Below, in pieces: positions 1 to 64,000 of a DNA stretch of 64,000 nucleotides. Each line of letters begins with the position of its first letter. Positions within the stretch are counted from its first letter, which is position 1. Below the pieces are notes generated by a model. The model did no database searches and was not told where the DNA came from. It saw only the letters and a program-made list of their open reading frames with translations. A program made the position numbers and the translations under genes. The stretch spans positions 3,169,501 to 3,233,500 of the forward strand of contig NZ_CP031416.1 in NCBI RefSeq assembly GCF_003367375.1. The letters run 5' to 3'. This DNA is from Gallaecimonas mangrovi. Its GTDB lineage: Bacteria > Pseudomonadota > Gammaproteobacteria > Enterobacterales > Gallaecimonadaceae.

Positions 1-272
1 CCGAGGCCCACACCCAAAACGCCATCACCAACGTCAGCGCACTGCGCCAAGCCATTGATAAAGTGCGAACAGAAGGTTTTGCGATGGTGGACCAAGAGTT
101 GGATTTAGGGCTGCGCTCTATTGCAGTGCCGGTTTTTAGCGCCAGCGGCGTGTTGCTTGGGGCTATTAATGTCAGCACCAACGCCGCCCGGGTCGACCAC
201 CACACCTTATTAGGTAAGTACTTACCTAGGCTTAAAAAAACCGCCGAAGCCATCAAAAAAGCCAGCCAATAA
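1..272 (+). CDS. IclR-family transcriptional regulator, C-terminal part (5' end outside window)
   Basis: The reading frame is open from the first complete codon (base 3) to the TAA at 270-272, so only the last 90 residues are present. The stretch DQELDLGLRSIAVPVF followed by GAINVST is the C-terminal effector-binding half of IclR-type regulators of the PcaR/PobR kind, which sense aromatic or organic-acid ligands. The DNA-binding N-terminus lies to the left of the window, so the target and ligand cannot be stated. A GTG at 63 is in frame but lies inside the conserved domain and is not a start. A terminator follows directly. Confidence 0.8.
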   Translation, partial: EAHTQNAITNVSALRQAIDKVRTEGFAMVDQELDLGLRSIAVPVFSASGVLLGAINVSTNAARVDHHTLLGKYLPRLKKTAEAIKKASQ

Positions 273-273
273 C

Positions 274-297
274 AGGGCCCCTCACAAGGGCCTTTTT
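274..297 (+). terminator. Intrinsic terminator after the IclR-type gene
   Basis: An imperfect hairpin (GGCCC at 276-280 with GGGCC at 288-292, extended by a G-T and an A-T pair) is followed by five T. It separates this gene from hrpB, which converges on it. Confidence 0.7.
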
Positions 298-303
298 AAT
301 GAC

Positions 304-2754
304 TTAACCGTTTTCCCGTTGCTGGCGCTTTTTGGTAAAGCGGCTGGGGCTGGCATTGGCTGGATCTTCCGGCCAGTCATGTTTGGGGTAACGGCCACGC
401 ATTTCCTTGCGCACCTCGCTGTAACTTCCGGCCCAAAACCCTGCTAAATCCCGCGTTACCTGCAAAGGTCGGCGGGCGGGCGACAACAAAGCGCAGGTCA
501 CCACCACCTTGCCATCGCAGATAGTGGGAGAGGCGGTTTGGCCATAAAGTGCCTGCATGGGTACCGAAAGCACCGGCGCTTCGTCCAAACGATATTCCAG
601 CGCAAATTGTTGGCCGGTAGGCACCTCCAGGCGGGTGGGTAGTAACCTTGCCAGTTCCTTGGGTAAAGGCCATGGCAGCGCCGCCTCCATGGCTTGGCGA
701 AGGTCAACTTTAGTCAGTGCTTGCTTACTTTTTACAGTCGATAAATAAGGGCCAAGCCAGCTTTCCAAGGTGTCGAGCAAGGCCTCATCGCTTACATCGG
801 GCCAGGGCATGTGTGGCAACCATTGCTTGGCACAAAGTATCCGGGTTTGCAGCTGCCGGCTGGCATCATCCCACGGCAGGGCCTGCGCGCCCTGGCGGCG
901 CAGCCAATCGCAAAGGGCGGCGGTGCGCTGGCCATCGTCAAGGTTGGGCAATGCTTTGGTGGCCAGCACCAAGGCGCCGTAGCGCTGCTCTTGCTGGGCA
1001 ACAAGGCGCTCGCCTTGCCAATCAAGCCTTGGCTGCCAATGAATATGGCGTTGGTGTAGTGCCTGCCAATCGTCTTCAGCAACAGCGGCGGCCAGGCGAA
1101 TGGTGGCATCGCCTTTATCACCACTCATTTGTGCCACCACCAGCCAGGGGGTGCCCCAAAGCCGGTCACCTTCAGCCAATCTTGCCCCCCGGCCCATGGC
1201 CAAACGATAACGGCCAGGGCTAACCTCAACGGCAATGCGCTCGGGGTAAGCCAAGCTCAAAATGGCGCCCAATGACCATCTGACCTCGCCGTGCGGGCGT
1301 AGCTGGCGCAGATAACGCTCTGATTGGCGGGCAATGGGGTGTTTACCTAAGGCCGTTAACCGGCCTTCAATATCACTGTCCCATTGAGAAAAGGGATCGC
1401 GCTCTTCCAAAAGCGCCGCCATAAGCGCCGCTTGTTTAAGGGAAGGCCCAGCTTGCTCAGCGACTAATGTCAGCATATGGGCAAGCCGGGGGTGACAACC
1501 CAACCGCGCCATTTGTCGGCCGGCCTTAGTAATACGGCCATCTTCCAAAGCATCAAGCTGGCCGAGCAGTTTACAAGCCTCAGCCCAGGGCCGCGTTGGC
1601 GGCAAATCAAGCCAGGCCAATTGTGCAGGTTCATGAATCCCCCACTGCGCCAGCTCTAGCGCCAAGGGCGCTAAATCAGAGGCCAATATTTCGGGCGGTG
1701 TTTGCGCACTCAGGCTTTGCTGCTGGCTTTCCCCCCAAAGACGAATAGCGATGCCCGGCGCTAAGCGCCCGGCCCGGCCCGCACGCTGGGTGGCTGAGGC
1801 CTGGCTAATACGGCAAAGCTTCAGTTGGCTCATGCCGGTGGCCACATCCAGCAGCGGCCGCCGGCACCAGCCGCTATCAATCACTAGCCGAATGCCTTCG
1901 ATGGTAAGCGAGGTTTCAGCAATGGGCGTGGCCAGCACCAGTTTGCGCCGACCATTGCCAGGCGGCGCAATGGCGGCATCTTGCAAGGCTTTATCCAGGT
2001 CGCCATAGAGCGGGTAAAGGTCAACATCGTCAGGCAGCCGTGCGCCAAGATCGGCTGCCAAACGGCGAATTTCGCCGCCGCCCGGTAAAAACACCAGCAT
2101 AGAGCCAGGCTCTGAGGCCAAAGTACTTAGCACCACCGCGCTACATAGCCCCAGCCATGGCTGGTTAACCTTGGGAGCCAGGTAGCGAACATCGACAGGA
2201 AAGCTGCGGCCCTGGCTTTGAATTCGGGCGCACGGCGCTAACATGGTGTGTAAACGCTCGCCATCAAGGGTGGCGGACATCACCAGTATTTTCAGGTCAT
2301 CCCGCAATCCGCTTTGCACATCCAGCGCCAGAGCCAGCGCTAAATCGCCAGTTAGGTTACGTTCGTGAAATTCATCGAAAATGACCAGGCTGACACCTTC
2401 AAGCTCAGGGTCAGTTTGTAAGCGGCGTACCAAAATCCCTTCGGTAACAACTTCAAGGCGGGTATCAGCGCTGACAGCACTGTCGGTACGGGTGCGATAC
2501 CCCACCGTTTGGCCGGCTTTTTCGCCCAAGGTGCTAGCCATGTAACGGGCAAGACTACGGGCCGCTAGCCGCCTGGGTTCAAGCATAATAATGGTGCCCG
2601 AAAGCACCTTTAATAGCCTAAGCGGCACTTGCGTGGACTTACCGGCGCCGGGTGGCGCTTCCAGGATAAGCCGCTGGTGCTCGGCAATCGCCGATGTAAG
2701 CTGAGGTAATACCTCGTCAACAGGCAGGGAACCCAAAGCCAGTCTCTTTGTCAT
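304..2754 (-). CDS. hrpB: ATP-dependent helicase HrpB
   Basis: A DEAH/DExH-type RNA helicase of 816 residues, the usual HrpB length. In order: Walker A PPGAGKST, the DEFHERN box, SATLDG (motif III), TPIAETSLTI (motif V) and QRAGRAGR (motif VI), then the long HrpB-specific C-terminal region. It is an NTP-dependent, probably cytoplasmic helicase; its cellular role is poorly defined even in E. coli. The frame extends 22 codons further upstream, but that stretch runs over the start of thpR and lacks family similarity, so the ATG giving MTKRLALG at 2754 is preferred. It is divergent from thpR with about 23 bp between the starts, so the promoters must overlap the genes. Next to thpR and sfsA as in E. 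coli. Confidence 0.93.
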   Translation of the reverse strand: MTKRLALGSLPVDEVLPQLTSAIAEHQRLILEAPPGAGKSTQVPLRLLKVLSGTIIMLEPRRLAARSLARYMASTLGEKAGQTVGYRTRTDSAVSADTRLEVVTEGILVRRLQTDPELEGVSLVIFDEFHERNLTGDLALALALDVQSGLRDDLKILVMSATLDGERLHTMLAPCARIQSQGRSFPVDVRYLAPKVNQPWLGLCSAVVLSTLASEPGSMLVFLPGGGEIRRLAADLGARLPDDVDLYPLYGDLDKALQDAAIAPPGNGRRKLVLATPIAETSLTIEGIRLVIDSGWCRRPLLDVATGMSQLKLCRISQASATQRAGRAGRLAPGIAIRLWGESQQQSLSAQTPPEILASDLAPLALELAQWGIHEPAQLAWLDLPPTRPWAEACKLLGQLDALEDGRITKAGRQMARLGCHPRLAHMLTLVAEQAGPSLKQAALMAALLEERDPFSQWDSDIEGRLTALGKHPIARQSERYLRQLRPHGEVRWSLGAILSLAYPERIAVEVSPGRYRLAMGRGARLAEGDRLWGTPWLVVAQMSGDKGDATIRLAAAVAEDDWQALHQRHIHWQPRLDWQGERLVAQQEQRYGALVLATKALPNLDDGQRTAALCDWLRRQGAQALPWDDASRQLQTRILCAKQWLPHMPWPDVSDEALLDTLESWLGPYLSTVKSKQALTKVDLRQAMEAALPWPLPKELARLLPTRLEVPTGQQFALEYRLDEAPVLSVPMQALYGQTASPTICDGKVVVTCALLSPARRPLQVTRDLAGFWAGSYSEVRKEMRGRYPKHDWPEDPANASPSRFTKKRQQRENG

Positions 2755-2777
2755 CAAAACCGGGGAATGAGTGTACC

Positions 2778-3287
2778 ATGAGCGCCATGCGACTTTTCTT
2801 TGGTTTATCCCTAACACCAACCCAAGCAGAAACGGTTAGCCAGTGGCGTAACCAAGCCTTTACCGCGCTCAAAAAGCCCGTTCCAGAAGCTAACTTTCAC
2901 CTGACGCTGGCCTTTATTGGCGAGCTTGCCGATAGCAAGTTGCCGGACTTGATAGCTGGCGCTAAAACCGCTCCGTGGTCAGCCTTTTCCGTACCGATCA
3001 CCCGGTTTGGCCAGTGGCCCAAAGCGGGTATTGCCTATCTGGCTCCTCACCAAGCGCCCGAGCCGCTGCTGCAGTTAGCAGCAAAACTGCAAGCGCTTTC
3101 GAAAGACCTTGGCGGTTTTGTGGATAACCGCCCCTATCAGCCACACCTAACGCTGGCGCGAGGCATGCACCAACCTACCCTTCCAAGCATTGCCATACCG
3201 CCATTTTTAATAAACGCCCAGCAGTTTGCGCTTTACCATTCCGAGCGTGGCCACTACCAAGTGCTGGCAACTTTTCACGCGCAATAA
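2778..3287 (+). CDS. thpR: RNA 2',3'-cyclic phosphodiesterase (LigT/ThpR)
   Basis: A 169-residue 2H phosphoesterase. Both signature HxTx motifs are visible: HLTL about residues 40-43 and HLTL about 128-131, with FFGLSL at the N-terminus as in this family. It opens 2',3'-cyclic phosphates on RNA ends and can join tRNA half-molecules in vitro; its physiological role is uncertain. The ATG at 2778 is about 11 bases after GGGGA. A second ATG at 2787 (MRLFFG) is also possible. Ends in a shared bidirectional terminator. Confidence 0.9.
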   Translation: MSAMRLFFGLSLTPTQAETVSQWRNQAFTALKKPVPEANFHLTLAFIGELADSKLPDLIAGAKTAPWSAFSVPITRFGQWPKAGIAYLAPHQAPEPLLQLAAKLQALSKDLGGFVDNRPYQPHLTLARGMHQPTLPSIAIPPFLINAQQFALYHSERGHYQVLATFHAQ

Positions 3288-3313
3288 AAAACGCCGCTTT
3301 AAGCGGCGTTTTG
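3286..3313. terminator. Bidirectional terminator between thpR and the S9 peptidase
   Basis: A near-perfect palindrome, AACGCCGCTT / AAGCGGCGTT, with A-runs and T-runs on either side serves the two convergent genes. It abuts both stop codons. Confidence 0.85.
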
Positions 3314-5284
3314 TTACGAACCAATATTGGCTTTAAGAAAGGCAAGTTCTTTCTTAAAAAGTTTTTCAATATGTTTAGGATCGTTAAACCCATGATATTC
3401 AGTACGTTCTGAATACCACTCATAGGGTTTCCCAGCCTTTTTCATAGCGTCTCGTAATGCTTCGGACTGTTCTATTGGTGCAATATTATCTTGGCCACCT
3501 GATACTATTAATACTGGCCCTTTTAATTTATCAACATGATTAACTGGTGACTGATCAGCAAGCGCCATTTCATCATCACCTAGTGTTTTCTCTAAATAAT
3601 TAATTGCACTGACGTGATCGGTTCGCTGGGTATCATTACGCCATTTATTAATGTCATAAACTCCAACGTAACCGATAGCGCATTTATATAAATCAGGCTC
3701 TCGTTCTGCACTTCGAACCGCAGCAAAACCACCATAAGAGGCACCAGCAGCACAAATACGATTTTTATCGGCAATACCTTCTTTGATCAAAAATTTCACA
3801 CCGTCGGTCATATCATTAATCATCATAGTTCCCCATTTATGATAACCCGACTCGATATATTTTTTACCAAAGCCCCCTGAGCCGCGAAACTCAGGTTGGA
3901 ATACAGCAAAACCATTATTAGCTAAGACCTGTACATAAGGATCATATTCCCAATAATCGCGGAAGCCATAGGGCCCTCCATGAGGCATCATTACCAAGGG
4001 CAGATTTTTTTCTTTCCCCTTGGGTAAAGTCAAATACCCACGTAGCGTTTGGCCATCTCGACTCTGGTAAGTAACGAACTGACTGTGAGCCATCTTTTTA
4101 CTATCAAGCCACTTTGCCTCACTCAGTAAAAAGCTAACCGACATTTTCTTTTTATCGAAAAGGTAATACTGACCTGGATTGACATCTGAAGATACTTTTA
4201 CAACCATCAAACGACTATCGTCAGTTGCGGAAGTTATATCGACATTGCTATCAGGAAATGAAGAGATTAACCCTTTTAAATCAGCCGCAAAAGAGGATGT
4301 CTCAGCTGCTTTAAGAAAAGCGACCTTAGGACGAAAAAGGTCATATTTAGCACCAATAACATTATGATAATAGCCATTTTTCAGATCGAAAACAGGGCTA
4401 ACATCTACATCCGGAGACTGATATAAAACAGTCTCTTTCTTATTTTTAATATCATAACTAACTAGTGCCAATGTATCGCGGCCACGGTCTGATAAACCAA
4501 TCACAGTTTTATTATCAGGCAATATTGAAATGGGACGAAAACCACCTTCAGACTCACCGTAATGTTCTATCTCTTGCCAGTTTTCACCATTCGCGTCTCG
4601 ATAAACAAGAACAGCTTGATTTTTCTTTCTTAAATCAACCCCACTGGCGAAACGAACATTGCCTTTATTATCGGTAACAACGTAGTCAGTTCTTACCGGA
4701 ATTCTTGCCACGCTAACTCTTCTACCGCTGTAAACATCCTGTTTAAACACAGTGCCATAATCAATCTCACGTTGAATGTTTTGTCCAAGGATCAATACAT
4801 GGCGGGGATCGTCAGGCAAAGTATCAATTAACTCCCCTTTCATATTAAATGAACTATTGTCGTCTCTCACCCCAGTTGTTCGTGCTCGTCGCCCAAAAAT
4901 CATTTCACCTTGAGAGCCATCAGCGTTGACAACAAACAACTCGCCCGTAGGCACTGGCACATCCAAACCGCCTAATTTTCTTTGTACTGAAAGCATTAGC
5001 CGATTATCACTAATCCAAGTAATGTTGCGAACATCATCGGGCCTATCAAACTTTCGAGCTGAGGTTACGGTGAGACTCTTACCACGCTTCAAAACCACTA
5101 AACTGGTTACACCTTCAGCATTGACTACTTTGGCGGCGAGATAAGTCCCTTTGGGTGAGATCTCTAAGTTCTGAAATTGGGCTCTGCGTGCGAAATCTTT
5201 CAGTTCAACAGTGCCAGAGGTGGCGGGAGTAGCAAAAGAATGCACAGAGAAAATAAGTGCGCTAGCAAACAACTTCCTTATCAT
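3314..5284 (-). CDS. Exported S9-family prolyl oligopeptidase-like peptidase
   Basis: 656 residues with an N-terminal signal peptide (hydrophobic FASALIFSVHSFA, likely cleavage near ATPA), a beta-propeller-like N-terminal half and a C-terminal alpha/beta-hydrolase. The catalytic triad can be placed: Ser in GASYGGFA, Asp in SGGQDNIAP, His in EYHGF. Family members cleave oligopeptides in the periplasm or outside the cell; the substrate is unknown. The gene is clearly richer in A and T than both neighbours and uses many A/T-ending codons. It sits between thpR and pepB/sfsA, where E. coli has no such gene, which suggests acquisition by transfer. The upstream ribosome site is weak. Confidence 0.85.
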   Translation of the reverse strand: MIRKLFASALIFSVHSFATPATSGTVELKDFARRAQFQNLEISPKGTYLAAKVVNAEGVTSLVVLKRGKSLTVTSARKFDRPDDVRNITWISDNRLMLSVQRKLGGLDVPVPTGELFVVNADGSQGEMIFGRRARTTGVRDDNSSFNMKGELIDTLPDDPRHVLILGQNIQREIDYGTVFKQDVYSGRRVSVARIPVRTDYVVTDNKGNVRFASGVDLRKKNQAVLVYRDANGENWQEIEHYGESEGGFRPISILPDNKTVIGLSDRGRDTLALVSYDIKNKKETVLYQSPDVDVSPVFDLKNGYYHNVIGAKYDLFRPKVAFLKAAETSSFAADLKGLISSFPDSNVDITSATDDSRLMVVKVSSDVNPGQYYLFDKKKMSVSFLLSEAKWLDSKKMAHSQFVTYQSRDGQTLRGYLTLPKGKEKNLPLVMMPHGGPYGFRDYWEYDPYVQVLANNGFAVFQPEFRGSGGFGKKYIESGYHKWGTMMINDMTDGVKFLIKEGIADKNRICAAGASYGGFAAVRSAEREPDLYKCAIGYVGVYDINKWRNDTQRTDHVSAINYLEKTLGDDEMALADQSPVNHVDKLKGPVLIVSGGQDNIAPIEQSEALRDAMKKAGKPYEWYSERTEYHGFNDPKHIEKLFKKELAFLKANIGS

Positions 5285-5323
5285 AAATAGTCATCTCAGC
5301 AATAAAACTGACAAGAAAGTAAC

Positions 5324-5354
5324 AAAAAAAGGAGGGGTGCACCCTCCTTTTTTA
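5324..5354 (-). terminator. Terminator after pepB
   Basis: AAGGAGGG and CCCTCCTT arms around a short loop with long A and T runs, just past the pepB stop. It also isolates the S9 peptidase gene from pepB read-through. Confidence 0.8.
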
Positions 5355-5366
5355 ACACAAATGCAG

Positions 5367-6638
5367 TCAACTTAACGCTTTAATACTGCTGGCAATAGTA
5401 CGGATACCACGGGCGGTAGCACCTGCCGCCCAAAGGGCGTTTTCGCTGTTGTTAAAGCAGGATGCCAGGTCCATATGCACCCAGCCTTTACCGCTGTCAC
5501 GCACAAAGCGAGACAGGAAGCCGGCGGCATTGGAGGCACCACCGGCGCCGCCGCCTTTTTGGGCACGGCTATTGGCGGTGTCAGCATAGGCACTGGGGCA
5601 TTCAAATTGGTGGAAGGGCTCTAGCGGCAACGGCCAAGCCGGTTCGCATTCAGCGTCGGCAATGGCATTGACCTTAGCCACCACTTCTTTATCAAGGGCA
5701 AAAAGCGCGTTGTAATGGCTGCCAACGGCGGTCATCGCCGCGCCGGTCAGGGTTGCGGCATTAATGATAAGCGGCGCCCCGGATTCACCCGCCACCAGCA
5801 GACCGTCAGCCAACACCAAGCGGCCTTCGGCGTCGGTGTTAACCACTTCAACGGTGGTGCCGTTTTTGTAGGTGAGAATATCGCCAAGTTTATAGGCGTT
5901 GCCAGAAACCAAGTTCTCGGCGCAGCACAAAATCAAACGCACCCGCTTATCCAAGCCGCGCAAAATAGCCAGGCCCAAACCGCCTGTCACCATAGCGGCG
6001 CCGCCCATATCGGCTTTCATGTTCAACATGCCTTCGGAGGCTTTTAACGAATAACCACCGGAGTCAAAAACAATACCTTTACCCACCAGCGCGGCGCTAA
6101 CCGGGGTGTCTTCTTGGCCGGGGTTGTAATCTAACACCAGCATCACCGGCGGCCGTGACGAGCCGCGGCCAACGTTATATAGGCCGGTCCAGCCTGCGTC
6201 TTTTAAGGCTTCGCCAGAAATCATTTTGTAGCTGACTTTGTCACCGCCCAAGGCGCTAATAAAAGAAGCGGCTTCAGAGGCGAGCATTTGCGGAGATTTT
6301 TGCTCAGGGCCTTTGTTGGTGATGTCACGCACCCAGCGGGCAACCTTAAAGCGGGCATCCAGTTCAGCGCTTTCGCTTGCCCAGCGGATACGCTCGCCGC
6401 CCAGGGTAGACATAAAGCCGTCGGCAAAAGCCCACTGCAAATCAATGTCTTCAAAACCGGTGGCCAACTGCACCTTAACAATGCCTTGGCTGCGCAAACG
6501 GCTGCCTGCTTGTTGAATACGGCGGCGATCGCTGGCGTGCACGGTGGCGCCGTTTTCTTTAAAACTGATTAGGGCATTGTCGCCCCATTGGCTGGCAGCG
6601 GCTTCGCCAGTCAGAGTTACCTCAAACCATTCACTCAT
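5367..6638 (-). CDS. pepB: Peptidase B, M17 leucyl aminopeptidase family
   Basis: 423 residues, matching PepB (about 427) rather than the longer PepA. It is a cytoplasmic Zn/Mn aminopeptidase that removes N-terminal residues from short peptides. The M17 signature NTDAEGRLVLAD holds metal ligands. Other family motifs are GKGIVFDSGGYSLK (a catalytic lysine and metal-binding aspartate), MKADMGGAA and LTGAA. The start is set by AGGAGTAAC just upstream of the ATG. It is divergent from sfsA across 181 bp. In E. coli pepB lies in the isc region, so its position here is a local rearrangement. Confidence 0.92.
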   Translation of the reverse strand: MSEWFEVTLTGEAAASQWGDNALISFKENGATVHASDRRRIQQAGSRLRSQGIVKVQLATGFEDIDLQWAFADGFMSTLGGERIRWASESAELDARFKVARWVRDITNKGPEQKSPQMLASEAASFISALGGDKVSYKMISGEALKDAGWTGLYNVGRGSSRPPVMLVLDYNPGQEDTPVSAALVGKGIVFDSGGYSLKASEGMLNMKADMGGAAMVTGGLGLAILRGLDKRVRLILCCAENLVSGNAYKLGDILTYKNGTTVEVVNTDAEGRLVLADGLLVAGESGAPLIINAATLTGAAMTAVGSHYNALFALDKEVVAKVNAIADAECEPAWPLPLEPFHQFECPSAYADTANSRAQKGGGAGGASNAAGFLSRFVRDSGKGWVHMDLASCFNNSENALWAAGATARGIRTIASSIKALS

Positions 6639-6819
6639 CTGTTACTCCTATTGAACGGCGAGTGGGCCAATAAGCCAGAAAGCATACACCAGCAGGGCCT
6701 TAGAAGCAGTTGCTGATTCAAACAACGACCGAAAAGCGTCGCCCTGGCCGAGGGCCAAAGCTTCAGGTAGGCTGCCGTGTCTTCCTCTTTTATAGGCGCT
6801 TTACAGCAGGAGTGGATTA

Positions 6820-7515
6820 ATGAAGTTTCAGCCGGTATTGGAAAAGGCCACCCTGATTAAACGCTACAAACGCTTTTTAGCTGATATTGATAGTGCCCGT
6901 GGCCCGTTAACCATTCACTGCGCCAACACCGGAGCCATGACCGGCTGCGGCGAGCCGGGGGATACCATCTGGTTTCGCTATGACCCCAGCCCCAAAAAGA
7001 AGCTGCCCGGTAGTTGGGAGTTAACCGAAAAAGACGGCCAGCTAATTTGCATCAATACCGCTCGTGCCAACGCCATAGTAAAAGAAGCGCTGCTTGCAAA
7101 GCGGATCAGCGAACTTGCGTTTGCTGATACGGTCTTACCTGAACAGGATGATGGCGCCGGAAGTCGTGTCGATTTCGTATTAGAAGGCCAGGGCCGCAAG
7201 CTATGGCTGGAAGTTAAAAGCGTAACGCTGCTGCTGGAAAACGGCATAGGGGCCTTTCCAGATGCGAAAAGTGCGCGCGCACTCAAGCACTTGGATGCTT
7301 TGGTCGCCAAGGTGCAGGCAGGAGAGGAAGCCGCACTTTTGTTTACAGTACTGCACAGCGGTATCGAACAGGTGAAAGCGGCAGAGCATATAGATCCTGT
7401 CTATGCTCAAAGGCTTAAAGAAGTCGCTGATAGCGGCGTCAAGTTGCTGGCCCGTAAAGCAGCGATTGGAATTGAAGGGCTAGTTCTTGACAAGGCTGTT
7501 AAAGTCATCATCTAA
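6820..7515 (+). CDS. sfsA: SfsA family protein (sugar fermentation stimulation protein A homologue)
   Basis: 231 residues, full length. Typical SfsA stretches are HCANTGAMTGC near the N-terminus, SRVDFVL and WLEVKSVTL in the middle, and LFTVLH further on. The acidic residues and the EVK motif resemble a PD-(D/E)XK nuclease core, consistent with reports that SfsA binds nucleic acid; the exact role is not established. A CAGGAG site precedes the ATG. Immediately upstream of dksA, the E. coli order. Confidence 0.92.
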   Translation: MKFQPVLEKATLIKRYKRFLADIDSARGPLTIHCANTGAMTGCGEPGDTIWFRYDPSPKKKLPGSWELTEKDGQLICINTARANAIVKEALLAKRISELAFADTVLPEQDDGAGSRVDFVLEGQGRKLWLEVKSVTLLLENGIGAFPDAKSARALKHLDALVAKVQAGEEAALLFTVLHSGIEQVKAAEHIDPVYAQRLKEVADSGVKLLARKAAIGIEGLVLDKAVKVII

Positions 7516-7518
7516 GCG

Positions 7519-7547
7519 TTGTCCTGGCCGGAACTATCTGTTATAGA
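7519..7547 (+). promoter_or_regulatory. Sigma-70-type promoter for dksA-gluQ
   Basis: TTGTCC (7519-7524) and TATAGA (7542-7547) are separated by exactly 17 bp and lie between the sfsA stop and dksA, leaving a leader of about 50 nt. Position and spacing fit; not tested. Confidence 0.55.
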
Positions 7548-7603
7548 TAGCCGCCTTAAACGAGCTGAAGGCTCACATCGTCCTGATGATTAGGAGAGTC
7601 AGC

Positions 7604-8053
7604 ATGGCTGAAGTCAAAAAGAAAAGCTCCTTGGGGGTTCTGGCTATTGCCGGCGTGGAGCCTTATCAAGAGAAGCCAGGCGAAGAGTACATGAACGAGG
7701 ATCAACTTGCGCATTTTCGCAAAATCCTCGAAGCATGGCGTCGCCAGCTCAGGGAAGAAGTGGATCGTACCGTGACCCATATGAAGGATGAAGCAGCCAA
7801 CTTTGCTGATCCTGCTGACCGTGCGTCACAAGAAGAAGAATTCAGTCTGGAGCTGCGCACCCGTGACCGCGAGCGCAAACTCATTAAGAAGATTGAAAAG
7901 ACCTTGCAGATCATCGAAGAAGGCGAATACGGCTTCTGCGAGTCTTGCGGCATTGAGATTGGTATTCGCCGTCTTGAAGCTCGCCCGACCGCTGAGCTGT
8001 GTATTGACTGCAAAACTCTTGCTGAGATCCGCGAGAAGCAAATGGCTGGCTAA
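7604..8053 (+). CDS. dksA: RNA polymerase-binding transcription factor DksA
   Basis: 149 residues. The coiled-coil region (about residues 30-105) includes the tip sequence DPADRAS, with the acidic residues needed in the RNA polymerase secondary channel. The C-terminal four-cysteine zinc finger (CESCG ... CIDCK) is intact. With ppGpp it represses rRNA promoters and activates amino-acid promoters. The ATG at 7604 follows TAGGAG; an ATG six codons upstream lacks a ribosome site. The stop overlaps the gluQ start (TAATG), which indicates translational coupling. Confidence 0.96.
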
Positions 8054-8907
8054 TGGCCAGCCATTACATAGGGCGCTTTGCCCCTAGTCCTTCAGGGCCG
8101 TTACACCTGGGTTCATTGGTGGCGGCCCTTGGTTCTTTTTTGGACGCTAGAGCCAATAATGGCCGCTGGTTAGTCCGCATCGAAGATATCGACCCTCCCC
8201 GTGAAATGCCCGGTGCCGACAGTGCCATTTTGCGCACTTTGGACGCCTTTGGCCTCCATTGGGATGGAGAAATACGATATCAAAGCCAATGCCACGCTGC
8301 GTATGACGCGCGTTTGGCAGCATTGGCAGCGCGGCAACAAAGCTATCGCTGTGGCTGTACCCGTAAACAGCTTAAGGCCCAAGGGCTGCACAGCCGAAAA
8401 GATTGCCAAACGCCACCAGAGGGGCAACCGGCAGCGCTGCGTTTTAAAAATGACGCCCCGGTTTATCGGTTTACTGACCGCCGTCTCGGTGCTGTGGAAG
8501 TTGGCCAAACATTGGCCGCAGAAGATTTTATTATTCATCGCAAAGACGGCCTTTATGCGTATCAATTGGCCGTTGTCAGCGACGATATAGACCAAGGTGT
8601 TACCCATGTGGTGCGAGGCCTGGACTTGCTCGACGCAACCGTCTGGCAGCTCGGGCTTTATAATGCTTTGGGCGCGAGCCATTGCCATTATTTGCATTTA
8701 CCACTGGTGTTGGGGGATGACGGACAAAAACTGTCAAAGCAGAATCATGCTGACCCCATAAATGATAAAGCGCCACTGCCTGCCCTTAAGCAAGCCATGG
8801 CGTATTTGGGGCTTAAAGCGCGAGATGACAGCTCCGTTGATGCCTTATTATCCGACGCCATCACACAATGGTCATGGCTGGATGATTCTCAACCGGCGCA
8901 AGCTTAG
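8053..8907 (+). CDS. gluQ: Glutamyl-Q tRNA(Asp) synthetase
   Basis: 284 residues, a truncated glutamyl-tRNA synthetase without an anticodon-binding domain. It attaches glutamate to queuosine at position 34 of tRNA-Asp. The HIGH-equivalent is PLHLGSLVAAL near residue 17; the KMSKS-equivalent is KLSKQ. Cysteines CGCT and a later C (near residues 97-116) form the usual zinc site. The start overlaps the dksA stop by one base. dksA-gluQ coupling is the standard gammaproteobacterial arrangement. Confidence 0.94.
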   Translation: MASHYIGRFAPSPSGPLHLGSLVAALGSFLDARANNGRWLVRIEDIDPPREMPGADSAILRTLDAFGLHWDGEIRYQSQCHAAYDARLAALAARQQSYRCGCTRKQLKAQGLHSRKDCQTPPEGQPAALRFKNDAPVYRFTDRRLGAVEVGQTLAAEDFIIHRKDGLYAYQLAVVSDDIDQGVTHVVRGLDLLDATVWQLGLYNALGASHCHYLHLPLVLGDDGQKLSKQNHADPINDKAPLPALKQAMAYLGLKARDDSSVDALLSDAITQWSWLDDSQPAQA

Positions 8908-8944
8908 GTATGATTTGCGCCTTAAACAGATTGCTTGTGTTTTC

Positions 8945-8950
8945 AGGTGA
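8945..8950 (+). promoter_or_regulatory. Ribosome-binding site that decides the pcnB start
   Basis: AGGTGA is followed by a five-base spacer and ATT at 8956. It supports the ATT and argues against GTG 8947 (which overlaps this site) and TTG 8935 (no ribosome site). Confidence 0.6.
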
Positions 8951-8955
8951 ACGAC

Positions 8956-10308
8956 ATTATTTCCCGAGTTATAGATTTCTGCCGTCGCGTGGTCGGTGGT
9001 AAAGAACAACAAATCACCAGCGTCATCGCCAGGGATAACCACAATATTAGCCGCAAAGCGATCAGCGATAATGCGCTAAAAGTGTTGTATCGATTGAACA
9101 AGGCGGGTTACCAGGCCTATTTGGTTGGTGGCGGTGTGCGCGACTTGCTTTTGGGCCTCAAACCCAAAGACTTCGATATTGTTACCAACGCCACTCCTGA
9201 CGAAATCAAGAAGTTGTTTCGCAACTGCCGCCTGGTTGGCCGCCGGTTCCGTCTTGCCCATATTCTTTTTGGTCGCGAAGTCATCGAAGTGGCAACCTTT
9301 AGGGGCAGCTTAACTGACAACCCCGACGCCGCTCGCTCCGACGAAGGCATGTTGCTGCGCGATAATGCTTATTCCGATTCAGTCGAAGAAGACGCCCTGC
9401 GCCGCGATTTTTCTATCAATGCCCTTTATTACAACATTGCCGACTACAGCATCATTGATTTTGCTGGTGGCATGCAGGCGATAGAAAACCGCCGTATTGA
9501 ACTGATTGGCGACCCGGCCACCCGCTACCGTGAAGACCCGGTGCGGATGCTGCGCGCCGTACGTTTTGCTACCAAGCTCGATATGGACATTGCCCCCGCC
9601 ACGGCCGCGCCTATCCAAGAGCTGGCATCCCTGCTGGATGACATTCCGGCAGCACGCCTTTTTGAAGAAAGCCTCAAGCTCTTTATGGCAGGCCATGGCC
9701 TGGATAATTTTCGCATGCTGTGCGACTACGGCTTGTTCCAACGTCTCTTCCCCAGCCTAACGCCCTTTTTAAGTGACCAAAGGGCCAGCCGTTTTATACA
9801 ACTGGCCCTGGAAAACACCGACTATCGGGTGCGTAACGACATGAAGAGCACCCCGGCATACCTGTTTGCAGCGCTGCTGTGGCCGGTGCTGGATATACGC
9901 GCGCAAGACATTTTGCTCGAATCGGGCCTGCCCAGTAATGACGCTTACCAAATCGCCATGAACGAAGTCTTGGACGAGCAGTGCCGCCATATCGCGATCC
10001 CACGACGTTTTACCACCACTATTCGCGAAATTTGGACCCTGCAAACCCGCCTTGATAAACGTGCCGGCCGCCGGGCTGAGCGCTTGTTTGAGCATCCGCG
10101 GTTTCGCGCCGCTTATGACTTTTTAGAAATGCGCGGTGAGGTTGAAGGCAAAGAAATTAAAGCCTTGGCCGAATGGTGGAAGGAATATCAAAACGTTGAA
10201 GGTGCTGAGAGGCAACGCTTGGTAGCGGGCATTTTTGACAGTAAAGGTGCCAAACGGCGTAAACCTCGCAAACGCAAGCCGCGCCGCAAACCCAACAATG
10301 AGCAATAA
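8956..10308 (+). CDS. pcnB: Poly(A) polymerase I, probable ATT start codon
   Basis: Adds 3' poly(A) tails that mark RNAs for decay. Visible parts are the nucleotidyltransferase head (LVGGGVRDLLLG, then DFDIVT with the catalytic aspartates), the RNA-binding region RYREDPVRMLRAVRFA, and a very basic C-terminal tail (KRRKPRKRKPRRK). There is no ATG at the expected place. The frame offers TTG at 8935, GTG at 8947 and ATT at 8956. Aligning ISRVIDFCRRV with E. coli FTRVANFCRKV puts the ATT at 8956 exactly at the known E. coli AUU start, and AGGTGA (8945-8950) is spaced five bases before it. The GTG lies inside that ribosome site. From the ATT the protein is 450 residues. Overlaps folK. Confidence 0.93.
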   Translation: MISRVIDFCRRVVGGKEQQITSVIARDNHNISRKAISDNALKVLYRLNKAGYQAYLVGGGVRDLLLGLKPKDFDIVTNATPDEIKKLFRNCRLVGRRFRLAHILFGREVIEVATFRGSLTDNPDAARSDEGMLLRDNAYSDSVEEDALRRDFSINALYYNIADYSIIDFAGGMQAIENRRIELIGDPATRYREDPVRMLRAVRFATKLDMDIAPATAAPIQELASLLDDIPAARLFEESLKLFMAGHGLDNFRMLCDYGLFQRLFPSLTPFLSDQRASRFIQLALENTDYRVRNDMKSTPAYLFAALLWPVLDIRAQDILLESGLPSNDAYQIAMNEVLDEQCRHIAIPRRFTTTIREIWTLQTRLDKRAGRRAERLFEHPRFRAAYDFLEMRGEVEGKEIKALAEWWKEYQNVEGAERQRLVAGIFDSKGAKRRKPRKRKPRRKPNNEQ

Positions 10309-10804
10309 GGCCTATATCGGGCTGGGCGCCAACCTTACCAGCCCAGCCCGCCAACTCTGGCAGGCACTGCACCACCTTGCCGCCCTGCCAGAGACTCGCC
10401 TTCTCGCCAGTTCCAGCTTTTATCGCAGCGCCCCCATGGGCCCGCAAGACCAACCCGATTACGTTAATGCGGTAGCGCTAATTGATACTGCGCTTGCGCC
10501 TTTGGCCCTACTGGATGCTTTGCAAGCCATAGAGAACCAGCAAGGCCGCATCAGAACGCGGCACTGGGGCGAGCGCACCCTGGATTTAGACTTGCTGCTT
10601 TACGGGCAAATTACCCTCGATTTGCCGCGCCTTAAGGTGCCGCATTATGGCTTAAAAGATCGCAATTTTGTGATCCAGCCCCTATTTGAGCTCTCCCCTG
10701 AACTGGTACTACCAGATGGCAAAGCCTTGGTAGATCTGGCCTGCACTACAAATGACCTCGTCAAGGTGGCACCACCACTTTGCGACTGCCGAACCTTGCG
10801 TTAG
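10298..10804 (+). CDS. folK: 2-amino-4-hydroxy-6-hydroxymethyldihydropteridine pyrophosphokinase
   Basis: 168 residues. HPPK transfers pyrophosphate from ATP to the pterin in folate synthesis. Motifs: YIGLGAN at the start, FYRSAP, NAVALI, and the signature [18 protein letters not shown], which includes the magnesium-binding aspartates. The ATG at 10298 lies within the last codons of pcnB (11-base overlap), so the longer upstream frame is only pcnB shadow. Folate and pantothenate genes are adjacent, as in E. coli. Confidence 0.95.
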
Positions 10805-10838
10805 AGTAATCGCCCTAATTCGCTCGGAAGGCCTCCTT

Positions 10839-11660
10839 ATGAGCAAGGTCAATGAAGCCGCGCTGAAAAAACGCATCAGCATTTCTACTCTGCATAAAAT
10901 GAAACAGCGTGGTGAAAAATTCGCCACCCTTACCGCTTACGACGCCAGTTTTGCCAAGCTTTTTGACGACCATGGGGTGTCAATGCTGTTGATTGGCGAT
11001 TCGCTGGGTAATGTGGTTCAAGGGCTCGACGATACCTTGGCCGTAACGGTTGACGATATTGCCTACCATACCCGTTGCGTCAGAGCCGCCACCCAAGGCG
11101 CCCTTATCGTCGCTGACTTGCCCTTTATGAGCTACGCCACCCACGAAAAGGCCTGTGAAAACGCTGCCACCCTGATGCGCGCTGGCGCACAGATGGTGAA
11201 ATTAGAAGGCGGCGAATGGATTTGCGACACCATCCGCAGCTTGGTGCAACGTAGTGTGCCGGTCTGTGCCCACATTGGCCTGATGCCACAATCAGTGCAC
11301 CTGATGGGTGGCTACAAGGTACAAGGCAAATCCGACGAAGACGCCCAGCGCATTCTGCGTGAAGCTAAAGCGGTAGAAGCCGCTGGCGCACAACTACTGG
11401 TTATCGAATGCGTCAGCCAAAAAGTGGCCAAGGCCGTTACCGAGGCGCTCAGCATTCCGGTTATCGGCATTGGCGCTGGCCCTGACACCGACGGCCAAAT
11501 ATTGGTAATGCATGACCTTTTTGGGATTAGTGCTGGCCATATCCCTAAGTTTTCTAAGAATTTCTTAACCGAGACAGGTAACATGCAACAAGCGGTTGCT
11601 CGTTATGTCTCTGACGTGGCCGAAGGACATTTTCCGGCGGCCGAGCATTCGTTTGAGTGA
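10839..11660 (+). CDS. panB: 3-methyl-2-oxobutanoate hydroxymethyltransferase
   Basis: 273 residues. First step of pantothenate synthesis: transfers a hydroxymethyl group from methylene-THF to ketoisovalerate. Conserved parts include [19 protein letters not shown] (metal-binding Asp), [10 protein letters not shown] and [12 protein letters not shown]. The ATG at 10839 follows GGAAG by eight bases; the upstream frame overlaps folK. It carries about ten extra N-terminal residues compared with E. coli PanB (264). panC follows 12 bases later. Confidence 0.95.
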
Positions 11661-11672
11661 GGTAATAGCCGA

Positions 11673-12527
11673 ATGCGCACCGTGCATTCCGTAAAAGATC
11701 TGCGTGCCCAGGTAAAGGCCTGGCACCAGAAGGGCGAAAAAGTCGCTCTGGTCCCAACCATGGGTAACCTTCACGAAGGCCACCTGACCCTGGTCAGGGA
11801 AGCAAAACAGCAAGCAGACCGTGTGGTTGTTTCTATTTTTGTAAACCCCATGCAGTTTGGTGCTAACGAAGACCTAAGCGCCTACCCGCGCACCCCGGAA
11901 GAAGATTCCCGGGCCTTGTTTGATGAAGGGGTCGATTTGCTGTTTATGCCGCCCCCCGAAGCGCTCTACCCGCATGGCATGGAAGGCCACACCAAAGTTG
12001 AAGTCCCTGGCATTTCCGATCTGTACTGTGGTCAAACCCGGCCTGGGCATTTTCGTGGCGTGACCACGGTAGTGTGTAAGCTATTTAACTTGGTTCAGCC
12101 GGATGTTGCCTGTTTTGGCATGAAAGACTATCAGCAGCTGGCCGTTATTCGGCGCATGGTTGAAGACTTAGCCATGCCGATTGAGATCCGCGGCGTTGCG
12201 ACGGTTCGCGCAGAAAGCGGCTTGGCGCTGAGTTCACGTAACGGCTACCTTATTGCTGAGCAGCGGCAACAAGCCCCGGCCCTTTATGCCACCTTGCAAG
12301 CAATGGGCGAAGCCTTAGCGCAAGGGAACACCGATTTTGCTGCGCTCATTGAGCAAGGCAAAAGCCGCCTGGAACAGGCTGGCTTTAAACCCGACTACCT
12401 CCACATTCTGAATGCCGATACTCTGGCACCGGCAACCAAGAACGATCAGGAAGTCGTGTTATTGGCGGCAGCTTACATTGGTAAAGCGCGCCTGATAGAC
12501 AACCTGCTTGTGAATTTGCAGGCCTGA
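11673..12527 (+). CDS. panC: Pantoate--beta-alanine ligase
   Basis: 284 residues. Joins pantoate and beta-alanine using ATP, via a pantoyl-adenylate. The HIGH-type motif is [11 protein letters not shown], the nucleotide-binding stretch is FGMKDYQQL, and the KMSKS-equivalent is LALSSRN. Cotranscribed with panB (12-base gap). panD is 95 bases downstream and may have its own promoter. Confidence 0.96.
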
Positions 12528-12542
12528 AATATTTGGTTTATA

Positions 12543-12574
12543 TTGCGCCGACTTTTGCGGCTGCGTGGTAATAT
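12543..12574 (+). promoter_or_regulatory. Possible promoter for panD
   Basis: An extended -10 (TGGTAATAT, hexamer 12569-12574) lies 49 bases before panD. The only -35 candidate (TTGCGC at 12543) has a long 20-base spacer, so this rests on the extended -10. Confidence 0.3.
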
Positions 12575-12622
12575 TGCCGCGTTTTCCGTCATCGTCGCGA
12601 AAAAATTATAGGATTTTTAGCC

Positions 12623-13003
12623 ATGCAAAGAGTCATGCTGCAAGGCAAACTGCACCAAGCCCGAGTTACTCACTCTGTCTTGGAATATGAAGGTTCCTGT
12701 GCCATTGACCAGGATCTTCTTGATGCTGCCGGCATTCTGGAATACGAAGAAATCCAAATCTACAACATCGACAACGGTGAGCGCTTTACCACCTACGCCA
12801 TTAGTGGCGAACGTGGTTCTAAAGTCATTTCTGTTAACGGTGCTGCAGCGCGCCGAGCCGACAAGGGCGATCGTATTATTATTTGCGCCTTTGTTCGTCT
12901 GGACGCGGAAGAAGTGCAAAAGCACAAGCCCAGCCTGGTTTACCTGGATGCAGAAAACAACATCGTGCGCACCAGCAAAGCCATACCCGTGCAGGTAGCT
13001 TGA
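12623..13003 (+). CDS. panD: Aspartate 1-decarboxylase proenzyme
   Basis: 126 residues. Makes beta-alanine from aspartate for panC. The self-cleavage site Gly24-Ser25 is present in EGSCAID; Ser25 becomes the pyruvoyl group. The catalytic Tyr58 context (RFTTYAISG) is intact. A TAGGA site lies upstream. Together, panB, panC and panD supply the coenzyme A precursor. In E. coli panD is separated from panC by a small gene; here they are adjacent. Confidence 0.96.
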
Positions 13004-13014
13004 TTACTTAAGCA

Positions 13015-13045
13015 CAAAAAAACGCCGGCTTGCCGGCGTTTTTTT
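13015..13045. terminator. Bidirectional terminator between panD and the 32-residue ORF
   Basis: A perfect AACGCCGGC / GCCGGCGTT stem with A and T tracts on both sides. On the minus strand the stop codon of the small ORF touches it. Confidence 0.85.
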
Positions 13046-13142
13046 ATTCCATCATTGCCCAGAGATAGAGCCCTTCCAGGGCGAGCAGCAACACTGCGGC
13101 AGTAAAAACCACCGTTAACTTCACCTTGATAAGCTCTCTCAT
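13044..13142 (-). CDS. Unlisted 32-residue single-span membrane peptide
   Basis: A short frame of 33 codons ends right at the terminator. It has a basic N-terminus (MRELIKVK), one hydrophobic segment (about residues 9-28: LTVVFTAAVLLLALEGLYLW) and a short end AMME. AGAGGGG sits five bases before the ATG, a strong ribosome site. It lies 63 bases after the TrmB-like gene on the same strand and could be the last gene of the yadG-yadH-trmB-like unit. I do not recognise a family. Start, ribosome site, single hydrophobic span and terminator together make chance less likely. Confidence 0.5.
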   Translation of the reverse strand: MRELIKVKLTVVFTAAVLLLALEGLYLWAMME

Positions 13143-13205
13143 GGCAGCCCCTCTGTTGTGGTTGCTACCTTCAAAGTAGGTGCTTTTAGGCATCTGTGCA
13201 CGGCG

Positions 13206-13865
13206 CTACGCTAGGTTAAGGTCCGCTTTTAACTGCCAGCACGGCTGCCCTGCCTGCATATACTTGCGCTCAAATGGGGTAATAGGTGCTAAGGTCACCT
13301 CGGCTTGCTGGCTTTCTATACCAGCTAATTGCAAGGCTCTGGCAAACTCCAATACATAGAGCTGCCAATTGGAACGCACTTCTAATTGCCCACCCAGTGC
13401 CAACAGCGCCGCAAAACTCGGGCCGCCGTGCCAGCGCCGGCCTAAATGGGCGGCTTTTGGCCAAGGGTTGGGGTACAACAAGTAATGGTGACTGGGCTTA
13501 AGGCCGTGCTCCACCAGGAGCCGCCACAAGTCGTTTAGGTCGGCTCTTAACACCAAGTAGTTATCTTGTGCCGAGGCATAATGGGCATGTTTGCCTAAGC
13601 GATGAGCAGACTTATCCACCCCCACTACCACCGCCTCCGGGTGGCGCTGGGCCAGCACCGCCGTACTTTCCCCAACCCCGCAGCAGCTGTCTAACACCAG
13701 CGGCTTTGCGCTGTGCTTGGCAAGCCATTGCTCAAGTTCAGCAAAAGCGGCCAGGCTATGCTCGGCATAGGGCTTTTTAAAGGTATGACGAAGGTGGCGT
13801 GAGACCACCTCGTCGAGCTTTTCGTTTAGTCCTGCTTGGTTACTAACAACGGCTTTGGCTTCCAT
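13206..13865 (-). CDS. TrmB-like SAM-dependent methyltransferase
   Basis: 219 residues. A Rossmann SAM-binding motif (VLDSCCGVGEST, then VGVDKS) is followed by the TrmB-type motif LLYPNPWPKAAHLGRR, and TPFERKY near the C-terminus corresponds to the TrmB T-x-FE-x-K signature. TrmB makes 7-methylguanosine at tRNA position 46. The sequence departs from standard TrmB (YPNPWPK rather than FPDPWPK, and a different N-terminus), so it may be a divergent paralogue with another RNA target. The start overlaps the stop of the ABC permease by one base (TGATG), so it is translated with yadGH. Family placement is secure; substrate is inferred. Confidence 0.75.
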   Translation of the reverse strand: MEAKAVVSNQAGLNEKLDEVVSRHLRHTFKKPYAEHSLAAFAELEQWLAKHSAKPLVLDSCCGVGESTAVLAQRHPEAVVVGVDKSAHRLGKHAHYASAQDNYLVLRADLNDLWRLLVEHGLKPSHHYLLYPNPWPKAAHLGRRWHGGPSFAALLALGGQLEVRSNWQLYVLEFARALQLAGIESQQAEVTLAPITPFERKYMQAGQPCWQLKADLNLA

Positions 13866-14635
13866 CAGTGACGCAGCCCCACGCCTTTACGAATAAGATG
13901 TAGTGCCAAGAAATACATGGCCACAATCATCACCACCAGTACCGTAAACGCTTGCCAAAGGGCGATATCAGAACTGCCAAGAAAGCCATAACGAAAGGCA
14001 TTTACCATGTATAAAATCGGGTTCACATGGCTAAGTGCCTGCCAAAAGCCGGGCAGTAAGCTAATCGAGTAAAAAACCCCGCCAAGATAAGTCAGCGGTG
14101 TCAGCACAAAGGTCGGCACGATAGAGATATCGTCAAAGCTTTTTGCGAATAAGGCGTTGAGGAGCCCACCAAGACTAAACAACAACGACGTTAGAATAAC
14201 GGTGACAATCACCACCAACGGGTGCTGAATATGAATATGGGCAAAGAACAGCGACACCACTGTCACAATGGCACCGACTAACAGGCCCCGAGCCATACCG
14301 CCGGCCACAAAGCCGAAAATGATGATGCTATTGGGAATAGGTGCCACCAGCATTTCTTCAATAAAGCGCTGAAATTTAGCCGAGAAAAAGCTCGATGCAA
14401 CATTCGAATAGGAGTTGGTTATTACCGACATCATAATAAGGCCGGGCACGATAAACTCCATATAGTTATAACCGCCCATCTGCCCTACCCGGCTGCCGAT
14501 AAGGCTACCGAAAATAATAAAGTACAGGGTCATGGTAATGGCCGGTGGCACCAGCGTTTGTACCCAAATGCGCATAAAGCGGTTGATTTCTTTATACACG
14601 ATGGAGTTTAAGGCAACACGGTTACGGCTATTCAT
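13865..14635 (-). CDS. yadH: ABC-2 type transporter permease (YadH)
   Basis: 256 residues, the same length as E. coli YadH, with about six hydrophobic segments and the ABC-2 motif region ending in TYLGGVFYS and NPILYMVNAFRYGFLG. It forms the membrane part of an exporter with the ATPase encoded just upstream (four-base overlap). The transported substrate is unknown. Confidence 0.9.
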   Translation of the reverse strand: MNSRNRVALNSIVYKEINRFMRIWVQTLVPPAITMTLYFIIFGSLIGSRVGQMGGYNYMEFIVPGLIMMSVITNSYSNVASSFFSAKFQRFIEEMLVAPIPNSIIIFGFVAGGMARGLLVGAIVTVVSLFFAHIHIQHPLVVIVTVILTSLLFSLGGLLNALFAKSFDDISIVPTFVLTPLTYLGGVFYSISLLPGFWQALSHVNPILYMVNAFRYGFLGSSDIALWQAFTVLVVMIVAMYFLALHLIRKGVGLRH

Positions 14636-15570
14636 GCCTGACCTCCATTACGACCGTTTTCAACCAGGGTGACAAAAAGCTCTTCCAAGCGGTTGGATTT
14701 ATTCCGCATGCTCAGCACCTCAACCCCCTGCGCGGTCAGCTGGGCAAAAAGTGGGTTAAGGCCCGCCTCTTTCGCCACTTGTACTTCCAGGCTGTTTCCT
14801 TCCAGCATTCTGGACTCAAAACCTTGCAGCGTCGGTACTGCACCGCCTTCTACCAGGTCGAGAATAAAGGTTTCGGTATTAAGCTTACCCAGCAGGCCTT
14901 TCATGGTGGTGTTTTCGACAATACGGCCGTGGTCGATGATGGCGATGTTGCGGCACAGCATCTCAGCCTCTTCAAGGTAATGGGTGGTTAAAATAATGGT
15001 TAACCCTTCCTCATTAAGTTGACGTAAATAGCGCCACATTGAGCGGCGAATTTCGATATCCACCCCGGCGGTAGGCTCATCGAGAATAAGCAGTTTCGGC
15101 TCGTGCACCAATGCCCGCGCAATCATCAGCCGGCGCTTCATCCCACCCGAAAGCTCGCGAGTACGGGCGTCTTTTTTGCCCCACAGATCCAGCTCTTTTA
15201 GCAGTTGTTCAGCTTTAACCAGGGCCTTTGCACGCGGCACACCGTAATAGCCCGCTTGGTTAACCACCACTTGCAGCACGGTTTCAAACTGATTGAAGTT
15301 AAATTCTTGTGGCACCAGCCCCAGGGAACTTTTTGCGGAAACCGGGTCACGGTCTAGGTCGTGGCCAAAGATAGTGACCTTGCCTTCACTCTTATTCACC
15401 AGTGACGACAAAATGCCAATGGTGGTGGATTTACCGGCACCGTTAGGGCCCAACAGGGCAAAAAAGTCACCCTGGGTGACTTGCAAGTCAATCCCTCTTA
15501 GGGCTTGGGTACCGCCTTTATAGGTTTTTTTAAGATTGCTGATATCCAGCGCAATGGAACTTGCTGACAT
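14632..15570 (-). CDS. yadG: ABC transporter ATP-binding protein (YadG)
   Basis: 312 residues. Walker A GPNGAGKST, the signature LSGGMKRRL, Walker B LLILDEPTAGVD and the H-loop LTTHYLEEAE are all intact. It is a drug- or polysaccharide-type exporter ATPase paired with YadH. The minus-strand order yadG, yadH, TrmB-like gene is linked by overlaps. In E. coli yadGH also lie between panD and can/hpt, so this is conserved context. Confidence 0.92.
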   Translation of the reverse strand: MSASSIALDISNLKKTYKGGTQALRGIDLQVTQGDFFALLGPNGAGKSTTIGILSSLVNKSEGKVTIFGHDLDRDPVSAKSSLGLVPQEFNFNQFETVLQVVVNQAGYYGVPRAKALVKAEQLLKELDLWGKKDARTRELSGGMKRRLMIARALVHEPKLLILDEPTAGVDIEIRRSMWRYLRQLNEEGLTIILTTHYLEEAEMLCRNIAIIDHGRIVENTTMKGLLGKLNTETFILDLVEGGAVPTLQGFESRMLEGNSLEVQVAKEAGLNPLFAQLTAQGVEVLSMRNKSNRLEELFVTLVENGRNGGQA

Positions 15571-15707
15571 GGTTCCTCCCGATTAAGTGTGGCCATTATA
15601 CCCAGATCTTTCGATGGATGCCGACCATTGGGAGCCATTAATGCGTTAGATAAATAACCTTAAAAATCAAATGGAAATAGAATTTTTAATGCCAAAAACA
15701 CGCTGTT

Positions 15708-18497
15708 TCAAAGATTCGCCCAGCGGCCTTTGCTATGGCGCTGTAATAAAGCGCGAAACTGCTCTGCTGGCTGCGGTTTCCCTAAATAGTACCCCTGCGC
15801 AATATCAACCTTTTCTGCTTCCAAAATGGCGAGCTGTTCGGCGGTTTCAACCCCTTCAGCCACCACCTGTAATTCCAGGTTATGGGCCATGTTGACGATG
15901 GCGCTGATAAGCGATCTTGCCTGTTGGTTGTCGTTGCCCAGCCCGCGAATAAAGCTCTGATCGATTTTCAAACAATCGACGGCAAAGCGTTTTAAATAAC
16001 TTAGACTGGAATAGCCAGTACCAAAATCATCAATGGAAAGGCGCACATCCAGGCTTTTCAGTTTTTGCACCACCTCTAAGGTGGCTTCCACGTTGTCCAT
16101 CATCAAGCTTTCGGTGAGTTCCAGCTCCAGGCTATTAGGGGGGATGTTGCTTTCTGCCAGCGCCGACTCCAGTAAAGTGAAAAAGTCGGCTCTTAGGATT
16201 TGTTTCACCGAAATATTCACCGCCATCAAGCCATCAAATCCGAGTTCTCGCCATATCGCCAGTTCACGGCAGGCTTCGGTTAGCGCCCAAGCCCCGAGCG
16301 GAATAATAAGGCCCGTTTCTTCGGCCAGCGGGATAAAGCGGCCCGGAGAAACCGCGCCTAAATCCGGACTTTCCCAACGTAACAGCGCCTCTGCCCCAAC
16401 TAAACGTCCAGTGTCAATCTCGATTTGCGGTTGGTAATACAGTTGGAGCTGAGTCGAACCGATGGCGTCTTTTAAGGCCGACTCGATGCGTAGGCGCTCC
16501 GCCAGATTTTTGTCCATGTGTTGAGAAAAATAGCTACAGGAAGCTCGGCCGCTATCTTTGGCATGATAAAGCGCCGTATCAGCGCGGCGAAGCAGCTGGT
16601 CTGTACTGTCTCCGTCGGCGGGATAGAAAGACACACCGATGGATGTACTTATCCAAAGTCGGTGCCCTTTCACCACAAAAGGCTCGCTCATCACGGCCAG
16701 GATACTGTGCACTAACGTTTCAACCTGGCGGCGGTCTGCAACATTTGGCAGCAATAGCAGAAATTCGTCGCCGCCCTGGCGAGACAATACATCGTCATCA
16801 CCACAAAGCGGGTGCAAACGCTTAACCACTTCTTTTAGCAAAGCGTCGCCAACATCGTGGCCAAGGCTGTCGTTAATCGATTTAAAGCGGTCTAAATCCA
16901 AGTAAATCATTGCCAGCTGCTGCTGGCGACGGGCAGCCGCCACAATGGCTTCATCGCAGCGCTCCACCAACCTGGTACGATTAGGTAACCCCGTTAGCGG
17001 GTCGTGATAGGCCAAAAAGGCAATGCGAGCCTCGGCAGCTTTTCGGTCGGTGATATCAGAAAAAACCGCGACGTAATGCAACACTTGGCCGACATTGTCT
17101 TTGACGCTGCGAATATTTAACCACTGCGGATAAATTTCGCCGCTTTTACGTTTATTCCAAATCTCCCCTTGCCAGCAGCCGATGTCATAAAGCTGCTTCC
17201 ACATGGTTTGATAAAAGGTTTTATCTTGGTAGCCCGAACTTAAAACCCGGGGGGTTTTACCGACCACATCATCGGCACTAAAACCGGTAATGGCACAAAA
17301 GGCGCTGTTAACCGCCAAGATAGACTGCTGGGCGTCGGTTATCATCACACCGTCAAGGCTGACTTCCACCACTTGTGCCAGTAGGTGCAAATCGTGCTCC
17401 CGCCGCAGCCTATCGCTGATATCCCGAAACGACATCAGTAAAAAGGCTTGGCCTTGTTCCTCAAACAAACACCCCGAGGCCTCAGCGTCAATACGCTCTC
17501 CCCAGCGGGTTTGAAAATGCACCCGTTCACAGTGAAAAAGGTTATTTTGCATCTTGCTAAGGAGCACTTCTCGGTCTTTAAACATCAACCAAAGCCCCAA
17601 TTCACTGGCGGTTTTACCTACCGCTTCTTCCTTTTGCCAGCCAATGGTTTTTACCCAGTTTTCATTAACATCAACAATGCGGCCATCGTCGAAGTGACTG
17701 ATGGTGACCAAGTCAGGTAGCGACTTAAAGATACGCACAAAGCGCGACTGCTGTTCCAAGGTTTGCTGGTGGCTTTCGTTCAGTGCATTTAAAGCAGCAT
17801 CTTCACTGTCCATGGTTTGGTTAAGTAAACGCCCTAACTGGCCCAGTTCATAGGTGGTCATGGCGGGAACACGAAGCGTACGCTCGCCGCCAATACGGCG
17901 CTGTAGCACGTCAAGAATATCGTCTAGCGGCTTCATCATCATGCGCCGATAAAGCCAATAAAAAACAGAACAGCCCAGCAAACACAAGACAAAGGCAAAC
18001 ACCAGTAGCCGCAGACGGTTTTGCAGTTGCAGGGCGTTTGACGGCAGGGTGTCAAACCACATCATCAGTGACACCTTGCCGTTATCCTGCGGATAAACAA
18101 AAAACGCTTGGCTGGCACCATAAACGGCACGGTGTTTATGCCAATTAGCGGGGTCAGGAAGCCACACTTTGGCTGCCAGTGCATCAACGGACATGCCCTG
18201 TAAGGCCGCATCGCTACTTTGCACCGCACGTCCTTGGCGAATAACTAACAGCCGGGTGAGCTGATGTTTGGCCACCAGCTCGCGAAAATCTTGCGTCAAA
18301 ATACCTTCGCTGACATCACTGGCGTTATGTACCAAAGACGCCACTAAGGCCGATTTTTCTTGGGTTAGCTGCTTTACCACCGTCATATCAGCTCGCTGTT
18401 CAAGCCAAATACCGAGTAAGGCGCCAACTAACGCCAGCGATATCATGGTTAGCAGTAAACGCGTACGTAGGGATTGCCAGGAACGCAGAGGTGTCAT
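15708..18497 (-). CDS. Membrane-bound PAS-PAS-GGDEF-EAL cyclic-di-GMP protein
   Basis: 929 residues. Domain order: transmembrane helix (about 12-32), periplasmic sensor region (about 33-165), second helix (about 168-190), HAMP-like linker, two PAS/PAC domains (about 260-375 and 380-505), GGDEF domain (about 515-675) with an intact GGDEF, then an EAL domain (about 690-929) with AEALLRW, LELTESL, DDFGTGYSS and the loop residues needed for phosphodiesterase activity. No RxxD inhibitory site precedes GGDEF. It could make or break cyclic-di-GMP; EAL looks fully competent. Start: the ATG at 18497 leads directly into MTPLRSWQSLRTRLLL. A TTG 32 codons upstream has no clear ribosome site. Confidence 0.88.
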   Translation of the reverse strand: MTPLRSWQSLRTRLLLTMISLALVGALLGIWLEQRADMTVVKQLTQEKSALVASLVHNASDVSEGILTQDFRELVAKHQLTRLLVIRQGRAVQSSDAALQGMSVDALAAKVWLPDPANWHKHRAVYGASQAFFVYPQDNGKVSLMMWFDTLPSNALQLQNRLRLLVFAFVLCLLGCSVFYWLYRRMMMKPLDDILDVLQRRIGGERTLRVPAMTTYELGQLGRLLNQTMDSEDAALNALNESHQQTLEQQSRFVRIFKSLPDLVTISHFDDGRIVDVNENWVKTIGWQKEEAVGKTASELGLWLMFKDREVLLSKMQNNLFHCERVHFQTRWGERIDAEASGCLFEEQGQAFLLMSFRDISDRLRREHDLHLLAQVVEVSLDGVMITDAQQSILAVNSAFCAITGFSADDVVGKTPRVLSSGYQDKTFYQTMWKQLYDIGCWQGEIWNKRKSGEIYPQWLNIRSVKDNVGQVLHYVAVFSDITDRKAAEARIAFLAYHDPLTGLPNRTRLVERCDEAIVAAARRQQQLAMIYLDLDRFKSINDSLGHDVGDALLKEVVKRLHPLCGDDDVLSRQGGDEFLLLLPNVADRRQVETLVHSILAVMSEPFVVKGHRLWISTSIGVSFYPADGDSTDQLLRRADTALYHAKDSGRASCSYFSQHMDKNLAERLRIESALKDAIGSTQLQLYYQPQIEIDTGRLVGAEALLRWESPDLGAVSPGRFIPLAEETGLIIPLGAWALTEACRELAIWRELGFDGLMAVNISVKQILRADFFTLLESALAESNIPPNSLELELTESLMMDNVEATLEVVQKLKSLDVRLSIDDFGTGYSSLSYLKRFAVDCLKIDQSFIRGLGNDNQQARSLISAIVNMAHNLELQVVAEGVETAEQLAILEAEKVDIAQGYYLGKPQPAEQFRALLQRHSKGRWANL

Positions 18498-19017
18498 CAA
18501 TAAAACCTTGCCAGTAAATTCGTTATTGCTGAGATAAAGGAAGACGCCTGCTTGCCCTTTTAAGGAGATGAATAAAAAGGATCTGGGAAACAACAGACTA
18601 GATTCAGCCCAAAAGCATAGCAGCTAAGGCTTAGCCTGCTGATTGCAGGCGCTTAGATTGTGTTTTTTGGCCAACTATTCCGAGGAGTAGGTCACCTTTT
18701 TAGTGCACGTTATAGCTAAAGTATCGGCACCGGCCTACCAAGGCTCATGGTTTTAGCTTCACACCGATATTGTTACCCAGCGTTTTAGGTCAATAAGGGC
18801 AAGTAACAGCGCATAGAGTGCCAAAGACAACAAAGTGGGCCATTCAAAAGGGTGCGGTTTTGTTGAGATCCGCAATAAAGCGCCGCTGACCAGCGTTTTT
18901 AAGCACCCGGGGAGTGGTGGAGTTTTGTCCTTATGCTTTATAAGGTTACTGTTCAGATTTGTTATCGCCCCGACTCTAGGTAGACTCTTCCCACTGTTGT
19001 GCCGAGACCCATTGTGA
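18498..19017. other. 520-bp gap between the GGDEF-EAL gene and can, with a possible gene remnant
   Basis: No full gene is seen. On the minus strand an open frame ends at 18759; its last 35 or so codons read HPFEWPTLL followed by a hydrophobic segment. That resembles the N-terminus of membrane fatty-acid desaturases, but only from memory, and the rest is missing. A short hairpin with GCCTGC / GCAGGC arms lies near 18631-18649. The can promoter should lie at the right-hand end. Confidence 0.3.
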
Positions 19018-19665
19018 ATGAGAGACCCTAAAAACCTGCTTGCCAATAACCGCGAGTGGGCTCACCAAATGCGCCAAAAGGACCCGAATTTTTTCGAGCG
19101 CTTGGCTGAACGTCAAAATCCGCATCTGCTTTGGATTGGTTGTGCAGATTCCCGGGTCCCGGCCGAGCAACTAACCGGCCTGTTACCGGGCGAACTCTTT
19201 GTGCACCGCAATGTTGCCAACCAGGTTCTAACCACCGATGTAAACTGCCAGGCCGTTATCGACTTTGCGGTTTCGGCCCTTAAAGTCAGGCATGTGATTG
19301 TTTGTGGGCACTATGGTTGCGGCGGTATTACTGCTGCGCTTCGTGGCAGTGCCCAAGGCTATTTAGGGCAATGGTTGGAAGATTTGTCTGACGTGGCCGA
19401 GCACCACAATTCATTGCTCGATGGTTTGCCTTTTGCTGAGCAGGCCAACCGTTTATGTGAGCTCAATGTATTAGAGGCGGTTTGCCGCGTCGCGCAGTCT
19501 CCTGCGGTACAGCAAGCCTGGGCAGAGCAGCAGTCTTTGTCTATTCACGGCTGGGTTTACGGCGTTGCCGACGGCGAGCTTCAAGAGTTGGGGTTAACCA
19601 TCGCCAGCCAGCAAGACATTGTGCCAACCCGCGATAAGGTACTGAGCAGTTACTTTAGCGCCTAA
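19018..19665 (+). CDS. can: Beta-class carbonic anhydrase
   Basis: 215 residues. Interconverts CO2 and bicarbonate. The zinc ligands are placed in CADSRV (Cys and the catalytic Asp/Arg pair) and HYGCGG (His and Cys). Supplies bicarbonate for carboxylations at low CO2. The ribosome site upstream of the ATG is weak. Next to hpt and convergent with it; in E. coli can and hpt are also neighbours, beside yadGH. Confidence 0.95.
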   Translation: MRDPKNLLANNREWAHQMRQKDPNFFERLAERQNPHLLWIGCADSRVPAEQLTGLLPGELFVHRNVANQVLTTDVNCQAVIDFAVSALKVRHVIVCGHYGCGGITAALRGSAQGYLGQWLEDLSDVAEHHNSLLDGLPFAEQANRLCELNVLEAVCRVAQSPAVQQAWAEQQSLSIHGWVYGVADGELQELGLTIASQQDIVPTRDKVLSSYFSA

Positions 19666-19668
19666 GAA

Positions 19669-19692
19669 AGCCCGGCTAAGCCGGGCTTTTTT
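19669..19692. terminator. Terminator shared by can and hpt
   Basis: AAGCCCGGC / GCCGGGCTT stem with a T tract on the plus strand; convergent genes end on each side. Confidence 0.85.
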
Positions 19693-19696
19693 GTCA

Positions 19697-20227
19697 TTAT
19701 TCCAGCGGTACCACTATGCCCACATAGGGCAAATTGCGGTATTTTTGTGCCCAGTCAATGCCGTAACCCACCACAAATTCATCAGGAATGGTGAAACCGA
19801 TAAAATCCACCGGCACATCCACTTCGCGGCGGGAAGGTTTGTCGAGCAAGGTGCACAGCTTGATGCTTTTAGGCTCGCGGGTTTCCAGTACCTTCACCAC
19901 TTTCGACAAGGTATTACCGGTATCGATAATATCTTCAACAATCAGAATGTTACGGCCCTGAATGTCTTCGTCTAAGTCTTTGATGATTTTCACGTCGCGG
20001 CTGGAATGCATCGAGCTGCCGTAGCTTGATACGGTCATAAAATCGAACTCGGCGCTCATCTTCAGGGCGCGCGCCAGATCAGACAAAAACACCACCGAGC
20101 CACGCAGCAGCCCCACAAGTAGCACGTTCTCGCCCTCGCCGTAGCTTTGCTTAATTTGCTCAGCCAATGCTGCGACTTTGGCTTTGATATCCGCTTCACT
20201 GATGAGGGTGTCTACACGGTGTTTCAT
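19697..20227 (-). CDS. hpt: Hypoxanthine phosphoribosyltransferase
   Basis: 176 residues. Purine salvage: converts hypoxanthine to IMP with PRPP. The PRPP-binding motif [14 protein letters not shown] is intact, LLRGSVVF is the pyrophosphate loop, and the closing-loop region SSYGSSM is present. Cytoplasmic. A GAGGTC-type ribosome site lies just upstream of the ATG. The gap of 42 bases after ubiX on the same strand allows cotranscription with mpl-ubiX. Confidence 0.95.
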
Positions 20228-20269
20228 CGAGGTCTCCTGGTGTTCAAGGCCGGCAAGGATACGCCAAAG

Positions 20270-20887
20270 TTAGCCTTTCCCATAGCCCCAGCGGGGCACC
20301 AGTGTTTTATCCAGACCGATGTGGTCAAGGATACGTGCCACCATAAAATCCACTAAGTCACTTACCTGTTTCGGCTCGTGATAAAAGCCCGGTGCTGCCG
20401 GCATAATGGTGACACCCAGCCGGGCCAGTTTGAGCATGTTTTCCAAATGAATGGCCGACAGCGGGCTTTCCCTTGGCACCAAAATCAGCTTGCCCTGCTC
20501 TTTGAGCACCACATCTGCCGCCCTTTCCACCAGGTTATCAGAGGCGCCTTGCGCCACCGCCGATAAGGTGCCGGTGGAACAGGGGCAAATCACCATGGTT
20601 TTAGGGGCAGCAGAACCGGAGGCCACCGGCGAAAACCAGTCTTCTTTGCCATAAACCCGCAGTTGCCCGGGCTTCGCCTGAAAGTGCGCGGTTAAAAAGG
20701 CTTCGGCGGCTTCAGGCTTGGCCGGAATTTTAAGGTCAGTTTCGGTGGCAATAACCACCTTTGCCGCCGAAGACACCAGCAAATGCAATTGCCAGCCAGA
20801 GGCCAACACCACGTCCATTAACCGCAGCGCATAAGGCATGCCGGATGCGCCAGTAATGGCCAGTGTTAGGCTCAGCTCGGTTTTCAT
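20270..20887 (-). CDS. ubiX: Flavin prenyltransferase UbiX
   Basis: 205 residues. Makes prenylated FMN, the cofactor of the UbiD decarboxylase in ubiquinone synthesis. The flavin-binding N-terminus ([13 protein letters not shown]) and the active-site region ([18 protein letters not shown], then RESPLS) match UbiX. The start overlaps the mpl stop by four bases (ATGA). Confidence 0.94.
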
Positions 20888-22245
20888 TCGCGGGCCTCTA
20901 AGGCATCCAACAGTTTTTGATGAATGCCGCCAAAGCCGCCGTTACTCATCACCAAAATATGGTCACCGGCACGGGCTTCCGCCGCCAGCATCTCAACCAG
21001 GGTATCGACGCTATCGCTGTAGGTTGCGGGCACCAGCGAGTCGTGGCAGAGATCTTTAATGGACCACTTTAAGCCATGAGGCTCGAACCAAAAGACTTTG
21101 TCGGCAGCCTTTACCGCCTGATTTAAATGGTCGGCGTGTACACCTGCCTTCATGGTGTTAGAGCGCGGTTCCAGTACCGCCAGAATACGCTGCCCACCGA
21201 CCTTGCGGCGCAGGCCATCAATGGTGGTGGCAATGGCGGTGGGGTGATGCGCAAAATCGTCATAAACCGTAATACCGGCCTTTTCGCCTTTTAATTCAAG
21301 GCGCCGCGCCACGTTTTGAAAGCGGCTGAGGCTGTCTGCCGCCACTTTCAAGGTGACACCGGCATGACGCGCTGCCGCCAACGCCGCCAGGGCATTGTTA
21401 ACATTGTGCATGCCCACCAAGTCCCAGTGCACTTCAACCCGTTCGTCACTGTGCAACACGGTAAACTGGCTACCGTCGCCTTTTATGAGCTCTGCTTTCA
21501 AATCGCTGCCTAAACGCAATACCTCACTCCAGCAGCCTTCGGCCAAGGTGTCGGCAACGTTCTTGTCGCTATCGGGCACAATCACCTGGCCAATACCAGG
21601 CACCATCCGCAACAGATGGTTAAATTGGCGCTGGATAGCGGCCAAGTCAGGGAAAATATCGGCATGGTCAAATTCGAGATTATTAATGACCAGGGTTCGC
21701 GGCCGGTAGTGCACAAACTTCGAGCGCTTGTCGAAAAAGGCGGTGTCATATTCGTCGGCTTCCACGACAAAGAAAGGGGCATCGCCCAAGCGCGCAGAAT
21801 GGCCAAAGTTGGCAGGCACGCCGCCCACCAAGAAGCCGGGTTTCAGGCCAGCGTCTTCCAAAATCCAGGTCAACATCGACGTGGTAGTGGTTTTGCCATG
21901 GGTGCCGCTCACCGCCAATACCCAGCGGTCTTTCAGTACGGCTTCATAAAGCCACTGCGGCCCCGATGTATAGGGAATGCCTTTATTGAGCACCGCTTCT
22001 ACGCACGGATTACCGCGGCTCATGGCGTTGCCAATAATGACTAAGTCGGGTTCAACGTCCAGCTGCGCCGGGTCATAACCCTCTGTAAGTTCAATACCAG
22101 CACCTTGCAATTGGGTGCTCATCGGCGGGTAGACATTTTGGTCTGAGCCGGTCACCTTGTGGCCCAATTCTCGGGCAAGTTGGGCCAGGCCCCCCATAAA
22201 GGTGCCGCAGATCCCCAAGATATGTATATGCATGATGTCTTTCAT
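20884..22245 (-). CDS. mpl: UDP-N-acetylmuramate:L-alanyl-gamma-D-glutamyl-meso-diaminopimelate ligase
   Basis: 453 residues, a Mur-ligase family enzyme that reattaches the recycled tripeptide to UDP-MurNAc. Seen: [12 protein letters not shown]-terminal nucleotide motif, ATP loop [20 protein letters not shown], and [15 protein letters not shown] lies ten bases before the first ATG, which favours this start over an ATG four codons later (MHIHILG). Divergent from fbp across 129 bp, and coupled to ubiX downstream. Confidence 0.94.
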
Positions 22246-22374
22246 TAAATGTTATTCCTGGCGCCTAGTGTAACAGCACAATAAGATGCGCAAAGCTTAA
22301 CCGTATGCCCTGTGAGGGTGAGGCGAAATCGTTTATCATGACAGCCGCTTTTATCTGCCGCCGAGACTCTTTTC

Positions 22375-23349
22375 ATGCAATCTTTGGTTAACGTCCTTCG
22401 CCAAGACGGCGTAGACAACGCCCTTATCAGCCTGCTTCAGACTGTGGGTGTTGCCTGCAAAGACATCAATTTCCGCTTACATCAAGGTGCCCTTGCCGGG
22501 GTGCTAGGCTCCACCGAAGACGAGAATGTCCAAGGGGAAGTGCAGAAAAAACTGGACGTTATATCCAATGACCTGCTCAAGAACCTGCTCCTTAAAAGCG
22601 GTTTGGTCAAGGCCCTGGCCTCCGAGGAAGAAGACGAAATCGTTGTTGGCGATAAGAACGGCGAATTTCTGATTGCCTTCGATCCGCTAGACGGCTCTTC
22701 TAACATCGACATTAATGCCATGGTCGGCACCATCTTTTCTATTTACCGCGCCGACCACAGTTTAGTTATTGACGAATCAAGCTTTTTGCAACCCGGTAGC
22801 CAACAAGTGGCGGCCGGTTATGTATTGTATGGGCCAGCCACCCTGTTGGTATTAACCACCGGCAACGGCGTCAAAATGTATACCCTCGACCAAACCATCG
22901 GTGAATACCTGCTGACCGTGCCCAAGGTCACCATTGCCAGTGACACCCAAGAATTTGCTATCAATATGTCGAACCAGCGTCACTGGGCTAAACCGATGCA
23001 AGACTACATTGACGATCTGCTGCAAGGCAGTGAAGGCCCCCGCGGTAAGAATTTTAATATGCGCTGGGTGGCGGCCATGGTCGCCGATGTACACCGCATT
23101 TTATGCCGTGGCGGTATCTTTAGTTATCCCTGGGATCGCCGCGCACCGGAAAAACCCGGTAAATTGCGTTTGATGTATGAAGCCAATCCCATGGCAATGC
23201 TAATTGAGCAGGCTGGCGGTAGCGCCTCTACCGGCACCGAACGCATTCTGGATATTCAGCCTGAACAAATTCACCAGCGGGTGGCTGTAGTGCTGGGGGC
23301 TGCAAATGAAGTGGCAACCGTTGAGCAATACTACCGTCACCAACGCTAG
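22375..23349 (+). CDS. fbp: Class 1 fructose-1,6-bisphosphatase
   Basis: 324 residues. Gluconeogenesis: removes the 1-phosphate of fructose-1,6-bisphosphate. The metal-binding signature [12 protein letters not shown] is intact, as are GTIFSIYR and [20 protein letters not shown] at the C-terminus. Mpl and Fbp are divergent neighbours in many gammaproteobacteria. No obvious ribosome site precedes the ATG. Confidence 0.95.
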
Positions 23350-23374
23350 TCAGTCACAGACAGGTCGCTATAAT
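23346..23374 (+). promoter_or_regulatory. Probable ppa promoter
   Basis: A perfect TATAAT at 23369-23374 lies 36 bases before the ppa start. The -35 region is poor, so only the -10 is convincing. Confidence 0.45.
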
Positions 23375-23410
23375 AGGCGCCATCTAAGTAAGAGTTGAAA
23401 GGACAAAATT

Positions 23411-23938
23411 ATGAGCCTGAATCAGGTACCTGCTGGTAAAAACATCCCCGATGAGATCAACGTTGTTATCGAGATCCCAGCCAACGGCAGCCCTATCAAG
23501 TACGAAGTTGATAAAGAAAGCGGTGCTATTTTCGTTGACCGTTTTATGTCTACCCCGATGTTCTACCCCTGCAACTATGGCTATGTAAATCACACCCTGA
23601 GCTTGGATGGTGACCCAGTAGACGTATTGGTTCCGACCCCTTACCCACTGGTTCCTGGCGCCGTGATCCGTTGCCGCCCGGTTGGCGTTTTGAAGATGAC
23701 CGACGAATCTGGCGAAGATGCCAAAGTGGTTGCAGTACCGGTTTCCAAACTCACCAAGATCTACGATGACGTGAAAGACGTTACCGACTTGCCTGAGCTG
23801 TTGAAAAGCCAAATCACCCACTTCTTCGAGCGTTATAAAGAGCTTGAGCCGGGCAAATGGGTAAAAATTGACGGTTGGGCTGACGCTGCTGCTGCCAAAG
23901 CAGAAATCGTAAGTTCATTCGAGCGCGCCCAAAAATAA
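23411..23938 (+). CDS. ppa: Inorganic pyrophosphatase (family I)
   Basis: 175 residues. Hydrolyses pyrophosphate and so drives biosynthetic reactions. The signature DGDPVDVLV carries the metal-binding aspartates; [17 protein letters not shown] and KVVAVP are typical. AAAGGAC lies about seven bases before the ATG. A strong terminator follows, so it is probably monocistronic. Confidence 0.96.
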
Positions 23939-23950
23939 ACTGGGCTCATC

Positions 23951-23979
23951 AAAAAACCCGCCGAGTGGCGGGTTTTTTT
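23951..23979. terminator. Terminator after ppa
   Basis: ACCCGCC / GGCGGGT stem with A and T tracts; it also ends the convergent small membrane gene. Confidence 0.85.
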
Positions 23980-24184
23980 ATGCTTGTCGCTGTTGTTTGG
24001 GACGAGTGCCAAACCAAAAAAATGCAAGTCCAACCCAAGACGTGAGTAACACCAACAAGACCCAGGTTTCCTTTGAATAATCACCCTGTCTGTTAACCAG
24101 TAGCACAATCAAAGGGGGCAACAATACCAGTAAAGAAAGCACTAATACCGCCGCCGACAAGGACGCCAGAAGTGTCCATTCCAT
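23978..24184 (-). CDS. Small two-span membrane protein, unknown function
   Basis: 68 residues. Two hydrophobic segments (about 5-30 and 42-60) flank a polar turn (NRQGDYSKE), and the end is basic (TRPKQQRQA). The layout resembles small PLD-N-like or superinfection-immunity-like membrane proteins, but no motif fixes the family. CAGGAAAGTGAC precedes the ATG, a good ribosome site. Convergent with ppa, sharing its terminator. Confidence 0.7.
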   Translation of the reverse strand: MEWTLLASLSAAVLVLSLLVLLPPLIVLLVNRQGDYSKETWVLLVLLTSWVGLAFFWFGTRPKQQRQA

Positions 24185-24556
24185 GTCACTTTCCTGTTTT
24201 TATTAAGTTCCTCAAAGCGAATAAAATGTAACACTAAGGTTAATTTTTAACTAGCGTGGCACATTTCTATGCTACCAAGCAGAAATGACAAAAAGCTAAA
24301 TAAAAACAATTAGATAAAATAAGAACAAAGAAATATATTCCCCATAATCAATGAGGAAAATTTGATAACCATCACAGTATCCATTCTATATGGGTGACAT
24401 GTTGCTACGTTTATTGCCATTTTACTTCACATTAAGCAGTGTTTAGCTGCTTGAAAAAACGAGTAAAAAGTCTCAGCGAAACCGCAACGAATTGAGCCGA
24501 TGCTCCTTTTCCACTCAACAACAGTCATTCATTACCATTACGCTTATAGGCCCCAA
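24185..24556. other. AT-rich 370-bp intergenic region
   Basis: Bases 24230-24440 are markedly richer in A and T than the surroundings. No coding frame with a start and ribosome site was found. It must hold divergent promoters for the small membrane gene and the exported protein gene. Confidence 0.5.
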
Positions 24557-24994
24557 ATGTTAAAAAAAACCCTTTGCTGCACTGCCGCATTGCTGTTATT
24601 TAGCTCCCCCGTTCTGGCCCGCGACACCGTTCATGACTATTCGGTAAAGGACGCTCTTACCCAGCCCAAAGCCAAAGAAATTTTGGGGAATAAAATTCAG
24701 TTTTATTTTGGCAAAACCTCTCACGGTAAAGTGGTTAAGGAGTTTGGTCATTTCCAAACCAACCAAAAAACCAGCGCCTTTATGAAAAGCGATAAAACGG
24801 CTTGTCAGTGGGTGTTTCTATCGGCGATGAAATCTCTAAAAGAACGCGCTGAAGCAGAAGGAGGGAATGCGGTTATTAACATCAAGTCAAACTACCGTAA
24901 TAACCTGACTAGCAGCGATGACAGCTTTAAGTGTGGTGCCGGCGCCATTATCGCCGGTGTTGCTCTCACAGGGGACGTTGTCACCCTGAAATAA
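24557..24994 (+). CDS. Small exported protein of the family often misnamed 'excinuclease ATPase subunit'
   Basis: 145 residues with a clear signal peptide (MLKKTLCCTAALLLF, cleavage probably after VLAR or VLA). The mature part has KIQFYFG, the pair KSDKTACQW ... SFKCGAGAI with two conserved cysteines that could form a disulphide, and GGNAVINIKS in between. The family is widespread in proteobacteria under a misleading excinuclease name; it has no ATPase motif. Function unknown. The ATG at 24557 opens directly on the signal peptide; the upstream frame is not used. Confidence 0.75.
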   Translation: MLKKTLCCTAALLLFSSPVLARDTVHDYSVKDALTQPKAKEILGNKIQFYFGKTSHGKVVKEFGHFQTNQKTSAFMKSDKTACQWVFLSAMKSLKERAEAEGGNAVINIKSNYRNNLTSSDDSFKCGAGAIIAGVALTGDVVTLK

Positions 24995-25000
24995 CGGCAT

Positions 25001-25028
25001 AAAAAAGTGGGGCTTGCCCCACTTTTTT
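25001..25028. terminator. Bidirectional terminator
   Basis: AAAGTGGGGC / GCCCCACTTT stem with A and T tracts between the exported protein gene and the convergent yjfC-like gene. Confidence 0.85.
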
Positions 25029-26172
25029 AATCACAGATAATGTGCGGAAGAAAACGGGCGCTGTCTTTGGTAATAAGACTGTTGTCTTCACGAATACCGA
25101 TACCGCAGGCTTCATCCCCCACCACCCAAGAGCCAACTAAGGTGTAGTTACCTTCAAAGCAAGGCAACGGAGCCAGGGCCTGGCGAATATAACGCCCGTC
25201 ATTGTAGGGACCATCCGCTTGCAAGTGTTGGCCATTTTCGAGCAACAGCTCGACATTGGCACCTTCTCGTGAAAACACCGGCTTTTTCACCCACCCAGGC
25301 GCCAGGCTGGCCCCGTCGTCAAAGTAAGCTTCCAAGAGGTTAGGATGCCCTTTATTGGCCTGCCACAGTAGCGGCAGAATGCCTTTATTGGCCAAAATCA
25401 GTTTCCAAGGTGGCTCTAACCACAAGGTATCGCTTTGGGCAATGAAGTCGCTAAACTCCTCGGCCAGCATAAATTCCCAAGGGTAGAGCTTAAAGAGCGC
25501 TTCAATGGCCTGATTGTCTTTGTCCCAAAAGTGGCCATCAGCAAAACCAATTTGCTCCATGGCGACGTAGCGGGTATCAAGCCCGGCTTGGGCTGCAATA
25601 TCTTGCAGGTAACGCACTGTCCCTAAGTCTTCATCGCTATTGAGCACACTGGCAAAATGCAGGCTTTTAAGCCCCAAGTTACCGAAGCGGTGTTCAAGCT
25701 GCTCTTGCAGGCTATTAAATTGGTCGCTATCGCTGGGCACCATATCGTGCTTAATGGCATCTTCAAGCCATAACCATTGGAAAAAACCTGACTCATACAA
25801 TGAGGTAGGAGTGTCGTAGTTAAATTCCAACAGCTTAGCCGGGCCCTGGCCGTTGTAGGATAAGTCCATGCGGCCATAAAGGTGAGGCTGGCGCTGCTGC
25901 CAGCTCTGGCGCACCAAATCCCAATGGCGCTCGGGAATACAAAGCAGGCTCAGCTTTTCTTCACTGGCCACCACTTCATCAACCAGTGCCATCGCCATTT
26001 GGTGCAAGTCGGTGGTGACATCCTCGATGTCGTTTTCAATCTGGTTAAGGCTGAACTGGTAGTAGGCCGACTCGTCCCAGTATTTTTCACCGTCGATAGT
26101 GTGAAACTGAAAGCCTAAATCCTGGGCTTGTTTACGCCACCAAGGGCGCTCTTCGATCGTGACCCGTTTCAT
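25027..26172 (-). CDS. yjfC: Glutathionylspermidine synthase-family ATP-grasp protein (YjfC/YgiC)
   Basis: 381 residues, the stand-alone ATP-grasp synthetase domain of the glutathionylspermidine synthase family. Family features: LLEFNYDTPTSLYE, WKLILANKGILPLLW, KKPVFSREGANV and YTLVGSWVVGDEACGIG, which contain the expected nucleotide- and metal-binding residues. It probably forms an amide bond, but the substrate is unknown and it lacks the amidase half. The start overlaps the yjfM stop by one base (TAATG). Confidence 0.88.
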   Translation of the reverse strand: MKRVTIEERPWWRKQAQDLGFQFHTIDGEKYWDESAYYQFSLNQIENDIEDVTTDLHQMAMALVDEVVASEEKLSLLCIPERHWDLVRQSWQQRQPHLYGRMDLSYNGQGPAKLLEFNYDTPTSLYESGFFQWLWLEDAIKHDMVPSDSDQFNSLQEQLEHRFGNLGLKSLHFASVLNSDEDLGTVRYLQDIAAQAGLDTRYVAMEQIGFADGHFWDKDNQAIEALFKLYPWEFMLAEEFSDFIAQSDTLWLEPPWKLILANKGILPLLWQANKGHPNLLEAYFDDGASLAPGWVKKPVFSREGANVELLLENGQHLQADGPYNDGRYIRQALAPLPCFEGNYTLVGSWVVGDEACGIGIREDNSLITKDSARFLPHIICD

Positions 26173-26714
26173 TAGCCACCATAGCTCATGCGGCGCGCGG
26201 CTTGGGCGCCAAAACCGCCGCGGCGCACCATAGAAGAAGGCGCCAACTTCACGCTAGAAGGCCGCACTTTCACCGGCCCTTCGCTGCGTGACACCGGCAC
26301 ATTTTGGGCAGTGCGGTAAGTATTAGGGTCATCTTTGGAGCGATAAAGCGGTTGCGTCTGCACCGCACTGCGGCCACCGCTCAGCATCTGCCCCATCATA
26401 AAGCCCATCATCATTGGCATAAAATAGCCGCCGCTTTGCTGATACTGCTGCGGCTGACCGGGGGTTGCGCAGTTGCCGTTACCAAAATCGGCTTCACAGG
26501 CTTGCAAACTGGTGTAGCGAGGCGCGGTTTTTTCAGCCACCTTTTCGGCTTGCTGAAATTGCGCTTGGCAATTACTGCGATCGTAGTAACCGGCACATTG
26601 GTCAACACTTTTGAAGACGTCGGCATCTACCGGTGGCTCGCTGCATCCGGCGATATAAAGGGCACTAACCGGGGCCATTAAGCATAAAGCCACTTTCCTG
26701 CTGCGTTTCATCAT
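26172..26714 (-). CDS. yjfM: DUF1190 lipoprotein-like protein (YjfM/YgiB)
   Basis: 180 residues. N-terminal signal with a lipobox-like end (ALYIAGCSEPP), then conserved cysteines (QCAGYYDRSNC, ACEADFGNGNC), a Gln/Gly/Met-rich low-complexity stretch and a basic, Arg/Ser-rich C-terminus. DUF1190 genes regularly sit before a YjfC/YgiC synthetase, as here. Likely anchored in the outer or inner membrane. Function unknown. Confidence 0.85.
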   Translation of the reverse strand: MMKRSRKVALCLMAPVSALYIAGCSEPPVDADVFKSVDQCAGYYDRSNCQAQFQQAEKVAEKTAPRYTSLQACEADFGNGNCATPGQPQQYQQSGGYFMPMMMGFMMGQMLSGGRSAVQTQPLYRSKDDPNTYRTAQNVPVSRSEGPVKVRPSSVKLAPSSMVRRGGFGAQAARRMSYGG

Positions 26715-26722
26715 GGTTCCTT

Positions 26723-27133
26723 TTAATAAGTCATGCAGGCGGCGTTCAATAACCCCACCGCCACTGAAGTGAGACCGACAAAAATGCCTGCCGCCAACTC
26801 TCCTTCGGTAATACGTTCCGATAAACCTTTTAATAGTGACTGCAGTACCTTAAAGGTCAGAATTTGCACCACTAGCGCCACTAACCCCCAAATTGCACCG
26901 TCTATCCACGACATCGAATTGGCAACGGCGCTGGCCATCGGCAGCGCAAAACCCAGTAAAGCACCACCAAAAGCCAAACTGGCAGCCACATTATTTTGGC
27001 GAATTAAGCCAAACTCATCATGGGGCGTCATCCAGGTATAAATGAGGATGAAGATCAGTAGCATGCCTATTGCCAGAGCAAAGTAACCGGCAAAAGCGGC
27101 TAATGCCTGGGCATAGATGGACAAGGGTTCCAA
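26723..27133 (-). CDS. yjfL: DUF350 membrane protein (YjfL)
   Basis: 136 residues with four hydrophobic segments and the DUF350 feature of related halves: one stretch with FGLIRQNNVAASLAFGG, another with ITEGELAAGIFVGLTSVAVGLLNAA. Matches YjfL in the E. coli yjfL-yjfM-yjfC order, with the downstream gene eight bases away. Function unknown; probably works with the two genes after it. Confidence 0.85.
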   Translation of the reverse strand: MEPLSIYAQALAAFAGYFALAIGMLLIFILIYTWMTPHDEFGLIRQNNVAASLAFGGALLGFALPMASAVANSMSWIDGAIWGLVALVVQILTFKVLQSLLKGLSERITEGELAAGIFVGLTSVAVGLLNAACMTY

Positions 27134-27136
27134 GGC

Positions 27137-27418
27137 TTATTCCTTCTTCAGGTAGTCAGCTTCCAGTTCGACAATGCGGCTGTTAGCAACAGAGCAACAG
27201 GTCAACACTTCGCCTTCATTAATGTAGGCAATAGGTGTTTCCAAATAACGCACATCACCGCTTTTCAAGCGCATGCGACAAGCGCCACAAAAGCCACTGC
27301 GACATTGATATTCAACCGGAATACCTCTTAGCAGAAGTTGGTCGAGTATAGGTTGGTCCGGGGCGACGGGGATAATGTGTTCCCCGACCACAAGGGCCCT
27401 TTTGGTCTGGTCCGTCAT
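27137..27418 (-). CDS. [2Fe-2S] plant-type ferredoxin
   Basis: 93 residues. The cluster ligands are seen in QCRSGFCGACR and a downstream CCS. It resembles YfaE, the ferredoxin that maintains class I ribonucleotide reductase, but no nrdAB is nearby. It is three bases upstream of yjfL on the same strand, so it heads a ferredoxin-yjfL-yjfM-yjfC unit. The ATG at 27418 (MTDQTKRAL) fits the family length; the ten extra upstream residues do not. The ribosome site is weak. Confidence 0.85.
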   Translation of the reverse strand: MTDQTKRALVVGEHIIPVAPDQPILDQLLLRGIPVEYQCRSGFCGACRMRLKSGDVRYLETPIAYINEGEVLTCCSVANSRIVELEADYLKKE

Positions 27419-27707
27419 TGAGCAACAGTCTTGATATTCAGGACCCAACTATACCGCAAAGCACTACCCAGATGGCCATTGCTTCCACTCGCGTTTTTAG
27501 AGCGCACAGGTGCTTATACCTGCAAACCGCTCACAATATCGAGCAGTTAAAAGCGCAGTGAATACTCAGAAAAACTTGAGTCAATAACGGCCACTAAGCT
27601 CACTTTTACTATCTCTGTCATTAACTTAAAGGCAATTAAGGCAAAGCTGGATCTTCACATCAAGCGCCTTAGGCTAAAAAGCGGACACTGACAAACAAGG
27701 AGCAAAA
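27419..27707. other. Divergent intergenic region between the ferredoxin operon and the His-rich membrane gene
   Basis: 289 bp, moderately AT-rich at the right end. A small hairpin (CAGGT / ACCTG near 27508-27523) is the only structure noticed. No reading frame with a ribosome site. Confidence 0.4.
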
Positions 27708-28511
27708 ATGACCCCAGAATGGATTGAAAAACTGGCTTGGCTATCGGTAGCACTGGGGTTGGCGACTTGTCTTTACTTGATTTTGGATCTTTATCGTCGT
27801 CCTCAGCCGATGGCCATCATGAACTGGGTATGGCCGCTGTGCGGTTTGTTTGGGCATCTATTGGTACTGCGCTTTTATCGCCGTTTTGGCCGAGCCGAAC
27901 TCAACGCACCACAACATCACGAGCATCACGAGCATCACGAGCATCACGAGCATCACGAGCATCACGAGCATCACGAGCATCACGAGCATCACGAGCATCA
28001 CGAGCATCACGAGCATCACGAGCATCCAAGGATTAAAGCGCCCCAAGTCATTAGCGCCACCCTACATTGCGGCAGTGGCTGTACGTTGGGCGATATTTTG
28101 GCCGAGTGGCTCGCCTTTTTTATACCGGCGCTAGCCACCGTTTGTGGCTGGCACTGGCTGTTTTCAGAAAAGATATTTGCTGTCTGGGTGCTCGATTTCG
28201 TGGTGGCCTTTGGCCTGGGTATCGTCTTTCAATACTTTTCCATTAAACCGATGCAAAACCTCGGCGTAAAAGACGCCATTATTGCTGCCCTAAAAGCCGA
28301 CTTTTTATCACTCATCGCCTGGCAAGTAGGGATGTATGGCTTTATGGCGTTTGCCCATTTCTATTTATTCGCGCAGCTATTGGCCGCGCCATTAGCCGTT
28401 AACAGCGCCAGCTTTTGGTTAATGATGCAGTTGGCAATGCTTTGTGGCTTAGCGACCGCATCGCCGGTGAATTACTGGTTATTAAAAAAGGGCGTGAAAG
28501 AGGTTATGTAA
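27708..28511 (+). CDS. DUF4396 membrane protein with a histidine-rich repeat loop
   Basis: 267 residues. About six hydrophobic segments. The first two (about 8-27 and 37-57) are followed by a soluble stretch (about 60-115) containing twelve perfect His-His-Glu units, then the DUF4396 motif HCGSGCTLGD and four more membrane spans. The two cysteines and the histidine of that motif, and the 24 histidines of the loop, suggest metal binding or transport, for example nickel, zinc or copper; this is inference. AAGGAG lies before the ATG. The repeat is encoded by twelve identical 9-bp units, so its length could vary between strains. Confidence 0.82.
   Translation: MTPEWIEKLAWLSVALGLATCLYLILDLYRRPQPMAIMNWVWPLCGLFGHLLVLRFYRRFGRAELNAPQHHEHHEHHEHHEHHEHHEHHEHHEHHEHHEHHEHHEHPRIKAPQVISATLHCGSGCTLGDILAEWLAFFIPALATVCGWHWLFSEKIFAVWVLDFVVAFGLGIVFQYFSIKPMQNLGVKDAIIAALKADFLSLIAWQVGMYGFMAFAHFYLFAQLLAAPLAVNSASFWLMMQLAMLCGLATASPVNYWLLKKGVKEVM
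27915..28022 (+). repeat. Twelve 9-bp tandem repeats (CATCACGAG) coding His-His-Glu
   Basis: Twelve identical head-to-tail units, 108 bp, with no third-position differences. A 9-bp unit keeps the frame whatever the copy number. Perfect identity at DNA level points to recent expansion by slippage or unequal recombination. Confidence 0.95.
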
Positions 28512-28691
28512 TGGTGTGGTCGGTAACCGGTTTTCAGCGGCGGGTAACAATGAAAAAGGCGAATAACCCTAGAAAGTGATCACCAAAACCCATAGCGCTT
28601 TTCACCACTTTTAACCGGTTTTGAAAAATCGACGGCAAGGCACTCTGCATTGGCTGCAACTGCCATTAGCCACCGCGACAGACTCATTGTC

Positions 28692-28724
28692 GAAAAAAAA
28701 TAAAGGCCGGTTTAAGCCGGCCTT
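28692..28724 (-). terminator. Terminator after the aminopeptidase P gene
   Basis: AAGGCCGG / CCGGCCTT stem; on the minus strand it is followed by TA and a run of eight T. It lies five bases past the stop. Confidence 0.8.
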
Positions 28725-28729
28725 GTTAG

Positions 28730-30466
28730 TTAGATAGGCGCACAAGCCTCAGCCAACCACTGGCGGGTGTTGTCATCAATCCGGGGGCCAATTTTGGCTA
28801 ACACCTCAGCTTGATAGTCATTAAACCAAGCGATTTCCGCTTCGCTCATCATGGTTTTATCTACACCGCGGCGGTCAATCGGGATATAGGTCAGGTTTTC
28901 AAAGCACATCACCTGGCGGTCACCCTTAGCGGCAAACTTTTCTACCGTCATCAGGTTTTCGGTACGGATACCAAAATGGCCTTCACGGTAATAACCCGGC
29001 TCGTTAGAAAAAACCATACCCGGCAAAATGGGATAATTATTGGCAGCCTTACCGATGCGCTGCGGCCCTTCATGCACGCTTAAGCATTGGCCAACGCCAT
29101 GGCCGGTGCCGTGGTCGTAGTCATACCCTTCAGCCCACAGCGGCGCGCGCGCCAGGTAATCCAGTTGATGGCCGCAAGTGCCTTTAACGAACCGAGCAGA
29201 ACCCAGCCCAATATGGCCTTTAAGAACCAGGGTATAAAGGTGCTTTTGCTCTTCGGTCAGCTCGCCAATGGCAATAGTGCGGGTAACATCGGTGGTACCG
29301 ATACGGTATTGGCCGCCGGAGTCCACCAGGTAAAAACCGTTTTGTGGCAAGTTGCTTGGGGCGCCGTTACGAAAGTTGTAGTGCGGCAGAGCCGCATTGG
29401 CACCGGCAGCAGAGATGGTATCAAAGCTCGGCTCTAGATAATCATCCTGTGCTTTACGATAACTTTCCAGCTGTTCTGCCAGTACCAATTCGTCGGGGCG
29501 CTCACCACTGGCGACCACGTTATCGAGCCAGCATAGGAACTGGGTGACCGCAGCGCCATCACGCAGATGCGTTTCACGCATGGCGTCAATTTCGACGGCA
29601 TTTTTAGCCGCTTTAGGGATAAGGGCCGGATCGGTCCCCAGTACCACCACCGCTTCGCTGGCTTTTAGCTCGTCAACTAGCAGCGCCGGCGTCAGCCCTT
29701 CGTCTACCAGTACCTTTTTGCCTTTAAGGGCAGCCAGTTCACTGTTGAGCTGCGCTGGCGGCAAAACCTCGACATCGCTGCCAAGGTCGGCATCGGCTGG
29801 CAAACGGCTTTGCTCAACAAAGAGTTTTAAGTGCCCGTCGCTTGATAACAGCGCCCGCATCATCAGCACCGGCATACAAGGAATGTCGCTACCACGCAAA
29901 TTGGTTAGCCAGGCTACGCTGTCAGGCTGAGCCAGCAGCGCCCACTGCGCCTTTTTGGCAAAGCCTTTGGCCAGTTCGCTACGCTTTTGCTGGCAACTTT
30001 TACCGGTCAGTTTTTCACTGAGGGCAAAACCCGCGGCAGACGGCATAGCCGGACGGCAAGCCCAGCATGCATCGACCAAGTTAGCGCCATGCACAAAGTT
30101 CACTTGCGGCGCCGCTTCACGCCACTGGTTAAGGACTCGGCTACTGACGCAATAGCTGTCAAAACCCACTTTAAAGCCATCGGGCAAGTCGGCGAAAAAG
30201 TCGCTGATGGGGGTTTCATGTAAAGGATGAATTTCGGTGCCCTGCGGCACTTGGGTTTTCACCTGCACCGTGTAACGGCCATCCACCCAGATGTGCAATT
30301 TTTCTTTGGTTACCAATGCCACACCGGCAGAGCCGGTAAAGCCAGTTACAAAGGCCAGCCGCTCGTTAGCAGCAGGCAGATATTCACCGAGGAAAGCATC
30401 CTCGTGGGGGACCAACCAGGCATCAAATTGGCCTAATTTGGCTTGGATATCACTAATCACCGACAT
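28730..30466 (-). CDS. Xaa-Pro aminopeptidase, M24 family (three-domain type)
   Basis: 578 residues, longer than E. coli PepP (441) and like eukaryotic-type cytosolic aminopeptidase P with two creatinase-like N-terminal domains. Releases N-terminal residues preceding proline. The five metal ligands are visible: Asp in VDSGGQY, Asp in TTDVTRT, His in HGTGHGVG, Glu in NEPGYY and Glu in RTENL. AGGAG precedes the ATG. It lies 12 bases after the metalloprotease gene, so both are probably one operon. Confidence 0.92.
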   Translation of the reverse strand: MSVISDIQAKLGQFDAWLVPHEDAFLGEYLPAANERLAFVTGFTGSAGVALVTKEKLHIWVDGRYTVQVKTQVPQGTEIHPLHETPISDFFADLPDGFKVGFDSYCVSSRVLNQWREAAPQVNFVHGANLVDACWACRPAMPSAAGFALSEKLTGKSCQQKRSELAKGFAKKAQWALLAQPDSVAWLTNLRGSDIPCMPVLMMRALLSSDGHLKLFVEQSRLPADADLGSDVEVLPPAQLNSELAALKGKKVLVDEGLTPALLVDELKASEAVVVLGTDPALIPKAAKNAVEIDAMRETHLRDGAAVTQFLCWLDNVVASGERPDELVLAEQLESYRKAQDDYLEPSFDTISAAGANAALPHYNFRNGAPSNLPQNGFYLVDSGGQYRIGTTDVTRTIAIGELTEEQKHLYTLVLKGHIGLGSARFVKGTCGHQLDYLARAPLWAEGYDYDHGTGHGVGQCLSVHEGPQRIGKAANNYPILPGMVFSNEPGYYREGHFGIRTENLMTVEKFAAKGDRQVMCFENLTYIPIDRRGVDKTMMSEAEIAWFNDYQAEVLAKIGPRIDDNTRQWLAEACAPI

Positions 30467-30478
30467 CGTGGCTCCTCT

Positions 30479-32731
30479 TTAAATGGGTGAACCCGGTGGA
30501 ATGGCGCTCTGTGCAGGTAACGGCGTTGTTGGGTCAGCCAGATAGGCGGCTATCCACAATCCCGCTTCGCGTTGTTGATACGACCAGTTGTTATTGCCCT
30601 TGCGGTGCGCTAGCCAATTCGCGGTTTCACGTAACTGGCCTTTTAATTGCGCCGCCGCCGGGGCCGATAATTTCGGCAGGCTTTTAGCCAACTCAGCCAA
30701 ACCTTGCCATGCCACGACTATTTGCGTGGCACTGGCATTTTGCTGGCGCCAATGGTTCAGTACAAGCGTATTTACGACAGCCAGCATATCAGGCCCTTTG
30801 GGCTGCTGATAGAGGCGCTCTAAGCGACTGGGCGCCAGAGCTGGTGCCAACACCACTTGTGCTGCCACTTCTGCGGCGGCCTGAGGGTCGAAGTCTTTTC
30901 CCAGTCGGCTGGGCAGCCATTCTGCATTATTTTCTAAATCCACCCCTGAAGGCGGCATGGCACTTATCAAACCTTTAGGCAGCACCAATATGTTGTCAGA
31001 CAGCAGCTCATCTAATGCCTTCAGAGCAGCCTGCTGCTGTGTTTTCGGTACCGGTTCGGTGCCAAGAAAGGCTTCACCTTGGCGGCCATAACGGTAACTT
31101 ACGCCACCTAATAACCTGGCCACAGCTTCGGCCTGATAGCGTTGCAGTAAATACACCGGGGTTAATTTGCGTTGCCAGTCATCACCTCTTTCCCCTGGCG
31201 CGACGGCGTGTTCAACAAAGCGGTTAAGGGCGAGTTTTCGCACCGCCAGCAATTGAGAAAGCGCCTTGATTGGGTCCTGCCCAAAGTCCCAGAGGTTAGC
31301 GCTTTGCTCGCCACTGCTATAACCACGAGCTCCCTCGTCAGAGATATAACGCAGTGTTTGGTTGTCCTTAACGAGTTTGCTGCGGGTAGCGGCATCCTTG
31401 GCATAAATGTAATGCACCACATAATGGTCCCACCGGCCCAGACCGACGCCATAGGCGTTGTCCAGACTGACCACGCCGTCTTTAAGATGTACCTGCGGAT
31501 GGGGGTAGTCCATTACCGATGCATCCTGCTGAGTACTGGCGGCAAAGTTATGGGCAAAACCCAAGGTATGACCCACCTCATGGGCCGCTAGCTGGCGCAA
31601 CCTGGCCAGGGCCATGTTGAGTGCCTCTTGGTGATGCTCCTCACCCACTAGGGCCTCACCAATGCGCAGGTCCTGACGTACCCGTAGCGATCCTAGGCTA
31701 ACTTGGCCTTTGAGTATTTCACCTGTACGCGGATCAACAACAGCTGCGCCGTAAGACCAACCTCGGGTTGCCCGATGTACCCAGTTGATGACGTTGTAAC
31801 GGATATCCATAGGGTCGGCGTCATCGGGTAACACCTTGACTTCAAAATCGATACCTATCTCTTTAAAAGCCTGACTCCACCAACGTGCGCCCTTTAATAG
31901 CGCCGAACGCACCGGCTCTGGGGTGCCGTTATCCAGGTAATAAATGATGGGGTGCTTGCTGTCGGCCAAATGGCGCATTTGATAAGCCTGCTCAATAGGT
32001 TTATCCAACGGCATGCTGTAATCCTGAAAAGCTACCGGGTAGCCACCACTGCGAGGGTGGTAAGGAATAGGCTGGTAGCCATCGTTCGGCAGGCGAATAA
32101 GAGAAATGCGTTGCACCAACGTCATGTGAGTTGGGTCGGGTACCGTCCAGCGAATGGCATCGCCAGCAGGCTTGCCGCTGAAGGTCACTATGCCCTGTAA
32201 TTCAGTGTTATCGGGAAAGCTTTTATTGTGCTGCCAGTCGATAGCAGACAATTGCTTGTCGAACTGATACTGGCCTTGGCCAGCTCGGGCAATGCGCGCG
32301 GCCAGGGACTGGCGGTCACTCAGCACCAAGCTCGCCAAGTCGGCATAACCGTCCTTAAGTTCACCCTGCCAAATCACCGACCGGGCAAAGGCTTCCTTTA
32401 CCGAACGCTTTTCATCAGCAGAGCCATGACGAGCACGAAAATTGAGATTGTCGCGAATAAGCTGTACCACTTTGCCCTGCCGGGAAAAATGTACCAGTAC
32501 GGCCTCGGTGACTTGGTTACGGTCCATCATCAGCTCGTTGGCCCCCTCGCCCCAAGGCAAACCAACATGCAGTAAAAATGGCTCTTCATAACGGGGTTTG
32601 ATCCACAAGGCGCCGTGGTTGGCGTCTGGGTACAGGGTATAAAAGCCGGGCTGAGGCTTAAGCCCGTCAACAACGGCAGCATTGGCCCAGCTAGCCCAAC
32701 ACAACCCAAGCAAGATGATAAAGCGGCGCAT
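30479..32731 (-). CDS. Exported zinc metalloprotease, DUF4953/DUF5117 type
   Basis: 750 residues. A signal peptide (MRRFIILLGLCWASWANA) is followed by an N-terminal region (DUF5117/5118-like) and a metzincin-type zinc site, HEVGHTLGFAHNF (HExxHxxGxxH). A VMDYPHP stretch with a methionine follows, as in the Met-turn of metzincins. Periplasmic or secreted; substrate unknown. First gene of an operon with the aminopeptidase P gene. Divergent from ytfJ across 142 bp. Confidence 0.85.
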   Translation of the reverse strand: MRRFIILLGLCWASWANAAVVDGLKPQPGFYTLYPDANHGALWIKPRYEEPFLLHVGLPWGEGANELMMDRNQVTEAVLVHFSRQGKVVQLIRDNLNFRARHGSADEKRSVKEAFARSVIWQGELKDGYADLASLVLSDRQSLAARIARAGQGQYQFDKQLSAIDWQHNKSFPDNTELQGIVTFSGKPAGDAIRWTVPDPTHMTLVQRISLIRLPNDGYQPIPYHPRSGGYPVAFQDYSMPLDKPIEQAYQMRHLADSKHPIIYYLDNGTPEPVRSALLKGARWWSQAFKEIGIDFEVKVLPDDADPMDIRYNVINWVHRATRGWSYGAAVVDPRTGEILKGQVSLGSLRVRQDLRIGEALVGEEHHQEALNMALARLRQLAAHEVGHTLGFAHNFAASTQQDASVMDYPHPQVHLKDGVVSLDNAYGVGLGRWDHYVVHYIYAKDAATRSKLVKDNQTLRYISDEGARGYSSGEQSANLWDFGQDPIKALSQLLAVRKLALNRFVEHAVAPGERGDDWQRKLTPVYLLQRYQAEAVARLLGGVSYRYGRQGEAFLGTEPVPKTQQQAALKALDELLSDNILVLPKGLISAMPPSGVDLENNAEWLPSRLGKDFDPQAAAEVAAQVVLAPALAPSRLERLYQQPKGPDMLAVVNTLVLNHWRQQNASATQIVVAWQGLAELAKSLPKLSAPAAAQLKGQLRETANWLAHRKGNNNWSYQQREAGLWIAAYLADPTTPLPAQSAIPPGSPI

Positions 32732-32873
32732 GCAGGTTCCTTGAAAGTCAACGTTATGTAAACAAGTTGCTCATAGAGTTACATTCGGTTGCAACCTCTT
32801 TTAGCGCGAAAACCTGACAACTCACATCAGTTACTGCACAATGGTTGGACCACATAAAAAGGAGCACAGACTC

Positions 32874-33431
32874 ATGCGCTTTACCATTACTGCAGCAGCA
32901 TTAGGCTTGGCCTTGGCATTCCCAGCCTTGGCGCACAACATCAAGCTTGATGCACCGCTTCCCAGCGTGACCGTCAAGGACCAAGGTGCCATCACCTATC
33001 AAGACAAGAAATTTGGTTTTCAGCCGTTTTCTACCAACAGCCTGACCGGCAAAGTGCGCGTGATCCAAGCCTTCGCAGGCCGCACCAGCGCCAAAGAAAT
33101 TAACGATCCGCTGATCGATGCCATTAAAAAAGGCCATCTGCCTCAGGATAAATACCAGACCGTTACCATCATCAACGTTGACGACGCCATTTGGGGCACC
33201 GGCGCCTTTGTACGTAGCTCGGCAAAAGATGCCAAAGAAGAATATCCCTACTCGCAAATCGTGCTAGACGACGACGGCTTAGTGAGAAAGGCCTGGGATC
33301 TTAAACATAAAAGTTCAGCCATTGTGGTGCTGGACCAACAAGGCAAGGTGCGTTTTGTCAAAGATGGCAAGTTAGGCGATAGCGACATTAAAGAAGTGAT
33401 GGGTTTAATCCAGCAACTACTGGCCCAGTAA
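32874..33431 (+). CDS. ytfJ: YtfJ-family periplasmic protein
   Basis: 185 residues with a signal peptide (ITAAALGLALAFPALA). The mature part has a thioredoxin-like fold pattern (KVRVIQAFAGRTSAKE; TIINVDDAIWGT; QIVLDDDGLVRKAW; SSAIVVLDQQGKVRFVKDG) but no CxxC, as in the YtfJ family. Role unknown. The ATG at 32874 is nine bases after AAGGAG; the 11 upstream codons are not part of the gene. Confidence 0.85.
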   Translation: MRFTITAAALGLALAFPALAHNIKLDAPLPSVTVKDQGAITYQDKKFGFQPFSTNSLTGKVRVIQAFAGRTSAKEINDPLIDAIKKGHLPQDKYQTVTIINVDDAIWGTGAFVRSSAKDAKEEYPYSQIVLDDDGLVRKAWDLKHKSSAIVVLDQQGKVRFVKDGKLGDSDIKEVMGLIQQLLAQ

Positions 33432-33444
33432 CCTCAACGCCATG

Positions 33445-33473
33445 AAAAAGACGAGCTTTAGCTCGTCTTTTTT
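33445..33473. terminator. Bidirectional terminator between ytfJ and the ycbK-like gene
   Basis: AAGACGAGC / GCTCGTCTT stem with A and T tracts. The stop of the minus-strand gene overlaps it. Confidence 0.85.
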
Positions 33474-34017
33474 AACCCCAGCGGCGCACCGGCCCGGTGT
33501 CGATATGAATAAAATTATCTCTCGGGTAGTAACCCACGCCACCGGCTTTCATCGCCAGCGCGGCTTTATGGGCATGGGCAAGTTTTACCCCAGGCAAACG
33601 AATATCAATGGCCTTGCCCAGGCAATGAAATGAATGGGTAGCCACATGATGCCCTGCTCTTTTCATCGCCGCATTGGTGGCTGGCGAGCGATAACCGGAG
33701 ATCACCTGAATGGTGCCCTGAAAATTCAGGTGGGCCGTTAACTTAGTCAACTGGTCAAACAGTGCCGGATCCATGTGCGTTACATCGCCACTACGATGGT
33801 CTTTCAGCACCTCATTAAAGCTTTGTAAGGTATCTTTCTGATAGAGGCCATTTTGCCAATAAATACCTTCGGCCGAGTCGCCGGTATGAAGGTTATGAAA
33901 GCTAAGAACCCTTTTATGGCCTACGCTGGCCATGGCCTTCCCTGGTAGGATGCTAGCGGCGGCTAAACTGCCGATGCCAACAAGGAAACTGCGGCGAGAA
34001 AGGGGTTTGTGCTGCAT
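33472..34017 (-). CDS. ycbK: YcbK-like (DUF882, M15-type) exported protein
   Basis: 181 residues. A twin-arginine signal peptide (SRRSFLVG, followed by a hydrophobic stretch and ASILPGKAMA) marks Tat export. The M15-type metal site is seen in GYRSPATNAAM, HCLGKAIDIRLPG (His and Asp) and NFIHIDTG (His). Probably a murein-peptide hydrolase. It directly follows the L,D-transpeptidase gene, as ycbB-ycbK do in E. coli. Confidence 0.88.
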   Translation of the reverse strand: MQHKPLSRRSFLVGIGSLAAASILPGKAMASVGHKRVLSFHNLHTGDSAEGIYWQNGLYQKDTLQSFNEVLKDHRSGDVTHMDPALFDQLTKLTAHLNFQGTIQVISGYRSPATNAAMKRAGHHVATHSFHCLGKAIDIRLPGVKLAHAHKAALAMKAGGVGYYPRDNFIHIDTGPVRRWG

Positions 34018-34093
34018 TTCACCTCCTACAACTAGGTGTTTAAGTCAAATTAGTGCCAAAGCGGCTCTAAACTACATGCAGTACAAAAAATGA

Positions 34094-35206
34094 TCAACTT
34101 TTATGCAGGGCAAATTGTGAATCAGGCCCCAAATCAAGCCCGTAAAGATCGCTTCTGAAGTGTAAGTACCCACTTGCATCTAACCACACAGTCCAATAAA
34201 CCAAAGCAACCGGCAACGGCTTATTTAATACAATTTTCTCCTGCTGCCCACTTAATAGCTGCTGATGCCAAAGCGGATGATCAGCTAACAGTTGCCCGGC
34301 CAAGCTGTATGCCTCTTCCACTCGAATGCAACCCGAACTAAAAGCACGGCGGCTTTTTAAAAACAAATAGGGCTGATTGGTGTGGTGCAAATAGATGGCG
34401 TTGTTATTAGGCAGTACAAACTTAAGCCGGCCCAGGGCATTAAAATCCCCCGCTTTTTGCCGCAAACGCCAATCTGCTGGCCAGCGGTTTGGTACATCGT
34501 CAGGCATCGGCACCACCTGGGTGCGCTTACCGTAGCCTTCGACTATCTCGATTTGGTGGTCGATAAGAGGCTCAAAGCCCTGGCGGCGTATTTTCGGCAA
34601 ATAGTCGCGGCGGAAAATACTGTAAGGCACATTCCAGTAGGGGTTGAGTTCAATGGCGGTAATTTCGCTTTGCATCATCGGCGTCGGCCGAGATGGTCTG
34701 CCAACCACAATACGGGAACGTAGCCTGACCTGGTTCCCTTCAAACCAAATCAGCGTAAAGGCAGGAATATTGACGATCAGTTGCTCATGAGCCGCTTTGA
34801 GATAAGACATGCGCATTAAGGTGGCCCGTAGCTGCTGTAAACGCTCCGCCGGGGTCACATTCAGCGCTGCCATCGTTTGCTGGCCAACAACGCCGTCTTC
34901 CGTTAAGCCCATTCGCCATTGGAAATGACGTACAGCACTGGCGGTGGCATCGTCAAACTGCTGGTTGCCTGGAATGTCCTCGGTAAGGTCCCCAAAAATC
35001 ACTAAGCGTTCACGCAGCCTTGCCACTTCTGGCCCGCTATCACCCAGCTTGAGCTTAGGCCCTAAAAGGGGTAACCATGGCCCTTGTTCCGCCAACATTT
35101 CCAACTGAACTTCCACTTTTTCAAGGCTTTGCTTCTGACTCTCTAACCAGTCAGCCTGAGCTGGCACCGCCAGTAAACACCACACCAGAATGCAGGCAGA
35201 TTTCAT
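34094..35206 (-). CDS. YcbB-like L,D-transpeptidase
   Basis: 370 residues with a signal peptide (ILVWCLLAVPAQA). An N-terminal peptidoglycan-binding repeat (LGDSGPEVARLRERL, then FQWRMGLTEDGVVGQQT) is followed by the YkuD domain with the catalytic cysteine in FSSGCIRVEE and upstream His in YLHHT. Forms 3-3 cross-links in murein. It is much shorter than E. coli LdtD/YcbB (615), lacking most of the N-terminal half. Same strand and just upstream of the ycbK-like gene. Confidence 0.88.
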   Translation of the reverse strand: MKSACILVWCLLAVPAQADWLESQKQSLEKVEVQLEMLAEQGPWLPLLGPKLKLGDSGPEVARLRERLVIFGDLTEDIPGNQQFDDATASAVRHFQWRMGLTEDGVVGQQTMAALNVTPAERLQQLRATLMRMSYLKAAHEQLIVNIPAFTLIWFEGNQVRLRSRIVVGRPSRPTPMMQSEITAIELNPYWNVPYSIFRRDYLPKIRRQGFEPLIDHQIEIVEGYGKRTQVVPMPDDVPNRWPADWRLRQKAGDFNALGRLKFVLPNNNAIYLHHTNQPYLFLKSRRAFSSGCIRVEEAYSLAGQLLADHPLWHQQLLSGQQEKIVLNKPLPVALVYWTVWLDASGYLHFRSDLYGLDLGPDSQFALHKS

Positions 35207-35301
35207 CGGCCACCTCCTTATTCCAGTATGGTGCCTATGTCAGCGACAGCCACTGCAAATTGCGGTAGTCTGGCCAGATTGACTATTGTGATAACGCCGC
35301 C

Positions 35302-36108
35302 ATGGAAAAATCGCCAACCGTTGAACGCTTAGGTTACAGCCCTATGGACAGACTGCGCCAACTCGCTCAGCAAGGCGCCTTGGAAGGTGCGCTGTTTAGT
35401 GATGAAAAAGGCAAAACGCTAGACAGAGCGCGTAAACGGGCAGCCTTGGCCGTAACACGGCGTCAAAACAACCTCGAAGCCATTGTGCGGCGGGCCTTGA
35501 GTCAATCCGATAACAGCACCGTAGTCGATGAACTCGATGGTGACTGGTTCTATCACTTCAGCCGTCTCAGTGAAAACACCGCCAGCCCACGTATGCAGGG
35601 GCTTTGGGCCAATATCTTACTGCGTGAATTGGAAAACCCTGGCAGCTTCTCACGGCGGGCACTGGAAGTACTGGAACAGTTGTCTGTTAAAGAAACCAAT
35701 CTTTTTGCCAAAGCAGTCAATATCGCTTTGCAGGTTGGCAGTGAGTATCGCTTGGTAATAGGTATTTACCGGCGCCACCGCCTGGCGGGCACGCAAACAC
35801 GGCTACTGCCCCTGGGCCAGTTCGGCCTGCCCTACTCGGCGTTGGCAACCTTAATGGAAATTGGCTTATTGCAAAGCACTGAGCTTCTGAGCGCCGATCT
35901 GCGGTTAAGTCCGTTGCAGTTTTATTTGGGAGGCCATCAGGCCCAGTTGACAGGTCATCGGCGAGGCAGAAAAACCCACCTGACCTATTATCGCTTTACC
36001 GCTGTTGGCGATGAATTGGCTCGGCTGCTAGCAGCCGAGCCGGATGCCAAATTCGAGAATGAATTTCAACGGGCTATGGGAGCAGACTTACACTTGCAGT
36101 GGCAATAA
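35302..36108 (+). CDS. TIGR03899-family conserved protein
   Basis: 268 residues, predicted cytoplasmic, no signal or membrane span. It resembles a DUF2806-like family seen in Vibrio and Shewanella: RRQNNLEAIVRRAL, DWFYHFSRLSENTASPRMQ and LWANILLRELENPGSFSRR are the most conserved-looking stretches. Function unknown. The ribosome site before the ATG is poor. Its 3' end overlaps the 3' end of cysQ by 35 bp on the opposite strand. Confidence 0.7.
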   Translation: MEKSPTVERLGYSPMDRLRQLAQQGALEGALFSDEKGKTLDRARKRAALAVTRRQNNLEAIVRRALSQSDNSTVVDELDGDWFYHFSRLSENTASPRMQGLWANILLRELENPGSFSRRALEVLEQLSVKETNLFAKAVNIALQVGSEYRLVIGIYRRHRLAGTQTRLLPLGQFGLPYSALATLMEIGLLQSTELLSADLRLSPLQFYLGGHQAQLTGHRRGRKTHLTYYRFTAVGDELARLLAAEPDAKFENEFQRAMGADLHLQWQ

Positions 36109-36817
36109 AACCGCCATTGCGTAAGTTTTCACGGCGATAACCTAACGGGGCGCCGTCCAGGGTTAAAACCTGGCCACCGGCCGCTTCCAGCACAGCTTGC
36201 GCGGCGGCGGTATCCCACATCATGGTGGGATTAAAACGCGGATAAAGCTGCGCGCTACCCTCGGCAATGGCGCAGAATTTCAGGCTTGAGCCGCGATTTA
36301 GCAGGTTATGTTCACCCACCTTATCAAGCCAATCAGCCAGCTCTGGCGCCGGATGTGAACGCGATGCCACGACCACCGGCGGTTTGCCGTCAGGGTTGAC
36401 GCTAATGACGCGGCGCTGTCCTGCGACATCAAGGTATGCACCTTTACCCTTTTCGCCCACGTACAGATGGTCGGTAGCGGGCACATACACCAAGCCCAGT
36501 ACCGGTTCACTGCCCTTAATCAGCGCCACATTAATGGTAAAATCCGGGCGGCCAGCCAGGAACTCTTTGGTTCCGTCCAAAGGGTCTACCAGCCAGAAGG
36601 TTTGCCAGTGCTGGCGCTCGCTCCAGGGAGTATGGGAACCCTCTTCCGACAATACCGGGTAGCCACTGTCTTTTAAGGCCGCCATTAAAATATCATGGGC
36701 AGCTTTATCAGCCAGAGTAACCGGCGAGCCGTCAGACTTATCTTCGGCTTCTACCTTGCCCTGAAACGACAGCGCTTTGATACCTGCCGCTTTTACCGCA
36801 TCAATCAATGCTTGCAT
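36074..36817 (-). CDS. cysQ: 3'(2'),5'-bisphosphate nucleotidase
   Basis: 247 residues, inositol monophosphatase superfamily. Removes PAP, the toxic by-product of PAPS reduction. Metal-site motifs: LSEEG, VDPLDGTKEF and WDTAAAQAVLEAAGG. Last gene of the cys operon; start overlaps the cysC stop by 17 bases. In E. coli cysQ lies elsewhere; here it is linked to the pathway whose by-product it destroys. Confidence 0.94.
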   Translation of the reverse strand: MQALIDAVKAAGIKALSFQGKVEAEDKSDGSPVTLADKAAHDILMAALKDSGYPVLSEEGSHTPWSERQHWQTFWLVDPLDGTKEFLAGRPDFTINVALIKGSEPVLGLVYVPATDHLYVGEKGKGAYLDVAGQRRVISVNPDGKPPVVVASRSHPAPELADWLDKVGEHNLLNRGSSLKFCAIAEGSAQLYPRFNPTMMWDTAAAQAVLEAAGGQVLTLDGAPLGYRRENLRNGGFIATASVSLLP

Positions 36818-37409
36818 CGAGACCTACTTCACTTTGTAACCAATTCAGTACCTTCTCGACCGCTTGCTCTGGAGAAAGTGCCTGGGTATTTACCACCAAG
36901 TCCGGTGCGGTGGGTACATCAAAGGGGGAATCCAGACCGGTCATGTGCTTTATTTCACCGCGGCGCGCCTTGGCATAAAGCCCTTTCGGGTCGCGAGACT
37001 CACAGGTATCCAGGCTGGCTTCGACATAGATCTCAAAAAAGCGCCCTTGGGGCAGGCGATCACGGATCATTTGGCGATCAGAGGCAAAGGGCGATACGAA
37101 GGCCGCTAACACGATAAGCCCGGCATCCACCATCAGGTTGGCTACCTCGCCAACTCGGCGCAGGTTCTCGGTGCGGTCGTTATCACTAAAGCCCAAGTCG
37201 CTGCATAAGCCGTGGCGAACGTTATCTCCGTCTAACAGATAAGAATGTTTACCGCCGGCGGCCAGCGCCTGCTCTACCCCGTTAGCCAGGGTGGATTTAC
37301 CGGCCCCAGAAAGGCCGGTAAACCATAACACCAGCGGCTTTTGCCCCAAGGCTTTAGCGCGGGTCACAGCATTGACGGTGTGTTGGTGCCAGGTCAGGTT
37401 ACTGCTCAT
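36801..37409 (-). CDS. cysC: Adenylylsulfate (APS) kinase
   Basis: 202 residues. Phosphorylates APS to PAPS. P-loop GLSGAGKST, LLDGDNVRHGL and the GLYAKAR stretch are typical. Two bases after the cysN stop. Confidence 0.95.
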   Translation of the reverse strand: MSSNLTWHQHTVNAVTRAKALGQKPLVLWFTGLSGAGKSTLANGVEQALAAGGKHSYLLDGDNVRHGLCSDLGFSDNDRTENLRRVGEVANLMVDAGLIVLAAFVSPFASDRQMIRDRLPQGRFFEIYVEASLDTCESRDPKGLYAKARRGEIKHMTGLDSPFDVPTAPDLVVNTQALSPEQAVEKVLNWLQSEVGLDASID

Positions 37410-37411
37410 GG

Positions 37412-38740
37412 TTACCAGTCACTCACGTCAATGGCCTGCCAATGTGGGTAGTGGCGGCGAATATAGGCATTAAGCTCTTTTTCGGCCTGGCTAACCACGG
37501 GGCGATTACCGGTATCGTCGCTAACCGCTTCTTCTGCCATAAAGGCAGCAACGGTTTGCTGTGTATCAGGGTCAACTAAGATTAAACTGCCGGTGTGGCG
37601 GCTCTGCTGGTAGATATCCAGTGCCTGGCTTTCTTCCAGCTGCAACGTCACCTGGCCGATGGAATTGGCCTTAAAGTCAGCCTCTTCGCCGATGGTCCAG
37701 TTATCCACATTCAGCTGGCCACGGATCTCGCTTACCTGGCCCCAGGTCCAGCGGCTGGCAGCCTTAATACGGTAACGCTTACCCTGTTGATGGCCTTCAT
37801 CATCCAGCCAAACCAACCAACCTTTCCAGGTACGGGCGGCAGTAACAGGCCCATTGGTGAGCCAGTCGCCGCGGCTGATGTCAATTTCCCGGTCCAGCTG
37901 CACGGTAACCGCTTCGCCAGCATGGATAGCGCCTACCTCTTCACCAGCACGCCAAACATGGCTTACCAAGGCATTTTTACCGGACGGCCAGTGGTAAAGG
38001 CTATCGCCCGGCTGCACTTGACCGGCAAAAAGGGTACCGGCAAAGCCGCGAAAATCCTGGTTAGGACGCAAAATGGTTTGCACCGGCAACCGCACGCCGT
38101 CCACTTCGGGGCGGCTGACACTGGCGTCTTCCAGTGCACCTAACAGCGACATGCCGTGATACCAGGGCATGTTGCCTGACAGTTTCGCCAGGTTGTCACC
38201 TTTCAGGGCAGAAACCGGTAACACTTTGATGTTGGCCCCAGGCATCCGCTCAGCCAGCTTGTAGTAGTCAGCTTCAATGGCCTTGAAGGTTTGCTCATCG
38301 TAACCAACAGCATCCATTTTATTGACGGCAACCACGAACTGACGAATACCCAGCAAGTGGCAAAGGAAGCTATGGCGGCGAGTCTGGCGAATAATGCCTT
38401 TGCGAGCATCGACCAGAATAATGGCCAAGTCGCAGTGGGAGGCACCGGTCACCATGTTACGGGTGTATTGCTCGTGTCCGGGAGTGTCAGCAATGATCAA
38501 ATGGCGGCTGCCGGCTTCGGCAAAACGCCAGGCCACATCAATGGTAATGCCTTGGCTACGCTCAGCTTCCAAACCGTCCAAGAGATTGGCAAAGGGCAAT
38601 TCGCCGTTTTCGTCAGGCTCGCCCAGCGAGGCTAACTGGTCAGCATAAAGCTGGCCCGTTTCATAAAGGAAGCGACCAATCAGTGTGGATTTACCGTCAT
38701 CAACGGAGCCACAGGTCAGCAGTTTCAGTGTTTCTTGCAT
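37412..38740 (-). CDS. cysN: Sulfate adenylyltransferase large (GTPase) subunit
   Basis: 442 residues, somewhat shorter than E. coli CysN (475), mainly at the N-terminus. GTPase motifs GSVDDGKSTL, ADTPGHEQY and NKMD are intact, and the beta-barrel domains follow. GTP hydrolysis drives APS formation by CysD. The start overlaps the cysD stop by one base. Confidence 0.95.
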   Translation of the reverse strand: MQETLKLLTCGSVDDGKSTLIGRFLYETGQLYADQLASLGEPDENGELPFANLLDGLEAERSQGITIDVAWRFAEAGSRHLIIADTPGHEQYTRNMVTGASHCDLAIILVDARKGIIRQTRRHSFLCHLLGIRQFVVAVNKMDAVGYDEQTFKAIEADYYKLAERMPGANIKVLPVSALKGDNLAKLSGNMPWYHGMSLLGALEDASVSRPEVDGVRLPVQTILRPNQDFRGFAGTLFAGQVQPGDSLYHWPSGKNALVSHVWRAGEEVGAIHAGEAVTVQLDREIDISRGDWLTNGPVTAARTWKGWLVWLDDEGHQQGKRYRIKAASRWTWGQVSEIRGQLNVDNWTIGEEADFKANSIGQVTLQLEESQALDIYQQSRHTGSLILVDPDTQQTVAAFMAEEAVSDDTGNRPVVSQAEKELNAYIRRHYPHWQAIDVSDW

Positions 38741-39627
38741 TAGAAGTACCCCTGGCGTTTCTTACGTTCCATGGCGGCAGCCGAGTCTTTATCGATCATT
38801 CGGCCGGAGCGCTCACTGGCGCCCAGCTGCCCCAACTCCTCAAGCACTTCGTCAAGGGTTTCAGCGTCAGACTCAATGGCAGCTGTCAGCGGGTAACAAC
38901 CCAAGGTACGGAAACGCACTTTCTTCATTTGCGGCACTTCGCCTGGCTCAAGGCGGAAACGCTCGTCGTCCACCATAAACAGCTGGCCGTCACGCTCCAC
39001 TACCGGCCGTTCGGCGGCAAAATACAGCGGTACCAATTCAATTTCTTCGGCGCGAATGTAGGCCCAGATGTCACGCTCGGTCCAGTTGGAGAGCGGGAAC
39101 ACTCGCATACTTTCGTCTTTGGCCAGGTCACTATTGACGTGTGACCACAGTTCAGGACGCTGGCGGCGCGGCTCCCAGCGCTGGAATGCATCGCGGTGCG
39201 AGAATACCCGCTCCTTGGCGCGGGACGCTTCTTCATCGCGCCGCGCCCCACCGAAGGCACAGTCGTACTTACCGCGGGCAAGCTCGGCTTTCAATGCTTC
39301 GGTTTTCATGACATCGGTGTAACGCGGGCCATGGTCAAAGGGATTCAGTTTTTTCGGGTTTTGCACCACTTTCAGATCTAAACCGAATTTTTTGGCCTGG
39401 GCATCACGAAAGGCGTACATGGCCTGGAATTTCCAGCCGGTGTCGATATGCAGCACCGGAAACGGCACCAGTGCCGGCAAAAAGGCTTTGCGAATAAGGT
39501 GCAGCAGAACGCTCGAGTCCTTACCGATGGAGTAGAGCATTAGCGGCCTCTCAAATTCCGCTGCGGCTTCTCGAATAATGTGCAGGGACTCGGCTTCCAG
39601 AGCCGCGAGATGGGGGCTTAGGCTCAT
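38740..39627 (-). CDS. cysD: Sulfate adenylyltransferase small subunit
   Basis: 295 residues. Makes APS from sulfate and ATP. The ATP-pyrophosphatase-type loop [15 protein letters not shown] and the stretch [17 protein letters not shown] are diagnostic. The start overlaps the cysG stop by four bases. Confidence 0.95.
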
Positions 39628-40976
39628 TTGGCCTCCTGATACAAGGTCACGGTGTCTCCAATCATTAACAAGGCAGGGGACTTAACCTGCGCTTTTCCAA
39701 TGGTGTCTGCCAGATGGCCGAGGTCGGTACGAAAGCGACGTTCTTCGGGCCGAGTGCCATTTTCCACCACCAAGACCGGGGTAGAAGGGGCCAGGCCACC
39801 TGCCATTAATTCGTCAGCGATATGGCTGCTTTGGGTAAGGCCCATATAAACAGCCAGGGTGCTGTTCTGCTGAGCCAGCGCTCGCCAGTTAGTGTCATCG
39901 CCACCCGGCTGGCAATGGCCAGTAACCAGTGTCATCTGGTTGGCCAGGCCGCGATGCGTAAGGGGAACTTGCGTACGGGCACTGCATGCTGCCGCGGCGG
40001 TAATGCCGGGGACGACTTCCACATCAATATTTTCAGCACGGGCCGCCAGCACTTCTTCACCACCACGACCGAACACAAAGGGGTCGCCCCCTTTGAGCCG
40101 CACGACGCGGCGCCCGGCCTTAGCTTCTCGCACTAAAATAGCTTCAATCTCTTGTTGCGGTACTGAATGAAAGCCTTTTTCCTTACCGACCGAAATAAAA
40201 TCGGCGTCACGGCGGGCCAACTCTAACACAGATTTTGCAACAAGTCGGTCATAAACAATGACATCTGCCGCCTGCAAAGCCTGCAGTGATTTTAGGGTTA
40301 AAAGGTCCGGGTCGCCCGGGCCAGCGCCGACCAGTTTTAGCCAACCTTGGCGGCTGTTATCGCCTGAGAGCAATGCCGTCAACTCCGCCTCAGCGGCGAC
40401 CTCATCGCCCTTGGCTAACTGCTGACTAACATTACTGTCGAGTAGCGCTTCCCAGAAACGGCGCCGCTCACTAAAGGCGCTAAAGGTGTTGGCGACTTTG
40501 CCCCGAAAACGTCCCATTAACGCCGCCAAAGCGCCGGTCCATTGGGGTATCTCTGCTTCCAGGCGCTCACGAATTCGCCGCGCTAAAACCGGCGCTTGGC
40601 CGTTACTGGAAATAGCAATGGTAATGGGCTTGCGGTCCACCACCGCCGGCACAATGGCACTGCAAAGTTGGCGCTGATCCACCACATTTACCCAAATTTT
40701 TCGGGCATTAGCCGCTTCGGCCACCTGTTCATTGACCAGTTCATCATCGGTGGCGGCAATGGCCAGCCATACACCTTCAAGCCATTTCGGCTCAAAGACG
40801 TCACTGACATGATCAATCGGGCTGGCTGCTATTTCTGCGCACAGGCTTGGCGCTACTACCCGCACCTTGGCACCGGCTTTTAACAGCGCTTGGACCTTAC
40901 GCCAGGCCACAGCGCCACCGCCAACCACCAGCACGTCCTTGCCGTGTAAATCCAAAAACAAAGGAAAGTCGTGCAT
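39624..40976 (-). CDS. cysG: Siroheme synthase (multifunctional CysG)
   Basis: 450 residues. N-terminal dehydrogenase/ferrochelatase half begins [19 protein letters not shown]; the C-terminal uroporphyrinogen methyltransferase half has [29 protein letters not shown] and TGHCQPGG. Makes siroheme for the sulfite reductase CysI. The ATG at 40976 comes just after the cysH stop, and GAGTAA at the cysH end acts as ribosome site. Earlier in-frame starts lie within cysH. Confidence 0.95.
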
Positions 40977-40980
40977 TTGT

Positions 40981-41676
40981 TTACTCGTTAACGTGCAGGC
41001 CGCATTCACGCAGCAAGCCACCAAAGCGGGTTTCTTCTTCACTCATTTGTTCGGAAAGTGGCACCGTGGAGTGCCAGTCGCCCACCGAAACATAACCCTT
41101 GTCCCACAGCGGGTGATACGGCAGGTGATTGGCCGTTAAATAGCGATAAACATCGCGATTGGTCCAATCAATAATGGGGTAAATTTTGGTCCGCCCATCC
41201 TGCTCTTCCAATACCGCCCTGCCCTCGCGGGTACTGGATTGCTGACGCCGCAGCCCCGCAAACCAGCTTTGCACCTCAAGCTCCTTTAAGGCGCGCTGCA
41301 TCGGCTCGACTTTGTTGTCATGGTTGTAGGCTTTGATACCTTCAACCCCTTGCTCCCAGCGTTTGCCAAAACGGGCTTCTTGCCAAGCGGCGCTGGTTTT
41401 CGGGCTATACACCTTGAGGTTAAGCCCTAAACGCTCAGTCAAGCTGTCAACAAAACTGTAGGTTTCAGGGAAGTGATAACCGGTGTCGATGAACACCACC
41501 GGTACCCCTGGCGCTTCTTGGCTCACCATATGCAGCATCACCGCCGCTTGAATGCCAAAGCTGGAGCTAAGGGCAAATTCGCCGGGCAGATTATCTAACG
41601 CCCAGCGCACCCTTGCCTGTGCATCCATGGCTTCAAGCTTGATGAGATCCTCAGGCGTGAAAATCGACTTTGGCAT
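40981..41676 (-). CDS. cysH: PAPS reductase (thioredoxin-dependent)
   Basis: 231 residues. Reduces PAPS to sulfite and PAP. The catalytic ECGLH is at the C-terminus. The CC and CxxC pairs of iron-sulfur APS reductases are absent, so the substrate is [17 protein letters not shown] and [11 protein letters not shown] match the family. Overlaps cysI by 26 bases. Confidence 0.95.
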
Positions 41677-43318
41677 CTTTGACCTCCTTCACCACACCGG
41701 CGCGGACAACGAAATCACCAAAGCGTTCGTCGTCATTGCGTTCGGCCTGGTAGCGGCTTAGCACCGGCTTGAGTTCAGCGAGGATCTCGGTTTCGGTGAG
41801 GTTCTCGCGATAGAGTTTATTAACCCGTAAACCGCGGCCATCGGCGCCCAAATACAGGTTGTAACGGCCAGGGGCCTTACCTACCAAGCCAATCTCGGCC
41901 AGGAACGGGCGAGCACAGCCATTGGGGCAACCGGTAATACGGGTAACGATGTCTTGGTCACCCAGCGCAACCTCATCAAGCAGGTGTTGCACTTTGCCAA
42001 CAAAGTCTTCGAGGTAGCGTTCGGCTTCGGCCATGGCCAAGCCACAGGTTGGCAAGGCCACACAGGCCATGGCGTTTTCGCGAAGCTTGGTAGTGGGCAC
42101 CTTGAGACCAAATTCGCTAACCAGCGCTTCAACCTTGGCTTTTTCGGCCTTGGGCACACCGGCAATAATGAGGTTTTGGTTCGCCGTCATCCGAAAATCG
42201 CCCTGGTGTATTTCGGCAATGGCGCGAAGGCCGGTCAGCCAAGCCTGGCCGGGTTTGTCGATAAGACGCCCCTCCGGCACAAACAATGTGAGATGCTCGC
42301 GGCCATCCACGCCTTCGACCCACCCAAAGCGGTCGCCTTGCTGGGTAAACGTGACCGGCACTTCTGGCAGGAAAGTCACGCCAGAGCGTTTTTCCACTTC
42401 GGCTTTGAAGGCCTCAACCCCCATACGGTCGACGGTGTATTTCAGACGGGCATTTTTACGGTTATCACGGTTACCGTTATCACGCTGGGTGGTCAGCACC
42501 GCTTCGGCAACCACGTTCATCTGTTCTGGGCTAATAAAGCCCAAGCAGCTGGCGGTACGCGGGTAAGTCGTGGTGTCACCATGGGTCGTGCCCATACCGC
42601 CGCCCACCAACACGTTATAACCGCGCAGTTTGCCGTTTTCAGCAATGGCCACGTACCCCAAATCGTTGGCGTAAACATCAACGTCGTTATGGGGCGGCAC
42701 GGCAACGGCGGCTTTAAATTTACGGGGCAGATAGGTGTCGCCGTACATTGGCTCACTGGAATCGGCCACCTTTTCTTCATCCAACCAAATTTCATGGTAG
42801 GCATGAGTGTTAGGCAGCAGGTGCTCAGAAAGCGCCACCGTCTGCTGGAAAACCTGCTGGTGCAGGCTTGAATCCACCGGGTTGGTGTTGCAAAGCACGT
42901 TACGGTTGACGTCACCACAAGCGGCAATGGAATCCAAAAGTGCGCTGTGCAGCCCTTGGATCAGCGGCTTAAGGCTTTCTTTTAAAATACCGTGGTACTG
43001 AAAGGTTTGGCGGGTGGTTAAACGCACGCTGCCACCGCTGAGCTCACGGCCCAACTTGTCAACGGTTAACCACTGCTGTGGGGTAATAACGCCACCGGGC
43101 ACCCGTGCCCGCAACATAAAGCTGTAAAGCGGCTCTAACTTGCGCTTAGCCCGCTCGTTACGGGTGTCGCGGTCATCCTGCTGGTAAAAGCCATGGAATT
43201 TAGACAACTGGGTGTCGTCTTCACGCAGGGCGCCGGTAAAGCCGTCATGCAAGCTTTCTTCGAGGGTACCACGCAGGTGGCGGCTTTCGTTCTTAATACG
43301 TTCGTTGGGAGAAGCCAT
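41651..43318 (-). CDS. cysI: NADPH-sulfite reductase hemoprotein, beta component
   Basis: 555 residues. Six-electron reduction of sulfite to sulfide. Cluster and siroheme ligands: [15 protein letters not shown] and CPNGCARP. The N-terminal half with [12 protein letters not shown] is also conserved. The start overlaps the cysJ stop by one base. Confidence 0.96.
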
Positions 43319-44994
43319 CAGTACACATCCCTCAAGTAGCGGCCTTGGGCACGCAAGTCATTCAAATAGGTTTCGCCATCGGTATTACCGTGGCTGGCAA
43401 TGACATCAACCAGTGCTTGGTGAACGTCTTTGGCCATACGTTCGGCGTCGCCACACACATAGAGATAGGCGCCGTCATTCAGCCACTGCCAAACCTCGCT
43501 GCCTTGCTCTTTCAGGCGGTGCTGAACGTAAATTTTTTCGCTCTGGTCGCGGCTAAAGGCCAGGCTTAACTTGTTCAAAACCCCTTCGCCAAGCCAGCGC
43601 TGCCACTCGGTTTGGTACAAGAAGTCGTTGCGAAGGTGACGGCTGCCAAAGAACAGCCAGTTGCCACCACTGGCCTCGGCCGCCTCGCGCTCTTGCATAA
43701 AGGCACGAAACGGCGCCACACCGGTGCCAGGGCCAATCATGATCACCGGCTTATCGGCCTCAGGCAGGCGGAAGCGGTTATTCGGCTGCACATAAACCTT
43801 GACCTCGTCGCCTACTTCCAGACGCGAAATCAAACCGGATGACACGCCGTAGCGACTGTTGCCGTCGGCTTCGAAGGCCACCAGCGCAACGGTCAGGTGC
43901 ACTTCATCTTCAACTTCAGCTTGTGAAGAGGCAATGGAATAGAGCCTTGGCGCCAGGGGCTTTAAGGCGTCCACCAATTGCTGCGCCGTTAACGATTCAC
44001 TGCGGGTACGAATACGCTCTGGCAATTGCCCTTCGCCGTCAGACAATTGCAACTCGCTAACGGTTTTCGGGTGCAGTGTGGTCAGCTCTTTGTGCTTTAA
44101 CGCAGCAAAAAGACGCTGCTTCTTGCCGTCTACGGTTACCGCTTCTTCGCCGTTTAGGCGAGTCACACCCAGCACCGCTTGTACCAGCTCATCGCTTTGC
44201 ACCGGCACTATGCCAAGCGCGTCGCCGGCTTTGTATACCAGGCCGGGAACATCTAACTCCAGGTGGTAAACCTCGTGGCCGGCATCAATGGTCAGCGGGT
44301 GCACGGCTAACACTTCTGCACTCATTGGGTTGGCGCGGGTTGGCTGCGCGCCAGAGGCGCTTTGGGCAGCCGTGCCTGCGCTTTGTACTTGCGGGGCAGC
44401 ATCGGCTAGCGCGGTAAGCAGCTCATCCTGCCATTGCTGCGCGGTGGCTTGAAAATCGACATCGGCGTCTTTACGCGCCAACAGGCGCTCACTACCGGCG
44501 GCAGCCAAGCGTTCGTCAAAATCTTTACCGGTTTGGCAAAACAGCGGATAAGAGCTGTCACCCAGGGCCAAAACCGAAAAGCGGGTTTGGCTAAGATCGG
44601 GAGCCCGTTTAGAGCCCAACAGCTCATGCAGGGCAATGGCATCATCAGGCGCCTCGCCGTCGCCGTGGGTAGACACTACCAGGGCGATATCTTGGGCATC
44701 ACTCAACTTTTTGGCTTTAAAACCGGCCATAGAGGCTAGGGTCACGCTCAAACCGGCCGCTTTAGCCGCGTCAGCAAAGGTTTTTGCAATACCTTCGGCA
44801 TTACCGGTTTGCGAACCATAAAGCACCAGCAACGGGCGGCTAGCGGCCGTAGCGGCAACCGGCGCTACGCCAGCCTGGGCTTTACCGTCAGCCAAACCGG
44901 CCAGATAACCGCTTAACCAGCGCAGGTCGTCACTGGATAACGCCGTTAATTGTTCTCTGACCGCTTGGGTCAGTTGAGTCAATACTTGAGACAT
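43318..44994 (-). CDS. cysJ: NADPH-sulfite reductase flavoprotein, alpha component
   Basis: 558 residues. Flavodoxin domain (LYGSQTGNAEGIA; STHGDGEAPDDA; LGDSSYPLFC), a linker rich in Ala and Gln (about 215-245), then FAD (RLYSIASSQ; YGVSSGLIS) and NADPH (GPGTGVAPFRAF) domains. Feeds electrons to CysI. First gene of the cys operon. The frame extends 46 codons upstream, but the ATG at 44994 (MSQVLTQL) fits the family. The ribosome site is weak. Confidence 0.95.
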   Translation of the reverse strand: MSQVLTQLTQAVREQLTALSSDDLRWLSGYLAGLADGKAQAGVAPVAATAASRPLLVLYGSQTGNAEGIAKTFADAAKAAGLSVTLASMAGFKAKKLSDAQDIALVVSTHGDGEAPDDAIALHELLGSKRAPDLSQTRFSVLALGDSSYPLFCQTGKDFDERLAAAGSERLLARKDADVDFQATAQQWQDELLTALADAAPQVQSAGTAAQSASGAQPTRANPMSAEVLAVHPLTIDAGHEVYHLELDVPGLVYKAGDALGIVPVQSDELVQAVLGVTRLNGEEAVTVDGKKQRLFAALKHKELTTLHPKTVSELQLSDGEGQLPERIRTRSESLTAQQLVDALKPLAPRLYSIASSQAEVEDEVHLTVALVAFEADGNSRYGVSSGLISRLEVGDEVKVYVQPNNRFRLPEADKPVIMIGPGTGVAPFRAFMQEREAAEASGGNWLFFGSRHLRNDFLYQTEWQRWLGEGVLNKLSLAFSRDQSEKIYVQHRLKEQGSEVWQWLNDGAYLYVCGDAERMAKDVHQALVDVIASHGNTDGETYLNDLRAQGRYLRDVY

Positions 44995-45065
44995 GAGGGC
45001 CTGAATACCATTAATGATGAGCGCCATCTTAGAAGTGCGGATGGCCGAATGAAAGATTAAAAAAG

Positions 45066-45093
45066 GCTTTTGTATGCCATAACGGAATAAGGC
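45066..45093 (-). promoter_or_regulatory. Candidate cysJ regulatory site
   Basis: On the minus strand this reads TTATTCCGTTATGGCATAC, an AT-rich element about 85 bases upstream of cysJ where the LysR-type activator CysB would be expected to bind. The assignment rests on position and a loose resemblance only. Confidence 0.25.
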
Positions 45094-45166
45094 GCGCATT
45101 GTCGGCTTTGTACGCCCCACGTAGAATGCCAAGCCGCTTATTCATCATTCACTTAGGGAGTGCGCT

Positions 45167-45847
45167 GTGAACGCTGAGCGCTACATTGAACTGTCTGGCC
45201 TTACCCTGTCAGCACAAGGCCAAGCCATTGCCAATAAAACGGCTGAGGCGCTGGATGCACTGGCGCCCCTGGCTGGCGGAACCGAGCTGGCCCATTACGT
45301 TTTTAAGGTGCCAGAGCTGGGTGAAGGTGGCGCCTGTTCACTGTTTGGGCAACTGGCCGACGAGCCCTATGATCTGCGCCCCATTCTGGGCGGTAAAAAC
45401 GCTGACAACGACGCACTGTTGGCGCGCTTAAATGCCGCCGTTGCCCATATTACCGCCCAAACGCAAGTTGACTGGTTAGGTTTATATCCGGCTAAAACCA
45501 ACGCCGACGGCGACAAGGTGTTAGTCAAGGCCGCCTATCGCGGCGCGCCGTCTCGCGCTGAATTTCCGCTAAACGCGCAATTTGCCACCATTTCCAATAA
45601 CGCCACCGTCGGTTTAACCGGTAAAGGCCGTTTGATTCAAGATGTGGCAGGTTACTTAAAAGAGGGCGGCGAATATTACACTTGCGACCCCAAAGTCCAG
45701 GCTGAACTTTGCATTCCGCTTTATAACGATAGCGGCGACACCATTGGTATTCTCGATGCTGAAGCCTTCAGCCCCCATTATTTCGACGACCACAAGCTCG
45801 GTATTTTTGTGGGGCTAGCGCTTTGGGCGGCTCGCCAGTTTGTATAA
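45167..45847 (+). CDS. GAF-domain protein, free-methionine-sulfoxide-reductase-like
   Basis: 226 residues with a GTG start after TTAGGGAG. The GAF domain occupies about residues 70-225. The stretch YYTCDPKVQAELCIPL and IGILDAEAF is laid out like the active-site region of free methionine-R-sulfoxide reductase (MsrC), including two cysteines, but the N-terminal 70 residues are different. It could be a sulfoxide reductase or a ligand sensor. Divergent from cysJ. Confidence 0.7.
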   Translation: MNAERYIELSGLTLSAQGQAIANKTAEALDALAPLAGGTELAHYVFKVPELGEGGACSLFGQLADEPYDLRPILGGKNADNDALLARLNAAVAHITAQTQVDWLGLYPAKTNADGDKVLVKAAYRGAPSRAEFPLNAQFATISNNATVGLTGKGRLIQDVAGYLKEGGEYYTCDPKVQAELCIPLYNDSGDTIGILDAEAFSPHYFDDHKLGIFVGLALWAARQFV

Positions 45848-45872
45848 AAAAGGCCCGTTGGGGCCTTTTTTA
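45846..45872. terminator. Bidirectional terminator
   Basis: AAAAGGCCC / GGGGCCTTTT arms around a short loop, with flanking A and T runs, between the GAF gene and the convergent lipoprotein gene. Confidence 0.8.
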
Positions 45873-46490
45873 TTACCAGAGCGCAGCGCCTTTCATCGCG
45901 CTTATCAACTTGTCTGAAAAATCCTGCGCCGCCGTATCAATGTTAACGTCAGGATTGACGGTATCGGTTTGTGCCGACCACACCAGTTGCTCGTCTTTCA
46001 CGCGGTATAAATCACTTTCTAAATAAAAATGCTGGAACTGCTTGTAATAACCCGGTTCGGAAATTTGCATGTAAAGGCCGGGGTAAACATTACTAAAAGG
46101 CCCGTAAAGGAAAGGGTCGGGTGAATAACTGGTTGCCCCTGGCACATAACGGGTTTGGGTATCGGTTCTTAGCAGCGCAACAACCAAGGCATGGTCGGCA
46201 CCTTTGGCTTTTACCGCCGCAATGAGTGCTTCACGGGTCGTTTTTCCCGGCGCCATTTTCGCACCGAGAGCGCGCAAACTGCTTTGCGCTTCAACGCCCG
46301 CCGCTTTTAATTTTTTTACCAAGGCATCTTCAGCCCCTTGGCGCACTGGTAATTCGTGACTCAAGGCAAAAACCATAATGTTTTTCGCCTTCACCTGGTT
46401 GTTCGGCATTTTCCAGGTACCCGTTACCGTGGTGTTACTGCTGCAGCCAACAAGAAGTAGCCCAAACAGCACTATTTTCATCCATTTCAT
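45873..46490 (-). CDS. Lipoprotein, unknown function
   Basis: 205 residues. A lipoprotein signal (MKWMKIVLFGLLLVGCSSN) has a lipobox LVGC. The mature part shows a repeating alpha/beta pattern (KNIMVFALS; DALVKKLKAAGVEA; ADHALVVALL) reminiscent of DUF4136-type lipoproteins, then a Tyr/Pro-rich stretch. The ATG at 46490 gives the lipoprotein start; the upstream 28 codons do not. Function unknown. Confidence 0.75.
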   Translation of the reverse strand: MKWMKIVLFGLLLVGCSSNTTVTGTWKMPNNQVKAKNIMVFALSHELPVRQGAEDALVKKLKAAGVEAQSSLRALGAKMAPGKTTREALIAAVKAKGADHALVVALLRTDTQTRYVPGATSYSPDPFLYGPFSNVYPGLYMQISEPGYYKQFQHFYLESDLYRVKDEQLVWSAQTDTVNPDVNIDTAAQDFSDKLISAMKGAALW

Positions 46491-46557
46491 AGACCTAGTC
46501 CTTAGGCAAGTAAGCGCACTTTTTAACCATACACCCAGAACTTTGACCGGGTCGAAC

Positions 46558-46588
46558 AAAAAAAGACCTGGCAAAGCCAGGCCTTTTT
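46558..46588 (-). terminator. Terminator after the first TIGR04219 gene
   Basis: Minus-strand stem GGCCTGGC / GCCAGGTC followed by seven T, 16 bases past the stop. Confidence 0.75.
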
Positions 46589-46603
46589 ACCAAGAACACT
46601 TAT

Positions 46604-47353
46604 TTAGAAATGCATGGTCAACGACGCATAAGCGCCGTCCAATTTGATGTTGGCATCAAAGTCACCAATGTCTTCAAGTTTCAGGTCAACCGCCCGGTAG
46701 CCCAACTGCACACCCACATCAACCGGCCCTGGAATATCAAAGTCATAACCAACAAAGGCCCGGTAATCGGTGAGGCGGTTGCCGCTGTAGGCAATGCCAT
46801 TACCCAAGGCACCAACGTAAAGCCCGGTAAGCGGCAAATTAACACGGCCATTGAGGTACAACATCGGAACCCATTCATCAACAGGTTCCTCAGCACTGCC
46901 AATCAGGTCGTTATTTAATTTCAGGTGGCCGTCAAGCTTACGACCGGTGATGCCTACATCTAAATCACCACCGGTATCCCAAAGCTCGTAATAGAAGGTG
47001 ACATCGGTCATTTTCAGTTTTAAGTCGCTGTTGATCTCAGAGCCGATGGGATAAGTGGTGTCGTCAAACTCCACGTTTTCATCCAGGCGGCCAGTGCCGC
47101 TTTCTGAAATATTGCTATAGGCAAGACGAATATTGGGAATAACCGGAATAGGATGTTCGAAATTAATAAACCATTGGGTAAGGTCGGCGTGCTTTAGGCC
47201 CATTTCGTCCTTAACACCCACATCTTCCGATAACACGTTACCCGAAAAATCGTTATTCCATTGACCGATACCAGCATAAATACCTAAACCGTCAGCAACG
47301 GCAGGCAAACTGATACCTGTGGCGATGGTGGCAGCAAACAGCAGTTTTTTCAT
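46604..47353 (-). CDS. TIGR04219-family outer-membrane beta-barrel protein (copy 1)
   Basis: 249 residues. Signal peptide (MKKLLFAATIATGISLPAVA), then alternating beta strands and a C-terminal phenylalanine (LTMHF) for BamA recognition. Shared with the next gene: GIYAG, the WFINFEHPIP-type stretch, MTDVTFYYELWDTG, GITGRKLDG and YSGNRL. AAGGGA sits eight bases before the ATG at 47353. Function of the family unknown. Confidence 0.85.
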   Translation of the reverse strand: MKKLLFAATIATGISLPAVADGLGIYAGIGQWNNDFSGNVLSEDVGVKDEMGLKHADLTQWFINFEHPIPVIPNIRLAYSNISESGTGRLDENVEFDDTTYPIGSEINSDLKLKMTDVTFYYELWDTGGDLDVGITGRKLDGHLKLNNDLIGSAEEPVDEWVPMLYLNGRVNLPLTGLYVGALGNGIAYSGNRLTDYRAFVGYDFDIPGPVDVGVQLGYRAVDLKLEDIGDFDANIKLDGAYASLTMHF

Positions 47354-47455
47354 CGGTTTCATCCCTTGTCAACACTGTCTCCAAGGGTAGTAGGCCAGGT
47401 AGGTTATCGACAGTCAGGCCATTAAAAACCGCTATTCTATTCAGCTACAGGCAGT

Positions 47456-47483
47456 AAAAAGGCCTGCTGTTGCAGGCCTTTTT
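47456..47483 (-). terminator. Terminator after the second TIGR04219 gene
   Basis: GGCCTGC / GCAGGCC stem with A and T tracts, 15 bases past the stop. Each copy has its own terminator. Confidence 0.8.
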
Positions 47484-47497
47484 CAGGTCATTAGCAC

Positions 47498-48253
47498 TTA
47501 GAAATGCATGGTCACGTTAACAAAGGGGCCCGAGATATCAAGGTCAGTATTAAAGTCACCGATATCGCTCAGTTTCAGCTCCAGACGGCGATAACCCGCC
47601 TCAACACCCACATCGAAAGGCCCTGGAATATCAAGGGTATAACCGATAAGTGCGCTGTAATCGTAGATATGGTTGCCGCTGTAGGCAATGCCGTTACCCT
47701 GTACCTGGGCATAAAGGCCGGTAAATGGCAGGTCAATGCGCAGATTGCCATAAGCCATAGGCACCCAGTCGTTGACGCTGGAGCTGGCTTGATTGCTACC
47801 ACCCGGGTCACTTAACTGCATGTAACCGTCAAACTTACGGCCAGTGACACCCACGTCAAAATCCGCGCCGGTATCCCACAGTTCGTAATACAAGGTGACG
47901 TCAGTCATTTTCAGTGCCAGGTGAGAATCCACCTGACCGGAGTAAGTGTTGCCATCGTAAGTAATGCCGCTATCAAGGGTGCCAGAACCGGCCTGGTCAA
48001 TATCGCTGTAGGCAATGCGGACATTGGGAATAAGCGGAATGGGATGCTCAAAGTTCACATACCACTGCACCAGGTCGGCGCTGTCTAAACCCAATTCATT
48101 ATCGGCGGAAGTTGAGGTGCCAAGCAGGTCGCCCGACATATCGTTTTTCCAGTAGCCAGCACCGGCATAAATACCGAGAAAGTCAGCGTGGGCAGGCAAT
48201 ACCACCACTGCACTTGCCAGGCTTGCAAGCAACAACGTTTTTTTCATGTCCAT
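47498..48253 (-). CDS. TIGR04219-family outer-membrane beta-barrel protein (copy 2)
   Basis: 251 residues, same layout as copy 1: signal peptide, LGIYAGAGYW, YVNFEHPIPLIPN, MTDVTLYYELWDTG, GVTGRKFDG, IAYSGN, and C-terminal MHF. The two genes are about half identical by eye and lie head-to-tail on the minus strand with separate terminators, pointing to an old duplication. GGAG precedes two ATG codons six bases apart; either may be used. Copy 2 may be transcribed separately from copy 1. Confidence 0.85.
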   Translation of the reverse strand: MDMKKTLLLASLASAVVVLPAHADFLGIYAGAGYWKNDMSGDLLGTSTSADNELGLDSADLVQWYVNFEHPIPLIPNVRIAYSDIDQAGSGTLDSGITYDGNTYSGQVDSHLALKMTDVTLYYELWDTGADFDVGVTGRKFDGYMQLSDPGGSNQASSSVNDWVPMAYGNLRIDLPFTGLYAQVQGNGIAYSGNHIYDYSALIGYTLDIPGPFDVGVEAGYRRLELKLSDIGDFNTDLDISGPFVNVTMHF

Positions 48254-48442
48254 CTTACTCCGTGGATTAGTGGCACAAAGAGTATCCGCAGCGTCAAATT
48301 GCTACAAGCAACCCTTTGTTACATGGGCAAAAAACAGGCGATATTACCAGCAGATGGCAATGCCAGACACCCTTGCTCAAAAATAGATAACAGCCTTACC
48401 TAATTAGGCGGCGAGATAAGCGGGATACATAAATAGCAAGAA

Positions 48443-48469
48443 TAAAAAAAGGCCGCACAGCGGCGGCCT
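48443..48469 (-). terminator. Terminator after the DUF2333 gene
   Basis: Minus-strand AGGCCGC / GCGGCCT stem with seven T, about 20 bases past the stop. Confidence 0.75.
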
Positions 48470-48488
48470 GGTTTTCTTTGTTTATCCT

Positions 48489-49445
48489 TTATCCGCGGTC
48501 AAGCAGCGCTTCTAAATCAACCACGGCGGCATTGGCACGGCTAACGTAGTTGGCCATCACCAACGAGTGGTTGGCCATAAAACCAAAACCCGAGCCATTT
48601 AAAATAATGGGGCTCCACACCGTTTGCTGCGTCGATTCCAATTCCCTGATCACTTGGCGCAGGCTCACCAGCGCGTGCTTGTTTTCAAGGATGGGGCCGA
48701 AATCCACTTCGGCCGCTTTCAGAATATGCAGCAAGCCCCAGCTGTAACCCCGAGCTTCATAAAAAACGTCATCAAGCTTCCACCAAGAGGTGGTGACTTT
48801 ATCGGCGGCGGTTTCTTTGTCTTCCGGCACGTCTAAACTTTCGCGGCCCACTGAAGCGGCCAAACGCTGGCTATAACTGCCCAGGCGTTTTTCAACCAAG
48901 CGCAAAAGCTCACGCAGGTTATCAGCTCTTGCATAAAACTCGGCTTTATTAGGACCGGTTTGACTTAACCGCGCCCGGTACGATTTTAAATGGTTAATGC
49001 CACGGCGATACTCACCTTCCGCACGTGGTGCTATCCAAGAACGGCGGTCAACGTTAAAAAGTGGCTGCGCTTCTTTGAGGTCGGGATCTTCCTGCGACTG
49101 CGATTGTGAGCGGGACAGCTCGTTACGCATCACCAACGTGGTGTCACGCAACAGCTCCAAGTTACCAAACTCCCAGGCGGGCATATTGTCGAGGAACACC
49201 GACGGCGGGGTAATGTCATTAGACAAAAAGCCGCCGGGCTTATCCAGCAAGGTGCTGGCGATTTTAATCACGGCAGTGGTGGTAGTGGTACCGGTAACAT
49301 CAGGCAGGTTGTCTTCCTTCATGGCTTGTTCCGTTGCCGCTTTAACATCGAAACGGTCCGGCTCAATTGACCAATACACGCCAAGCAGATAGCCAGCCAG
49401 CACCAGCCCAACCAGGCTCAAGGTAATGACTTTTCCTCTCGACAT
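48489..49445 (-). CDS. DUF2333 family membrane-anchored protein
   Basis: 318 residues. One N-terminal hydrophobic segment (VITLSLVGLVLAGYLLGVYW) without a clear cleavage site, then a mostly helical region including GGFLSNDITPPSVFLDNMP and WWKLDDVFYEARGYSWGL, which fit DUF2333. Faces the periplasm. Function unknown. The ATG at 49445 follows AAGGAGTAAC; the upstream frame is not used. Confidence 0.82.
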   Translation of the reverse strand: MSRGKVITLSLVGLVLAGYLLGVYWSIEPDRFDVKAATEQAMKEDNLPDVTGTTTTTAVIKIASTLLDKPGGFLSNDITPPSVFLDNMPAWEFGNLELLRDTTLVMRNELSRSQSQSQEDPDLKEAQPLFNVDRRSWIAPRAEGEYRRGINHLKSYRARLSQTGPNKAEFYARADNLRELLRLVEKRLGSYSQRLAASVGRESLDVPEDKETAADKVTTSWWKLDDVFYEARGYSWGLLHILKAAEVDFGPILENKHALVSLRQVIRELESTQQTVWSPIILNGSGFGFMANHSLVMANYVSRANAAVVDLEALLDRG

Positions 49446-49778
49446 ATCCGTTACTCCTTCCTTTTTATAAGTACCTTGCAGTGATAACAACCGGTGCCAA
49501 TGCAGCTGCCAAATAGTGGCCCAAACCATAACATGACGCCCGCACAGGTACGACCACTTTCAATGTAAGCAAAGATGCACAGCGGTGCGCAATCGCATTA
49601 TTTTCTCATTTTAAAACGGCTTACGTCATCTATCGCGGTTAGGGCGCTGAAGCCATAAACCGCGAAAACAGCACTTATTAAATTTTTCACCGGTCATGTG
49701 CTTGTCACATTGAGTCTTTAGGGTTCGCGTCGTTTTCACCCTACAAACTCAAAGCAGATCATAGAGATAAGTCTAACC
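49446..49778. other. Divergent region between DUF2333 and the porin, holding a Pho box
   Basis: 333 bp, AT-rich from about 49590 to 49690. No coding frame seen. The only recognisable element is the Pho-box-like repeat at 49691-49708. Confidence 0.5.
49691..49708 (+). promoter_or_regulatory. Pho box (probable PhoB site) upstream of the porin
   Basis: CGGTCAT, a four-base spacer GTGC, then TTGTCAC: two 7-base direct repeats, each six of seven to the Pho-box half-site (CTGTCAT/C), with exactly the required spacing of 11 bases. The site lies 71 bases before the porin start. Suggests induction at low phosphate. Confidence 0.6.
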
Positions 49779-51083
49779 ATGAAATTACTGACTAAACCTT
49801 CTGTATTGTGTGTATCCACTCTTCTCGCGCTGTCTTCCTTTTGTGCCCTGGCCGGTACCGTTACCACCAACGGCCCAGACTTAGTGGTTAATACCGACAA
49901 TGGCGGCCTGGAATTACACACTGCTGACGACGCCTTCGCCTTTAAGTTTTCCGGTAAAATTCAGCTCGACGCTACCCGTTTTGATGGTCTGGCTGCCGCC
50001 AGCGAAAACAAGCCCTTTGCCAGCACCACCGACGCCTTTGTACGCCGTGGCCAACTGAAATTTGAAGGCACCGCCTTTAGCGACTGGAATTACGGCCTGC
50101 GTCTTAATTTTGATGGCAACGAAGACGGCACCGACGTTGACTGGGTATGGCTGCAATACAACGGTTTTGATTTTGCCAATATCACCGTTGGTAAATACCG
50201 CGTTTATTATGGCCTTGAAGGCGCTACCAGCTCGTCTTGGATAACCGGTATGGAACGCCCGGCCATGTACGATTTTCTGGCCGGCAGTGACGATACCAAC
50301 TTTGGCATTCGCGCCATGCACGCCGGCGACAACTACAGCCTGAGCGCACAGATTGCCACCAACGGCGATAAGCCAGATGACGGTAATAACGACATCTACG
50401 GCTACACCTTGCGTGCCACCTACGCACCGATTTTAGAGCCTGACCAAATTCTGCATTTGGGCGTCGACTACCACGATGCCAACCCCAGCGATAACGAAAC
50501 CAAGTTGCAGTCCCGCTTTGGTATTCGCTCCGATGCTGATGACAAAATGCGCTTTGCCGATATCGACAACACCACCAGCGACAACGAATATGTGCTGGAA
50601 GCCGGTTACCAGCTAAAAGGTTTGCGCCTGCAAAGTGAGTATTTCAAACGCAAAACCCACGGCTATAACGACGAAGACTACGCCAGCTCAGATATCGACG
50701 GTTACTACGGCCAAATTTCATACCTGTTTGGTGCTAGCCGTAAATACGACGTGGCCAAAGGTCGCTGGAAAAAACCAACCAACTTCAACAGTTACGAAGT
50801 TTTTGCTCGCTACGAGTCCATTGACATTAATGCCAACGAAGCCGCGACCAAGAAAAACATCGATAACAACGTTGACGGCGTGGAAGCCGCGGTGCGCGGC
50901 GCCAAACACACCACCAACGAATTTACCGTTGGCGTGAACTACTTTGTGAACGAGAGCATTCGTACTTCCCTGAACTACATCACTTACCGCGTCAGCAACA
51001 TCGATACTTCTGCCGATATTGATGGTTACGCTGTTAAAAATGATTCCAAAGCCGTGGTGGCTCGTCTGCAATACGTCTTTTAA
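49779..51083 (+). CDS. OprP/OprO-type phosphate-selective porin
   Basis: 434 residues. Signal peptide (LCVSTLLALSSFCALA), a beginning typical of the family (GGLELHTADDAFAFKFSGKIQLDA), VRRGQLKFEGTAFSDWNY, then many amphipathic strands and a C-terminal phenylalanine (LQYVF). OprP-type porins pass phosphate or polyphosphate and are induced by PhoB, which agrees with the Pho box. The ParB-like gene starts 12 bases downstream. Substrate is inferred from family. Confidence 0.85.
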   Translation: MKLLTKPSVLCVSTLLALSSFCALAGTVTTNGPDLVVNTDNGGLELHTADDAFAFKFSGKIQLDATRFDGLAAASENKPFASTTDAFVRRGQLKFEGTAFSDWNYGLRLNFDGNEDGTDVDWVWLQYNGFDFANITVGKYRVYYGLEGATSSSWITGMERPAMYDFLAGSDDTNFGIRAMHAGDNYSLSAQIATNGDKPDDGNNDIYGYTLRATYAPILEPDQILHLGVDYHDANPSDNETKLQSRFGIRSDADDKMRFADIDNTTSDNEYVLEAGYQLKGLRLQSEYFKRKTHGYNDEDYASSDIDGYYGQISYLFGASRKYDVAKGRWKKPTNFNSYEVFARYESIDINANEAATKKNIDNNVDGVEAAVRGAKHTTNEFTVGVNYFVNESIRTSLNYITYRVSNIDTSADIDGYAVKNDSKAVVARLQYVF

Positions 51084-51095
51084 GGAGCCCCAAAG

Positions 51096-52007
51096 ATGAT
51101 GCGCTCAGTACTGACGCTCACTACCGCCGCCGCTTTGCTGGCCAGCTTTGCTAGCTGGTCAGCACCGGCACCAGCATGGGCCGCAGGCGCCAATGTGGCA
51201 GTTGCCATCGCCGCCCTGCACCCCACACAACCGAGCCTGGGTTACAAAGAAGTCGCCTACAAGGTAAACCGCTACAAGCTCGACGCCCATAAGCGCTTTG
51301 ATGTGTTCTGTGAAGATGCCGGGCAACAAGGGGTAGCCACCTACAACAGCGATTCGTCCCTGCACGACTTAAGCAGTTTTCGCTGCAAAGCGCCGGTTGG
51401 CAGCCACCCGCACGATATGAAAACGGCGGTAATAGCGCCTAACGGCCAGCTTTACCTCACCGATGGTCATCATACCTATGCCAGCTTTGCCGAACTTGCC
51501 GGCAGCGACACCAAGGTCTTCGTGCATATCACCGATGACTTTCGCCAGTTGCCAAGCATGAGCGCCTTCTGGCAGCAAATGCAAAAACGCCACCTGGTGT
51601 GGCTGCAAAATGGCGCCGGTAACACCCTTTCCCCGCAAGCGCTGCCGCAGCACTTGGGGTTGAAATATCTCACCGACGACCCTTACCGGTCATTGGTGTA
51701 TTTCACCAAGAAAGTGGCTTACCAAAAACCCCATAACGCACCGCCGTTTTTGGAGTTCTATTGGGGGCAGTGGCTGGCTAAGCAGCTGCCTCTCAAACAA
51801 GGCATGGTCGACAGTAAATACGCCTACAAAGATACCGTCGAAAAAGCGGCCAAGTTAATGGTAAACGTGGGTAAAAACACCGTTATTGCCCACACCGCCA
51901 TTGGCCCAACAACGGCCAAGCAAATGGGGGCACTTACACGCATCAACAAAAAGGCGCTTGGCAAGTTAGTCTCGGCTAGGGGCAAACTCAGCTACGCTTT
52001 TTACTAA
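51096..52007 (+). CDS. Exported ParB/Srx-fold protein (ParBc_2-like)
   Basis: 303 residues. Signal peptide (LTTAAALLASFASWSAPAPAWA) then the ParB-like core: ALHPTQPSLGYKEVAYKV, and later GQLYLTDGHHTYASF, the position of the family's conserved His-containing motif. ParB-like proteins of this group are annotated as putative nucleases; an exported one is unusual. It directly follows the Pho-box porin and ends in a terminator, so the two form one unit. Release of phosphate from extracellular nucleic acid is a guess. AAGGAG lies before the ATG. Confidence 0.72.
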   Translation: MMRSVLTLTTAAALLASFASWSAPAPAWAAGANVAVAIAALHPTQPSLGYKEVAYKVNRYKLDAHKRFDVFCEDAGQQGVATYNSDSSLHDLSSFRCKAPVGSHPHDMKTAVIAPNGQLYLTDGHHTYASFAELAGSDTKVFVHITDDFRQLPSMSAFWQQMQKRHLVWLQNGAGNTLSPQALPQHLGLKYLTDDPYRSLVYFTKKVAYQKPHNAPPFLEFYWGQWLAKQLPLKQGMVDSKYAYKDTVEKAAKLMVNVGKNTVIAHTAIGPTTAKQMGALTRINKKALGKLVSARGKLSYAFY

Positions 52008-52013
52008 AATAAC

Positions 52014-52038
52014 GGCCCACAGCAGTGGGCTTTTTTTT
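52014..52038 (+). terminator. Terminator after the porin/ParB-like operon
   Basis: GCCCAC / GTGGGC stem with a loop of four and eight T. Confidence 0.85.
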
Positions 52039-52113
52039 GGCCGCTTGCCAAGCTTGCTTTACTGGTTGTACCAGTCTAACGTGATGGGGCCTCACTCAAT
52101 ACAGGACTTAACA

Positions 52114-52857
52114 ATGACGGATTTGGTTACCACAACAGTCAAGGACGGCGTCATGGTTGTTAGCCTCAACCGCGTCGACAAGAAAAATGCCTTAACCCAG
52201 GCGATGTACGACGGCCTAACAGCCGCCTTAAATGCCGCCTCAGCGCAAAACGAGGTAAAGGTGTTGCTGCTTGCCGGCAGTAACGAGGTGTTTTGCGCCG
52301 GTAACGATCTGGAAGATTTTCTGACCTTAAAAGAGCTGAGCCAAGACAGCCCTATTCTGCGTTTTCTCACCACCCTGGTGCGCTTTAAAAAGCCGCTGCT
52401 GGCGGCCGTTGCTGGCCCGGCGGTAGGGGTGGGCACCACGGTACTGCTGCATTGCGACTTAGTGGTCGCTGACAGCCAAAGCCGCTTTCAGTTGCCCTTT
52501 GTCGCGCTTGGGCTGTGCGCTGAAGCAGGTTCATCGCTATTGCTGGCAGAGCGCGTTGGCCAGGCCAAAGCCAACGAGTGGCTGCTAACCGGCAAACCCT
52601 TTAGCGCCGCCGAAGCCTTGCAATATGGGCTGATTAACCAAGTGGTGGACGGCCAGGTTGTTGAAACCGGCTTGGCTATTGCCAAACAACTGGCCACCTT
52701 GCCGTCGGGCGCCATGATGGCAACCAAGGCGCTTATCCGCCAGCCACACCAAGCCAAGGCTGAAAAAGCCATATTCGACGAGGCAGAGCAGTTTGTAAAA
52801 CTGCTACAAGGTGATGAATGCAAAGCCGCCATTAAAGCCTTCTTCAGCCGGCGCTAG
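52114..52857 (+). CDS. Enoyl-CoA hydratase/isomerase (crotonase family)
   Basis: 247 residues. Oxyanion-hole motifs CAGNDLEDF and AGPAVGVGTT are present, and LGLCAEAGSS carries a glutamate of the isomerase-type active site. It could be an enoyl-CoA isomerase or hydratase; the two are hard to separate. ACAGGA lies eight bases before the ATG at 52114. The upstream frame has no family content. Its 3' end overlaps the convergent membrane-protein gene by 14 bp. Confidence 0.85.
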   Translation: MTDLVTTTVKDGVMVVSLNRVDKKNALTQAMYDGLTAALNAASAQNEVKVLLLAGSNEVFCAGNDLEDFLTLKELSQDSPILRFLTTLVRFKKPLLAAVAGPAVGVGTTVLLHCDLVVADSQSRFQLPFVALGLCAEAGSSLLLAERVGQAKANEWLLTGKPFSAAEALQYGLINQVVDGQVVETGLAIAKQLATLPSGAMMATKALIRQPHQAKAEKAIFDEAEQFVKLLQGDECKAAIKAFFSRR

Positions 52858-53176
52858 GGCGCCGGGTAGGCCTAACCAGTAGCCAAATCACCACAATAGG
52901 CACCCACAGCGGGATAGCAACAAAGGCCAGCCCGAAAAAGACACTCAGGGCAATAAAGGCCAATAGCACAACAACCCCAACCAGGGTGCCACCTACCGCC
53001 AACAATGCCACCAGTAGCGCCAGGCCTGCCACGGCTACACCCGCTAAGGGGTTGGCCGAATGCCACTGCCAATCATCACCATTGAAGGTAATGAAACTGT
53101 GATGCCAGTGGCTGCCAAAGGCAAAGTACAACCAGGCAGCCACCAGCAACAATAAGATCAGTGATTTCTTTCCCAT
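52844..53176 (-). CDS. Small multi-span membrane protein in the PspC-domain operon
   Basis: 110 residues. A first hydrophobic segment (LILLLLVAAWLYFAF), a polar stretch with Trp and His (SHWHHSFITFNGDDWQWHS), and then hydrophobic segments with a basic end (RPTRRPSAG). No known family seen. The start at 53176 follows GGAGGGAC. Overlaps the PspC gene by 19 bases on the same strand, which indicates coupling. Convergent with the enoyl-CoA hydratase gene. Confidence 0.7.
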   Translation of the reverse strand: MGKKSLILLLLVAAWLYFAFGSHWHHSFITFNGDDWQWHSANPLAGVAVAGLALLVALLAVGGTLVGVVVLLAFIALSVFFGLAFVAIPLWVPIVVIWLLVRPTRRPSAG

Positions 53177-53376
53177 TGTCCCTCCAGGTAAGGTTTCACT
53201 GGCATCAGCCAAACGGCAACGAAGTACAACACCAAAGTGGTAACGGGCGAGATCAACAAGGCAATAAAGGCCGCCAGTCTTACCCAGCCACGGTCAACGC
53301 CGATAACTGGTGCCAAACCGGCACAAACACCAAACAGCAACTTATTGCTTTTATCTCTAAACCAACGGTTACGCAT
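53158..53376 (-). CDS. PspC-domain membrane protein
   Basis: 72 residues. The PspC domain is seen as WFRDKSNKLLFGVCAGLAPVIG followed (in order) by VRLAAFIALLISP and VLYFVAVWLMP. PspC proteins sense envelope stress in the phage-shock response. The start follows TTGGAG. Its ATG lies inside the last codons of the 33-residue ORF. No pspA or pspB is seen here. Confidence 0.85.
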   Translation of the reverse strand: MRNRWFRDKSNKLLFGVCAGLAPVIGVDRGWVRLAAFIALLISPVTTLVLYFVAVWLMPVKPYLEGQWERNH

Positions 53377-53470
53377 TTTTGACTCCAACCAAGGTCACCA
53401 GGGCACCGCCTAAAACCACAACCGCGGGCGGCACCATCCAAACAACCAACAGGGCACTCAAACTCAACAT
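53369..53470 (-). CDS. Unlisted 33-residue hydrophobic peptide
   Basis: A start at 53470 overlaps the stop of the upstream gene (TAATG) and the frame ends inside the pspC start, so three genes are coupled by overlaps. The peptide is almost all hydrophobic (LSALLVVWMVPPAVVVLGG, then ALVTLVGVKNA) and should span the membrane once, with a Pro-Pro kink. AAGGA lies ten bases before the ATG. Placed where pspB might be, but without PspB features. Not in any family I recognise. Confidence 0.6.
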   Translation of the reverse strand: MLSLSALLVVWMVPPAVVVLGGALVTLVGVKNA

Positions 53471-53742
53471 TATTTGTCGTCCTTATCCGTAGACGGCGAT
53501 ACATCTTGTGCCTGTTTTTCAGGCTCGGCTTGCGGTTGGTCTGTTGGCATTAACGCCGACACCGCTTCATCAAATTTTTTGCTTAGCTCATCGCCCAGTT
53601 TGGTTTGGATGCTATCGAGCGCTTTACTGCTCTGTTCAATCACCAGGTTACTCAAGGTGGTGGTGATATCTTCTTCTTGGGCGAATGCAGGTGCAGACAA
53701 CATAACAACACCGGCCAACACTGCGATTTTCAGGGTTTTCAT
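53470..53742 (-). CDS. Small exported acidic protein, first gene of the PspC-domain operon
   Basis: 90 residues. Signal peptide (LKIAVLAGVVMLSAPAFA, cleavage likely before QEED), then a helical segment (LSNLVIEQSSKALDSIQTKL and on) and a Pro/Gln/Asp-rich end (DVSPSTDKDDK). Periplasmic. GGAGTAGGCC precedes the ATG. Family unknown. Confidence 0.7.
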   Translation of the reverse strand: MKTLKIAVLAGVVMLSAPAFAQEEDITTTLSNLVIEQSSKALDSIQTKLGDELSKKFDEAVSALMPTDQPQAEPEKQAQDVSPSTDKDDK

Positions 53743-53838
53743 GGCCTACTCCATGTGTGGGTTATCAAGTACACAGGAGCTATTACAAGGGCCGTGCCAA
53801 TCCGTGATAAATTTTTATCTAATTGATTAATAAAGAAA

Positions 53839-53866
53839 TAAAAAAGGCCATCGCAATGATGGCCTT
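53839..53866 (-). terminator. Terminator after dusA
   Basis: AAGGCCATC / GATGGCCTT stem; minus-strand T run follows. About 55 bases beyond the dusA stop. Confidence 0.75.
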
Positions 53867-53921
53867 GTTAAAAAGCAATGGAGTGATGAAATACGCCACC
53901 TTAATTGGCGAAATTCACCAC

Positions 53922-54893
53922 TTAGTCAACGTGGTATTCGGTTAATGCTAGTGCCGCTTCAAATACTTCCAAGCCAGCGCCATTCTTGTGGGCATTTTCC
54001 GACAAATAGCGGCGCCAGCGGCGGCCGCCGGTTTGGCCGTTAAACAACCCCAACATATGCCGGCTGATATGGTTCAGGCGGGCCCCCTTGCTAAGCTCGG
54101 CTTCTATATAAGGGAACATGGCTTCAGCCACAGCGCGGCGGCTGGGTATTTCCTCGGTGCTGCCATAAAGCGCACTATCCACCTCGGCTAGCAAATAGGG
54201 GTTTTGATAGGCTTCGCGCCCCACCATCACCGAATCAATCTGTGCAAGGTGCCCTTTCATTTCATCCAGGGTTTTAATGCCGCCGTTAATACCGATGTGT
54301 AGCGCCGGAAAATCCTTTTTAAGCTGATAAACCCGCGGGTAATCCAAAGGCGGTATTTCGCGGTTTTCTTTGGGGCTTAACCCGTTTAGCCAGGCTTTAC
54401 GGGCATGCACAATAAAAGTGTTGCAGCCGGCGCGACTGACCTTGTCGACAAAATCGACCAAAAAATCGTAGCTGTCGAAATCATCAATACCAATACGGCT
54501 TTTTACCGTCACCGGAATAGCCACCGCATCTTGCATCGCTTTTACGCAGTCAGCCACCAGCTGCGGCTCCGCCATCAGGCAGGCACCAAAACGGCCATTT
54601 TGTACCCGGTCGGACGGGCAACCGACATTCAGGTTCACCTCGTCATAACCCCGGCTTTCAGCCAGCTTGGCGCAATGGGCCAAATCGGCCGGATTGGAGC
54701 CCCCCAGTTGCAACGCCAGCGGATACTCTTGTTCGCTAAACGCCAGATAGTCGCCTTTGCCATGAATAATGGCGCCAGTGGTCACCATTTCGGTATAAAG
54801 CAGGGCATGGCGGCTGAGCAGCCGGGCAAAGACCCGGTAGTGCCGATCAGTCCAGTCCAGCATGGGGGCAACGGAGAAGGTTCTATCCAGCAT
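53922..54893 (-). CDS. dusA: tRNA-dihydrouridine(20/20a) synthase DusA
   Basis: 323 residues. Reduces uridines 20 and 20a in tRNA using FMN and NADPH. The catalytic cysteine is in [20 protein letters not shown] and NLNVGCPSD are FMN-barrel motifs, and [18 protein letters not shown] is DusA-specific. Divergent from crcB and its riboswitch. Confidence 0.95.
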
Positions 54894-54970
54894 GGTGCAC
54901 TCACATCAAAGGGGCGCAAAGTTTACTCAATGGCTGATGTTGGGGCAAATGGCGAACAGCCAACAAGCGA

Positions 54971-54999
54971 TTTTCATCCTCAAAACCTTGTGTTAAATT
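54971..54999 (+). promoter_or_regulatory. Probable promoter of the fluoride operon
   Basis: An extended -10 (TG-T-TAAATT, hexamer 54994-54999) lies about seven bases before the riboswitch starts at 55007, the right distance for a transcript that begins with the aptamer. The -35 (TTTTCA at 54971) is weak. Confidence 0.4.
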
Positions 55000-55006
55000 T
55001 ACCCTT

Positions 55007-55119
55007 CACAGGAGATGGCATGCCTCCTTTAACCGCCGTTCTCGGCTGATGATGCCTGTGCTAACCCCGGACGGGTTCACAGGATAGTTGTGCCCGTCCT
55101 AATGACATTAGGACAATCC
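55007..55119 (+). ncRNA. Fluoride riboswitch (crcB motif) with translational expression platform
   Basis: The aptamer (55007-55060) has the crcB-motif core: GGAGATGGCATGCCTCC, then TTTAACCGCC, a variable loop, GGCTGATGATGCCTG. P1 pairs CACAGG (55007-55012) with CCTGTG (55055-55060). Downstream, CCTGTG can pair instead with a second CACAGG (55078-55083), extended by AACCC/GGGTT. GGACGGG (55069-55075), locked in that stem, can pair with CCCGTCC (55093-55099), and the latter otherwise joins a hairpin (GTCCTAA 55096-55102 / TTAGGAC 55108-55114) that hides the crcB ribosome site. No T tract follows, so control is likely translational, on with fluoride. Confidence 0.88.
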
Positions 55120-55503
55120 ATGTTTCAATCAATCCTTGCCATAGCCATCGGCGCTACCCTCGGCGCGACGGCGAGATGGTCTCTGGGCCTGGCGCTTAAC
55201 AGCGTTTTCCCTACCCTGCCCTTGGGTACCCTTGTTGCCAATTATCTCGGTGCTTACCTAATGGGTTTGGCCATGGCGTTCTTTGCCGTTTTCACCACCG
55301 TTCAGCCCGAATGGCGCCTACTTGCCATGACCGGCTTCTTAGGTAGCTTGACCACCTTTTCTACCTTCTCGGCAGAAACCGTGACCTTGCTGCGCGACGG
55401 CCAATGGCAGTGGGGTATGGCCAGCATCGGTTTGCATGTGCTCGGTTCTTTGCTGATGACCACGCTTGGGCTCTTTACTTTTTCCCTTTTTAAAAACCAC
55501 TAG
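55120..55503 (+). CDS. crcB: Fluoride ion channel CrcB/Fluc
   Basis: 127 residues, four membrane spans. Dual-topology dimers export fluoride. Family motifs: [23 protein letters not shown] and [16 protein letters not shown] with the pore phenylalanines and polar track. The start at 55120 follows TTAGGA by six bases, and that site is in the hairpin of the riboswitch. An upstream GTG lies inside the riboswitch and is not used. Confidence 0.95.
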
Positions 55504-55512
55504 GAGGCCGTT

Positions 55513-55821
55513 ATGCAAGGCTACAAAGTGACCTTTTTCACCGAGCAAGACCGCAAACATAAAGGCCAGATGATCGCTGACTGGCTGTTGGCGCAAGCCA
55601 AAGAAGTGGGCGTTTCCGGTGCCACCGTTATCGTTGCTGAAGAAGGCTTTGGCCGTGAGGGTAAACTGCATTCAGCGCACTTTTTTGAACTCGCGGATGT
55701 ACCGGTGGAAGTCACCATGGTGGTGAGTGACGCTAACAAAGACAAACTCATCGATAAGGTAAAGGAAGCCGGTCTCGGGATTTTCTACGTTATTAACCCG
55801 GTTGAATACGGCACCCTTTAA
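55513..55821 (+). CDS. DUF190 family protein
   Basis: 102 residues, PII-like alpha/beta fold without a T-loop signature. Family stretches: TFFTEQD near the N-terminus, GATVIVAEEGFG, and PVEVTMVVSD. DUF190 genes often follow crcB; a role in fluoride resistance or as a small regulator is possible. Nine bases after crcB, AGGAGG precedes the ATG. Confidence 0.88.
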   Translation: MQGYKVTFFTEQDRKHKGQMIADWLLAQAKEVGVSGATVIVAEEGFGREGKLHSAHFFELADVPVEVTMVVSDANKDKLIDKVKEAGLGIFYVINPVEYGTL

Positions 55822-55839
55822 CTGCACATCCCTGCCATT

Positions 55840-55865
55840 AAAAAAGCGGCCCAGGCCGCTTTTTT
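55840..55865 (+). terminator. Terminator after the crcB operon
   Basis: AAAAAGCGGCC / GGCCGCTTTTT stem with a loop of two to four bases. Confidence 0.85.
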
Positions 55866-56201
55866 ATGCTTCTAAAGAAATGTGCATAGAACCACATTTT
55901 CAATATATCCCCACCGTTAAAGCCTGTATTTATTAACAGCAAAAAAGCTCTGCTTCTTATTTATAGCAATATAAAAAATATAAAATTCAATAAGTTAAAA
56001 ACCAAAACTAATAGAAGACAACCTAAATAAAAGATGACTACACTAAAGACAATTCGATAGAACACACGCCCACGGCTCTTTTACATCACCTGCGAGATAA
56101 CAGCCTGGTTATGGCATCAAGCCTTAATAATTTGGCGCTACTGTCGATGACATTGCCCTAGTTTGGGCCTTAGTTGCTGCAGACATAACAAGGATAAGGA
56201 T
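55866..56201. other. AT-rich intergenic region before the sigma-54 activator
   Basis: 336 bp; from about 55880 to 56050 it is strongly AT-rich, unlike its surroundings. No coding frame. Such regions are often bound by H-NS-type silencers near acquired clusters; that is inference. Confidence 0.45.
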
Positions 56202-57179
56202 ATGTCCCAACTGCACAGTAATCTCGTCGGTTCTTCACAGACCTTTCAGCACACCCTTAAACGCCTTCACCGCTTAGCAGGCATTGATGCCACCGTGCTT
56301 ATTACCGGCGAAAGCGGCACCGGTAAAGAGCTGGCCGCCCGGGCCCTGCATTATCTTGGTCAGCAAAGTGAAAAGCCCTTTATTCCGGTCAACTGCGGCG
56401 CACTGTCTGACACCTTGTTAGAAAGTGAACTCTTTGGCCATGAAAGAGGCGCGTTTACCGATGCCAAACAGTCTTACCAAGGCTTGGTAGGGGAAGCACA
56501 AGGTGGCACCTTGTTTATGGACGAAGTCGATACCCTCAGCCCCAAAGCGCAGGCGGCGTTACTGCGTTTTTTGCAGGAAAAAACATATCGGCGAGTGGGC
56601 GGCCAAGGCCAGCAACAAGCAGAACTGAGGATCCTAGTCGCCTCCAATGCAGACTTATCCCGCTTGGTGCAAAAAGGCGTGTTCCGGCAAGACTTGCTCT
56701 ATCGCCTTAACGTGTTGAATCTCAACATGCCGCCACTTCGTCAGCGCGGTAATGATGCCATCGAGCTGGCCCAACATTATGTCAAACGCTTGCAAGTGCA
56801 ATATCAAGAACCACATCGCCACCTGCACAGCACCGCCCTTGCCTTTATCCGCCAATACCACTGGCCTGGTAACGTTCGAGAACTCCATAGCCTGTTATTG
56901 CGTGAGTTTTTACTGTGTGAAACAAACGAAATGCACTGTGAAGAAAGCCGCCATTTGCTGGCTGATAACGCCACAGCAACCAATGAGCCAGCCGACTTTA
57001 AAGCCGCGAAGGCACAAGCCGTGGCCGCCTTTGAGCGCAACTACGTGGCTAAATTGCTGAACCAAACCGGCGGCAATATCAGCCAAGCCGCCAGGCTGGC
57101 TGGCCAAGACCGCAGCGCCTTTGGAAAATTGGTGCGTAAATATGGCCTAAGAACCCAGGAAGACACTTTATCCCCTTGA
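56202..57179 (+). CDS. Sigma-54-dependent activator without N-terminal sensor domain
   Basis: 325 residues, almost entirely AAA+ domain plus DNA-binding end. Walker A GESGTGKE, the sigma-54 contact loop reads GAFTDA (usual GAFTGA), Walker [11 protein letters not shown], arginine finger [19 protein letters not shown], and a C-terminal Fis-type helix-turn-helix ([16 protein letters not shown]). No receiver or PAS domain, so it is of the PspF architecture. Probably activates the T6SS genes to its right. AAGGATAAGG precedes the ATG at 56202; the upstream TTG lacks a ribosome site. Confidence 0.85.
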
Positions 57180-57298
57180 AATAAGCGCTTTAACCTGACC
57201 TGCGTTGACCCTAAACCACTTTTTGTTAACGCTTGCCCCAGACACTGCCCCTGTGCAATCTGACAGGTAGCTGCAGTTACGCGCAGTCAAGAGGACCA

Positions 57299-57526
57299 AT
57301 GAACGATTCAGACCGCATAGAGCACATTAGCGCCGCCATTTTAGCGTATTTAGCCATCAGGCCTCAGGCCGCCGATACCGTAGAAGGGGTGCACCAGTGG
57401 TGGGTAAACTGGGCGGGCCAAGAGGCGCCAATTCATTTAACCGAACAAGCCCTGGAGACACTCGCCGAGCAAGGCAAACTGCAATTTAAGGATGTAGCAG
57501 GCAAGCGGATTTGGCGAAAGGCCTAA
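57299..57526 (+). CDS. Small protein, possible winged-helix DNA-binding fold
   Basis: 75 residues. Pattern: helix (IEHISAAILAYLAIRPQAAD), helix (VEGVHQWWVNWA), then LTEQALETLAEQGKL followed by a short strand KRIWRKA, like a winged helix. AGAGGA lies before the ATG at 57299. Same strand as the sigma-54 activator, 120 bases downstream, so it might modulate it. Family not recognised. Confidence 0.6.
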   Translation: MNDSDRIEHISAAILAYLAIRPQAADTVEGVHQWWVNWAGQEAPIHLTEQALETLAEQGKLQFKDVAGKRIWRKA

Positions 57527-57591
57527 CGCCTTAACCGTATTAATAAGGTAACTAGGCCAAATCTATTATTTGAAGGTGTTTTCACACCCGC

Positions 57592-57912
57592 TCATTCATC
57601 TTGGTGATGCTTCCATTTTGCATTGAGAGACTGCTGAGTTCTGGGGGATAACGGTTGCTGGTCTCCTCTATTTCTCGCTTTATTTGTCGGTACCTGATGG
57701 AAATCACCAAAATTGTGAGAGTGCACTTCAAATTTATCGCCGCTGAATTTATTCCTCAGTTGCATCACCTCCAATCCAGGTTTTGGCACCAAGGTACGTT
57801 CAACCAACAGGTGTTTAGGCTTTACCCTTACTCTTCTCTCGTCACTGGTTGAGATAATTTTACCCTGCTTATTCGTTGCCGAAGACAAGGTATCCCTTCT
57901 TTGCTTTTCCAT
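57592..57912 (-). CDS. Orphan hydrophilic protein between regulator and T6SS genes
   Basis: 106 residues from the ATG at 57912, which has GGAG nine bases upstream. No hydrophobic segment; rich in Lys, Arg, His and Gln, C-terminus HSHNFGDFHQVPTNKA and beyond. I recognise no family. It is on the opposite strand to the T6SS genes and in a more AT-rich segment. It could be a real acquired gene, a relic, or a chance frame. Confidence 0.35.
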   Translation of the reverse strand: MEKQRRDTLSSATNKQGKIISTSDERRVRVKPKHLLVERTLVPKPGLEVMQLRNKFSGDKFEVHSHNFGDFHQVPTNKARNRGDQQPLSPRTQQSLNAKWKHHQDE

Positions 57913-58303
57913 AAAATGGAACTCCATATCGGCATAGAGCCGCCGTCAAAAACAATAAATTAATACTCAAAGCTTCGACCCTCAATTCGTCAAAAAGTAC
58001 CCACGATGAGGTTATTTTTACCCTCACATGTAACTCGCTGAATCATCTGCGTTATCCCGTTTGTTCCCCTGAAACAGTAGGTAAATAAAATCCTAGCCGC
58101 TGCCAACAAAAAACCATAAAAACATTGAATTTCAAATGGTTAAAAACTGGCACAACAGTTGATACAGGTTCACCACAGCGCGCCGTGAGCTTGGTTGCCC
58201 GGCGTCTGACAGGAACACGGTAATCAGGTTCGGCCTGACGGGTACAAACAGTGCCAAGGCAGGCCGGTATGGATTTTCACGCTGAAGGAATACCAATACC
58301 GCT
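57913..58303. other. Leader region of the T6SS operon
   Basis: About 390 bp, AT-rich to 58140 and then GC-rich. It contains a sigma-54-like element at 58147-58163 and several possible hairpins between 58165 and 58240. No convincing coding frame; the 76-residue minus-strand frame overlaps tssB and is shadow. Confidence 0.4.
58147..58163 (+). promoter_or_regulatory. Candidate sigma-54 promoter for the T6SS operon
   Basis: cTGGCAC-aacag-TTGAt: TGGCAC of the -24 element and TTG of the -12 element at the correct spacing, but the -12 reads GA instead of the near-invariant GC. It lies 141 bases before tssBC and a sigma-54 activator is encoded just upstream. Confidence 0.3.
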
Positions 58304-60418
58304 ATGTTGGGAAGCATACAGGACAGGCTGACGCGGGTTCGTCCACCGCGCGTGCGCATCACCTATGACGTTGAAACCGGTGGCGCGCTTGAGAAAAAGG
58401 AACTGCCTTTTGTGGTGGGCATCATGGCGCAGTTGGGCAGCGATGCCCAAATGTCACAGTTGCCGCCAATCAAAGAGCGCAAATTCAACGAAATTGACCG
58501 TGACAGCTTTAACAGCATCATGGCCACCATCGCCCCAGAAGTGGCGGTAGGTTCGCTGCCAAACGCCATGGCGGACGATCCAAAAGCTACCCTGGGTGTG
58601 CCGCCACTGGTGTTTAAAAAAATGGATGACTTTGACCCTGTGGCCATCATCCGTCAGGTAGCGCCCATGGCAACGCTCTACAGTGGCCGGGGCAATATTC
58701 GCTTTTTGCAATCAAAAGCCGAGATCTCTGGCACCCTTGCCCGCTATCTCGACACCGTGTGCGGCTTTGATGAAGGTGACGACACCAGCTGTAGCGACGC
58801 CCGCCAAGCCTTATTGGACCAATTTAAAGATGTCACGCCAGCCGAAGACGACCCGCAAAAGCCGCTGCCACTCGCCGAGCGCTGGGCCAGTGCCTACAAA
58901 GCGGTGGAGTTAAGCGACTCGCTTAAAGAACTGTTTGCGCAATTGGGCCTGGAAGACAGCGCCGCTGACACCATGAAAGTGTTGCTTGGGCAATTTAGCA
59001 AAGACGTGGTTTCGCCCCTTGCTCAAACCATTAGCAGCAAAGACTTCGTTGCCAGCGAGCAAGACAAGCTCAAGGGCGCTGCCGCCCGGATTGACGACCA
59101 GGTCGCCGAAATAGACCGGCTTTTAGGATTGCAGCTAGATGTCATCATGCATGATGACGATTTTCAAAAGCTCGAATCCACCTGGCGCGGCCTGTCTTAT
59201 TTGGTGTCTCGCACCGAAACCGGCGCCATGCTGAAGCTGAAAATACTCAATGCCTCAGCCAAAGATCTGCTGGCCGACCTCACCAAAGCGGTGGAGTTTG
59301 ACCAAAGCGGCCTCTTTAAAATGATCTACGAAGACGGCTACGGCATCTATGGCGGTATGCCGTATAGCGTGTTGATTGGTGCTTACGAATTTGGCCGTCA
59401 CCCCAATGACATGACACTACTGGGCAAACTGGCAGAAGTGGCAGCCGCCAGCCACGCCCCATTTATTGCCGCCGCCTATGCCAAGCTGTTCGACCTGGAA
59501 AGCTTTGAAAGCCTGGCTAAACCGCGCGATCTGCAAAAGATCTTTGAAAGCGTTGAGCTGGCCAGTTGGAGCGAATTTCGTAAAAGCGAAGACTCACGCT
59601 ATGTCACCTTAACGCTGCCAAGGGTTTTGCTGCGGCTGCCCTATGGGCCAGACACCCAGCCGTGCGATGGCCTTAACTACCGTGAGATTGTCGGTAAAGA
59701 AAAGCTCAGCGACGCTGAAGTCAACGGTAAAAAAGCCACCCAACTGGTGCCCGATGCCAGCCTGTTTTTATGGGGCAACCCGGCTTTTGTATTGGCCGAA
59801 CGTATCACCAACGCCTTTGCCATTTACGGCTGGACCGCAGCTATCCGCGGTGTGGAAGGGGGTGGCTTGGTGGGCGGCCTGCCGGTTTTCAGTTACGACT
59901 CTGACGAAGGCGACGTGCAAATGGTCTGCCCCACCCAAGTTGCGATTACCGACCGGCGGGAAAAGGAGCTTAACGATTTGGGCTTTATGGCCATCTGCCA
60001 CTGCAAAGGCACCAGCCAGGCAGCCTTCTTTGGTGGCCAAACCACCAACCTGCCTAAGAAGTACCTATCAGACCTTGCCAACAGCAATGCCCAAATTTCA
60101 GCCATGTTGCCGTACATCATGGCGGCCTCGCGCTTTGCCCATTACATCAAGGTGATCATGCGCGAAAAGGTCGGTGCCTTTATGACCCGCGGCAATGTCG
60201 AGTCCTACCTCAATACCTGGATCTCTCAGTACGTGCTGCTGGACGAAAACGCCGCGCAAGTGATGAAAGCCGCCTACCCCCTCAGCGCCGCCTCGGTCAC
60301 CGTCACCGACGTGCCTGGCCGGCCCGGCGTTTACAAAGCCACGTTATTCCTGCGGCCGCACTTCCAGCTAGAGGAACTGACAACGTCCATCCGCCTGGTA
60401 GCCGAGTTACCAGCCTGA
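58304..60418 (+). CDS. Fused T6SS sheath protein TssB-TssC
   Basis: 704 residues. Residues 1-140 are TssB/VipA (RVRPPRVRITYDVETGG, KKELPFVVGIMAQLG, RKFNEIDRD, FKKMDDFDPVAI). Residues about 246-704 are TssC/VipB (FQKLESTWRGLSYLVS, EFGRHPNDMTLL, ESEDSRYV-like KSEDSRYVTLTLPRVL, AIRGVEGGGLVGGLPV, ITDRREKELNDLGF, LRPHFQLEELT). The join (about 141-245) has GTLARYLDTVCGF, which lines up with the ClpV-binding helix at the start of VipB. TssB and TssC are separate proteins in the systems I know. A stop at 58283-58285 bars an upstream start; GAAGGA is 14 bases before the ATG. Confidence 0.93.
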   Translation: MLGSIQDRLTRVRPPRVRITYDVETGGALEKKELPFVVGIMAQLGSDAQMSQLPPIKERKFNEIDRDSFNSIMATIAPEVAVGSLPNAMADDPKATLGVPPLVFKKMDDFDPVAIIRQVAPMATLYSGRGNIRFLQSKAEISGTLARYLDTVCGFDEGDDTSCSDARQALLDQFKDVTPAEDDPQKPLPLAERWASAYKAVELSDSLKELFAQLGLEDSAADTMKVLLGQFSKDVVSPLAQTISSKDFVASEQDKLKGAAARIDDQVAEIDRLLGLQLDVIMHDDDFQKLESTWRGLSYLVSRTETGAMLKLKILNASAKDLLADLTKAVEFDQSGLFKMIYEDGYGIYGGMPYSVLIGAYEFGRHPNDMTLLGKLAEVAAASHAPFIAAAYAKLFDLESFESLAKPRDLQKIFESVELASWSEFRKSEDSRYVTLTLPRVLLRLPYGPDTQPCDGLNYREIVGKEKLSDAEVNGKKATQLVPDASLFLWGNPAFVLAERITNAFAIYGWTAAIRGVEGGGLVGGLPVFSYDSDEGDVQMVCPTQVAITDRREKELNDLGFMAICHCKGTSQAAFFGGQTTNLPKKYLSDLANSNAQISAMLPYIMAASRFAHYIKVIMREKVGAFMTRGNVESYLNTWISQYVLLDENAAQVMKAAYPLSAASVTVTDVPGRPGVYKATLFLRPHFQLEELTTSIRLVAELPA

Positions 60419-60439
60419 TCACAGTGAAGGATATTGAAA

Positions 60440-61033
60440 ATGGATCTTGTATTACTGCAGCCCGGCGACACCAGTATCGTCGGCACCAACAGCTGGGCCA
60501 CGGGTGGCTCGCTTATCGGCAAGGACCCGTGGGGCTCAACCGCCCTTGATGAAGGCCTCAGTGGCTTTGGTTTTGACCCCGAGCACTGTATTGAGCTGGT
60601 GTCCATTCACCAGGGCATGAAACAGCAGATGACCACCGATGTCTCCAACTCCGCCCGCACCTCGGGGCGGCCCATCATCACCGAGTTCACCTGCGTCAAA
60701 TACGTGGACCAGTCGTCGGTCAAGCTCTATGACCTTTGCCTGCGGGCCAAACCCATGGATACCGACAAAGCCAAACCCACGTCGTTGTTTGTGCTGCGTA
60801 ACTCCGGCGACAACATGGTCAACATCATCTCGATGCAGCTAAGGCTGGCGATGATCAGCGAGATCCAGTTCCAGACCAACCCCGACGACATGCCCACTGA
60901 GCAGTTCAAGCTCAGCTTCACCGAAGTGTTGTGGAAATACACGGTCCAAAAGGCCGACACCACACCAGGCGGCGTGATCCCGGCGGGCTGGAGCTTGGCT
61001 CGCAACAGACCCATCAGCAAGTTCACCGATTAG
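60440..61033 (+). CDS. hcp: T6SS tube protein Hcp
   Basis: 197 residues, slightly longer than the typical 160-175. The Hcp fold pattern is seen in EHCIELVSIHQGMKQQM, RPIITEFTCVKYVD, YDLCLRAKP and LSFTEVLWKYTVQ. Forms hexameric rings of the inner tube pushed out by sheath contraction. GAAGG is nine bases before the ATG at 60440. 21 bases after the sheath gene. Confidence 0.9.
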   Translation: MDLVLLQPGDTSIVGTNSWATGGSLIGKDPWGSTALDEGLSGFGFDPEHCIELVSIHQGMKQQMTTDVSNSARTSGRPIITEFTCVKYVDQSSVKLYDLCLRAKPMDTDKAKPTSLFVLRNSGDNMVNIISMQLRLAMISEIQFQTNPDDMPTEQFKLSFTEVLWKYTVQKADTTPGGVIPAGWSLARNRPISKFTD

Positions 61034-61041
61034 GCCTGGCC

Positions 61042-61419
61042 ATGGCGTTTTTGCTGGACAGGTTACTGGCAGCCCAGGAACAAGCCCTGGGCCGCCAGAG
61101 CCTGACCGAAAAAGAGCAAGTGTTACGCCAGCTTAACTGGCTCGTCAGCAGCCGTGAATGGCTGGCGGTCAGCAAAGGCCAATACCTGGTGGATGTGGCT
61201 ATGCCAGAACCGGTGTCGATGAACAGCCAGCAGCAAGTGGCCTTCTATGCCGAGCGGCTTATCCGCCTGATTGAACATTACGAACCCAGGCTCACCGAGC
61301 TTGAGGTGCAATTGCAGCCCACCGGGCGGCCACTGAGTCCTTTTCGGGTGCAAATTAGCGCCCGGTTAGTGACACAGCAAACACCTGAAAGGTTGTTCTT
61401 CGACAGTTTGAAGCCTTAA
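61042..61419 (+). CDS. tssE: T6SS baseplate protein TssE (gp25-like)
   Basis: 125 residues. GPW/gp25 pattern: LRQLNWLVSSREWLAVSKG near the N-terminus and RLIRLIEHYEPRLTELEV, then FRVQISARLV. Baseplate wedge protein. The ATG at 61042 (MAFLLDRLL) comes eight bases after hcp; the longer upstream frame lies inside hcp. Confidence 0.88.
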   Translation: MAFLLDRLLAAQEQALGRQSLTEKEQVLRQLNWLVSSREWLAVSKGQYLVDVAMPEPVSMNSQQQVAFYAERLIRLIEHYEPRLTELEVQLQPTGRPLSPFRVQISARLVTQQTPERLFFDSLKP

Positions 61420-61437
61420 CAGCAAGGGGTAACCAGC

Positions 61438-63252
61438 ATGGAAAGCGGTACTGTTTTTCACGATTACTTTGAAGCAGAGCTGAGCCAACTGCGCTCACAG
61501 GCTGCTGATTTTGGTCGTGATTTCCCTGCTGCCGCCAAAGCGCTGGCGCTCAGCAAAGGCCGCTCTGCCGACCCGCAGGTAGAGCTACTGCTGCAATCTT
61601 TTGCTTACTTAACCGGGCGGCTACGCCATCAGCTCGACCAAGATGCGGCGCTATTGCCCAATGCCTTAATGGCCCAGCTTTACCCGCATTTAGAAGCGCC
61701 CATTCCCAGCTTGGCCATCAGCCAGCTAACGGTGGGCGGCGGTTTGGATCCGAAAAGCGGCAACCAGTTAAGCCGTGGCCGTGAATGCTATGCCCAAACC
61801 AAAGATCAACAGGGCCGCGATGTGCGTTGCCGCATGAGCAGCTGTTACGACACGCCGCTGGTTCCAGTAGAAATCATTGATATAAAACAGGTTTCCCCAA
61901 CCGCCTACGAGCAGCTCAGTGACGACCGCTCGGTTAATGCGGTTATCAGCATTCGTTTGAAAGCCACCGGCCTTAATGCCTTGGGGTCGCTTGGGATCAC
62001 CCGCCTGCGCTTTTGTATCAATAGCGAACATAACCACTGCTGGGGATTTTACGACCTACTGGCACTGCAACTGACCGGTATTGCCACGGTACCTGCCGGC
62101 GGTGAAGCCCTTTGCCGGCAAGGGCCAAACACCCTGCGCTGGCTGGGGTTTGACGACGACGAAGCGGCGCTGGCTACCGACATGGTGACGCACCCGGGTT
62201 ATCGCTTGGTGCAGGAGTATTTCGCCTTTCCCGAGAAATTTCTGTTTTTTGACATCGACCAGCTGTGCCTGGAAGGCCCCCATGACGAATTCGAACTGCT
62301 GCTGCTATTGCAGGGGGGCATTGATAAAAAGCTCAGCCCTGACCCCGACCTGCTGCGGCTTAATTGTGTACCCATGGTCAATCTGTTCCCGCAGCGCCTA
62401 GAGCCGGTGTCACTGGACCAAGCGCATTTTGAATACCGACTCAGCGGCGACCATGCCAACCACCGCTTTTTAGAGGTTTACAAGCTGTTGTCGCTGCAGG
62501 CCACCCGGCCCAACGAGCCGCCGCGGCCAGTGGTGCCCTATTTTTCTATCGACGGTATGGGCGATTTAGAAGAGCACGACTATTTCTACACCACCCGCCG
62601 GGTTGATAGCCCATTGCGGCGGGTGCCGGGCACCGAGCTTTATGTGTCTTTTATCGACATGGCCTTTAGCGCCCAAAAGCCCAACAACGAAACCTTAACC
62701 GGCCGGGCACTATGCACCAACCGGCGCCTGGCAGAGCACTTGCGGGTGGGCGACCGGCTGTTTTTAGAAGGCCCGGGCCCGGTGAAATACATTCACGTGG
62801 CCAGTAAGCCAACCCCACATCAGCCGCCGGTGCTGCTGGGCAGCCAGCCTTGGGCGCTTGTTTCGCAGTTATTGCTTAACCACCTGTCATTAAGTAACGA
62901 CCAGTACGGCCCCAGCGCCCTTAAAAGCATGCTTCGGCTGCATTTGGGCCACGCCAGCTTAATGGGCACCAAGCAAATTGATGCCATTACCCGGCTGCAA
63001 ATCGCCCCCATAGTGCGGCCTATTACGCAAGAAGGGCGGCGGGTACTGATGGAAGGGCTGCACATCACCCTCACCATCGACAGAAAGCATTTTGAAGGCG
63101 CCAGCCCGGTGCTTTTTGCTGAGGTGTTACGGCGATTTTTCGCGCTCTACGCCAGCGTCAATACCCTGACCGAATTAAGCCTGGAAACCCACGACACGAA
63201 AGGGAAGCTAAAAACATGGCCACCTATGGTTGGTTCACAGATCGTCCTTTAA
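61438..63252 (+). CDS. tssF: T6SS baseplate protein TssF (VasA)
   Basis: 604 residues. Starts DYFEAELSQLRSQAADFGRDFPAAA and continues with LLQSFAYLTGRLRHQLDQD, both typical of TssF, and ends in the usual ITRLQIAPIVRP region. Wedge component with TssE, TssG and TssK. Overlaps tssG by 37 bases, which indicates coupling. Confidence 0.93.
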   Translation: MESGTVFHDYFEAELSQLRSQAADFGRDFPAAAKALALSKGRSADPQVELLLQSFAYLTGRLRHQLDQDAALLPNALMAQLYPHLEAPIPSLAISQLTVGGGLDPKSGNQLSRGRECYAQTKDQQGRDVRCRMSSCYDTPLVPVEIIDIKQVSPTAYEQLSDDRSVNAVISIRLKATGLNALGSLGITRLRFCINSEHNHCWGFYDLLALQLTGIATVPAGGEALCRQGPNTLRWLGFDDDEAALATDMVTHPGYRLVQEYFAFPEKFLFFDIDQLCLEGPHDEFELLLLLQGGIDKKLSPDPDLLRLNCVPMVNLFPQRLEPVSLDQAHFEYRLSGDHANHRFLEVYKLLSLQATRPNEPPRPVVPYFSIDGMGDLEEHDYFYTTRRVDSPLRRVPGTELYVSFIDMAFSAQKPNNETLTGRALCTNRRLAEHLRVGDRLFLEGPGPVKYIHVASKPTPHQPPVLLGSQPWALVSQLLLNHLSLSNDQYGPSALKSMLRLHLGHASLMGTKQIDAITRLQIAPIVRPITQEGRRVLMEGLHITLTIDRKHFEGASPVLFAEVLRRFFALYASVNTLTELSLETHDTKGKLKTWPPMVGSQIVL

Positions 63253-64000
63253 GCGATCGGGTGGCCCTGCATCCGGAGCGCTTTAACTTCTACCAGCTGG
63301 TACGGCTGCTGCTGCAAGACAAGCAGCTTGACCCCAACCAGCTGGACCAAGTGGTGCGCTTTAAAGCCGCGATGGAAATGGCCTTTCCCGGCCATGAAGT
63401 CAGGCAATTGCAGCCCGGCAAGGACCCAAGCTGTGACCCGATGCAACTGGAAACCACCAACCTGGTGCTGGCCGGTTACAACGGCCCTATTCCCGAGGCC
63501 ATGTTTGAACAACTGCTTGACCAGGCCCGCCAAGGCAATCAAGCGCTGATCCAGTTTTTTGATCTCTTTAATCATCGCCTCAATGTGCTGCGCTATCGCA
63601 TTAAAAGTGCGCCGCGATTGGGCCTTAATGTGTTGCCCCCCGAAGCCACGCCGGTTGCCATGATGCTCTCGGCCTTAATGGGACTAACCAACACCCAGGC
63701 TGACCAGCGTTTACCCCTAAGCCAGCGTAGCCTGTTGGGCCTGGCCGGTTTACTGGCTAACCCGCGCTACAGCGAGCCGGTATTAACCCGCATTTTGGGC
63801 CGCTACTTGGGCGCGGACGTTTCCTTGCAGCCGTTATCAGGGGCCTGGCGTAGCCGCCAGGCCCAGCAACTTACCCGGCTTGGCCAAGCCAACGGCAGCC
63901 TCGGCCAAAGCTGCCGCCTGGGCCACAAGGCGTGGATGCCAGCAGCCCGGGTGGCACTGGCGGTTGCAGCGATTGGCTACCCACACTATTGCCGGCTGCT
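63216..64000 (+). CDS. tssG: T6SS baseplate protein TssG (VasB), cut by the window end
   Basis: The ATG at 63216 (MATYGWFTDRPLSDRV) lies in the last codons of tssF, and the frame is open to base 64000, giving 261 residues so far. RVALHPERFNFYQLVRLL and YNGPIPEAMFEQLL, FFDLFNHRLNVLRYR, and LLGLAGLL with NPRYSEPVL are TssG features. About 70-90 residues should follow outside the window. Confidence 0.88.
   Translation, partial: MATYGWFTDRPLSDRVALHPERFNFYQLVRLLLQDKQLDPNQLDQVVRFKAAMEMAFPGHEVRQLQPGKDPSCDPMQLETTNLVLAGYNGPIPEAMFEQLLDQARQGNQALIQFFDLFNHRLNVLRYRIKSAPRLGLNVLPPEATPVAMMLSALMGLTNTQADQRLPLSQRSLLGLAGLLANPRYSEPVLTRILGRYLGADVSLQPLSGAWRSRQAQQLTRLGQANGSLGQSCRLGHKAWMPAARVALAVAAIGYPHYCRL

Follow-up and report, generated by a model that had tools for sequence, protein, structure and literature searches.

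The window, by which we mean the whole analysed stretch of 64,000 nucleotides from Gallaecimonas mangrovi, carries a fluoride riboswitch aptamer upstream of a fluoride-handling gene, crcB, which is followed by a DUF190 gene (Table 1). The CrcB frame from 55120 also matches TIGR00494, and a dihydrouridine synthase gene (dus) stands divergently on the 5′ side of the riboswitch. Farther along the window, at 58304–60418, one 704-aa frame bears a VipA domain (residues 10–152) together with VipB domains (264–581 and 592–702) and combines both type VI secretion sheath proteins; VipA and VipB are usually encoded by two genes.

Table 1. Riboswitch elements and genes at the crcB locus, in window positions
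Feature	Position	Strand	Description
Fluoride riboswitch aptamer (RF01734)	55002–55065	+	cmscan 52.7 bits, gathering 34; full-length model match
Stem 1 hairpin	55011–55027	+	GGAG 55011–55014 : CUCC 55024–55027; family model alignment
Pseudoknot	55017–55056	+	GGCAU 55017–55021 : AUGCC 55052–55056; register set by hand
OFF hairpin (H1)	55055–55083	+	CCUGUG 55055–55060 : CACAGG 55078–55083; -13.6 kcal/mol alone
Strand A	55069–55075	+	GGACGGG, SD-like competitor; pairs with strand C when the tail is withheld (probability 0.88–0.99)
ON helix (H2)	55069–55099	+	GGACGGG 55069–55075 : CCCGUCC (strand C) 55093–55099; -16.5 kcal/mol alone
Ribosome-site hairpin (H3)	55096–55114	+	GUCCUAAU 55096–55103 : AUUAGGAC 55107–55114; -7.4 kcal/mol alone
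Shine-Dalgarno (SD)-like AGGA	55110–55113	+	6 nt 5′ of the crcB ATG; sequence
crcB, fluoride efflux transporter, 127 aa	55120–55503	+	PF02537 96.8 bits (cut-off 32.9); NF010792 164.6 bits (cut-off 125)
DUF190 gene, 102 aa	55513–55821	+	PF02641 56.7 bits (cut-off 23.4)

Aptamer identity and internal pairing

It is practically certain that the aptamer is a fluoride riboswitch, as an earlier note on this DNA had called it from the crcB motif. The single match covers the family model end to end (1–64 of 64), and the rest of the genome contains no further RF01734 match. The letters and coordinates quoted in that note also agreed with the sequence when checked. The pseudoknot can form five of its six pairs in the window and at least five of six in 81 of 81 distinct aptamers, five aptamers under the gathering score having been removed beforehand; in this comparison the pairs are formed in 96% of cells, versus 83% when the partners are shuffled. 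The linchpin positions A55049 and U55057 carry the expected bases, and we take them to be A40 and U48, respectively, with the register set by hand on the Thermotoga petrophila numbering. PMC11077080 describes the role of the A40-U48 linchpin.

The earlier note had further proposed that CACAGG at 55007–55012 pairs with CCUGUG as a helix of the aptamer, and this part of its scheme did not stand. The pairing cannot coexist with the folded aptamer, in which 55011–55014 lie in stem 1, 55055–55056 lie in the pseudoknot and U55057 is the assigned linchpin. Among the 81 aptamers, the outer three pairs of this candidate helix occur in 26% of cells versus 27% after shuffling, and at least five of its six pairs are possible in only 7. 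The mutually exclusive elements are instead the OFF hairpin and the pseudoknot/linchpin strand.

Computed folds of the expression platform

The pairings of CCUGUG with CACAGG and of GGACGGG with CCCGUCC, as well as the hairpin of 8 pairs over the ribosome site, lie where the earlier note had located them. That note lacked the inner helix of H1, AACCC 55063–55067 with GGGUU 55073–55077, which occupies the GGG of GGACGGG, and the side helix of H2, CACAG 55078–55082 with UUGUG 55088–55092. The OFF platform, with H1 and H3, was computed at -23.6 kcal/mol (fold of 55055–55140) and the ON platform, with H2 including CACAG:UUGUG, at -21.1 kcal/mol (fold starting at 55061), so the two are near each other in energy. 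Based on these two computed folds, CACAGG swaps partners between OFF and ON.

Constrained folding at 37 °C, the check that the earlier note had suggested, flipped the fold when the aptamer tail was withheld. With the tail free, the probabilities of H1 and H3 were 0.94 and 0.93, respectively. That of H3 fell to 0.39 when 55055 alone was withheld and to 0.016 for 55055–55058, and withholding just the pseudoknot cytosines 55055–55056 reduced it to 0.12 and brought GGACGGG:CCCGUCC up to 0.88. Considering that 55055–55056 are both pseudoknot bases, the aptamer and H1 compete for them. Opening in the ON form is incomplete: a weak hairpin of -3.2 kcal/mol covers part of the SD and the start, and the mean unpaired probability of 55109–55114 rises from 0.02 to 0.51 at most with the tail withheld. 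The cost of opening AGGA shifts by just 1.0 kcal/mol when the four tail bases are withheld, a shift reached by 44 of 1000 shuffles. On the same measure, three leaders that are relays by the score described below (L017, L021 and L027) showed no shift, their values being slightly negative.

In stepwise minimum-energy folds, H1 is complete at transcript end 55083, ahead of strand C. With the tail held, H2 starts growing at 55096 and has fully formed by 55099, with the SD still to be transcribed. With the tail free, the minimum is H2 for 3′ ends 55099–55113 and returns to H1 plus H3 at 55114, and therefore the OFF state would need either a persisting H1 or later equilibration. The order of events proposed below is inferred from these stepwise folds.

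To score the relay we summed the stacking energies of three helices, namely tail:T′, A:C with A inside the first loop, and C:SD overlapping C. The window scores -43.4. Among 1000 dinucleotide shuffles of the platform, 0 did as well; of 8000 natural window pieces substituted for the platform, 1 did, and this piece may overlap the platform itself. The window platform also lies within strict limits for each helix. Its total fold energy is ordinary, with 20 of 200 shuffles folding equally well. When tails or SD regions from 20 other crcB leaders were put into the window, every score dropped, often slightly, because tails and SDs resemble one another.

An alternative output would be mainly transcriptional, the OFF message being ended by Rho, or polymerase being halted at a hairpin that has no U tract, with access to the ribosome site secondary. 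Terminator platforms are common in the fluoride riboswitch class according to passages of PMC2864571 and PMC13273304, and PMC7266159 proposes for translational riboswitches in general that Rho acts on OFF messages left untranslated. We nevertheless consider this output unlikely, as 54880–55520 holds no terminator-like site, consistent with the missing T tract of the earlier note, and the relay terminates precisely at the ribosome site. An intrinsic terminator or terminator-type riboswitch was rejected on the same ground, the overlapping hairpin at 55055–55083 being without a U tract.

Recurrence of the relay topology and covariation

RF01734 matches (E up to 0.001) were found in 57 of 394 genomes of the order, 26 of 369 of the class and 67 of 398 of the phylum, in samples that overlap. 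From the order and class we took a first set of 88 aptamers, excluding L103 and one match without a locus (L numbers denote individual leaders), and scored 64 leaders. Starts in the leader sets were called by rule, wrongly so for L029, L064, L065, L076 and L115, and L003 was lost since a mis-called start made its leader too long. In the first set, the relay was found at 2.5% of shuffles or less in 27 of 64 leaders, and 15 leaders, the window included, were unmatched by any shuffle. Limits set on each helix were passed by 21 of the 51 leaders of at least 45 nt, against 4.7 expected, and by 0 of 13 short ones. The loci with a crcB match numbered 27, of which 21 were scored, most with starts set by hand and six by rule; L025, L029, L080, L081, L089 and L099 were left out as long or uncertain. 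Among the 21, 15 reached 2.5% or less, L056 stood at 4%, and five (L022, L105, L096, L090 and L082) had no relay by score at 5%.

Because the relay rule was devised after relay-like leaders had been noticed by eye in the order and class set, only the leader set drawn later is a fresh test. This set comprised 46 loci, with a start called in 37 and 35 scored, and included just 20 further places from the RF01734 matches of the phylum sample. Five plasmid loci were chosen by likeness to the window, two by leader-containing DNA and three by CrcB protein, and hence are not a blind draw. Among its 28 leaders of at least 45 nt, 12 lay at 2.5% or less (0.7 expected) and 15 at 5% or less (1.4 expected), and the strict limits were passed by 15 leaders versus 5.85 expected. 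Independent cases are fewer than these counts, since many leaders come from few clades; L122 and L086, for example, belong to the same genus. What recurs is the same topology (tail:T′, A:C and C:SD) with mostly different letters. A DNA search with the platform in 369 class genomes gave seven matches besides the window's own genome, all at query 8–61, which is the aptamer.

Two further observations concern other leaders. In L068, L070 and L119 the tail pairs directly with the SD, beating 200 of 200 shuffles, which represents a second translational layout. In L002, L005–L012, L014 and L016 the fluoride riboswitch precedes a 230-aa protein, for which one scanned member gave weak, below-cut-off matches to the Fe-S scaffold families NifU/IscU/SufU; 8 of these 11 leaders have the relay at 2.5% of shuffles or less.

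The plan of the window is shared by homologous leaders on Pseudomonas plasmids, a Marinobacter plasmid and an Ideonella plasmid, and is also present in L112, L114, L115, L116, L151 and L027. Several of these share letters with the window, and L151 has an identical GGACGGGU. A DUF190 gene follows crcB in 5 of 5 plasmid records, and L132, a crcB leader from a P. syringae plasmid in the later set, has the same relay by score. In the Pseudomonas-type leaders L116, L129 (643–793), L130 and L132, an ATG or TTG comes after the relay-hairpin SD, about 80–90 nt before the crcB start, an arrangement suggestive of a short upstream reading frame that is coupled with crcB.

Covariation was counted in 12 crcB leaders on a hand-made structural alignment, with relatedness outside the model. 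For H2, 85 of 96 cells are paired and three positions show changes on both sides; swapping the partners matched this in 3 of 2000 trials. For H1, 81 of 84 cells are paired, and the two positions that show changes on both sides are ones where the window departs from the majority (G-C for A-U and U-A for C-G). Partner swaps matched in 158 of 2000 trials for H1 and in 631 of 2000 for H3, which is paired in 64 of 72 cells; H1 and H3 are indistinguishable from partner swaps because their pairs are too constant. One of the two refutations named in the earlier note, a lack of conservation of the mutually exclusive pairs in relatives, does not apply, since the relay recurs in relatives, with compensated changes in the homologues.

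A simpler reading would be that the contest between H1 and the aptamer matters by itself, with A:C incidental and the ribosome-site hairpin opening otherwise or never. The small change in SD opening cost fits this reading, as do L068, L070 and L119, whose direct pairing needs no relay. It is nonetheless slightly less likely even than transcriptional control, considering that the relay outscores all 1000 shuffles and recurs in the later set, that the changes in A:C are compensated beyond what partner swaps usually give, and that direct tail:SD pairing as good as that of the window is seen in 1000 of 1000 shuffles. The translational relay is thus preferred to both.

As to the origin of the locus, the DNA on its side of dus (54893–57200) is lineage-specific: 4 of 4 other genomes of the genus lack crcB, the DUF190 gene, the next genes and a sigma-54 activator within 1.5 kb of dus on this side, and the gene on the opposite side of dus is present in all four. 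The dus flanks differ among those four genomes, and the place is a possible insertion site. The same four genomes hold no RF01734 match and only distant CrcB proteins (35–41%), and no close copy of the platform was found in the genus. Nearer CrcB proteins occur in five genome contigs (57–59%), whose CrcB loci lack RF01734 at the gathering score, and on a plasmid (up to 62%). The crcB block was probably acquired. These differences within the genus could also suit a decayed copy, in which the aptamer came in recently with an acquired crcB cassette and the platform has lost its ability to switch in this host, but this is very improbable given that the aptamer is complete, the CrcB and DUF190 frames are open, the OFF and ON forms are balanced and switchable in folding, and the window itself has compensated H1 positions.

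The proposed switch and known systems

Taken together, these results make it likely that a translational relay is the output of this riboswitch, which would be a fluoride-activated translational switch for crcB. The core relay and translational logic of the earlier note is upheld by constrained folding, shuffles and relatives, with the aptamer pairing replaced. Without fluoride, CACAGG (55078–55083) would invade the 3′ pseudoknot/linchpin strand of the aptamer within 55055–55060, and the resulting H1 would sequester strand A and leave strand C free. The GUCC of the free strand C and the following UAAU would then fold onto the ribosome site and occlude it. In the presence of fluoride, the pseudoknot and linchpin would retain the tail, A would pair with C once C is transcribed, and CACAG would move to UUGUG. 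A:C would block the ribosome-site hairpin, and CrcB would be made. The fluoride response, the order of events in the cell and the effect on translation are inferred, whereas the identity of the aptamer, the positions of the helices, the flip in computed folds and the recurrence of the topology are shown.

With less assurance, though on balance favourably, we regard the relay as a widespread third platform of fluoride riboswitches in Pseudomonadota, beside terminators and direct pairing of tail and ribosome site, in which a single anti-SD strand is contested by the real SD and by an SD-like strand hidden in the invading hairpin. If so, it would occur before crcB, ClC-type and other genes with changing letters, and the conserved sequence of the pseudoknot would thereby be uncoupled from the ribosome site. 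If the relay is recurrent, the translational class would gain a switching path that is defined and testable, one and the same exchange of the pseudoknot strand would prove able to power a longer series of folds, and natural fluoride-inducible leaders without a terminator would become available. Translational fluoride riboswitches are already known; the relay path is apparently undescribed, as no account of such a platform for fluoride riboswitches was found in the literature texts searched.

In E. coli thiM, the competing strand belongs to the aptamer, whereas that of the window sits on the loop side of another hairpin and is one step farther removed from the ligand. Terminators overlapping crcB motifs were noted in passages of Weinberg 2010 (PMC2864571), and the exchange of strands between pseudoknot and terminator is, in the relevant part of PMC11077080, established in Bacillus cereus and studied in T. 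petrophila. These transcriptional riboswitches share the aptamer class of the window (PMC11077080, PMC13273304, in part), but their invading hairpin is itself the intrinsic terminator, whereas the window hairpin has no U tract and traps the strand governing the ribosome site. PMC11077080 also cites a translational fluoride riboswitch used in archaea, and a passage of PMC8814607 terms control of translation by a fluoride riboswitch presumed. In PMC13273304 (2026), whole-riboswitch covariation models were derived from fluoride switches that bear terminators, P. syringae and B. pseudomallei serving as the translational controls, and its wider search reads as also covering translational platforms, as an aptamer plus one hairpin. 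The switches of P. syringae (eriC) and Burkholderia pseudomallei have the same aptamer class and translational control (PMC13273304; PMC8814607), and the published passages on them give no platform path to compare with the window relay. The closest likeness in logic is to the anti-anti-RBS scheme outlined in part of PMC7266159, where the anti-RBS strand is drawn off the ribosome site by a competing strand, as it would be in the window; that scheme is an OFF switch, whereas here the ligand would turn the gene ON.
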